Shown: positions 1-32,115 of the stretch, piece after piece
Numbering within the stretch: the stretch's first letter is position 1
Layout: each line of letters opens with the position of its first letter
IMG/VR virus record: IMGVR_UViG_3300036766_000109
Location: 1-32,115 of that record
Strand: one strand, 5' to 3'
DNA: 32,115 nucleotides
Origin: a virus
Notes under the pieces: model-generated
What the model was told of the DNA's origin: nothing
Database searches by the model: none
The model's input: the letters and a program-made list of their open reading frames with translations, nothing else
Made by a program: the position numbers and the translations under genes

Positions 1-2
1 AA

Positions 3-794
3 GAAATTCCATATGATGACTATGTATATAATCTAAGCGTTCAATACGATGAAAGTTATATTGCTGAAGGAAGAGCAGTTCATAACTGCTCGTTCGAACG
101 TGGTATATCGGGCTCATATTATGGATACTATCTGGATCAACTGAAGCTCAAAGGGCAAATATGTCCAGTTGCATGGGAACCTGGTTTGTTAACATATACC
201 GCTTGGGATATCGGAGTTAATGATGCTACAACAATTATCTGGTTTCAGGTTGTTGGTGAGGGTATTTCGATACGTATAATAGATTGCTATAGTAATAACA
301 ACTTAGGTCTGGATCATTACGCAAAAATCATACAAGAAAAACCTTACCGTTATGGAAAACACTTCGCTCCGGCGGACATCAAAGTACGTGAATGGGGTGG
401 AGGCGCAGTTACTCGGTTTGAGAAAGCTCGACAACTCGGGTTGGACTTCACACTTGTTGATCAGGTGAGTATTGTTGAAGGCATAGAGAATGTCTGGACT
501 CATTTCAATAAGTTCTGGATAGACCAAGACAAGTGTAGATCACTTATTAATGCGCTAGAGAACTACCGTAAAGAATGGAATCCAGAGCGTAATCAATATG
601 ATAATAAGCCGGTCAAATCATGGGCTAACCACTATAGCGATTGCCTTCGTTATCTATGTCTTGCTATACATAAGACTAAGCGAGGACTGACATCAGAAGA
701 GTTTGAGCGTAAGAAAGCAGAAGCTCTTTATGGAAATTCCCATAGCTTGCCTCGCTTTTTTAAGGATGATCCGAGGTATGATAGAACAAGGTAA
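3..794 (+). CDS. terL: Terminase large subunit, C-terminal part (cut by window edge)
   Basis: The reading frame is open from the first bases of the window, so the ATPase half lies upstream and this is the C-terminal part of the packaging motor, which cuts concatemeric DNA and pumps it into the prohead. The segment TAWDIGVNDATTI is the first acidic strand of the RNase H-like nuclease domain. The stretch around DKCRSLINALENYRKEWN, followed by KPVKSWANHYSDCLRYLCLAI with a second conserved Asp, is the usual end of that domain in podovirus-type terminases. An internal ATG-like start near 186 is not needed, because coding similarity continues upstream (SYYGYYLDQLKLKGQICPVAWEPG). The gene is followed after 9 bases by the next ORF. 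The family assignment comes from recognised motifs; the true start is outside the window. Confidence 0.9.
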   Translation, partial: EIPYDDYVYNLSVQYDESYIAEGRAVHNCSFERGISGSYYGYYLDQLKLKGQICPVAWEPGLLTYTAWDIGVNDATTIIWFQVVGEGISIRIIDCYSNNNLGLDHYAKIIQEKPYRYGKHFAPADIKVREWGGGAVTRFEKARQLGLDFTLVDQVSIVEGIENVWTHFNKFWIDQDKCRSLINALENYRKEWNPERNQYDNKPVKSWANHYSDCLRYLCLAIHKTKRGLTSEEFERKKAEALYGNSHSLPRFFKDDPRYDRTR

Positions 795-803
795 GGAGAC
801 TCT

Positions 804-1223
804 ATGCGTATGCCATTAGTATTGCTTATAACTGCCCAGATACATGCAATGCACAATTCTATAATACCTATACAAGATCCAGATGAGATTGCGTCTGAAG
901 AGGCATTTAACGCCTATTTCAGGAATGAAGAATCAGTTCATATCAGGGACATAAAGCCATTCATAAAAGAAGTTATAAAAGAGAAGCGAGAGCTAACTCC
1001 CCCAGTTCAATCAGGAACAATAACAAACAACAATAATAACAATGATCTAAATAATATAATCATCAAAGCTATGGATAAGGCCTTCGAGCATCATAGACAA
1101 GAAACTAAGAAAAAATGGAGTAGGCAAAAAGCAGCATGTGTAACTGCATGTGCTACGCTCATATCGAGTGCTATAACATTAACCGTGTTCTTATTGAGTC
1201 ATAATAACAAATGTAATAACTGA
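804..1223 (+). CDS. Small protein with signal-like N-terminus and C-terminal membrane span
   Basis: Function not recognised. The 139-residue product starts with a short hydrophobic segment (MPLVLLITAQIHA) that looks like a signal peptide with a possible cleavage after IHA. It has an asparagine run (about residues 74-82) as a linker, a basic patch, and a hydrophobic segment near the C-terminus (ACATLISSAITLTVFLL) that would span the membrane. The start has a good AAGGAG ribosome site 8 bases upstream. It lies directly behind the terminase gene and ahead of the portal, a place where accessory or lysis-related genes are sometimes found. An envelope location is inferred from hydrophobicity only. 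Confidence 0.6.
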   Translation: MRMPLVLLITAQIHAMHNSIIPIQDPDEIASEEAFNAYFRNEESVHIRDIKPFIKEVIKEKRELTPPVQSGTITNNNNNNDLNNIIIKAMDKAFEHHRQETKKKWSRQKAACVTACATLISSAITLTVFLLSHNNKCNN

Positions 1224-1231
1224 GATATTCC

Positions 1232-1441
1232 GTGGATATTATTAAAGAAGAGAACGAGAACCTCAAAGAACTTTGCAAAGTATTTGCTGAAAGAGCGCAC
1301 GCTAATTTTATGATTATAGCTACATTAAGGCGCAAGATACGTGAATTAGGAGGAGATCCTGACTTCTTTCTTTCTAATGCAGACAAGGAGCAAATGAACA
1401 AGTGGAAGAACGAATTAGGTTCTACGACATTCACAAAATAA
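1232..1441 (+). CDS. Small coiled-coil-like protein, GTG start
   Basis: A 69-residue product, unknown function. It begins MDIIKEENENLKELCKVFAERAHANFMIIATLRRKIRELGGDPDFF, which looks mostly helical with a possible short coiled coil and a charged C-terminal half. The only in-frame start near the beginning is GTG at 1232, and the ribosome site upstream is weak. It sits between the membrane-protein gene and the portal gene and is tightly spaced with the former. Small helical proteins of this sort are common next to terminase genes, but nothing here identifies it as a small terminase subunit. Confidence 0.5.
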   Translation: MDIIKEENENLKELCKVFAERAHANFMIIATLRRKIRELGGDPDFFLSNADKEQMNKWKNELGSTTFTK

Positions 1442-1507
1442 TATTAGTTAGGAATATGATGTGATATACATCTATAAGGATAAATAAATACTGAGAAGGA
1501 ATGAGTA

Positions 1508-3583
1508 ATGTTAATGAGACCTCCTGAGTATCTTCAGGATTACTATGGCGCCATAAAGAGAAAAATAGACTCAGATTATTCAGCCAATCAGGCGATATGG
1601 CAAGTCTACTGGACTGAGGCAACCATAGATACTCGTCTTGAAGCAGGCGATACCTCATTAATGGCTGATCTCAATCAACAACTTCCTAACAATAACCGCG
1701 GAACTTGGTACTTCAATAGAACAAGACCACTCTGTAACATGGTCTCTGGATATCAACGCCGTAATAGAAAATCAACTATCGTAGTGCCTCTCGAGAATGG
1801 TGATCAACAAACAGCTGATCAATGGACAAAGATCATTCTAGGACTCTACAAACGAGAAGGCATCTACGACACCATATCTGATGCATTCCATCAGGGTGCC
1901 TGTATCACTGGCATGAATCTTCTTCATGTGTATATGGATTATAGAAATGATCCGGTTAATGGTGACCTTAAAGTAGACAATTGTGCCTATAACTCATTCT
2001 TTATAGACCCCTATTTCAGGAAGACAGATCTATCAGATTGTGCGTTTGTGTGGAGACGATCTTACATGTCACACACAGCAGCAGCTTCTCTAATGCCCGA
2101 TAAATACGATGAAATTATGGCACTTCCTGGTAACCCAACAGGGACCGGCCGTGATGGTCGCTTTCAGTATATGCCAGAATCATATGGTCAAACTCAGCAG
2201 AACCGTTTGGCTTACGATGAGTATTATTATCGTGATTATAGAAAGCAAAAATTACTCGTAGATAAAGAGACTGGTGAGACATTCGAGATCACCAATCAAG
2301 AAGATCTCGATATAGAGACATTCTTGAGTCATTATCCGCAGACGGAGGTGATAGAGCAAAGTATTCCCACGGTAAGATTAGCAATAATGATTCAGGATAA
2401 AGTTTTCTACGACGGTCCTCAGCCGATGTCGTTAGACTGTTATCCATTCATACCTGTTGTTGGTTATTATAATCCAATGATGCCGTATTTTTACAGCCGT
2501 ATTCAAGGCATATGTCGATCATTACGTGATCCACAGGTATTGCTCAATCGTCGTATTATATTGTCAGCTGACATGCTTGAATCTCAAGTAAACTCAGGAT
2601 GGATATTTAAAGAAAATGCTGTTATTGACGTTAAGCATCTCTTTCAAACGGGGCAAGGCAGGATTATTCCTCTTAAAGAAGAGTCTCAGATGACTGACAT
2701 TCAAGCGATACAGCCACCGCAGATACCGCCATCATTCTTCCAATTGCAAGATACATTCTCTAAAGAGTTGAACCTTGTGTCCGGGATCAACGAAGAGCTT
2801 ATGGGTTCTGCATTGGATGATAAGGCTGGTATTCTTTCTGCGTTGCGCCAAGGGGCTGGGTTAACCACACTTCAGCCACTGTTCGATCGTCTTGATTTTG
2901 CTCAGAATCTACTGGGACAACTGATCATGCAGGTAGTTCAAAAAAACTACACTCCTGGCAAGATCAAGAATCTTCTTGAAGGACAGGAACCTGCCGACCT
3001 CTTCTATAACAAGGCTTTCGGCAAATATCACTGTATGGTTGAGCCTGGTTTTAATACAGAGTCACAACGCCAGATGGAATTCGCTCAGCTTATACAGTTG
3101 AGGCAAATGGGATTACAGATACCAGATAAATGGTTGCTTGAATCTGCTACAATACAGAACAAAACAAAGATTGTTGAACAAATGGAACAACAACAACAAC
3201 AACAAATGCAGATGCAGCAACAACAAGCGCAAGTTCAGATGCAAGAGATACAAGCTCGTACAGAATTGTCTCATGCTCGTAGCCAAGCTGATATGGGATT
3301 ATATGTTGAAAGAACGAGTCGTGTCGAAGAAAATAGGGCATTAGCTTTACAGAAATTGAGTGAAGCAAATAAGAATGATGAACAAGCTCTTCTTGAAAAG
3401 GTGAAGATCCTTAAAGAACTTGAAAGCATGGATCTAGATCATATGTCTCGACTTCTACAGATGGCAAGTTCTCTAAAGATGCAAGAACAAGCAACAGTTA
3501 AATCTCCAGAACCATTAACACAAAGACCTATTGATATAAAAAGTCCTCAACCGCTTCAGAATGGGTCTGAGATGGTTAGATAG
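1508..3583 (+). CDS. Portal protein, P22-type
   Basis: The 691-residue product is the dodecameric ring at the capsid vertex through which DNA enters and leaves. Size and order of conserved stretches fit the P22-like portal family (P22 gp1 is about 725 residues). They include RPLCNMVSGYQRRNRKSTIVVP near residue 75, the domain with NSFFIDPYFRKTDLSDCAFVWRRSYMS near residue 165, and ELNLVSGINEELMGSALDDKAGILSALRQGAG near residue 425. The C-terminal part is a long helical region with a glutamine run (about residues 558-580) encoded by CAA/CAG repeats, as expected for a portal barrel or tail. The start at 1508 follows AAGGA at 7-8 bases. Position between terminase and scaffold-capsid genes is standard. 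Confidence 0.92.
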   Translation: MLMRPPEYLQDYYGAIKRKIDSDYSANQAIWQVYWTEATIDTRLEAGDTSLMADLNQQLPNNNRGTWYFNRTRPLCNMVSGYQRRNRKSTIVVPLENGDQQTADQWTKIILGLYKREGIYDTISDAFHQGACITGMNLLHVYMDYRNDPVNGDLKVDNCAYNSFFIDPYFRKTDLSDCAFVWRRSYMSHTAAASLMPDKYDEIMALPGNPTGTGRDGRFQYMPESYGQTQQNRLAYDEYYYRDYRKQKLLVDKETGETFEITNQEDLDIETFLSHYPQTEVIEQSIPTVRLAIMIQDKVFYDGPQPMSLDCYPFIPVVGYYNPMMPYFYSRIQGICRSLRDPQVLLNRRIILSADMLESQVNSGWIFKENAVIDVKHLFQTGQGRIIPLKEESQMTDIQAIQPPQIPPSFFQLQDTFSKELNLVSGINEELMGSALDDKAGILSALRQGAGLTTLQPLFDRLDFAQNLLGQLIMQVVQKNYTPGKIKNLLEGQEPADLFYNKAFGKYHCMVEPGFNTESQRQMEFAQLIQLRQMGLQIPDKWLLESATIQNKTKIVEQMEQQQQQQMQMQQQQAQVQMQEIQARTELSHARSQADMGLYVERTSRVEENRALALQKLSEANKNDEQALLEKVKILKELESMDLDHMSRLLQMASSLKMQEQATVKSPEPLTQRPIDIKSPQPLQNGSEMVR

Positions 3584-3593
3584 AGGGAAACCT

Positions 3594-3613
3594 TGCGGGT
3601 AATGCCGCATTTT
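3594..3613 (+). terminator. Small hairpin with T-run after portal
   Basis: TGCGG (3594-3598) pairs with CCGCA (3605-3609) around a 6-base loop and is followed by TTTT. The short stem would give at most partial termination, reducing transcription into the small genes that follow. Confidence 0.4.
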
Positions 3614-3633
3614 CTAACAAAGGAGCCGATAAA

Positions 3634-3903
3634 ATGGCTAAAAGACACTACGGTATGCGTTCAAGAGAATTGTATGCGAGCCGAGAAGAATCAAAAAACA
3701 TGATGCATCATGATAGCGCAATGATTGCTGAAGCTCATAATGAGCCATGCTTACTTCCTACTCATGTAATATCTAAAGATTGGCCAGCAGCAGCGCGATC
3801 TAATATTGGCTATATCGGTGGTGATCTCTTCATGGGCGTGCAAAAACAAATGCACAAAGACCATGCTGACTTCGCTAAGATCAGAAATCCGAAGAAGTAT
3901 TGA
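3634..3903 (+). CDS. Small conserved-type phage protein downstream of portal
   Basis: An 89-residue product of unknown function, MAKRHYGMRSRELYASREESKNMMHHD..., basic at the N-terminus and with no membrane segment. The middle (NEPCLLPTHVISKDWPAAA) and end (GGDLFMGVQKQMHKDHADFAKIRNPKKY) look like a folded, soluble protein. The ribosome site AAAGGAG precedes the ATG by about 8 bases. It is the first of a row of small genes between portal and scaffold. A minor virion component or assembly factor is possible from position only. Confidence 0.65.
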   Translation: MAKRHYGMRSRELYASREESKNMMHHDSAMIAEAHNEPCLLPTHVISKDWPAAARSNIGYIGGDLFMGVQKQMHKDHADFAKIRNPKKY

Positions 3904-3904
3904 T

Positions 3905-4054
3905 ATGGCAGGCATGATTCGCCCCAACAAGAAAGCTATGAAAATAGCCTACGATATCTTGAAGACGCCTAAGGATATGCGCCAAAAGGCACAGCCTATC
4001 CCTTCGCAGGAAAAGATTCGTGAATGGTTCAGGGATTCATCAACGGCTCAATAA
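3905..4054 (+). CDS. Small basic protein, 49 residues
   Basis: Starts at the ATG at 3905, one base after the previous stop (TGATATG), which suggests translational coupling. The product begins MAGMIRPNKKAMKIAYDILKTP and has no recognised domain. A longer frame opens upstream, but that part overlaps the preceding gene in another frame, so the short start is preferred. Unknown function. Confidence 0.5.
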   Translation: MAGMIRPNKKAMKIAYDILKTPKDMRQKAQPIPSQEKIREWFRDSSTAQ

Positions 4055-4112
4055 ATAATGGGTGGGGCGTACTTTATGTATGGTAGTGCGCTCTACCTGT
4101 TTCGGAAGATCT

Positions 4113-4259
4113 ATGGCTAAAGAAAAAAAAGTTATCAAGCATCTTAAAGCAGATATAAAAAACTTTAAGAAAGAAGAAAAAGAAGATCGTGAACTCATGA
4201 ACTCTCTTAAGCATAAGAAGCATGAACATGAAGAATCTAAAAAGCGCAATAAAAAATAG
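4113..4259 (+). CDS. Lys/His-rich mini-protein
   Basis: A 48-residue product, MAKEKKVIKHLKADIKNFKKEEKEDREL..., ending HKKHEHEESKKRNKK. It is extremely charged, probably a single helix, with a histidine-rich tail that could bind metal or nucleic acid. The start was chosen at 4113 because GGAAG lies just upstream; the frame is open further upstream without an obvious start signal. Its composition resembles the next gene. Function unknown. Confidence 0.5.
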   Translation: MAKEKKVIKHLKADIKNFKKEEKEDRELMNSLKHKKHEHEESKKRNKK

Positions 4260-4278
4260 CATAATAAAAGGTAATACT

Positions 4279-4407
4279 ATGAAAAAATGTCACAAATGTG
4301 TAAAAGCTGGTAATACAAAAGATCATAAAAAGCATGAATCTGGTGAATCTAAAAAATATGAAAAAAAAGAACATATAAAGTATGCAATGAAGCATAAGGA
4401 AAGTTAA
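4279..4407 (+). CDS. Lys/His-rich mini-protein with CxxC
   Basis: A 42-residue product, MKKCHKCVKAGNTKDHKKHESGESKK..., with one CxxC pair and many His and Lys residues. It could bind a metal ion or act as a basic nucleic-acid binder. AAAAGG precedes the ATG by 7 bases. The last base of its stop TAA is the first base of the next ATG (TAATG), so the two are probably translationally coupled. It resembles the preceding mini-protein in composition (HKKHE motif), perhaps a duplication. Unknown function. Confidence 0.5.
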   Translation: MKKCHKCVKAGNTKDHKKHESGESKKYEKKEHIKYAMKHKES

Positions 4408-4604
4408 TGCCGAAGTTAAAGAAAACGTCCTCTAAAAAGGCAAAGAAACAACGTATGACTGAAGAGATGAGAAAATTCTCTGAAGGATCTTTGCACTCAG
4501 GATCAAAAAAAGGTCCTATTGTGACAAATCCTAAACAGGCAATTGCCATTTCTCTGAGTGAATCTGGTCAGTCTAATAAGAATAAAAGACGCGGTAATAA
4601 ATAG
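4407..4604 (+). CDS. DUF6496-like small basic protein
   Basis: A 65-residue product. The segment EEMRKFSEGSLHSGSKKGPIVTNPKQAIAISLSES matches what I know of the DUF6496 family, small proteins with a conserved LHSGS...KQAIAIALSEA motif. The N-terminus is a Lys-rich patch (KLKKTSSKKAKKQR). Family function is not established; similar motifs are common in phage and bacterial genomes. Translation is coupled to the previous gene by a TAATG overlap, with AAGGA upstream. Confidence 0.7.
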   Translation: MPKLKKTSSKKAKKQRMTEEMRKFSEGSLHSGSKKGPIVTNPKQAIAISLSESGQSNKNKRRGNK

Positions 4605-4614
4605 GCACTCTACT

Positions 4615-4670
4615 CTGAGATCACTTTCTCTCAGATTGCTCTTTATCCCCCTCTCACCAGGGGGATTGTA
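4615..4670 (+). terminator. Tandem hairpins, probable terminator
   Basis: Two stems follow the mini-protein block: CTGAGA (4615-4620) with TCTCAG (4629-4634), then TCCCCCT (4646-4652) with AGGGGGA (4659-4665), followed by TTGTATT. The second stem is strong but the T-tract is imperfect, so partial termination before the next gene is likely. Confidence 0.55.
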
Positions 4671-4685
4671 TTATAAAAGGAGAAT

Positions 4686-5201
4686 ATGAATAAGAAAACT
4701 GCCGGACAGCAAATACTTGAGCATGATGCACTCAGATTATCTATGGACGATGATGTCATAGAATATAGAAAGGCGATGGAGCCCGCCATAATAAAACGTC
4801 TTTATGCAACTGCACATGAAGCAAAAAACAAACCACAATACATCGGAAAAGATTTTTACATAGTATTGATCACCACAAATGATAGAGTTCTCAGGACGCC
4901 TAAAATCATAGTATTGGCACGCAAATCCTGTCCCACTCCCGTTTATAAGCAATCAGTATGGAAATATCACACATATACCGACAATCTTGAGTTCCTGTGG
5001 TCAATCCCGGATGAGATCCTTTATTGGTATATATTTAATAATCGACATACAATAACACAGGATAAAGAGTGCGCTGATATCGCAAAGTTCGTAATTCTTA
5101 TGGAAACAGGTGAATTACTGGATTGGATAAAGAAGGAAAATGGAGAGAAGTTGGACGCAATAATAAATATCAGTAAGGAGAGTCAATGGCAGATGAATTA
5201 A
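4686..5201 (+). CDS. Unknown protein upstream of scaffold
   Basis: A 171-residue soluble product, function not recognised. It begins MNKKTAGQQILEHDALRLSMDDDVIEYRKAMEPAIIKRLY and contains a mixed alpha/beta centre (KDFYIVLITTNDRVLRTPKIIVLARKSCP) followed by aromatic-rich helices (YTDNLEFLWSIPDEILYWYIFNNRHT). AAAGGAGA lies just ahead of the ATG. Its last 16 bases overlap the start of the scaffold gene in another frame, so the two are probably co-translated. Position suggests a role in assembly or packaging, unproven. Confidence 0.65.
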   Translation: MNKKTAGQQILEHDALRLSMDDDVIEYRKAMEPAIIKRLYATAHEAKNKPQYIGKDFYIVLITTNDRVLRTPKIIVLARKSCPTPVYKQSVWKYHTYTDNLEFLWSIPDEILYWYIFNNRHTITQDKECADIAKFVILMETGELLDWIKKENGEKLDAIINISKESQWQMN

Positions 5202-5929
5202 TGGGCATGCCTCAACAATATGATCAAATAGAACAATCTCAACCAGAACAAACAGAACAAAAACAAACTGAACAACCTGCTCAAGCAGATACCCAGAAAG
5301 AACAAAACTGGAGAATGATGCGTGACAGAATGGAATCAGCAGAGCGAAGAGCGCAAGAACTAGAACGTATGATTCAAATGAACATGAATCAACAACAAAA
5401 CACAAAGATTCAAGTTACTGAAGAAGAAGATGACTTTGATCTCAGTGACGATACCTATATTGAAGGCAAGCATCTTAAGAAGTACATTAAGAGCCTCAAA
5501 AAGGACCTCAAAGAAACAAAAGAGAAAGTAGATAAGTACAACCAAACCGCAGTCACCTCTAACGCTGAGTGGCGTTTAAAGAGCCAATTCAGTGACTTTG
5601 ATCAGGTAGTATCAACTGCAAACCTAGAAAAGCTTAAATCAGAGAAGCCAGCTCTTTTTAGATCTATTATGTCTACCCAGGATATCTATGACCAAGGATA
5701 TTCTGCTTATGAGATGATAAAAAGCAGTGGATATGCTGAAAATAGCTATTCAATGCAAGATAAAAAAATAGAAGAGAATAAGAATAAACCACGATCATCC
5801 GCTAATGTATCAGGACAGACGGCAGAGACTCCCATGGCAAAGATAGGAGATTATGATCGCAGAATACTTACTGAAGATCGTAAGAGGCAATTACTGAAAC
5901 AAGTTGAAGAAGCAAAACAACTACGCTAA
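5186..5929 (+). CDS. Capsid scaffold-like protein
   Basis: The 247-residue product is hydrophilic, glutamine- and glutamate-rich and mostly predicted helical: a Gln-rich N-terminus, coiled-coil segments around RDRMESAERRAQELERMIQMN and KHLKKYIKSLKKDLKETKEKVDKYN, an acidic patch (EEEDDFDLSDD), and a basic C-terminus (RRILTEDRKRQLLKQVEEAKQLR). Together with its place immediately before the major capsid gene this fits an internal scaffold that guides prohead assembly and leaves before packaging; in P22-type scaffolds a basic C-terminus contacts the coat protein. The start is set by AAGGAGAG 6 bases upstream. No sequence signature is specific, so the role is inferred from composition and context. 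Confidence 0.75.
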   Translation: MADELMGMPQQYDQIEQSQPEQTEQKQTEQPAQADTQKEQNWRMMRDRMESAERRAQELERMIQMNMNQQQNTKIQVTEEEDDFDLSDDTYIEGKHLKKYIKSLKKDLKETKEKVDKYNQTAVTSNAEWRLKSQFSDFDQVVSTANLEKLKSEKPALFRSIMSTQDIYDQGYSAYEMIKSSGYAENSYSMQDKKIEENKNKPRSSANVSGQTAETPMAKIGDYDRRILTEDRKRQLLKQVEEAKQLR

Positions 5930-5968
5930 TATAGGTTTTGTTATCTATCATATGGATGACTCCTTTTT

Positions 5969-6018
5969 CCACAAGGGATAGCATAACTCAATAAACACTA
6001 TCCCTTGTGGTTTATTCT
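5969..6018 (+). terminator. Strong terminator after scaffold gene
   Basis: CCACAAGGGATAG (5969-5981) pairs perfectly with CTATCCCTTGTGG (5998-6010) around a 16-base loop and is followed by TTTATTCT. The 13-bp stem should end or strongly reduce transcription, separating the assembly genes from the capsid gene. Confidence 0.75.
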
Positions 6019-6125
6019 AATTTCCTTATAATAATTATGTGTTGTTCATAATATCCCTCCAGGATATGAGCAGTATACTATTCTAGAGACGCCAGATGAA
6101 TTAATTACTCCACTGGCGTTTCTTG
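6005..6125 (+). ncRNA. Candidate promoter plus short terminated transcript
   Basis: TTGTGG (6005-6010) and TATAAT (6027-6032) are 16 bases apart and could start an RNA near 6039. That RNA would contain a hairpin ATATCC/GGATAT (6051-6056 with 6062-6067) and end at the hairpin-plus-T-run at 6089-6125, giving about 85 nucleotides. No frame of useful length lies inside. This is a hypothesis from signals only. Confidence 0.25.
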
Positions 6126-6133
6126 TATTTTTA
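6089..6133 (+). terminator. Hairpin terminator upstream of capsid gene
   Basis: ACGCCAG (6089-6095) pairs with CTGGCGT (6113-6119), followed by TTTCTTGTATTTTT. The T-rich stretch overlaps the -35 of the candidate capsid promoter. Confidence 0.6.
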
Positions 6134-6152
6134 AATTAATCGTGGTTATACT
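6123..6152 (+). promoter_or_regulatory. Candidate promoter for major capsid gene
   Basis: TTGTAT (6123-6128) and TATACT (6147-6152) are separated by 18 bases, a sigma70-like arrangement. It lies just after a terminator and about 130 bases before the capsid start, where a dedicated promoter would be expected. Weak -35, so tentative. Confidence 0.4.
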
Positions 6153-6283
6153 ACGAATGACTGTATCTGAGATTCGTCAACTCAAGGTTGTAAGGGAATT
6201 CGCCAACCCAAGGATCGTATCGAGATTTCGTCCTGTCTCATGTTTCCCCCAAATTTTATAGTTTGTAAGTTTAGGATCATATA
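6153..6283 (+). promoter_or_regulatory. Structured untranslated leader of capsid gene
   Basis: This noncoding stretch holds a hairpin ACGAAT/ATTCGT (6153-6158 with 6172-6177) and an imperfect 16-base direct repeat, ATTCGTCAACTCAAGG (6172-6187) and ATTCGCCAACCCAAGG (6198-6213), two mismatches. GGTTG (6186-6190) can pair with CAACC (6204-6208). The ribosome site AGGA (6273-6276) lies 7 bases before the ATG at 6284. The repeats and stems could stabilise the mRNA or bind a protein; that is inference. Confidence 0.4.
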
Positions 6284-8208
6284 ATGATTACTAACCCGAC
6301 AACTCTACCCGCGCCTAAATGAATGGGCGCGTTAAATCTTCTCTGATGGACTTGAAACTCTTACCAGGTGATGCTGGAGACAACAAGGCGGAAGGCAATG
6401 AAGCCACCGTGAACGTAGCAAGCGAGAAGACGTCGAAAGACGATGCGGTGCTCTGAGCATTGCAGAAATGCAGTGAGGGATAAGTAGAGAAAGTCCCCGC
6501 CTAACAATAGGTCATAAAAGTAACAGAATGGTTCAGCAAACTTTTGATGATGTGCTACTTTCAGTCAGAACACCAAATCTGATTATGAAACTTGGCGCAT
6601 TATCTAAAAGATTGCCGGCAAAAGGTGGACGTACATTACGTATGGCGAGATACGACAGATTGCCAACGGCACCGGTTCCTCTTGGGCCCAGTGGCGCAAC
6701 GCCTCCTGCAACTCCGCTAAATCGTATAGACATCGACGCTACTATGAGTTTTTATGGCTTGTACGTAGCGATCAACCAGCAGGTTAAAAATGTAGCCTGC
6801 TTTAAATCAGCCCTAATTGAGGTGGAAGCCCTAGCGTGAAAACGTGGGTGACACTGCGCAAGATATTAATTTATAGGATTAGCGAATATGCAGAGCTTTG
6901 AGTTTATTAAAGAGTTCGTAACGAAGATCAAGAACTTCCTTTTCAATAGGTTGTGTTCCTTGATCGCCCTTACGCATTCTTGTTTTTTCAAAAGTATTTC
7001 GCATATCGATCATAATTTGGGCCTGTTCTTTCTTGATAATAAGATAGGGAAGAGTGCATTCGCACAAATGTTTAACGCGATCAGAATGGATAGTCCATCT
7101 AAATGGTCGGCGTTTACAGTTATTGGCCATTTGTTTGTCGGTATAAGTAGACTTTCCTCCACCAAAGTTATCAGCGAGCCAATCGATAAGAACTTTATCG
7201 GTACTCGTAACTTCAATCTTGGTATGGAAATGAGGAACACCAGTTTTTTTACTGAAGGCATAACAGCCAATAGTAATGGAACCTTCCCCGTCTATAATAC
7301 CCGCAAGATAAGCAAGTTGTGCGATAGTATATTCTTTTGGAATGTATTTGCTGATCATAGATTACCCCTTGCTATTAATAGTATAGGTATAGTTTATCGT
7401 AAATTAATATCGGCGTAAACGACTAAAGCGGGTAGACACTAGAAATAGTGAAGCGATAGTCTGAGCTCTATGGAAACATAGAGAGGGAGATCCGAAGAGG
7501 TTTCCCCGCCAAATAGAAAATATTTGGTCATAAAAGTAACAGAAATAATGCACATTGCAAAATCAAGACCCTGTCCTCAACGAAACCGCTGAGTTACTAG
7601 GTTTGAGTTTAAGAATGACCGAGGATCAATTAACGAGGGACATGTTAGCTGCAACTGCAACTATGTACAATTGTACAGGTGGTGGTAATGGCGACCTTCC
7701 TTCAAATTTATCTATCTCCGATATTGATGAAGTCACTGCATCGTTACTAACGAATGATGCCTGGATGATTTTGGATACGATTGGTGGCGAAGATAAATTC
7801 GGTACTGGTCCTGTAAGAGATGCATACCTTGCATTAGGTCATACTAATCTCTCCAAAGATCTTAATAATATCAATGGGTTCATTTCTAAATGGAACTACC
7901 CTAACGATAATAAGGTATTAAGATCTGAGTGGGGTTCAGTAAATAACGTAAGGTTTATGTTATCTTCTGTAGCATCTATATCTCCGAGCGCTTCTGCTCT
8001 TGGCAATGATGTGTATAACGTCTTCGTCCAGGGTATGGAAAGTATAGCCGTCGTGGAGCAAGATAACTTCTCTGCACGATTTTTATACAGACCGCCAGTG
8101 TTCTCTGATCCATTATTTCAGAATGTAACAATCGGGTATGTTTTCGCTGAAGTGCCTAGAATATTGAACGATTTATGGATCACTAACATGCGTTGTACGC
8201 TACTTTAA
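6284..8208 (+). CDS. Major capsid protein, N4-gp56 type, split by two group I introns
   Basis: Three exons, 6284-6316, 6531-6784 and 7551-8208, join into one 945-base frame (314 residues). Joined, the protein reads MITNPTTLPAP-VQQTFDDVLL... and ...FYGLYVAINQQV-TLQNQDPVLNETAELLG, both continuous with the pattern of the N4-gp56 capsid family (start near LPAPVQ, later YGxYVxxxxQV...QDPVLxExAELLG...DxLTRDML). The C-terminal third (FISKWN...SVNNVRFMLSS, later VVEQDNFSARFLYRPPVFSDPLFQNVTIGYVFAEVPRILND) also fits. The product forms the HK97-fold capsid shell. Without splicing, exon 1 meets a stop at 6320-6322. An AGGA ribosome site sets the start at 6284. Splice sites are deduced from base pairing and reading frame, not measured. 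Confidence 0.88.
6317..6530 (+). ncRNA. Group I intron 1 in capsid gene (no ORF)
   Basis: A 214-base self-splicing intron. P1: exon end GCGCCU (6311-6316) pairs with internal guide GGGCGC (6325-6330), ending in the required U-G pair. P10: UGAAU (6320-6324), directly before the guide, pairs with the first bases of exon 2, GUUCA (6531-6535). P7 may be formed by G6415 and AGCA 6417-6420 with UGCUC 6449-6453. P8 is CGUC/GACG (6431-6434, 6439-6442) with a GAAA loop, and P9 is a 7-bp stem 6458-6464/6469-6475 with a GAAA loop. The last base is G6530, as group I introns require. It shares a 19-base identical segment near the 3' end with intron 2. Confidence 0.85.
6531..6784 (+). CDS. Major capsid protein, exon 2
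   Basis: Encodes residues 12 to 95 and two bases of codon 96. An unspliced frame continues to 6839 but its last residues (KNVACFKSALIEVEALA) are translated intron and match nothing in the family. An ATG at 6528 would make this look like an independent gene; it belongs to the intron and has no ribosome site. Confidence 0.82.
6785..7550 (+). ncRNA. Group I intron 2 in capsid gene, carries antisense endonuclease gene
   Basis: A 766-base intron. P1: exon end GCAGGU (6779-6784) pairs with GCCUGC (6795-6800) including the terminal U-G pair. P10: AAUGU (6789-6793) pairs with ACAUU (7552-7556). The core is clear: R-like AACGACUAAAGCGGG with P7 GACUA (7421-7425) to UAGUC (7457-7461), P8 CACUA/UAGUG (7437-7441, 7446-7450) with GAAA loop, and P9 CUCUAUG/CAUAGAG with GAAA loop just after. 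A 12-bp stem (6862-6873 with 7400-7411) closes a loop that holds the whole endonuclease gene. The last base is G7550. Phase 2 junction restores codon GT|C (Val). Confidence 0.87.
6879..7358 (-). CDS. LAGLIDADG homing endonuclease, antisense inside intron 2
   Basis: The 159-residue product has one LAGLIDADG motif, YLAGIIDGEGS at residues 17-27 with the catalytic-type Asp23, followed by SITIGCY and a beta-rich half typical of single-motif enzymes, which act as homodimers. The C-terminal part (LPYLIIKKEQAQIMIDMRNTF and KEVLDLRYELFNKLKALH) is usual for the family. Such enzymes cut intronless alleles so that repair copies the intron in. The gene runs against the capsid gene, so capsid mRNA cannot express it; an AAGGGG ribosome site 7 bases before the ATG and an AT-rich stretch upstream suggest its own transcription. 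Predicted target is the joined exon2-exon3 sequence. No stop or frameshift is visible, so it may be active. Confidence 0.9.
   Translation of the reverse strand: MISKYIPKEYTIAQLAYLAGIIDGEGSITIGCYAFSKKTGVPHFHTKIEVTSTDKVLIDWLADNFGGGKSTYTDKQMANNCKRRPFRWTIHSDRVKHLCECTLPYLIIKKEQAQIMIDMRNTFEKTRMRKGDQGTQPIEKEVLDLRYELFNKLKALHIR
7551..8208 (+). CDS. Major capsid protein, exon 3
   Basis: Encodes the last base of codon 96 and the remaining 218 residues of the capsid protein. Taken alone it could be mistaken for a gene starting at TTG 7555; there is no ribosome site there and the sequence starts mid-domain (LQNQDPVLNETAELLG). Confidence 0.85.
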
Positions 8209-8217
8209 GGAGACCAT

Positions 8218-9261
8218 ATGTCAGTTATTTTTACAGGCACAAACCAAGGGGTATTTACCTCTACTGGTCAACCTCAAATAATCAAAATCCCATCTGGTTT
8301 AGACTGGATGTGGGTTAAAAACCAAACTGTATCATATGCAGCTGGTGCTGATACTGGTGCTGAATTCTACTGGCAATTGGGCTTCACCCAAGGGCGCGGT
8401 ACTGTTTACACCAAAACAGCAGCTACTAATGCATTACAAGTAGGTCAAATTGCTGCAAGTGCAGGATTCTACCTGATTAACTCTAGTGTTAATATTCCTA
8501 AGTTGCTTACTGCAACTACTGGTATTAATGCTAACGGTGGTGCATTTGCTAGTCCTCAAGTGCTTACTGGTAATACGAACAGTATTCCTGTTACAGCTGT
8601 TGTTGGTGCTGATGTTCCTGCTGCGGTTATTCGGTTAGTTGCTCCGATTGATGCATTACAATTGGGCGGTCTTGATTTCTCAGTCGCAAACGTGGTTGTT
8701 GATACATCCATGGACTTGATTTACATGGCCTCTATTGTTGATGCTAATCCGGCAGTTGGACATTATCGAATTATTCCTTTTGATCCACTCTATTATCCAA
8801 CAATCCGTTACATAACAAAGATATCACAAGCTACACAAGCTATCGTGACTCTTTCTGTAACTCATGGATATCAAGTAGGTCAAACGGTTAGATTGATAGT
8901 TCCTGAGGTTACCTCAACTACCTACGGTATGACTGAATTGAATGGTGTTCAAGCTACTATTGTCGCTATTAATGTAGCTGACGCTGATGGTGCAACAAAC
9001 ACTATTACTATTGATGTTGATACTACTGGCTTTAATGCATTTGCATTCCCATTAACAGCAGGACCTGCGTTTACGCCGGCTCAGGTTGTTCCAATTGGTG
9101 AAAATACTGCTGTTGCATTGAATCTGAATCAAAACATATTGTCTGCTGCAACCGTTAACACTGGTTATTTCGGAATCCAATTACAAGCAGGAACTCTGTC
9201 TCCAGCTGGTGTTGCGGATGACGTTATTTACTGGGTTGCTGGTAAATCATTTAATACGTAA
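8218..9261 (+). CDS. Virion structural protein with E1-FCCH-like beta module
   Basis: A 347-residue, Ala/Thr/Val-rich, cysteine-free product with high beta content, typical of a virion surface protein. Residues about 205-285 (THGYQVGQTVRLIVPEV...YGMTELNGVQATIVAI...ITIDVDTTGF) resemble the module often labelled ubiquitin-activating E1 FCCH domain in phage proteins. It directly follows the capsid gene with TTTAAGGAGACC-ATATG at the junction (capsid stop inside the ribosome site). Position suggests a capsid decoration or head-associated protein, which is inference. The frame is intact. Confidence 0.7.
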   Translation: MSVIFTGTNQGVFTSTGQPQIIKIPSGLDWMWVKNQTVSYAAGADTGAEFYWQLGFTQGRGTVYTKTAATNALQVGQIAASAGFYLINSSVNIPKLLTATTGINANGGAFASPQVLTGNTNSIPVTAVVGADVPAAVIRLVAPIDALQLGGLDFSVANVVVDTSMDLIYMASIVDANPAVGHYRIIPFDPLYYPTIRYITKISQATQAIVTLSVTHGYQVGQTVRLIVPEVTSTTYGMTELNGVQATIVAINVADADGATNTITIDVDTTGFNAFAFPLTAGPAFTPAQVVPIGENTAVALNLNQNILSAATVNTGYFGIQLQAGTLSPAGVADDVIYWVAGKSFNT

Positions 9262-9267
9262 AAACCT

Positions 9268-9295
9268 AAGGGAGAGTCTTCGGATTCTCCCTTTC
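9268..9295 (+). terminator. UUCG hairpin after structural gene
   Basis: An 11-bp stem (9268-9278 with 9283-9293, one G-T wobble) capped by a UUCG tetraloop is followed by TCTAG. It is very stable; the short T-run makes it either a partial terminator or an mRNA 3'-end stabiliser for capsid transcripts. Confidence 0.6.
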
Positions 9296-9308
9296 TAGAA
9301 AGGAAAAT

Positions 9309-9800
9309 ATGCAAAAACCAGAAATAAAATCAGGCAGAATGCATGCCGATAAAGCGCAAGTTAAGAAAGTATCTAAAGAAGAGATTCAGAAACAGATACT
9401 CAAAATGCGTGATCGTGATGCTGAAATAGTCACTGGTATCTTCAAGAATCTTGAGAATCCAGCAGGCAATGGCGGTCGTGGAGCGGTCATGTTCGGATTT
9501 AAAGCCTATCATGGGGATCCATTCGTCATGTATGAACTGCTTGATGGTGAACGTTATGCATTACCTCGTGGCGTAGCGCGGCATCTTAATGCCAATTGCT
9601 TCTATAAAGAGTATCAGCATCTACAAGGCGAGTTCGGACAACAAGGAATAAGAGGCGGCGCATCTGATGGTTTGATGAAAACTCAGACTATGCAGGCAGC
9701 AAGAAAAGTACATCGTTATGCATTTCATAGCTTAGAATATATGGATGATGACAATGATTTCCAACAAACAAACATTACTGAAGTAACCTTCGCTCCGTAA
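9309..9800 (+). CDS. Conserved-type phage protein, unknown
   Basis: A 163-residue soluble protein. Its centre (IVTGIFKNLENPAGNGGRGAVMFGFKAYHGDPFVMYELLDGERYALPRGVARHLNANCFYKEYQ) and end (HRYAFHSLEYM) resemble small proteins I associate with N4-gp56-type capsid clusters in other phages, function unknown. The N-terminus is a charged helix. GAAAGGAAA precedes the ATG. It lies between head proteins and probably acts in head completion or assembly; that is inference from position. Confidence 0.65.
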   Translation: MQKPEIKSGRMHADKAQVKKVSKEEIQKQILKMRDRDAEIVTGIFKNLENPAGNGGRGAVMFGFKAYHGDPFVMYELLDGERYALPRGVARHLNANCFYKEYQHLQGEFGQQGIRGGASDGLMKTQTMQAARKVHRYAFHSLEYMDDDNDFQQTNITEVTFAP

Positions 9801-9809
9801 GGAATCCCC

Positions 9810-10205
9810 ATGCCTATAACCACGCCAAATTACTTTGTGGTCAACAATCCACCATTTGAACCACAAATGTTTAATATCCTCTCTATAACCAACGCATTTC
9901 CCTGTGTTGTTACTACTACTGCTGATGGCATAAACCCAGCAGATAATGGATATTTGACCGGTCTTATAGTGAGATTAGTTATACCCCAAGGATTTGGCAT
10001 GGTTCAGGCAAATGGGTTCTATTCTGAGATCACGGTGCTCAATAGTAGCCAGTTTTCTATGCCTATAGATACTACTACGATGGATCCATTTGTGGTACCG
10101 GCTTACAATCCAGGACACAATGGAACCCCAGCGCAGACGATTCCTATTGCAGAAGATAATGAGATGTTAAGAATGGCTGTTCAAAACGTTTTACCTAGGC
10201 CATGA
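9810..10205 (+). CDS. Small structural protein with E1-FCCH-like fold
   Basis: A 131-residue product, almost a single beta-rich module: ITNAFPCVVTTTADGINPADNGYLTGLIVRLVIPQGFGMVQANGFYSEITVLNSSQFSMPIDTTTMDPFVV. This matches the pattern in the larger protein at 8218-9261 (VRLxxP...GM...NG...I....F...IDTT.....F), so the two are likely related modules. AAGGAA precedes the ATG at about 6 bases. Probably a minor virion protein at the head or connector. Confidence 0.65.
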   Translation: MPITTPNYFVVNNPPFEPQMFNILSITNAFPCVVTTTADGINPADNGYLTGLIVRLVIPQGFGMVQANGFYSEITVLNSSQFSMPIDTTTMDPFVVPAYNPGHNGTPAQTIPIAEDNEMLRMAVQNVLPRP

Positions 10206-10243
10206 GCCATGATAGAGTGTGAACATATTATAGAGGAGAGGTA

Positions 10244-11254
10244 ATGGCAGATTCCAGTTTGGTCGCTATCCAAACATTGACGCGTAGATTGACGAGAAGT
10301 CCTTCTACATCACAGCTGAGTGATTATGATCTTAATCAGTTTATAAATACGTTTGTCTTGTATGATTTTCCAGAGCAATTACGCCTCTTTAATCTCAGAA
10401 CATTATTAACCTTCTATACACAGCCAGGAGTTGATGAGTACGCTACTAACACCACTAATCCTCTTGATCCTTTATATAATTTTAAGAATAAATACATAGC
10501 CGTTCACCCACCAGTCTATCTTGCCGGAATACAAGGCTTCTATACCCAATGGAGAGATGTTTTCTATGGATACTATCCCCAAACACAAACAATAGCTGAT
10601 ACACAATTACGAGGTGATGGAACAAGTGGCCCTTTTGCAGGTAAAATCGTAGCGAGTCCATCAATACAGAGAAGTATTAACTTCAACTGTCTAGATACTA
10701 CCGGTACTGCAATGGTTCTTACTGATTCACCGTTAGATAATGTTAATGGGATATTGGGTCAATTAAATTATTTAACCAATAGTTTCATAGTATATGGATC
10801 AATAAATTACATAACTGGCGCTTATAGTTTAGTTTTTCCTAATCCAACCCTCGTTGCAGCACCAATATGGGTAGAAAACATAGCATATCAACCCGGTAAA
10901 CCATTAGCAGTACTCTATTACGATGATAAATTCACCATAAGACCAGTTCCTGACAAGGTTTACACGATAGAATTTGAAGTAGATATCCAACCTACCGAAC
11001 TATTAGCAACTAACCAATCTCCCGATCTTCAACAATGGTGGCAATACATTGCATATGGCGCCGCTAAGAAAATATTTGAAAGTCGTATGGATATGGAATC
11101 TGTACAACTTATTATGCCTGAATTCAAACAACAAGAACGATTTGTTCTGAGATCTACCCTAACACAACAGGCTAATGAACGCACAGTTACAATATATACT
11201 CAAGGTAAAAATTATGGTTTTGGCTGGTTTGGCAATGGTGGCTGGCCGTACTAA
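10244..11254 (+). CDS. Head-tail adaptor protein
   Basis: The 336-residue product starts MADSSLVAIQTLTRRLTRSPSTSQLSDYDLNQFINTFVLYDFPEQLRLFNLRTLLTFYTQPGVDEY. This helical opening (xxxVRRLTxSPxxxQLSDxxLxxYINxFYxxDxP) is what I recall of adaptor proteins that bind under the portal in short-tailed phages. The C-terminal part (SPDLQQWWQYIAYGAAKKIFESRMDMESVQLIMPEFKQQERFVLRSTLTQQANERTVTIYT) fits the same group. It forms the link between portal and tail nozzle. GAGGAGAGG lies before the ATG, whose first base is the last base of a tiny 11-codon frame (10209-10244) of doubtful meaning. Confidence 0.75.
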   Translation: MADSSLVAIQTLTRRLTRSPSTSQLSDYDLNQFINTFVLYDFPEQLRLFNLRTLLTFYTQPGVDEYATNTTNPLDPLYNFKNKYIAVHPPVYLAGIQGFYTQWRDVFYGYYPQTQTIADTQLRGDGTSGPFAGKIVASPSIQRSINFNCLDTTGTAMVLTDSPLDNVNGILGQLNYLTNSFIVYGSINYITGAYSLVFPNPTLVAAPIWVENIAYQPGKPLAVLYYDDKFTIRPVPDKVYTIEFEVDIQPTELLATNQSPDLQQWWQYIAYGAAKKIFESRMDMESVQLIMPEFKQQERFVLRSTLTQQANERTVTIYTQGKNYGFGWFGNGGWPY

Positions 11255-11263
11255 GGATAAAAA

Positions 11264-11854
11264 ATGGCTTTAAATACAAATGTTCCACTGCCTACTCAAA
11301 GTTTGGGCCAGACATGGAACTTAATAAATCAGAATTTCAATAATATACAGGCAGCTTTCGTAGTTAATCACGTTGATTATGCCATTGGTGATGCAGGCAA
11401 ACATAAATTTGTAACTATGCCTGTACAAGCAGGCGCTCCAGGAACTACTACCACTGAAATGGCGCTCTATACAAAGTTAGTTGCTGGTAATCCTCAAATG
11501 TTCATTCAGCGACAGCAAACGGCTGGGCCTACTGCTGGTGTTGAAATCAACTTTACAAGTGCTGTTACTGGAACAAACAATGATACAACTACACTTCCTT
11601 CAGGAGTTATTCTGAAATGGGGAACTGGAACAACGGCTGGTACTGGTCTTGCTACCGTTAATTTTACAACTGCTTTTCCCAATGCAGTACTTTCAATGAA
11701 TGCTACTATGTCTATTGCGGGAGGAGCTTCTGGTCCGCAGGTAGCTTGTAGAGTATATTCATATACAGTAAATGGATTTTCTGTTCAAACTTGGTTTACA
11801 AGTAACGATACTAATGCTGCCTTATCTTTTTCATGGTTTGCTATAGGGAACTAA
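11264..11854 (+). CDS. Tail protein with gp53-like C-terminal domain
   Basis: A 196-residue product. The N-terminus (PLPTQSLGQTWNLINQNFNNIQAAFVVNHVDYAIGDAGKHKFVTMPVQ) is a recognisable phage structural motif. The C-terminus (TLPSGVILKWGTGTTAGTGLATVNFTTAFPNAVLSMNATM...VNGFSVQTWF...FSWFAIGN) fits the receptor-binding-type domain found at the end of gp53-like tail fibre proteins, with the typical LPxGxIxxWG start and FxWxAIG end. Likely a trimeric virion protein at the tail or a small fibre. The stop is one base before the next ATG (TAATATG). Confidence 0.75.
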   Translation: MALNTNVPLPTQSLGQTWNLINQNFNNIQAAFVVNHVDYAIGDAGKHKFVTMPVQAGAPGTTTTEMALYTKLVAGNPQMFIQRQQTAGPTAGVEINFTSAVTGTNNDTTTLPSGVILKWGTGTTAGTGLATVNFTTAFPNAVLSMNATMSIAGGASGPQVACRVYSYTVNGFSVQTWFTSNDTNAALSFSWFAIGN

Positions 11855-11855
11855 T

Positions 11856-14138
11856 ATGCCAGCGCAACGTTTTCTTATCGCTCCATATAATGAGAATGGC
11901 GGTCTCACTACCGATGTAAAACCTTGGCATATCCCTGACAATGCATTCTCTACATTGCAAAATGCATACATCTTTCGGGGAAGAGTAAGAAAACGATTTG
12001 GATCTCGATGGTTTGGTAATGATCAATTATCATCTCGATTGAGAGTTAATATTGGTAATGTTCCAGCAATGGGTGCAGTTAATCTTCCTAACGTTCCAAT
12101 TCAACTGCAAATAGGTCAAATATTCTCTGTAGGCAATGATATTTTCACTATATATCAATTGGGCGTTGGAGTGTTAACATATAGCACAAATGCTGCGGCT
12201 ACTGCCACTATAAATAGTGTCGCTATTCCCAATACTGTAACATTCACTGGCGAGGTAGCTGGAACGCCTATTTATTGGTACCCATCATTACCAGTTATGG
12301 GGCTATTGAGTATTGAAACATCTGTACTTAATAATGAACCTATTATTGGATTCGATACACAGTTTGCTTATCAGTATGTGAATACCGGATGGGAAAGATT
12401 AAATCTTTTTACCAATGCAGGTGATTCTGTTTGGACTGGTAGTACATCACAATTATTCTGGGGAACAACATGGACTGGCGCAAGTCCATCTGACATAGTG
12501 TTTTTTACAACAAACTTCAATCAGAACGAACCGAATTTCATGCGGTATATGTTAGCATCAAACTTCATATGGACCACATTTAAACCACAAATTGATACCA
12601 CTCCAAATTATGTTACTTCTGCACGAATTATCGTCCCATTTAAAAATAGACTTCTATTATTGAATACCTGGGAAGGACCAAATATAGGTGGTGCGGTAAA
12701 CTATCCCGGTAGAGTACGTTATTCACAAATCGGTTCTCCATTAACAGCCAATGCGTTTCAGATTCCTCCAGGGGGTACTGGTAATGGATTAGATGCAACT
12801 ACTACTGAAGCAATAGTTGGTTGCGAATTCATAAAAGATCGATTGATTGTATTTTTTGAGAGATCTACTTGGGAATTGGTATATACCGCTAATCAGGTAA
12901 ATCCATTTGCCTGGCAAAAAATCAACACAGAACTCGGATCAGAATCTACCTTTAGTACGGTTTCATTTGACAAAGTTGCGCTTGCAATAGGTAACACGGG
13001 CGTGCATGCATGTAATGGTGCTAACGTAGAGCGTATAGATCAAAAGATACCTCAATTCATATTTTCAATAAGTGATAGTCTTGAGTCCCCCGAGAGAGTC
13101 TACGGTATACGTGATTTCTTCCTAGAGACAGCATATTGGGCATTCTATTCAACAAATTATGACGATACATCAACTATCCAATTCAATAATCAAGTTCTGG
13201 TATATAATTACCAAAACAGAACATGGTCTGCGTTTGATGATAGCATTACTGCCTTTGGATATTATCAACCATCTAAAGGCATATTATGGGGCTCAGACGA
13301 AATATTATGGGATAGCAATACTTTATGGGGCAATTCTCCAACGCAAGCGTTTTTTCGAAATGTGGTTGCGGGTAATCAAGAGGGATACACCTTTATTTGT
13401 GATTCTCAACAAGATATTAATGCACGCGTTCTTCAAATAACTAATATTATAGTAAGCGCAACCTCAGTTACACTCACTATAATTAATCATAATCTGATGG
13501 CGCAAAATACACCCACTCAAGCATATAATGCTACCAGTTACATCTATATCAAGGATTGTGTATTTGACGATATGAGCGCTGGAATAAATGATACAGTGTT
13601 TCAAATAATACAGGTCGTAGACAGCAATACAATAGTCATAGACTCAAGTGCATTACCATTAATAACTGGAACTTATATGGGTGGTGGAACAGTATCTAGA
13701 GTGAGCCAACTTAATATTATCACAAAAGAGTATAACTTCTTCGCAGAACAAGGCAGAAACGCATATATATCTAAAGTTGACTTCATGGTTGATGCGACCG
13801 GTGGTGGTCAAGTACAAGTCAATTACTTCGTTTCTACTAATATTAACTCATTCCTGCAAGAGGCACAGGCCACAGGAACTCTTATAGGAACTGGTAATCT
13901 TGACACATTCCCCTATACCTTAGCAAATGTACCTCTTGGAGTAGTTGTACCATTAGAATATGAAGGAAATTCAACAAGACTATGGCATCCAGTGTTCTTC
14001 CAAGCTGATGGAGAAATAGTACAGTTCCAGATAACGCTTAATGATACACAGATGAGATCAAAAAGCTCATGGCAAGCGGACTTCCAACTTCATGCAATGT
14101 GTATTTATGCTGAGCCTACTAGTTCCAGGTTGCAATAA
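11856..14138 (+). CDS. Large tail protein (nozzle/stabilisation type)
   Basis: A 760-residue product, the largest in the window. The opening (FLIAPYNENGGLTTDVKPWHIPDNAFSTLQNAYIFRGRVRKRFGSRWFG), the centre (GCEFIKDRLIVFFERSTWELVYTANQVNPFAWQKINTELGSESTFSTVSFDKVALAIGNTGVHACNGANVERIDQKIP) and the beta-propeller-like repeats fit tail nozzle or phage stabilisation proteins of podoviruses. It likely forms the tube distal to the adaptor. Residues about 515-620 look like another inserted beta module (NIIVSATSVTLTIINHNLM...VFQIIQVVDSNTIVID). Intact frame; ATG one base after the previous stop. Confidence 0.72.
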   Translation: MPAQRFLIAPYNENGGLTTDVKPWHIPDNAFSTLQNAYIFRGRVRKRFGSRWFGNDQLSSRLRVNIGNVPAMGAVNLPNVPIQLQIGQIFSVGNDIFTIYQLGVGVLTYSTNAAATATINSVAIPNTVTFTGEVAGTPIYWYPSLPVMGLLSIETSVLNNEPIIGFDTQFAYQYVNTGWERLNLFTNAGDSVWTGSTSQLFWGTTWTGASPSDIVFFTTNFNQNEPNFMRYMLASNFIWTTFKPQIDTTPNYVTSARIIVPFKNRLLLLNTWEGPNIGGAVNYPGRVRYSQIGSPLTANAFQIPPGGTGNGLDATTTEAIVGCEFIKDRLIVFFERSTWELVYTANQVNPFAWQKINTELGSESTFSTVSFDKVALAIGNTGVHACNGANVERIDQKIPQFIFSISDSLESPERVYGIRDFFLETAYWAFYSTNYDDTSTIQFNNQVLVYNYQNRTWSAFDDSITAFGYYQPSKGILWGSDEILWDSNTLWGNSPTQAFFRNVVAGNQEGYTFICDSQQDINARVLQITNIIVSATSVTLTIINHNLMAQNTPTQAYNATSYIYIKDCVFDDMSAGINDTVFQIIQVVDSNTIVIDSSALPLITGTYMGGGTVSRVSQLNIITKEYNFFAEQGRNAYISKVDFMVDATGGGQVQVNYFVSTNINSFLQEAQATGTLIGTGNLDTFPYTLANVPLGVVVPLEYEGNSTRLWHPVFFQADGEIVQFQITLNDTQMRSKSSWQADFQLHAMCIYAEPTSSRLQ

Positions 14139-14209
14139 TGAGTCTTCTTAAATTTCTGATTCATGACATACTGTCTGATAACACAAGGCCCACTCTATGC
14201 CATATATAA
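14138..14209 (+). CDS. Possible 23-residue peptide
   Basis: ATG overlaps the stop of the previous gene (TAATG) and gives MSLLKFLIHDILSDNTRPTLCHI, partly hydrophobic, overlapping the next gene by 13 bases. It may be a coupling mini-cistron rather than a functional peptide. Weakly supported. Confidence 0.2.
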   Translation: MSLLKFLIHDILSDNTRPTLCHI

Positions 14210-14724
14210 CAAACCAAGCTATTGATACTGGATCGTTTATCCCTACGACTAATGTTTGGGATGTGAGTCAGATATACAACATTGAGGTAGGCTCGCCTGA
14301 ATTTAGGGAATTACTAGTCAGACTCCATCAAAATGTGAATAATATAGCATTGGTGCTCAATACTAAGGATTCAGCATTTTACCTGACGCAAGAGTTCAAT
14401 ACGGGGCAAATTTACTTTAATCCTGTTGATCCGAGTCCTTTGCAGTTGAGGCCTGGATATAGAATTGTTATCAATATAGGAGCACTCGGTGGTGGGGTTA
14501 CTAGCGTTAATCATAATCTTAGCATTACTAGCACTTGGACATTTGTGAAAATAAGTGGAGCTGCTACTAGAGCCGTTCCATTCTTGTCCTATCCATTACC
14601 CTTTGCGAGTGCAGCCAATACCAATATTGAAGTCACGGTGACCGCTACTCAAGTTGTTATTAACAACACAACAGCAGTTACATTTACCAGTGCATATATA
14701 GTCTTGGAATATTTGAAGTATTGA
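14197..14724 (+). CDS. Virion structural protein, unknown
   Basis: A 175-residue beta-rich product. The N-terminal part (NVWDVSQIYNIEVGSPEFRELLVRLHQNVNNIALVLNTKDSAFY) is a helical segment seen in phage tail proteins with an NxxALxLNxxDSA-like motif. The rest is a beta domain ending TSAYIVLEYLKY, a common end of trimeric tail structures. No strong ribosome site is visible, so translation may depend on coupling with upstream genes. Probably a tail accessory protein; role inferred. Confidence 0.65.
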   Translation: MPYITNQAIDTGSFIPTTNVWDVSQIYNIEVGSPEFRELLVRLHQNVNNIALVLNTKDSAFYLTQEFNTGQIYFNPVDPSPLQLRPGYRIVINIGALGGGVTSVNHNLSITSTWTFVKISGAATRAVPFLSYPLPFASAANTNIEVTVTATQVVINNTTAVTFTSAYIVLEYLKY

Positions 14725-14725
14725 T

Positions 14726-14821
14726 ATGAATATAGATCTTATAGGAATGTTAATTATGGTATGCATAGCAATAATGCTTATAGTTGTTGTTGTCGATGGT
14801 GTATGCTCAATGTTGTTATAA
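14726..14821 (+). CDS. Small single-span membrane peptide
   Basis: A 31-residue frame, MNIDLIGMLIMVCIAIMLIVVVVDG..., nearly all hydrophobic with one acidic residue at each end, starting one base after the previous stop. It would form a single transmembrane helix. A holin-like or regulatory membrane peptide is conceivable, but the ribosome site is weak (TTGAAG about 9 bases upstream) and no family is recognised. It fills the gap before the next structural gene. Confidence 0.4.
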   Translation: MNIDLIGMLIMVCIAIMLIVVVVDGVCSMLL

Positions 14822-14842
14822 AAATTAAATGAGGAGAGTAGT

Positions 14843-15517
14843 ATGGCATGGACAGATTTTCTAGGACCCTTTCCAGGCATGTTTGGCGGTCGAAACAGTG
14901 GTGGTGGCCAAGGCATGGGTGGTATGCAGAATCTCAATTCTATGAGTGGCATGCAGAATATGTCTCCAGCGCTTAATGGTTTATCTGCTGGTGGTGGCAG
15001 ACAACAACAAGGTGGGCAACCACAATCGGGTGGTGGTGGCTGGCTTCAAGGATTAAAGAAATTTGGATTAGGAACTCCTGGTTCTATAGAATCAATCCCA
15101 CAGTTTGATGAAGGTCAATTACAGTTTCTACAGTTCCTATTAAGTGGTGGTATGCAACAATTACAGAATCCATATGAAGGATTTGAACCACTAGCACAAG
15201 AGGCTATGTCAGACTTCGAACAACGTGGATTGCCTGCGCTAGCGGAGCAATTTACCTCATTAGGATCTAATAAAATAACATCCCCTGCATTTGCATCACA
15301 AGCAGGCCAAGCAAGAGCGGGATTATCTGAACGATTAGCTGCAATGAAATCAATGTACGGGATGCAAAACAGACAACAAGGATTACAACAAGGTGCTCTT
15401 GGATTAACGCAAAAGAATCAAAACTTCTCAATACCAGGACAACAAGGAGCATTAGGCCCCATATTGAACGCTGCTGCTAAAATAGGTACTACATATGCCA
15501 CTGGTGGAATGTTCTAA
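14843..15517 (+). CDS. Gly/Gln-rich internal virion or ejection-type protein
   Basis: A 224-residue product. The first 70 residues are Gly-, Met- and Gln-rich low complexity. The folded part (DEGQLQFLQFLLSGGMQQLQNPYEGFEPLAQEAMSDFEQRGLPALAEQFTSLGSNKITSPAFASQAGQARAGLSERLAAMK) resembles small tail/ejection proteins that follow nozzle genes in podovirus-type clusters. AGGAGAG precedes the ATG. Together with the two genes that follow it may be delivered into the host with the DNA. Role inferred from context. Confidence 0.6.
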   Translation: MAWTDFLGPFPGMFGGRNSGGGQGMGGMQNLNSMSGMQNMSPALNGLSAGGGRQQQGGQPQSGGGGWLQGLKKFGLGTPGSIESIPQFDEGQLQFLQFLLSGGMQQLQNPYEGFEPLAQEAMSDFEQRGLPALAEQFTSLGSNKITSPAFASQAGQARAGLSERLAAMKSMYGMQNRQQGLQQGALGLTQKNQNFSIPGQQGALGPILNAAAKIGTTYATGGMF

Positions 15518-15532
15518 TTAGAAAGGAATACT

Positions 15533-16774
15533 ATGGCAACATTATGGCAAGGAAGCGTAGCTCCTGGATTAGGTCAATCATTTGGTGAGGGAATCAATCA
15601 ATCAGTTAATGAAGGATTAAATTATCTCGCTCAAAAGAAGATGATGCAATTGCAGGGATCACATGCTGCAAGAGAGCGTGAGGCTTTACGTCAGGAAACT
15701 GCACAGGGATGGGAAGGAATATTAAGAAAAGAGGGTGCGCAAGCTATCAGTAAGTTATCTCCTCAAATTCAAGCTTTTATTGCTCAGAATCCTAAGGCTA
15801 TATCATTACTGCAAGGAATGGCTAAGCAACAGGGTGGTAATGGTATGAACGCTCTATCAGGACTTCAAGGTATGCAGGGCCAACAACAACAACCTGATAT
15901 GGAAAGATCTCGAGCAATCCAAGAAATGGCATCCAAAGCAGGAATAACTCCTGAACAGATAGCTTTAGGATTAAACCCATTTGGCAAACAACCCTCAATA
16001 CCACAAGAAGAAGCACGATTTGCACAACAAAAATTAAATAAAAATATTGAACAACAACCACAACAACAACAACAGCCACAAAATGATATGGATGCACAAC
16101 GCATTGCAGAAGCATTTACTCCTGAACCCGTAAGGCAAGCAAGAGAAAAACTTTCATTACAGCGATATCAAACATTCCAACCTAAGTTCAACCAAATAGA
16201 ACAGGAAGGTAAAGTAGCTAGATCTGTAAAATATACTGCATCTGAAGCATTGAATATTGTAAAAACTAGATTAGCTAAAACAGGAATACAGGGTGTGTTT
16301 ACTCATCAATATTTACAAACTCCCGAAGGACAAGAGCTACAATCACTGCTTGGTAAGCTAGTATTGCAGAATGCTAATCTCACTAAGGGTGTTCCTTCTC
16401 TAGGAAAATTGAAAATGGAAGAAGGTGCTAAGGCAGCAATATGGCAACATCCTAAAACTATAGAAAATATTCTTGAGCGAACTATTAATGATCCTGAGAT
16501 TAATAGAGATGAATCAAGAGATTCTGCAAGAGAAGAATTATTACAGCAATATGGTGCCAATATACCTGACGATATTCTTCCTAAAATAGAAGCGAGATCT
16601 AGAGAATTAATGAAACAAGGTGAATCTAAACGATTAAAACAACAAGAAGAACAATCAAGATCATCTGAAATAATGAATAAGTATGTAGCTCCAGCTGTTA
16701 CTATTAATGGACAGCCCCATCTATGGGTTCAGGGTGAAGGATATGTTCCTGCTGTATACGAAAATGAAGGTTGA
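15533..16774 (+). CDS. Gln-rich ejection-type protein
   Basis: A 413-residue, mainly helical product. N-terminus: LWQGSVAPGLGQSFGEGINQSVNEGLNYLAQKKMMQLQ, a glycine-spaced amphipathic segment, then long helices with runs of glutamine (about residues 115-120 and 175-185, CAA-rich) and a charged C-terminal half. Such long helical, Gln-rich proteins behind the tail genes are typical of internal virion proteins that are ejected to form a channel. No enzymatic motif seen. AGAAAGGAA precedes the ATG; the stop region overlaps the ribosome site of the next gene. Confidence 0.6.
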   Translation: MATLWQGSVAPGLGQSFGEGINQSVNEGLNYLAQKKMMQLQGSHAAREREALRQETAQGWEGILRKEGAQAISKLSPQIQAFIAQNPKAISLLQGMAKQQGGNGMNALSGLQGMQGQQQQPDMERSRAIQEMASKAGITPEQIALGLNPFGKQPSIPQEEARFAQQKLNKNIEQQPQQQQQPQNDMDAQRIAEAFTPEPVRQAREKLSLQRYQTFQPKFNQIEQEGKVARSVKYTASEALNIVKTRLAKTGIQGVFTHQYLQTPEGQELQSLLGKLVLQNANLTKGVPSLGKLKMEEGAKAAIWQHPKTIENILERTINDPEINRDESRDSAREELLQQYGANIPDDILPKIEARSRELMKQGESKRLKQQEEQSRSSEIMNKYVAPAVTINGQPHLWVQGEGYVPAVYENEG

Positions 16775-16776
16775 TT

Positions 16777-18102
16777 ATGGAAGTTAAGCCAATTAATGCG
16801 CAGGGATTAAAAAGAGCAAATACCTCAGAACCAACACTTCTTGAACAAGCAGGTCAATTTGGTAAAGGACTTGCATCTAAAGCAGTACAAGGTGCCCTCT
16901 CGGTTCCTGAGATACCTTTTAGAGCATTAGATTATCTTACAAGCAATCCCAATCGACCTGATATACAACCTATTAGTCCTCCACGCAATTATCCATCCGA
17001 ATCCGTTCCTGAAAAGATATTTGGCAAAGTAAAAGAGCCAGAAAATATCCTAGGAAAAGCCGCATATGCTACAGCAGCTAATCTACCTTTAGCATTGGCA
17101 ACAGGACCTGGTGGAATAGTTCAAAAATTAGGTGCGGATTATGCCGGTTCTTTGGCAATGCAAGGCGTTGAAGAATTAGGTCTTGGAGAAGAATATCCCT
17201 TAGTAAATGCAGGACTTCAATTAGGCGCTGGATTATTAGGAAGCCATGGATTTAATAAGGCAGCCGGAGCCTTAAAGAAATTGCCCAAAGAACCATCTCA
17301 AATAGAAGGGTTCATTGATAAATTATACAAAAAAGAATCTGAATTAGGTGTCAAGATTCCAGTTGAACAACAAAAAATAACTGAAAATCTTCATAAATTA
17401 CATGAAAAAGTACAAGACACAGGACTTCATAAAACTAGATTTAATGAGACTGCTAAAAATAGAGTTCTTAAAAATATAGAAATAGCAGCGAATAAACCTT
17501 ACAAAACAGCAGCGGATTTAGCAGCAGGTAAGAAATTCGTCAATGAACTCTATATTCCTGAGAAGAGCAAAGAAGGCAGATTCATTGCTCAACTTAAAAG
17601 TATTTACACTACTCCAATTGCAGAGCTTTCTAAAAAGAATCCTAAATGGGGCAATGCTTTATCTCTTGCCGATGAATTATATCAAATACAAAACTGGCAG
17701 GCTCCTTTTTCTAAGATCGTTAATGATCTTTCGAGTTCTAGAAACCCAATAAGTAAGGCTATAGCTAATCCATTTACACATAGTGTACTTGGATTTCTAG
17801 GCCATAGTGCTATAACAGGTGGTATTTCTCCTCAAGCAGGCCTCGCTGCCGTGGGTGGTCTTGCTGCTAAAGGTGCTATCAAAGGCGCAGAAGAATCTAT
17901 AAGAGCAGGTAAATTTGTTAATGCTTTGAGAAAGACATCAGAAGGACAAAAGATGTTAGGTCAGATTGCGGTGAATAGCGCTAAACGAGATATTCCAGCA
18001 TTGGTCTCAAATCTTAATAAACTTTCAAAGAAAGCAGAACAGTTTGAAGAGGACGAAGGAAAGCCAATTCCAATCAGCGCCAAGGGATTGAGAAGGAAAT
18101 AA
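16777..18102 (+). CDS. Membrane-active ejection-type protein
   Basis: A 441-residue product. It has Ala/Gly-rich helices that could insert in membranes (GKAAYATAANLPLALATGPGGIVQKLGADYAGSLAMQG, residues about 90-130; later LGFLGHSAITGGISPQAGLAAVGGLAAKGAIKGA) separated by charged helices. This pattern fits the last ejection protein of a podovirus set. The ATG at 16777 has AAGG 8 bases upstream; a TTG two codons earlier is less likely. The gene ends exactly where the leftward operon ends (18103), so the two are convergent. Confidence 0.6.
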   Translation: MEVKPINAQGLKRANTSEPTLLEQAGQFGKGLASKAVQGALSVPEIPFRALDYLTSNPNRPDIQPISPPRNYPSESVPEKIFGKVKEPENILGKAAYATAANLPLALATGPGGIVQKLGADYAGSLAMQGVEELGLGEEYPLVNAGLQLGAGLLGSHGFNKAAGALKKLPKEPSQIEGFIDKLYKKESELGVKIPVEQQKITENLHKLHEKVQDTGLHKTRFNETAKNRVLKNIEIAANKPYKTAADLAAGKKFVNELYIPEKSKEGRFIAQLKSIYTTPIAELSKKNPKWGNALSLADELYQIQNWQAPFSKIVNDLSSSRNPISKAIANPFTHSVLGFLGHSAITGGISPQAGLAAVGGLAAKGAIKGAEESIRAGKFVNALRKTSEGQKMLGQIAVNSAKRDIPALVSNLNKLSKKAEQFEEDEGKPIPISAKGLRRK

Positions 18103-18116
18103 TCACCAAGGTGATT
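18101..18116. terminator. Convergent-gene hairpin
   Basis: AATCAC (18101-18106) and GTGATT (18111-18116) form a 6-bp stem with a CAAG loop that covers both convergent stop codons. Leftward it is followed by ATTTCC. A weak bidirectional terminator at best. Confidence 0.35.
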
Positions 18117-18189
18117 CGAATAAACAAACCATCAACAAACAAAATATAACCCATACGATTACTATCTCTGCACCTGGTTCAATTGTCAT
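18103..18189 (-). CDS. 28-residue membrane peptide, third gene of leftward mini-operon
   Basis: MTIEPGAEIVIVWVIFCLLMVCLFESPW: a short acidic N-terminus and a single hydrophobic helix. Its ATG lies inside the end of the preceding frame (11-base overlap), with GGAAG about 8 bases upstream, so the two are probably coupled. It ends at the base next to the stop of the rightward structural gene. Size and shape recall holin-like or toxin-like membrane peptides, but no family is recognised. Confidence 0.5.
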   Translation of the reverse strand: MTIEPGAEIVIVWVIFCLLMVCLFESPW

Positions 18190-18333
18190 CAGTTTTACTT
18201 CCAAATAATGATCGCAATAAATATGCTATACCGTTAGATATTTCTGAAAATATCATTATAGCCGCCACAAATAATGCAAATCCCCAACTGTATACAAAAA
18301 ATATGCCAATATGTTTAGCATTACCATTATCAT
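18179..18333 (-). CDS. Small membrane protein, apparently needing a -1 frameshift
   Basis: ATG at 18333 has an excellent AGGGGG ribosome site but the frame closes after 25 residues (MIMVMLNILAYFLYTVGDLHYLWRL, stop at 18256-18258). At T-TTT-TTG (in the T6 run on this strand, A-run 18296-18301 on +) a -1 shift gives MIMVMLNILAYFFVYSWGFALFVAAIMIFSEISNGIAYLLRS..., a 51-residue protein with a long hydrophobic stretch and a polar tail ending at 18179, which has no start of its own. Programmed slippage, a sequencing or natural indel, or a decayed gene could all explain it. It sits 8 bases after the regulator stop and overlaps the next peptide. Confidence 0.45.
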
Positions 18334-18341
18334 AGATCCCC

Positions 18342-18485
18342 CTATGCTTCTTTCTTAATCTTGTCCAGAATTGCCCTATGAATCCACAGTGACATAGATA
18401 TATTCCTCTTAGCAGCAGCTACCTTTACTTCAGTATGCAACTCTAATGGAAGCTCAAATATTACTTTCTTTCTGTTCTCTCGCAT
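18342..18485 (-). CDS. Ribbon-helix-helix DNA-binding protein
   Basis: A 47-residue product, too short for most gene finders. The sequence NRKKVIFELPLELHTEVKVAAAKRNISMSLWIHRAILDKI is a clear ribbon-helix-helix pattern: a beta-strand at residues 5-12, helix A about 14-26, and helix B about 30-45. Members dimerise and insert the strand pair into the major groove; many are autorepressors or antitoxins. GGAGG lies 5 bases before the ATG. A strong promoter and a candidate operator lie just upstream, so self-repression is plausible. It heads a leftward cluster with two membrane peptides, inside an otherwise rightward late region. Confidence 0.75.
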   Translation of the reverse strand: MRENRKKVIFELPLELHTEVKVAAAKRNISMSLWIHRAILDKIKKEA

Positions 18486-18492
18486 AGTACCT

Positions 18493-18530
18493 CCATATTT
18501 GTAATATATATGGAACTATCGCAAAGTCAA
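18493..18530 (-). promoter_or_regulatory. Leftward promoter with inverted repeat for RHH operon
   Basis: Read on the minus strand, TTGACT (18525-18530) and TATATT (18503-18508) are 16 bases apart. CCATAT (18493-18498) and ATATGG (18508-18513) form an inverted repeat across the -10 and the start of transcription, a likely operator for the RHH protein. Confidence 0.55.
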
Positions 18531-18596
18531 TATTGCATGCAGGATATTAAACTTATTGAATAGAAGTAACGAATTTTTCATCCTTAAGGAGATTGT

Positions 18597-20813
18597 ATGG
18601 GAACAAAAGTTACAAGACGTCAGACTATTTACGGCTATCCTAATCCACAAGCTGGATTGCAACAGGAACCTATAGTTCAAAAACGTGATCCATTAACATC
18701 GGATTTTGCTGAGATAGGTACAACGTGGGTCAATACTACATCTGATTCATATTGGATACTTACCTCAAGCCAAGCAGGCGTTAACGTCTGGACAAGTTCT
18801 ACAGGTGGCGCTACCACTTTGACGTCCTTGGTAGTAAATCCCGGGAATGCCACTATCACTGCGGGCGATTTACTCATGCCATTAGGTGATATACTTGCTC
18901 CTAATGCTCTAGCTACTTTAGATAGTATAGATATTGGTGCGAATGCTACTATTGTGGGAAGTCTACAAGTTGATACTGACGTTGATGTGACAGGCAATCT
19001 TACTGTTGATGGTACTTTCACTCTCAATGGTCCTATTGTTATTAATACTATTGGCTCTATTCAGCTTATTACTACTGACAACGTTGCTAGTGCGATTCTT
19101 CTTGAGACTAATGGTGGTGCTAATGAAACCTTAGTACTGAAAAACATTCAAGGAACTGGCGCTGGAGCTATAACTCTTTTAGCTCAATCAGGATCTGTTC
19201 TTGTTCAGGGTGCAAAGAATAATGCTACAGCAATTGCTCTTACTGCAACTAATGCTGCTGGCGGCGTAACCGTAACTACCGGAACTGGTGGATTCCTTGT
19301 CACTGACGTTAATGGTCCTATTACACTTCATTCTGGTACAGGAACTATTGGCGTTGGTACTGATGCTGTAGCCCATGCTATCAATATTGGTAACAACACT
19401 GGCGCTACAGCGGTTGCAATCAATGGTGGTACTGCTGCTGGTGGTTCTGTTCATATTGCTACTACCGCTAATGACGTTCCAGTTACAATTGGTAACTCAA
19501 CTGGCGCTACTGCAATTACCATCTCGAATGGTACAGGTGCATTAAATCTTGGTGCAAATGCTATTGCCCATGCGGTTAATCTGGGTAATAACACAGGCGC
19601 AACTGCGGTAGCTATTAATGGTGGTACAGCAGCAGCTGGTTCTATTGGTATTGGTGCTACAGCTAACGATGTGCCTATCACTATCGGTAACTCCACTGGA
19701 GCAACTGCGGTTACTATTGCTAATGGTACTGGCGCACTTAACCTTGGTGCGAATGCTATTGCCCATGCAGTGAATATTGGTAACAACACTGGTGCTACCG
19801 CCGTAGCTATTAATGGTGGTACAGCAGGTGCTGGTTCTATCCATATTGCAACTACCGCTAATGCAGTTCCTGTTGTTATTGGTAATAATACTGGTGCTAC
19901 AAGCGTGTCTATTCAAGCAGGTACTGCTGCTGCCGGTGCAATTAATATTGGTACTACAGCCAATGCAGTTCCGATTGTTATTGGTAACGTAACTGGTGTA
20001 ACTGGTGTTACGGTTAATACTGGTACAAATGGATTTGCGGTTAATACCACTGGTGCAGGTGCCATTGCATTAACCTCTACTAATGCTGCCAATATTGACA
20101 GTGCAGCCGCATCTCATTACACCGTAACTGGAGCAGGATTAGATCTATTATTATCTTCTTCTGGTGGTTCAGTGAATGTTGCTGCAAGTGAAGCGGTTGC
20201 TGATGCAATTACTATCAATGCAAGCAATGCTGCGGGCGGTATACAAGTTACTGCTGGTACCAATGGATTAGTATCAACAATGGCGAATGGTCCTACAACC
20301 TTCAATACAGGAACAGGAACTGTTTCAATATCAACAGATGCTACTGCCAACTTACTCAACATAGGTACAGGGGCAGGCGTTAAAGGATTGGCTCTCGGTT
20401 CAGTTAACACTACCTCTTCTACTACAGTACATTCAGGCACAGGCGGTATCTCACTCGCAACAGGTGCAACAACTCCTGGGCTTGTTGGAATAACTCCTGG
20501 AACTGGTACTGTTGCTTCAGGCGGTACTGATACTGTTACCGTTAACTCTCGTGTGATTGCTGCTACCTATACTGGCTATGTGACTATTGCTACTGGTACA
20601 CAAGTACTCATTGTTGCTTCTTCAGCGATATTAACTACAAGCGGATGCATAGTAACAGCAACTAACCTTAATGCATCAGGTAACGGTGCAGCGGTTGGTA
20701 TAAAAAGTATTGTTCAGGCAGCAGGAACACTCTCTGTTAACATTATCAATAATGGTAGTGGTGCTCTTGGAGCGGGCGATACAATTTTGATAAATTGCTG
20801 GATACTTAACTAA
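18597..20813 (+). CDS. Tail fibre protein 1 with 65-residue tandem repeats
   Basis: A 738-residue product. The N-terminal ~75 residues (QTIYGYPNPQAGLQQEPIVQKRDPLTSDFAEIGTTWVNTTSDSYWILTSS) resemble a virion-anchoring domain also seen in the fibre at 26005. The shaft (residues about 110-560) is built of repeated IGNNTGATAVAINGGTA..., ANDVPVTIGNSTGATA... units rich in Gly, Ala, Thr and Asn, a beta-structured trimeric fibre. The C-terminal ~100 residues (GTDTVTVNSRVIAATYTGYVTIA...LINCWILN) are a separate beta domain, probably the tip. AAGGAG precedes the ATG. Its last 15 bases recur exactly at the end of the HNH gene downstream. Binds a host receptor by inference. Confidence 0.78.
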   Translation: MGTKVTRRQTIYGYPNPQAGLQQEPIVQKRDPLTSDFAEIGTTWVNTTSDSYWILTSSQAGVNVWTSSTGGATTLTSLVVNPGNATITAGDLLMPLGDILAPNALATLDSIDIGANATIVGSLQVDTDVDVTGNLTVDGTFTLNGPIVINTIGSIQLITTDNVASAILLETNGGANETLVLKNIQGTGAGAITLLAQSGSVLVQGAKNNATAIALTATNAAGGVTVTTGTGGFLVTDVNGPITLHSGTGTIGVGTDAVAHAINIGNNTGATAVAINGGTAAGGSVHIATTANDVPVTIGNSTGATAITISNGTGALNLGANAIAHAVNLGNNTGATAVAINGGTAAAGSIGIGATANDVPITIGNSTGATAVTIANGTGALNLGANAIAHAVNIGNNTGATAVAINGGTAGAGSIHIATTANAVPVVIGNNTGATSVSIQAGTAAAGAINIGTTANAVPIVIGNVTGVTGVTVNTGTNGFAVNTTGAGAIALTSTNAANIDSAAASHYTVTGAGLDLLLSSSGGSVNVAASEAVADAITINASNAAGGIQVTAGTNGLVSTMANGPTTFNTGTGTVSISTDATANLLNIGTGAGVKGLALGSVNTTSSTTVHSGTGGISLATGATTPGLVGITPGTGTVASGGTDTVTVNSRVIAATYTGYVTIATGTQVLIVASSAILTTSGCIVTATNLNASGNGAAVGIKSIVQAAGTLSVNIINNGSGALGAGDTILINCWILN
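19383..19967 (+). repeat. 195-bp tandem repeats in fibre shaft
   Basis: Units begin at 19383, 19578 and 19773, exactly 195 bases (65 codons) apart, each starting with N-[IL]-GNNTGATAVAINGGTA and ending ...NLGANAIAHAV; the third unit diverges in its second half. Internally each unit holds shorter repeats of about 30 residues. Recombination between units could lengthen or shorten the fibre in frame. Confidence 0.8.
20799..20813 (+). repeat. 15-bp direct repeat, left copy (end of fibre gene)
   Basis: TGGATACTTAACTAA encodes W-I-L-N-stop at the end of the fibre gene. An exact copy lies at 21481-21495, ending the HNH gene in the same reading frame. The flanking bases differ on both sides. The spacing is 682 bases. 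Confidence 0.9.
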
Positions 20814-20845
20814 GTCCATACTAATAACTTTACATCATGGAAACG

Positions 20846-20888
20846 ATAGGTATCCTTATATTGAATCTATTATTATAAGGATACCTAT
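20846..20888 (+). promoter_or_regulatory. Hairpin hiding the ribosome site and start codon of the HNH gene
   Basis: ATAGGTATCCTTATA (20846-20860) pairs perfectly over 15 bp with TATAAGGATACCTAT (20874-20888) around a 13-base loop. The right arm contains the AAGGA ribosome site and the first two bases of the ATG. Read-through transcripts from the fibre gene would fold this way and block translation of the endonuclease. The stem may also act as a fibre-gene 3' end, though no T-run follows. Confidence 0.8.
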
Positions 20889-21495
20889 GTGTAAAGAGAT
20901 GAAATGCGAAGTATGTAAAGGTCCAATAAAGCCTATAAGAATTCCGAGGTTCTGTAGTCATAAATGTAAGGGACATGAATTAAAAACATCTTCATGGCTT
21001 AATAATCAATTCTCGTGGCAAAAAGCAACGGAAGAAGAAAGAATGAATCATATGAAAGAATACTATATGAATAATGTAATTAAACAGGATGGATGTTGGG
21101 ATTGGAAACATGGAAATCCTAGATATAGATATCCTAGAATGCATTTTTCTAAAAGTATTCCACGTATTGCTATTCATATTGCTTCATGGAGAATTCATAA
21201 AGGTGAAGTTCCAGATGGAATGTGGGTTCTTCATAAGTGTGATAATCCACGATGTTCTAATCCTGACCATTTATTCATAGGAACATCATTAGATAATATA
21301 AATGATATGCTAGCAAAGAATAGGAATGCTAAAGGTGAATCACATGGTTGTAGCAAATTAAAAAATGAACAAGTTGTTGAAATAAGAAGGCTATTAGAAT
21401 CTGGAATTAGTTTGAATAAAATTGCTAAAGAATTCGGCGTATCTAAAGCAACAATTTTAAAGATTAAAAAAAATAAAATATGGATACTTAACTAA
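20887..21495 (+). CDS. HNH homing-type endonuclease
   Basis: The 202-residue product has an N-terminal zinc-ribbon-like part (CEVC at 7-10, FCSHKC at 22-27). It also has an HNH_3-type core at about 95-147 (IHIASWRIHKGEVPDGMWVLHKCDNPRCSNPDHLFIGTSLDNINDM, with His116, Cys118, Cys123 and His128 as catalytic or metal residues). A C-terminal helix-turn-helix (residues 161-195, EVVEIRRLLESGISLNKIAKEFGVSKATILKIKK as a pattern) probably adds DNA specificity. Such enzymes nick or cut DNA and spread by gene conversion. It is free-standing between fibre genes, is AT-richer than its neighbours and is followed by hairpins. Its last codons copy the end of the upstream fibre gene. Confidence 0.9.
   Translation: MCKEMKCEVCKGPIKPIRIPRFCSHKCKGHELKTSSWLNNQFSWQKATEEERMNHMKEYYMNNVIKQDGCWDWKHGNPRYRYPRMHFSKSIPRIAIHIASWRIHKGEVPDGMWVLHKCDNPRCSNPDHLFIGTSLDNINDMLAKNRNAKGESHGCSKLKNEQVVEIRRLLESGISLNKIAKEFGVSKATILKIKKNKIWILN
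21481..21495 (+). repeat. 15-bp direct repeat, right copy (end of HNH gene)
   Basis: Exact copy of 20799-20813, supplying the last four codons and stop of the HNH gene. See the finding on how the insertion may have formed. Confidence 0.9.
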
Positions 21496-21505
21496 CATTT
21501 ATTGC

Positions 21506-21571
21506 ATAAGAGGCTCTACTCTTATTCTGTCCGTTAGCTCCCTAGTGTTTCATTCATTAGGGAGCTATGCT
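21506..21571 (+). terminator. Two hairpins after HNH gene
   Basis: ATAAGAG/CTCTTAT (21506-21512 with 21519-21525) and TAGCTCCCTA/TAGGGAGCTA (21535-21544 with 21558-21567). Neither has a long T-run, but the second is a stable 10-bp stem. They probably mark the original end of the fibre-gene transcript or a processing site. Confidence 0.5.
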
Positions 21572-21607
21572 TAGATAAAAATTAATTCTCTCAAGGAGTG
21601 TAGTATT

Positions 21608-21934
21608 ATGGCTCAAGATACAGTTAAAGCTATACCGTTGTCGGTATTTGATTCAGGAGATCTGACGGGGAATTATCAAGCAATAAATCCTGGTGGTATT
21701 CCAAATATGTGTTTCTACTTACGAATCTGTAACGATAGTAATGAAAATATCACTATCAGTTATGATGGAGTCAATGACCACGAGTTCATACCATCACTTT
21801 TAACATTCGACCTTCCAACACAAACAAATTCTCAGCCTAACGCACGATTAGCGCTCTTCAAGGCATTCACAACGGTGTATGTAAAAGGTTCAGCTGGATC
21901 AGGAAATATCACACTCTCTGGTTATTACGTTTAA
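21608..21934 (+). CDS. Small virion beta protein A
   Basis: A 108-residue product, MAQDTVKAIPLSVFDSGDLTGNYQAINPGGIPNMCFYLRICNDSNENITISYDGVNDHEFIP..., ending TVYVKGSAGSGNITLSGYYV. The pattern of short strands suggests a beta-sandwich. It resembles the next gene (NDSNENITISYDGVNDHEFI versus NSTDQDMIVSFNAVDDHTVVI, and VYVKG near the end), so the pair is probably a duplication. It lies within the fibre cluster and may be a collar, adaptor or fibre-linking protein. CAAGGAG precedes the ATG. Confidence 0.62.
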   Translation: MAQDTVKAIPLSVFDSGDLTGNYQAINPGGIPNMCFYLRICNDSNENITISYDGVNDHEFIPSLLTFDLPTQTNSQPNARLALFKAFTTVYVKGSAGSGNITLSGYYV

Positions 21935-21942
21935 GGAACTCT

Positions 21943-22293
21943 ATGAATCTACTAAGTTCTTCCAGAATAGCTTTTGAGCCACTACGATCACTTGGATTTG
22001 CATTTATCTCTGGAGTATATGCAGGAGTGGGAACCTCATTTGCTAATCCAGTACGTATGCTCATGCTCACCAATAGTACAGACCAAGACATGATTGTCTC
22101 ATTTAATGCCGTTGATGATCATACTGTTGTCATTGCCAATAGCGGGATCATATTTGATTTTGCATCCAATAAGAATTCTATGGGTGGCAATCTTGAACAG
22201 CCAGCTGGTACTAGAGTTTATGTAAAAGGAGCAATAGCTGATCCTACTCTTGGAGACTTCTATGTCACTGTCATCTATGCTTCACAAGTTTAA
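21943..22293 (+). CDS. Small virion beta protein B, paralogue of A
   Basis: A 116-residue product sharing the core of protein A: RMLMLTNSTDQDMIVSFNAVDDHTVVIANSGIIFDFASN...GTRVYVKGAIADPTLGDFYVTVIYASQV. Like its neighbour it is beta-rich with no membrane segment. Its start follows TTTAAGGAACTCT, where the stop of protein A (TAA) is part of the ribosome site. Function within the tail fibre region unknown. Confidence 0.62.
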   Translation: MNLLSSSRIAFEPLRSLGFAFISGVYAGVGTSFANPVRMLMLTNSTDQDMIVSFNAVDDHTVVIANSGIIFDFASNKNSMGGNLEQPAGTRVYVKGAIADPTLGDFYVTVIYASQV

Positions 22294-22302
22294 GGAGTAT
22301 AT

Positions 22303-24030
22303 ATGTCACAGATTACAAACTTTGCATTCAAGATCACCCCAGGCACCTTTATAGAGAGAATCTATGGAGATGTTGGGTTTGTTGAAGGCGCAACGGTACA
22401 ATTCACCTCACCCACTGTTCTTTCCGGAACCCCCAAGTTCATTGGTGATAATGTCACTACTATGGAATTCACGGTTGAGGATAGCAATAGTAACATCATT
22501 CTTGGTGCTGGTGGCACTCTCCCAGTTTCAGGTTCTCTTAACAGTGCCCTTGGCCATCTACCATTTGCAGCTGCTGGACTTGCTACTACAGCATCAAACA
22601 ACAATTCATTTGGATACCAGGGACTGAGTTCCATAGTTACCGCTTCTAACAACGTAAATATTGGCCACCAAGGGCTTTCTTTACTTGCTGATGGTAACTA
22701 TAACGTAAACATATCTGCCTTGCAGGGTGGACTTGCATACTCTGGTAGCGAATCCAGTAACATAAATCTGAACGCATCAGCAACCACCGTTGCAGCCGAG
22801 AACCATGTGCTCAGAATAGGTGATGGTACTGGTGCTGGTATTATGCAACTCGAGGCAGCATATATATCAGGCATTGATAATGTGAATCTCGCTACTGCAA
22901 ATGTAGTAACTGAAGTAGGCAATAGATTAGGAACCGCGGTAATTACCGGTGGTACTGATATTAATATTGATACTACAACCCCAAATGAGATCATAATCAA
23001 TTCAACCTTTGTAGCACCCCCTATAACCATAACCACCGACGATTCAGTAGTTCAAACAGGGCCTAGTTTTAATCTATTAGCCTACAATGCATCTAATCAT
23101 TGCGGTGGAACTGTCAGTTTCACTGGAAATGGTGTTGATACCATGCTTCTGAATGTAACTGATGCGAACAACAATACTTCTATAGGATTTGGTTCTGGCA
23201 ATAATACAATTGTAGGGGTAAGGAACGTAATTCTAGGATACAATTCTGGCTCAAGTTTGGGAGTTGGGTCTGAAAACACTTTTCTTGGCGCTCGGTGCGG
23301 CGAAGCAATGATTGATAAAAATCAAAACGTATTAATTGGCCACCAATGCATGGTTCAAAATAATGGATCAAGCAACGTCGCTATCGGATATCAAGCCGCA
23401 GTTAACTTGCTTTCAGGTGAGCAAAATTGCATTCTCGGTTACGCCGCTGCTGGTAATTATGTTGGGGCTGAGTCATATAATGTGATTTTGAATAGTCCTG
23501 GAGTTGCCGCAGAAACCAATACCCTGAGAATAGGATCCGGAACTGGAGCAGTAGGGCAACAACTTCAAGCAGCATATATATCAGGCATTGATGGCGTTAA
23601 CGTAGGATCAACTGCTACAGTTGTAACTGAAGCTTCCAATCAATTAGGAACTGCGGTTATCACAGCAGGAACAAATGTAACCGTTACTCCTGGTGCTAAT
23701 ACTATAACTATTGCAGCAAATACTGGCGCTCAAGTAACTAATTATACTGGTGTAAATCATGCTGCATCTCCATACACTGCCCTATCAACTGACTATTATA
23801 TATCTGCTGATGTGACCGCTGGTGTTATATCAATACTTTTACCAAATGCTCCTACTACTGGAAGAATATTCATAGTTAAAGACAAGGTTGGACTTGCAGC
23901 GACAAGCAATATAACTATCACCACTGTGGGTGGCGCAGTTAATATAGATGGCGCTACTACATTTGTTATGAATACTGCATATGAGGCCGCGTCTTTAATC
24001 TGGAACGGGTCTTCATATGAAATTTGGTAG
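22303..24030 (+). CDS. Tail fibre protein 2, YadA-like beta-roll repeats
   Basis: A 575-residue product. Residues about 85-135 and 285-395 carry repeats of the type SNVAIGYQAA, NVNIGHQGL, NVLIGHQCM, NCILGYAAA, which resemble the left-handed beta-roll repeats of trimeric adhesins (YadA-head type, NxAIGxxA). The two halves also repeat each other (LRIGDGTGAGIMQLEAAYISGIDNVNL versus LRIGSGTGAVGQQLQAAYISGIDGVNV; LGTAVITGGT versus LGTAVITAGT). The C-terminal ~90 residues (YYISADVTAGVISILLPNAPTTGRIFIVKDKVG...SLIWNGSSYEIW) form a separate beta domain. Starts after TTTAAGGAG. A receptor-binding fibre by inference. Confidence 0.78.
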   Translation: MSQITNFAFKITPGTFIERIYGDVGFVEGATVQFTSPTVLSGTPKFIGDNVTTMEFTVEDSNSNIILGAGGTLPVSGSLNSALGHLPFAAAGLATTASNNNSFGYQGLSSIVTASNNVNIGHQGLSLLADGNYNVNISALQGGLAYSGSESSNINLNASATTVAAENHVLRIGDGTGAGIMQLEAAYISGIDNVNLATANVVTEVGNRLGTAVITGGTDINIDTTTPNEIIINSTFVAPPITITTDDSVVQTGPSFNLLAYNASNHCGGTVSFTGNGVDTMLLNVTDANNNTSIGFGSGNNTIVGVRNVILGYNSGSSLGVGSENTFLGARCGEAMIDKNQNVLIGHQCMVQNNGSSNVAIGYQAAVNLLSGEQNCILGYAAAGNYVGAESYNVILNSPGVAAETNTLRIGSGTGAVGQQLQAAYISGIDGVNVGSTATVVTEASNQLGTAVITAGTNVTVTPGANTITIAANTGAQVTNYTGVNHAASPYTALSTDYYISADVTAGVISILLPNAPTTGRIFIVKDKVGLAATSNITITTVGGAVNIDGATTFVMNTAYEAASLIWNGSSYEIW

Positions 24031-24063
24031 AATACTTCATACCTTGTATACAGGAGAATTACT

Positions 24064-25260
24064 TTGAGTTATAAAAGAATATCACCGCAACCAGTCATAG
24101 AAGGCGGTACAGGAGTAGTTACAATGACTACTGCCTACGCACCCGTATGTGCAGGAACGACTGCTATAGGAGCATTGCAAGTTGCTTCTACTGGATTAGC
24201 AACTAGTGGATTCATACTGACCAGTACTGGCGCTGCTTCATTACCATCATTTCAGGCCAATGCTGCTATATCTACACTTGATGGTGATAGTGGTACTGCA
24301 TCCGGAGCAACCGTTACGGTAAAGGCCGGCGTATCTACGCTTCATTGTGGAAGTTCAGTCTCAATTACGGGGGATAATGTTTCTACATTGACACTGAATG
24401 TTACTGATTCACAAACTAATACCATTATAGGACAAGGTTCAGGCTCTGCCGCTCTTGTACCTAATTCTGGTAGAAACAATGCAGTCCTTGGATACAATTG
24501 CCTTTCAAGTGGAACAACAGATGCAAATTGCGTAGCTATAGGAAGCAGTGCCCTTAATTTGTTACAGGGAAGTAATGGTAGCAATGTAGCTATCGGAACT
24601 AATTCCCTGGATCAAATTGTAACGGGGAACACCAATATTGCAATTAATGGAGGCACCCTTTATACCTCTTCTGAATCATCCAATATATTATTTAATCATC
24701 CTGGTTCAGTCGGTGAATCACATGTATTGCGCATTGGGGGAAGTACAGGATCATCTCCAGCAGCACTATCGAAAGCATTCATATGTGGCATACAAGGAGT
24801 TAATGTAGGCTCTACTGCAACTGTAGTAACTGCGGTAACTAATCAACTAGGAACGGCAGTCATAACTGGTGGTACTGGAATTAGTATTGGTACCGGCGCT
24901 AATACAATAACAATAAATAATACTGGAGGTGGCTTTACTTGGAATGATGTTACTAGTGGATCCGCTACTATGGCAGCCCAGAATGGCTATATTGCTGATA
25001 AAAGCACTCTAACTACCTTTACCTTGCCTAACCCTAGTGTTAAAGGTGACACTATTAAAATTGTTGGCTATGGATCTGGTGGTTGGACTATTGTCTATGG
25101 TACTAATCAGAGAATATTTTTTGGTAGTTCTACAACTACTCTTACAACAGGAAGTTTATCTTCCACTAATCAACGTGACTGTGTTGAATTAGTATGTGTG
25201 GATCAAAATCCTGCAGGATTCACTGTTGTATCTTCAATAGGCAATCTTACTGTAGTTTAA
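24064..25260 (+). CDS. Tail fibre protein 3, TTG start
   Basis: A 398-residue product. The start is TTG at 24064, supported by CAGGAG 8 bases upstream. N-terminal module: GGTGVVTMTTAYAPVCAGTTAIGALQVASTGLATSGFILTSTGAASLPSFQ, shared with the fibre at 26005. Middle: NNAVLGYNCLSSGTTDANCVAIGSSALNLLQGSNGSNVAIGTNSL, the same YadA-like repeats as fibre 2, then FICGIQGVNVGSTATVVTAVTNQLGTAVITGGTGI as in fibre 2. C-terminus: SATMAAQNGYIADKSTLTTFTLPNPSVKGDTIKIVGYGSGGWTIVYG..., a distinct tip domain found in many phage fibres. It is a mosaic of its neighbours. Confidence 0.78.
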   Translation: MSYKRISPQPVIEGGTGVVTMTTAYAPVCAGTTAIGALQVASTGLATSGFILTSTGAASLPSFQANAAISTLDGDSGTASGATVTVKAGVSTLHCGSSVSITGDNVSTLTLNVTDSQTNTIIGQGSGSAALVPNSGRNNAVLGYNCLSSGTTDANCVAIGSSALNLLQGSNGSNVAIGTNSLDQIVTGNTNIAINGGTLYTSSESSNILFNHPGSVGESHVLRIGGSTGSSPAALSKAFICGIQGVNVGSTATVVTAVTNQLGTAVITGGTGISIGTGANTITINNTGGGFTWNDVTSGSATMAAQNGYIADKSTLTTFTLPNPSVKGDTIKIVGYGSGGWTIVYGTNQRIFFGSSTTTLTTGSLSSTNQRDCVELVCVDQNPAGFTVVSSIGNLTVV

Positions 25261-25269
25261 GGAATAAAT

Positions 25270-25995
25270 ATGGCTACCAATAACGCATCAGATCAATCAC
25301 CAACACAATACAATGTCCAAGTTGGAGGCGCATCAGGTACTTTATCCAACGTCGCTCCCTCAGCAACATCAGGAGTCCCACTTGTTTCAGGAGGCGCTTC
25401 TGCTAATCCATCGTTTACTACCGCTACAATAGCTGGTGGTGGAACTAATGCTACCTCTATGTCAACCAGCACTGGCATTGTGAAATATGATGGAACTTCA
25501 TTAGTAACTTCATCTACTGCATTGATTGATTCTTCTAATAGAATGACCAATACTTCTCAACCATGTTTTTCTGCTTATTCTAATACCGGTCCTTCTAATG
25601 TTACGGGTGATGGAACCATATACACTGTTGTCTATGATACGGAAGTTTTTGATCAAGCAAGTAACTTTTCTTCTACGACTTTTACTGCTCCGGTTACAGG
25701 AAAGTATTCATTAACTTATTGTTGTACGCCAATCGATTTAGCTGTTGCGCATACTACATTAATCATGCAAATAGTTACTACATTGCATACTTATACTATC
25801 GCGGAAGAATATCCATTCGCGGTTCAACTCGGAGATCAAATTACGTTGACTGGTACTATATTAGCGAACATGACCGCAGGAGATACTGCTAAAACAACAT
25901 TATATGTTGCAGGTTCAACTAAAACGGTAAGTATTGGTGGATTAGCCTATGAAGGTGCGGTAGCTACATATTTCATGGGATATTTAGTTTGTTAA
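25270..25995 (+). CDS. Tail fibre protein 4, short, C1q/TNF-like tip
   Basis: A 241-residue product. The N-terminus (QYNVQVGGASGTLSNVAPSATSGVPLVSGGASANPSFTTATIAGGGTNATSM) is the same shaft module found twice in the fibre at 26005. The C-terminal ~145 residues (PCFSAYSNTGPSNVTGDGTIYTVVYDTEVFDQASNFSSTTFTAPVTGKYSLTYCC...) match the pattern of a C1q/TNF-like jelly roll (vxFdtevfdxxxxFxxxxFTAPvxGkYxlxy). Such trimeric domains often bind surface glycans or proteins. Start follows TTTAAGGAATAAAT. Confidence 0.75.
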   Translation: MATNNASDQSPTQYNVQVGGASGTLSNVAPSATSGVPLVSGGASANPSFTTATIAGGGTNATSMSTSTGIVKYDGTSLVTSSTALIDSSNRMTNTSQPCFSAYSNTGPSNVTGDGTIYTVVYDTEVFDQASNFSSTTFTAPVTGKYSLTYCCTPIDLAVAHTTLIMQIVTTLHTYTIAEEYPFAVQLGDQITLTGTILANMTAGDTAKTTLYVAGSTKTVSIGGLAYEGAVATYFMGYLVC

Positions 25996-26004
25996 AGGAA
26001 TTAT

Positions 26005-28026
26005 ATGAGCAATAGATTAGGCGGAAAGCAAGGTACATCCTATACGGGAACGAATGCTAATCAACCACCAAATTGGACATTTAATGATAGAGATCCCAAT
26101 CAATATGATACGAATAACTATTCCATAGGTGATCTATGGCTCAATGAATTGACCAAAGTACCCTACATGCTTGTAGATCTACAAGGTAGTAATACCTCTA
26201 AAGGAGCTCTTGCTACATGGATTCCTCTTACAGGAGGAGTTGGATCTGGGATAACCAATCTTGAGGGTGATAGCGGTGGGATGGTGTTCTCCAATGGAGC
26301 ATCTACCGTATTTGTGAAAGGTGATGGATCAACAATATCAGTTGATGGCACTCCTGGTATGAATTTATTAACCATATCAGCAGGCACCACAGTGCCAACA
26401 TCCTTCATAACTAATCCAGCAACCGGCACAGCAATACCAAGTATGAATGTCATAACATTTGCTGGTCAGGATGGTATAGTAGCAGCAGCAGCAGGATCAA
26501 CAATAACCTTATCGTCTGATGGCTCTATAGCAAACTCATTTATAACCAATCCAGCTACAGGGACAGCAACTCCTTCTGCGGGTGTGCTGACTTTCGCAGG
26601 AACTGGTGGCATCACTGCCTCGGCAGCTGGCAGCACTGTAACTATTAGTGGTAGTGGATTACCATCTGGAACTGTTACTGCATTAACTGGAGATAGTGGA
26701 GGCAATGCACTTCCTCTTGCAGGTGTTATAACAGTTGCTGGAAGAAGAAACATAACAACAACAGCCAATATAAATCCTCATACCGTCACCGTAGATGTAT
26801 CAGGAACAACTAACCATGCAGTACAAATAGGTAATGCAACTAATTCACTCACATCAGTTTCTCCCTCAGCAACATCAGGAGTTCCATTTATATCTCAGGG
26901 CGCAGCAGCGGATCCTATTTTTGGAACAGCAGTAGTAGCTGGCGGTGGAACTGGCGTTGTTAGTACAACAGCATATGCCCCCATTTGTGGTGGAACAACA
27001 TCAACAAACCCCCTACAATCTGCATCTACAGGTATAGCTAATGTGGGCTATGTACTCACAAGTACAGGTGCTGGAAGCTTGCCAGATTGGGAGCCTGTAC
27101 CTGGTGGAGGATTAACGGGACTTATAGGTGGAAATGGTAATACAGCCACTCCAACATTGGGAAAGATTATTTTAGCCAATGGAAACAATATATCTACTGT
27201 AGCTACAGCTGGCCCAAATACTGTGACCATTAATGTTGCTGGAACGACCGATCATGCAGTGCAAGTTGGTAATGCTGGAGGATCATTAACTTCAGTTGTA
27301 CCATCAGGAACTCCTGGAATTCCATTAGTTTCAACAGGCGCAGCAACCAATCCAGCCTTCGGAACAGCAGTTGTTCCTGGCGGTGGGACTGGTATAACGG
27401 CAGCAGGTGCAGCATACGCACCTATATGTGCTGGTACCGTTGTTAATGGCGCATTCCAAACAGCCTCAACTGGTATTGCTAATTCAGGTTATGTTTTGAC
27501 CAGTAATGGTGCTGGAGCCCTGCCTTCATGGAAACCAGGATCTACCGGCACAGGATCATCTGCTTTCGGTGCATGTTTATTTAATGATGTTGCAAATGTC
27601 ACAGGTGCTGGATTTGATTACACTATTAAATTCCCTAAAGTAGCATACAATATTGGTGGCAATTATAATTCAGGAACAGGAGTATATACAGCCCCTGCTA
27701 ATGGTTTATATATGTTTAATTCAACTGTTAGTATGGGTTCAATAACTGCTGCAATGACTACTATTAGATTTGCATTAGATGTTGCTGGTACGGGTCCATC
27801 AGTAGGAACGGTCTCCTTTGTTCGATGCAATCCTTACGCAACAAAATCTGGTGCTGATATATGGAGATTCAATGGTGGAGTCAATATGTATCTTAATGCT
27901 GGAGATATTGTTTCTGCGAGAATTACTATTGAAAATGGCGCAGGTAATACCGCATCAATTTTAGGAGTTGCGCCTGCTGCGGATGCTTTAGGAAGAACAT
28001 TTTTTACAGGATGCAGAATAATTTAA
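26005..28026 (+). CDS. Tail fibre protein 5, C1q-like tip
   Basis: A 673-residue product. N-terminal anchor-like domain (NWTFNDRDPNQYDTNNYSIGDLWLNELTKVPYMLVDLQGSNTSKGALATWIPLTGG), then repeats of FITNPATGTAxPSxxVxTFAGxxGIxAxAAGSTxTxS. Two copies follow of a module HAVQ[IV]GNA...LTSV.PS.T.G.P..S.GAA..P.FGTAVV.GGGTG.....AYAPIC.GT....QSASTGIA..GYVLTS.GAG.LP. The C-terminus (FDYTIKFPKVAYNIGGNYNSGTGVYTAPANGLYMFNSTVSMG...) is a C1q-like domain, different from that of fibre 4. The last gene of the rightward late block. Confidence 0.78.
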   Translation: MSNRLGGKQGTSYTGTNANQPPNWTFNDRDPNQYDTNNYSIGDLWLNELTKVPYMLVDLQGSNTSKGALATWIPLTGGVGSGITNLEGDSGGMVFSNGASTVFVKGDGSTISVDGTPGMNLLTISAGTTVPTSFITNPATGTAIPSMNVITFAGQDGIVAAAAGSTITLSSDGSIANSFITNPATGTATPSAGVLTFAGTGGITASAAGSTVTISGSGLPSGTVTALTGDSGGNALPLAGVITVAGRRNITTTANINPHTVTVDVSGTTNHAVQIGNATNSLTSVSPSATSGVPFISQGAAADPIFGTAVVAGGGTGVVSTTAYAPICGGTTSTNPLQSASTGIANVGYVLTSTGAGSLPDWEPVPGGGLTGLIGGNGNTATPTLGKIILANGNNISTVATAGPNTVTINVAGTTDHAVQVGNAGGSLTSVVPSGTPGIPLVSTGAATNPAFGTAVVPGGGTGITAAGAAYAPICAGTVVNGAFQTASTGIANSGYVLTSNGAGALPSWKPGSTGTGSSAFGACLFNDVANVTGAGFDYTIKFPKVAYNIGGNYNSGTGVYTAPANGLYMFNSTVSMGSITAAMTTIRFALDVAGTGPSVGTVSFVRCNPYATKSGADIWRFNGGVNMYLNAGDIVSARITIENGAGNTASILGVAPAADALGRTFFTGCRII

Positions 28027-28075
28027 TTAAGAATCTCTATCTATTAGATAAAAATATTCTTCATCATAAGAACAA

Positions 28076-28132
28076 CCCCCATGACTATGAAGGCCATGGG
28101 GGTAACTGCATACAAAGGGTAGAATGTATGCA
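28076..28132. terminator. Bidirectional terminator region between convergent operons
   Basis: CCCCCATG (28076-28083) pairs with CATGGGGG (28095-28102), 8 bp, and TGCATAC (28107-28113) pairs with GTATGCA (28126-28132). It lies between the last rightward fibre gene and the end of the leftward operon, where transcription from both sides should stop. T-runs are short, so efficiency is uncertain. Confidence 0.65.
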
Positions 28133-28141
28133 ATAGGGAAT

Positions 28142-28360
28142 TTATTTAATGAGTGTTAGTTTTTCGACAATATGAGCATCTGTTGCATCATTACTGAAAT
28201 TGCCCATCAACTGCCAATGAGGATTGGATTCCTCTGTCCCGAATTGAGTATAGAGCTCGAATGCATCACCTTTTACGTTCATAACTTTGCATGATGTACC
28301 CCAAGGGGCATGATCTAATTTACTCGGTGCACTGTGTCGAATGAGTATGTGATTAGACAT
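28142..28360 (-). CDS. Small unknown protein, last gene of leftward operon
   Basis: A 72-residue soluble product (MSNHILIRHSAPSKLDHAPWGTSCKVMNVKGDAFELYTQFGTEESNPHWQLMG...). No family recognised. Its ATG overlaps the stop of the previous gene (TAATG), with TGGAG about 9 bases upstream, so the two are coupled. The composition suggests a small beta-rich fold. Confidence 0.6.
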   Translation of the reverse strand: MSNHILIRHSAPSKLDHAPWGTSCKVMNVKGDAFELYTQFGTEESNPHWQLMGNFSNDATDAHIVEKLTLIK

Positions 28361-28854
28361 TAGTATAGCTCCAATAAAGTGGAGTCACCATTTACAAGAC
28401 TATCAAAATAATCCTCATCATCCATTTTATCCCCTAGATCAGACAAAGGATTGTATGGTCCTGATGATGCCTCATTTTTGATATTAACCGTTGGAATATG
28501 CGGTCGCTCTTTCGCATAACATGATTTCAGAAATGATCCGAAGAACTTCTTGTAATTGAAACTATCATTTGAGCAATAGAAATCGACCATACAGTTGCTG
28601 TTAGATGTATCTATTGATAATGTTATGCATCCATAATCATTGAAATAATAGTAGTGAATCAGTCCATCACCACAATCCATTTTCTGGAGACTAAACCCAG
28701 GTATTTTTGCCTTTTTTGCTGCCTTTTCAAAAGCAGATACTACTTGGTCAGTGTTTTCAAAGAATTGATAGCAGTTGCTAATTGCAATCGTTTTATCAAC
28801 ACATGCATAAGTATGGTTTGCTATTAATAGGGCACATAATAATAATCGTTTCAT
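28360..28854 (-). CDS. Secreted protein, faint S-adenosylmethionine-decarboxylase resemblance
   Basis: A 164-residue product with a clear signal peptide (MKRLLLCALLIANHTYA, cleavage likely before Cys18), so it is exported. The mature part has an even number of cysteines spread through it and a pattern that recalls the small bacterial AdoMet decarboxylase fold: an N-terminal helix (DQVVSAFEKAAKKAKI), then YGCITLSIDTSNSNCMVDFYCSND, comparable to [24 protein letters not shown] in SpeD, then a helix (YKKFFGSFLKSCYAKE). The Ser-His that forms the pyruvoyl group is not present, so enzymatic activity is unlikely. The acidic tail has no known match. AAGGAAGG precedes the ATG. The fold link is a guess; the export signal is solid. 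Confidence 0.6.
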   Translation of the reverse strand: MKRLLLCALLIANHTYACVDKTIAISNCYQFFENTDQVVSAFEKAAKKAKIPGFSLQKMDCGDGLIHYYYFNDYGCITLSIDTSNSNCMVDFYCSNDSFNYKKFFGSFLKSCYAKERPHIPTVNIKNEASSGPYNPLSDLGDKMDDEDYFDSLVNGDSTLLELY

Positions 28855-28898
28855 CGTTTTCCTTCCTTTAGTCTCGGTATAGCTTTAGCAACGATGGA

Positions 28899-29576
28899 TT
28901 ATCGTGGCCTTTTGGCATGTTCTTCTTCTGATTTTCTTATCTTACGTATCCTGGCAAGAGCCTTATAATATTCACTATGAGGAAGATCAGCCAACGTATT
29001 TATATCGTGGACCTTCATGATATCATCTGCTATTGCAGGATACCCTTCCAATTCAATCATGAGCTCTTCATACTGCCTGTTATCTATAAGGTCATTGCGG
29101 TTAACCTTTCGTTGATCCTCGAGTGGTTTTGCAGCCTCTTTCATGAGCCTCTTTTCAGCAGCAAATGCACCATCATCATCCCAAGCAGCAGGATCATTAG
29201 GAGAGGCAGCTATGCCTAATAGCATCTGAGCTTGCCTTCTCTTTATGGTCTCTGTGTTATTGCCAGTCTCTCTGAGAGTCTCTCCTGGCATTGCTCTTGC
29301 CCATGAAGACATCCATTGATCTGATTCATGGTTGATCTCTGTTTTTATGATTACAGCACCCATACAACTATCAAGTATCTCTTCATGCTGGTTGAATGAT
29401 ATTGCATGCGCTGACAAAGCTTCTCTTGTTGCGGCTATAGTTGCCTCCAGATTAGCAAACTTTCCTCTAGGACCATCCTGATTGGCTATGAGAGGCTTAT
29501 AACAACCTTGTGCTTTAGCTAAGGCTGCTACTAGCTCCCCCACCTTCTCAGAACGGTATCTACTCATATTCTCCAT
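28899..29576 (-). CDS. erf: ERF-family single-strand annealing protein 1
   Basis: A 225-residue product. The core LVAALAKAQ (residues 15-23), GPRGKFANLEATIAATREALSAHAISFNQ (35-63), AVIIKTEINHESDQWMSSWARAMPG (74-98) and NNTETIKRRQAQMLLGIA (106-123) followed by WDDDGA fits the ERF (essential recombination function) pattern seen in P22 Erf. These proteins anneal complementary single strands in phage recombination. The C-terminal part (LADLPHSEYYKALARIRKIRKSEEE) is helical and may be the oligomerisation or partner region. The ATG at 29576 is preferred over GTG 29579 because GAGGAG lies 7 bases upstream. Overlaps the membrane-peptide gene ahead of it by 17 bases. Confidence 0.82.
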   Translation of the reverse strand: MENMSRYRSEKVGELVAALAKAQGCYKPLIANQDGPRGKFANLEATIAATREALSAHAISFNQHEEILDSCMGAVIIKTEINHESDQWMSSWARAMPGETLRETGNNTETIKRRQAQMLLGIAASPNDPAAWDDDGAFAAEKRLMKEAAKPLEDQRKVNRNDLIDNRQYEELMIELEGYPAIADDIMKVHDINTLADLPHSEYYKALARIRKIRKSEEEHAKRPR

Positions 29577-29730
29577 CACTAATCTCCTCGATACAGCATT
29601 CGTAGGTGAACCATTCCTGCTCTATCGTATTCAATCTTGAATGATGCATGACAAGAACCATGCTTATTATAAATATCACTACACATAATAAGACCTTAAA
29701 CATCACATTCATCCAAGTATTAATATTCAT
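29560..29730 (-). CDS. 56-residue single-span membrane protein
   Basis: MNINTWMNVMFKVLLCVVIFIISMVLVMHHSRLNTIEQEWFTYECCIEEISDGEYE: a hydrophobic segment at residues 10-28 followed by a charged, acidic C-terminal region with a Cys pair. Its ATG overlaps the previous stop (TAATG) and its end overlaps the ERF gene. The N-terminal span plus charged tail would suit a signal-anchor protein such as a spanin subunit or antiholin, but no sequence family is recognised. Too short for usual gene calling. Confidence 0.6.
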   Translation of the reverse strand: MNINTWMNVMFKVLLCVVIFIISMVLVMHHSRLNTIEQEWFTYECCIEEISDGEYE

Positions 29731-29849
29731 TACTTGCCTCTCTTTATGGATCTATAGAACAGATATAAAACAGATGTTAACAACAACACTACTAAAGTTA
29801 AACCTACCAGCGCTGTCTGAATTATAGGCTCTATAGTATCCTCGTACAT
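29730..29849 (-). CDS. 39-residue single-span membrane peptide
   Basis: MYEDTIEPIIQTALVGLTLVVLLLTSVLYLFYRSIKRGK: an acidic N-terminus, one strongly hydrophobic helix (residues 9-32) and a basic C-terminus, giving N-out/C-in topology by the positive-inside rule. Its ATG follows the previous stop directly (TAGATG) with GAGG just upstream, and its own stop overlaps the next ATG. The shape fits a pinholin- or holin-regulator-type peptide, unproven. Confidence 0.6.
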   Translation of the reverse strand: MYEDTIEPIIQTALVGLTLVVLLLTSVLYLFYRSIKRGK

Positions 29850-30155
29850 CTATGCCTCAATAATCTTTGAATCAGCAGCAGACGAAGCTTTCTTCAACCC
29901 ATCAAAGAAGTCATTGAATGAATTAGTGGCATTCGTAGCGAACTCATAGCGTGTAGCTATAAAGTTAAGAGCTGGATATAGTTCAATAAACTTCTCCTGC
30001 ATTACCTTAAGAATACGATTGACTTCATCAAGATTGGTCTCTCCTACAGGATGCCCTCTATGAGGATCCAGATCCTTATGGCACTCAAGATACTCTGTGT
30101 AGAGCCTATTCATCTCTGTATCAAGATCGTTGATTATCTCTTGAATTTTGCTCAT
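29850..30155 (-). CDS. Unknown helical protein
   Basis: A 101-residue soluble product (MSKIQEIINDLDTEMNRLYTEYLECHKDLDPHRGHPVGETNLDEVNRILKVMQEKFIELYPALNFIATRYEFATNATNSFNDFF...), mostly helical and possibly coiled-coil. No family recognised. GGGAGAAG precedes the ATG. Part of a tightly packed leftward operon ahead of two membrane peptides and ERF. Confidence 0.65.
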   Translation of the reverse strand: MSKIQEIINDLDTEMNRLYTEYLECHKDLDPHRGHPVGETNLDEVNRILKVMQEKFIELYPALNFIATRYEFATNATNSFNDFFDGLKKASSAADSKIIEA

Positions 30156-30213
30156 TACTTCTCCCGTAATTAGTTATAAGTTTCTTTATGCGCACTGATT
30201 ATAGTAATTCCAT

Positions 30214-30399
30214 TTAATTTGATCCACCATAATATGTGCTCATTTCTCTATTGTATTTCCGATCCGCTATTCTATCCTCTACCAGCTCGTAATAACATTC
30301 CATTGAACACAATACGGTATTCTCATCAGGGTTGAGTCTTCTTACTCCTGGTCCTGCATATTCTTCAATGCACCAGTCACATCGTTTAATGTTGTCCAT
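30214..30399 (-). CDS. Small Cys-rich (zinc-ribbon-like) protein, first gene of leftward operon
   Basis: A 61-residue product, MDNIKRCDWCIEEYAGPGVRRLNPDENTVLCSMECYYELVEDRIADRKYNREMSTYYGGSN. CxxC (residues 7-10) and CxxxC (31-35) could hold one zinc ion, in the manner of small treble-clef or MYM/FCS-type fingers. It is the promoter-proximal gene of the leftward operon, so an early regulatory or adaptor role is possible. AAGGG lies 7 bases before the ATG. Confidence 0.65.
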   Translation of the reverse strand: MDNIKRCDWCIEEYAGPGVRRLNPDENTVLCSMECYYELVEDRIADRKYNREMSTYYGGSN

Positions 30400-30419
30400 T
30401 ATTAACCCTTAATGGTTGT

Positions 30420-30463
30420 TTATTAATATGTAGATATCATAACATATTAATAATTCATGTCAA
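30420..30463 (-). promoter_or_regulatory. Leftward early promoter with inverted repeat
   Basis: On the minus strand, TTGACA (30458-30463) and TATGAT (30436-30441) are 16 bases apart, a near-consensus sigma70 promoter. TTATTAATATG (30420-30430) and CATATTAATAA (30443-30453) form an 11-bp perfect inverted repeat centred on the -10 element, a likely operator. Confidence 0.7.
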
Positions 30464-30469
30464 TCGTAG

Positions 30470-30498
30470 TTGCAATAATTATTTATACGTTATATAAT
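30470..30498 (+). promoter_or_regulatory. Rightward early promoter
   Basis: TTGCAA (30470-30475) and a perfect TATAAT (30493-30498) with a 17-base spacer. Transcription would start near 30505, about 25 bases ahead of the HTH-like gene. It diverges from the leftward promoter. Confidence 0.7.
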
Positions 30499-30529
30499 AA
30501 TATCATAATAATATAACAGAAAGGTATTG

Positions 30530-30736
30530 ATGGAAGAAATGCAATATTATAAAAAGAGCATTGAAAGAATAATGAAGAGGGAATTCCTGACTAAGAGTGT
30601 TCTATGCCTTAGGATAGATATTACCTACAACACATTACAGAAGCTCTTTGATGGAGATAATGAGATGAAACCTTTGAGTAAGATGAAGATTAAGAAGTTT
30701 GTGGATGAGTATGAGGCATCAAATGGAAACAAATGA
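30530..30736 (+). CDS. Small HTH-like putative regulator
   Basis: A 68-residue product. The segment REFLTKSVLCLRIDITYNTLQKLFDGDNEMKPLSKMKIKKFVDEYE has the layout of a compact helix-turn-helix domain: a helix, then IDITYNTLQKLFDG as turn plus recognition helix, then a hydrophobic helix. Charged and small, it could be a Cro-like repressor acting on the divergent promoters beside it. The match is weaker than to a canonical Cro/CI domain. ATG at 30530 follows AAAGG 6 bases upstream. It overlaps the second ERF gene by 14 bases. Confidence 0.6.
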   Translation: MEEMQYYKKSIERIMKREFLTKSVLCLRIDITYNTLQKLFDGDNEMKPLSKMKIKKFVDEYEASNGNK

Positions 30737-31352
30737 CATCAAAACCCACCTCATGTCTGATGATATAAGACAACTGGCTCAGGCATTCTTACAAGCTAAG
30801 ATGCTGATGGGTGGCGCTAAGAAGAACTCAAAGAGCAATCTTCATAAGTATGCCAATCTTGGAGCTGTCTATGATGCGGTAGAGGAATCGCTCCACCAAC
30901 ATAACATCTTTATTTGGCACTTTGCTGACAGATTGGATGATGGTGAGTTAGTACTGCATACCAGATTGATTCATGCCCCTACGGGCCAATTTGTGCAGGA
31001 TACGCGTGTATTAAAGAGTGAGAAGCCAGGCAACCAGGGAATGGGCTCAGCCAATACCTATATGAGAAGATATGCAGTGCTATCGCTATGTGCTCTTGAG
31101 ACAGAGGATGATGATGGAGAGGAGGAACGTAAGTATATAGAGAAGCATGGTCCCAAGAAAGAATATGCAGCTCCTGTTAATGATGTTCCTATAACACAAC
31201 AACACATAACTGAACTGCAATCATTGATAAAGGCTCATCCAGAAGCAACAGCTTTATGGTCTAAGATCAAGAGCTATAACAACATATCTGATCTACATGA
31301 GCTCACTGAGCATCAGTATAACGGTATCATGAAGAACACATTTAAGAGATAG
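30723..31352 (+). CDS. ERF-family single-strand annealing protein 2
   Basis: A 209-residue product. Residues 13-24 (DDIRQLAQAFLQAK), 38-57 (SNLHKYANLGAVYDAVEESL), 63-93 (FIWHFADRLDDGELVLHTRLIHAPTGQFVQD) and 107-132 (MGSANTYMRRYAVLSLCALETEDDDG) follow the ERF pattern closely: KYANLxxVxxAVxxxL, TxLxHxxTGxxV, GSAxTYxRRYxLxxLxxLxxDDDD. It anneals single strands in recombination. The C-terminus (ITQQHITELQSLIKAHPEATALWSKIKSYNNISDLHEL) resembles the helical tail of ERF proteins. The ATG at 30723, with GAGG 6 bases upstream, is preferred over upstream ATGs that lie within the HTH gene. It is only distantly like the ERF at 28899-29576. Confidence 0.85.
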   Translation: METNDIKTHLMSDDIRQLAQAFLQAKMLMGGAKKNSKSNLHKYANLGAVYDAVEESLHQHNIFIWHFADRLDDGELVLHTRLIHAPTGQFVQDTRVLKSEKPGNQGMGSANTYMRRYAVLSLCALETEDDDGEEERKYIEKHGPKKEYAAPVNDVPITQQHITELQSLIKAHPEATALWSKIKSYNNISDLHELTEHQYNGIMKNTFKR

Positions 31353-31354
31353 AT

Positions 31355-31693
31355 ATGAAGCAAATAATACTGATTCTCCATATGGTGAGTGGCAATATTC
31401 TTGAGATATCTACTCCTGATGATGTTAATAATATCAGGGAATGCTTGCTCTCTAAGGAACGATATCTTTGTAACAGAATAGCACCCATATGGTGCCGTCC
31501 TGGTAAAGCGGGAGAGTATTGTTGCACTATTGATGGATGCCTAACTCACATCAATATGAGCAAAGTGGAGTACATAGAAGAGAAGATTATTGAGCACCAT
31601 GATAAGTCAAGTGAAGATAGTTTCTTTGATCTCCATGAGGCTGCTGGATCTAAATGGTGGGAATCTATAGATAGCAATAAGGGTAAAGAATGA
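31355..31693 (+). CDS. Unknown protein downstream of ERF 2
   Basis: A 112-residue soluble product (MKQIILILHMVSGNILEISTPDDVNNIRECLLSKERYLCNRIAPIWCRPGKAGEYCCTIDGCLTHINMSKVEYIEEK...). Four Cys lie in the middle (C43, C52, and the CC pair with C66 nearby) but no zinc pattern is clear. The tail is acidic. No family recognised. The ATG is two bases after the ERF stop, and the gene end overlaps the next start (ATGA), so this is one operon. Confidence 0.65.
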   Translation: MKQIILILHMVSGNILEISTPDDVNNIRECLLSKERYLCNRIAPIWCRPGKAGEYCCTIDGCLTHINMSKVEYIEEKIIEHHDKSSEDSFFDLHEAAGSKWWESIDSNKGKE

Positions 31694-31980
31694 AGTGGAT
31701 CAAAACAACTGAACAACTACCAGAACATGATAGTAGTGTATTAATTGTTATAAGAAAGATATCTGATGATCAAGAATGTATTATGTTTACGAGTATATTC
31801 GAGATAATTAATAAAAAAGTACCGGTTCAAGAAGGATGCAAAAGAAAAGTTTTGAAACAGGAGCCTGCTTTCTATGTTTGGACACAAGAAGGAGAGTTTT
31901 ACGTAATTCCATCCGGCGTTTCTCATTGGATATATGTACGCGACATTCCCAAACCAACCCTGATTGATCTGTTGACCTAA
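31690..31980 (+). CDS. DUF551-like protein
   Basis: A 96-residue product. MKWIKTTEQLPEHDSSVLIVIRK at the start and GVSHWIYVRDIPKPT at the end fit the DUF551 layout (WIxxxExLPExxxxVLVxx ... VTHWxPLPxPP), a small domain common in phages whose role is unknown. Overlaps the previous gene by ATGA and ends the rightward operon. Confidence 0.75.
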   Translation: MKWIKTTEQLPEHDSSVLIVIRKISDDQECIMFTSIFEIINKKVPVQEGCKRKVLKQEPAFYVWTQEGEFYVIPSGVSHWIYVRDIPKPTLIDLLT

Positions 31981-32034
31981 GATTCACGATGGGTTAGAGT
32001 ACCCGATATAAATTGAAATAAATATTAAAACGAT

Positions 32035-32076
32035 AAGACCCGGCATGTAGCCAGGTCTTTAAAGTTTTACGCAAGT
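32035..32076 (+). terminator. Terminator after rightward early operon
   Basis: AAGACC (32035-32040) with GGTCTT (32054-32059), and GGC/GCC inside it (32042-32044 with 32050-32052), form a stem with one C-A mismatch and a 5-base loop, followed by TAAAGTTTT. It ends the rightward early operon. The sequence from 31981 to the window end shows no gene. Confidence 0.65.
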
Positions 32077-32115
32077 TCCCTGTATATACAAACAAGCCTG
32101 GAACGAAGCGTTTGA

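What the first reader, a model, noticed from the sequence alone, without database searches (positions are those of the whole stretch)
6284..8208. Two group I introns split one major capsid gene, with matching P1 and P10 pairings
Seen: both junctions give perfect 6-bp P1 helices ending in U-G, 5-bp P10 pairings to the next exon, P7/P8/P9 elements with GAAA loops, and a restored continuous N4-gp56-type frame of 314 residues. The two introns share an identical 19-base segment near the 3' splice site (GGTCATAAAAGTAACAGAA), so they are probably siblings, one bare (214 bases), one carrying an endonuclease. Known: group I introns in phages favour conserved genes, usually polymerase, terminase, thymidylate synthase or ribonucleotide reductase. 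Two in a capsid gene of this family would be uncommon as far as I know.
Basis: partly seen in the sequence, partly recalled or inferred. Interest (0 to 1): 0.85.

Follow-up and report, generated by a model that had tools for sequence, protein, structure and literature searches.

The report
Two self-splicing introns in capsid gene
The gene for this uncultivated phage's main shell protein is cut into three pieces by two self-splicing (group I) introns; both are real, they belong to a widespread intron family that riddles this capsid gene in related phages, and some relatives also carry tiny core-less introns that may depend on a neighbouring intron to be removed.

Summary
Confirmed. Intron 1 is 6317-6530 (214 nt) and intron 2 is 6785-7550 (766 nt). 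Removing both gives a continuous 314-aa N4-gp56 capsid protein (TIGR04387, 128 bits, cut-off 60), matched end to end by intron-less relatives up to 95% identical. Both have a 7-bp P1 with U.G at the splice site, a 5-bp P10, a terminal G, and P3-P9 with the P7 pseudoknot. A covariance model from 42 family introns shows 93% paired cells and 44 of 50 pairs with two-sided changes. Intron 2, not used in training, matches at E=1e-27 and 6e-11. Its LAGLIDADG ORF lies antisense in a P6 extension. Corrections: the shared 19-mer is a family-wide 3' tail (more than 119 viral stretches), not evidence that the two are siblings. Intron 1's closest relatives sit at other capsid sites; intron 2's sit at its own site. 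Capsid introns are common here: about 60 sites and 199 distinct introns among sampled relatives. Phage LittleE is an RT-PCR-proven precedent with the same antisense-endonuclease layout. Unexpected: 52 related contigs carry 32-62-nt frame-breaking insertions with covarying P1 and P10 but no core, each just upstream of a full intron: possible natural substrates for a neighbour's ribozyme. No RNA data exist.

The parts
6284..6316 (+). Capsid exon 1 (11 codons, MITNPTTLPAP)
   Evidence: spliced alignment; empty-site relatives
6317..6530 (+). Intron 1, ORF-less group I intron, 214 nt, phase 0 after residue 11
   Evidence: CM R1 177 bits (it is one of the 42 training sequences)
6310..6316 (+). Intron 1 P1, exon side CGCGCCU, pairs with 6325-6331 GGGCGCG, U.G at the splice site
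6320..6324 (+). Intron 1 P10 guide, pairs with exon 2 start 6531-6535
6337..6343 (+). Intron 1 P3 5' strand UCUUCUC, pairs with 6424-6430 GAGAAGA
6415..6420 (+). Intron 1 P7 5' strand G(U)AGCA, pairs with 6449-6453 UGCUC (variant P7, compensated)
6431..6442 (+). Intron 1 P8 hairpin with GAAA loop
6458..6475 (+). Intron 1 P9 hairpin
6510..6528 (+). Family-wide conserved 3' tail GGUCAUAAAAGUAACAGAA of intron 1
6531..6784 (+). Capsid exon 2 (last codon split GT|C)
6785..7550 (+). Intron 2, group I intron, 766 nt, phase 2 in codon 96
   Evidence: 97.2 bits 3' half, 40.3 bits 5' half, not in training set; 47 relatives' ORFs need exactly this 766-nt gap
6778..6784 (+). Intron 2 P1, exon side AGCAGGU, pairs with 6795-6801 GCCUGCU, U.G at the splice site
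6789..6793 (+). Intron 2 P10 guide, pairs with exon 3 7552-7556
6807..6813 (+). Intron 2 P3 5' strand, pairs with 7430-7436 (one mismatch)
   Evidence: sequence read by hand
6862..6873 (+). 5' arm of a perfect 12-bp helix (GAUAUUAAUUUA with 7400-7411 UAAAUUAAUAUC) that extends P6 and loops out the endonuclease ORF
   Evidence: direct sequence
6879..7358 (-). LAGLIDADG homing endonuclease ORF, 159 aa, antisense to the capsid gene
   Evidence: PF00961 E=1.8e-4, just under its cut-off; phrog_5046 E=5e-23
7421..7425 (+). Intron 2 P7 5' strand GACUA, pairs with 7457-7461 UAGUC
7437..7450 (+). Intron 2 P8 hairpin with GAAA loop
7466..7483 (+). Intron 2 P9 hairpin
7526..7544 (+). Family-wide conserved 3' tail of intron 2
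7551..8208 (+). Capsid exon 3 with stop codon

Best explanation
One N4-gp56-family major capsid gene is interrupted by two group I introns of a single widespread phage intron family. In the primary transcript each intron folds a P3-P9 core; its internal guide pairs with the end of the upstream exon (P1, 7 bp, U.G) and the start of the downstream exon (P10, 5 bp). A guanosine bound in P7 attacks after the U, the freed exon attacks after the intron's last G, and the joined message encodes the 314-aa capsid protein. Intron 2 carries an antisense LAGLIDADG endonuclease looped out of P6 that most likely spreads it by homing into intron-less capsid genes at residue 96. Intron 1 has no endonuclease; it probably arrived from another capsid site by retargeting of its guide or by recombination, and depends on co-conversion or inheritance. 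Shown here: precise exons and sites, P1/P10, covarying core, empty sites, endonuclease family. Inferred: self-splicing activity, homing, route of arrival.
For: Frame restored to 314 aa; TIGR04387 128 bits, cut-off 60. Relatives up to 95% identical have the gene uninterrupted, and 47 of their ORFs need exactly the 766-nt gap. Covariation on 42 introns: 93.3% of cells paired against 42-47% for slid controls, 44 of 50 pairs changed on both sides, P7 pseudoknot 99.5% paired. The family model finds intron 2, not in training, at E=1.3e-27 and 5.5e-11. The same model finds the LittleE capsid intron, shown by RT-PCR to be spliced (E=5.6e-6; PMC3706429), and its two best hits in 9.5 kb of T4 are the P7-P9 parts of the nrdB and td introns. 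P1/P10 for both introns. Intron 2's close relatives share its site and endonuclease.
Against: No RNA data; splicing is not shown for this phage. Rfam RF00028 scores stay below its gathering threshold, though T4's introns do too. The structure was partly read from the alignment, so 'cells paired' favours it; the two-sided changes do not. The 11-codon exon 1 is short and rests on relatives and P1/P10. Homing activity is not tested.
Confidence: 0.95

Rival explanations
1. The two introns are recent siblings: one copied itself to the second site in this genome, and the shared 19-mer is the trace.
For: Identical 19-mer near both 3' ends; both clearly belong to one family.
Against: The 19-mer occurs exactly in more than 119 viral stretches. 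Intron 1's nearest relatives (about 80%) are at other sites (residues about 25 and 103) in other phages; intron 2's nearest are at 96.2 in other phages. Their P7 helices differ by compensated changes and P4 differs (CUUG/CAAG against GGUG/CACU).
Confidence: 0.04
2. The capsid gene is broken (decayed phage or assembly chimera) and the inserts are not removed.
For: No transcript data exist.
Against: Exons intact with no stops; the same sites are occupied in independent contigs (11.0 in 7 loci, 96.2 in 31); P1, P10 and core are maintained; the LittleE analogue is spliced (PMC3706429).
Confidence: 0.02
3. The antisense ORF in intron 2 is not a working endonuclease but a relic; the intron persists by vertical inheritance.
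For: Pfam score just under its cut-off (22.8 against 23.1); no promoter-like site found on the minus strand.
Against: The ORF is intact and 73-86% identical at protein level in same-site introns; homologous LAGLIDADG ORFs are found in 46 of the 91 distinct long insertions examined, 36 of them antisense.
Confidence: 0.2

Closest known systems
Mycobacteriophage LittleE capsid intron (Pope et al. 2013, PMC3706429; JF937101)
   Same: Group I intron in a major capsid gene, splicing shown by RT-PCR, with a LAGLIDADG ORF on the opposite strand; matches this family's covariance model (19.4 bits, E=5.6e-6).
   Different: Different phage group and host; one intron in the gene; no match to the conserved GGUCAUAAAAGUAACAG tail in the model alignment; endonuclease ORF lies near the 3' part, not in P6.
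T4 nrdB and td group I introns (annotated group 1A in NC_000866)
   Same: Share the P7 3' strand-P9 signature AUAGUCUG..; they are the model's two best hits in that stretch.
   Different: Only this segment matches; different genes, peripheral elements and endonucleases (annotated H-N-H and GIY-YIG).
Group I introns of Jug phages (PMC12363816)
   Same: Essential phage genes interrupted many times, with metatranscriptome support for part of them.
   Different: Huge gut phages; terL, nrdD and DNA polymerase are the genes named as split.
Engineered group I spliceozymes and trans-excision ribozymes (PMC4094466)
   Same: A group I core removes a short intron recognised through P1 and P10, which is what the mini-introns of the window's relatives would need.
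   Different: Engineered Tetrahymena ribozyme acting in trans; no natural example was found in the papers searched.

Membership tests
Group I introns | P1 with U.G at the 5' splice site, guide inside the intron | tested here: met
   7 bp in both introns; U-G in 39 of 42 family members
Group I introns | P3-P9 core with P7 pseudoknot and conserved G-C guanosine-binding pair | tested here: met
   P7 99.5% paired with compensatory changes; first G-C pair invariant in 42 of 42. Equivalence to Tetrahymena G264-C311 is from general knowledge
Group I introns | Intron ends in G; P10 to the 3' exon | tested here: met
   G6530 and G7550; 5-bp P10 in both. The aligner required T..G ends for other loci
Group I introns | Rfam RF00028 at gathering score | tested here: not met
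   also not met by T4 td, nrdB and LittleE, so this is a library threshold and not a usable criterion for such phage introns
Group I introns | GTP-dependent self-splicing | not testable with these tools
   needs an experiment
N4-gp56 major capsid proteins (TIGR04387) | Model score above curated cut-off for the spliced product | tested here: met
   128.2 bits against 60, residues 6-309; phrog_1357 major head protein E=1e-20
LAGLIDADG homing endonucleases | LAGLIDADG motif and family profile | tested here: inconclusive
   Motif LAYLAGIIDGEGSI present; PF00961 22.8 bits against 23.1; phrog_5046 E=5e-23; homologous ORFs at the same site

The most novel reading that the evidence does not exclude
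In the capsid genes of relatives, this intron family has core-less members: 41 distinct insertions of 32-62 nt (52 contigs) that carry only the guide (P1 of 6-8 bp with U.G, P10 of 4-8 bp abutting it) and end in G. They interrupt the reading frame (38 of 41 have an in-frame stop) and always sit just upstream of a full group I intron. The neighbouring intron's ribozyme would remove both itself and the mini-intron: a natural counterpart of engineered spliceozymes. The window has no mini-intron, but its intron 2 occupies the site used by about 18 of these partner introns and is a close relative of several.
Probability: 0.6. Interest if true: 0.92.

Novelty: new member of a known kind. Interest (0 to 1): 0.62.

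Why it matters
The gene for the most abundant virion protein of a large uncultivated phage group is a hot spot for one intron family with dozens of sites, which makes intron spread, guide retargeting and splicing efficiency testable by comparison of natural variants. Many annotated capsid genes in this group will be truncated unless introns are recognised, and Rfam misses them. The core-less mini-introns in relatives, if spliced by a neighbour, would be a natural case of one group I ribozyme serving several introns, a step towards a spliceosome-like division of labour that has been engineered; no natural report was found here.

Tried and rejected
Rfam at gathering score on the window and 11 loci: no hits; on four other family loci at E<=0.05: none. 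Host assignment: no close cultivated phage (best capsid identity below 30%); one 3-kb contig in a Saccharibacteria bin is too weak to name a host. Sigma-70 scan for an endonuclease promoter: nothing above chance. Mini-introns as chance or assembly error: rejected, 41 distinct sequences with P1/P10 far above shuffles (on the first 14) and P10 complementary in five exon states. Mini-introns as translational bypass: disfavoured, because at two sites the insertion splits a codon (T|AC in L049, L054; AT|A in L048, L086) and both guide helices covary with the exons. Four mini-intron contigs first seemed to lack a nearby downstream intron; the covariance model found one in each. Literature searches for N4-gp56 plus intron, and for natural core-less group I introns, found nothing relevant. 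Some spliced models of distant or truncated loci (L030, L033, L070, L073, L097, L098) are unreliable and were not used for claims except where the covariance model confirmed the intron.

Full report
WHAT IS THERE. The window is an IMG/VR virus record of 32,115 bases. Joining 6284-6316, 6531-6784 and 7551-8208 gives a 945-nt frame of 314 aa without internal stops. The product matches the N4-gp56 major capsid model TIGR04387 at 128.2 bits, cut-off 60, and phrog_1357 major head protein. Many relatives, up to 95% identical, have the gene uninterrupted, and 47 of their ORFs match the window with a gap of exactly 766 nt at the second site. Junction DNA of intron-less relatives is shown.

ANATOMY. 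Intron 1 is 6317-6530 and intron 2 is 6785-7550. In both, the 5' exon ends in U and pairs through 7 bp with the intron (U.G at the splice site), the 3' exon pairs through 5 bp with the adjoining guide bases, and the intron ends in G. Forty-two short family introns, including intron 1, were aligned. A structure with P1, P3, P4, P6, P7, P8, P9, P9.1 and P9.2 gives 93.3% paired cells and 44 of 50 pairs with changes on both sides; slid controls give 42-47% paired and shuffles never reach the observed values. P7, the pseudoknot that defines the catalytic core, is 99.5% paired, with its first G-C pair invariant. Intron 1 belongs to a subgroup whose P7 has two compensated pair changes (AGCA/UGCU). 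A covariance model of this alignment finds intron 2, not in training, in two parts (E=1.3e-27 and 5.5e-11) separated by the endonuclease ORF, and nothing else convincing in the window. In intron 2 a perfect 12-bp helix (6862-6873 with 7400-7411) extends P6 and loops out the ORF.

ENDONUCLEASE. The ORF at 6879-7358 is a LAGLIDADG protein on the minus strand. This is the rule here: of 46 long insertions with a homologous ORF, 36 carry it antisense. The same arrangement was published for the capsid intron of mycobacteriophage LittleE (PMC3706429), whose splicing was shown by RT-PCR; that intron matches the family model (E=5.6e-6).

GROUP I MEMBERSHIP. Rfam RF00028 is not reached at its gathering score. 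The same is true of T4 td, T4 nrdB and LittleE, so the threshold is uninformative for such introns. In 9.5 kb of T4 the family model's two best hits are the P7-P9 segments of exactly the nrdB and td introns. Subgroup (IA2 or other) was not determined.

NOT SIBLINGS, NOT RARE. The shared 19-mer is a conserved 3' tail present exactly in more than 119 viral stretches; 101 of 131 occurrences of its first 17 bases lie in capsid genes of this kind, and several of the others are in portal, tape-measure, other head and ribonucleotide reductase genes. Intron 1's best matches are introns at other capsid sites (about 80% identity), intron 2's are introns at its own site with the same endonuclease. A spliced aligner applied to 370 sampled capsid genes found 199 distinct introns of this family at about 60 site labels, up to four per gene; sites 96 phase 2 (31 loci, including intron 2) and 103 phase 0 (48 loci) are hot spots. 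Some labels may be one site split by alignment noise. The sample is enriched for introns because part of it was fetched by the tail motif; in the 80 loci fetched by the window's own capsid sequence, 30 have at least one full-length intron.

CORE-LESS MINI-INTRONS IN RELATIVES. In 52 contigs (41 distinct sequences) a 32-62-nt insertion breaks the capsid gene at residues 84-91. In the first 14 found, P1 averaged 7.1 bp (shuffle mean 3.4, maximum 4.8) and P10 4.7 bp (mean 1.7, maximum 3.0). Part of the rest was fetched with a pattern that requires P1 at one site, so P1 there is not independent, but most of P10 is: over 41 sequences the first three bases of the downstream exon are complementary to the guide in five states (ACC/GGU 27, ACG/CGU 6, ACU/AGU 4, ACA/UGU 2, AAU/AUU 2). 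The counted set was filtered for P1 of at least 6 and P10 of at least 3 bp. Thirty-two of 41 are not multiples of three and 38 contain an in-frame stop. There is no room for a core. Forty-eight contigs have a full intron at residues 90-125, against 62 of 315 other capsid loci (Fisher p=1e-24; the groups were collected differently), and in the other four the covariance model finds one just downstream. The simplest reading is that the neighbouring ribozyme also removes the mini-intron, as engineered spliceozymes do (PMC4094466). This is inference; translational bypass is disfavoured because codons are split at two of the sites. Intron 2 occupies the site of many of these partner introns and its 5' part is 78-87% identical to several of them, but the window itself has no mini-intron.

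VERDICT. The introns themselves are new members of a known kind. The density of introns in this capsid gene and the core-less relatives are what a specialist would find surprising.

Noticed in passing
L080 10423-10460, L089 1682-1719 (-), L072 7637-7674, L049 8077-8112, L086 2068-2103 and 47 further contigs: Core-less 32-62-nt mini-introns in the capsid gene with covarying P1 and P10 and a full group I intron just downstream.
   Followed up: yes
window 3-794 (+): Start of the window is the C-terminal end of an intein (TIGR01443) followed by the rest of a large terminase; so a third self-splicing element interrupts this phage's packaging and head genes.
   Followed up: partly
window 20887-21495 (+): Free-standing HNH endonuclease with a resolvase-type helix-turn-helix (PF13392, PF02796) between structural genes.
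   Followed up: no
Introns of many relatives, e.g. L115 site 179, L024 site 213, L107 site 102: Small diverse sense-strand ORFs (50-100 aa) sit inside many introns and run into the core, often ending in ..QPERSKRED or ..QPERLSEKT (the core read as protein). Four tested had no Pfam match.
   Followed up: partly
window 6888-7418 (+): A 176-aa open frame runs on the sense strand opposite the antisense endonuclease gene, and similar long mirror frames occur in related introns; probably a by-product of the antisense coding.
   Followed up: no
L012, L078, L080 (first copy): The same intron family also interrupts the portal gene of related phages.
   Followed up: partly
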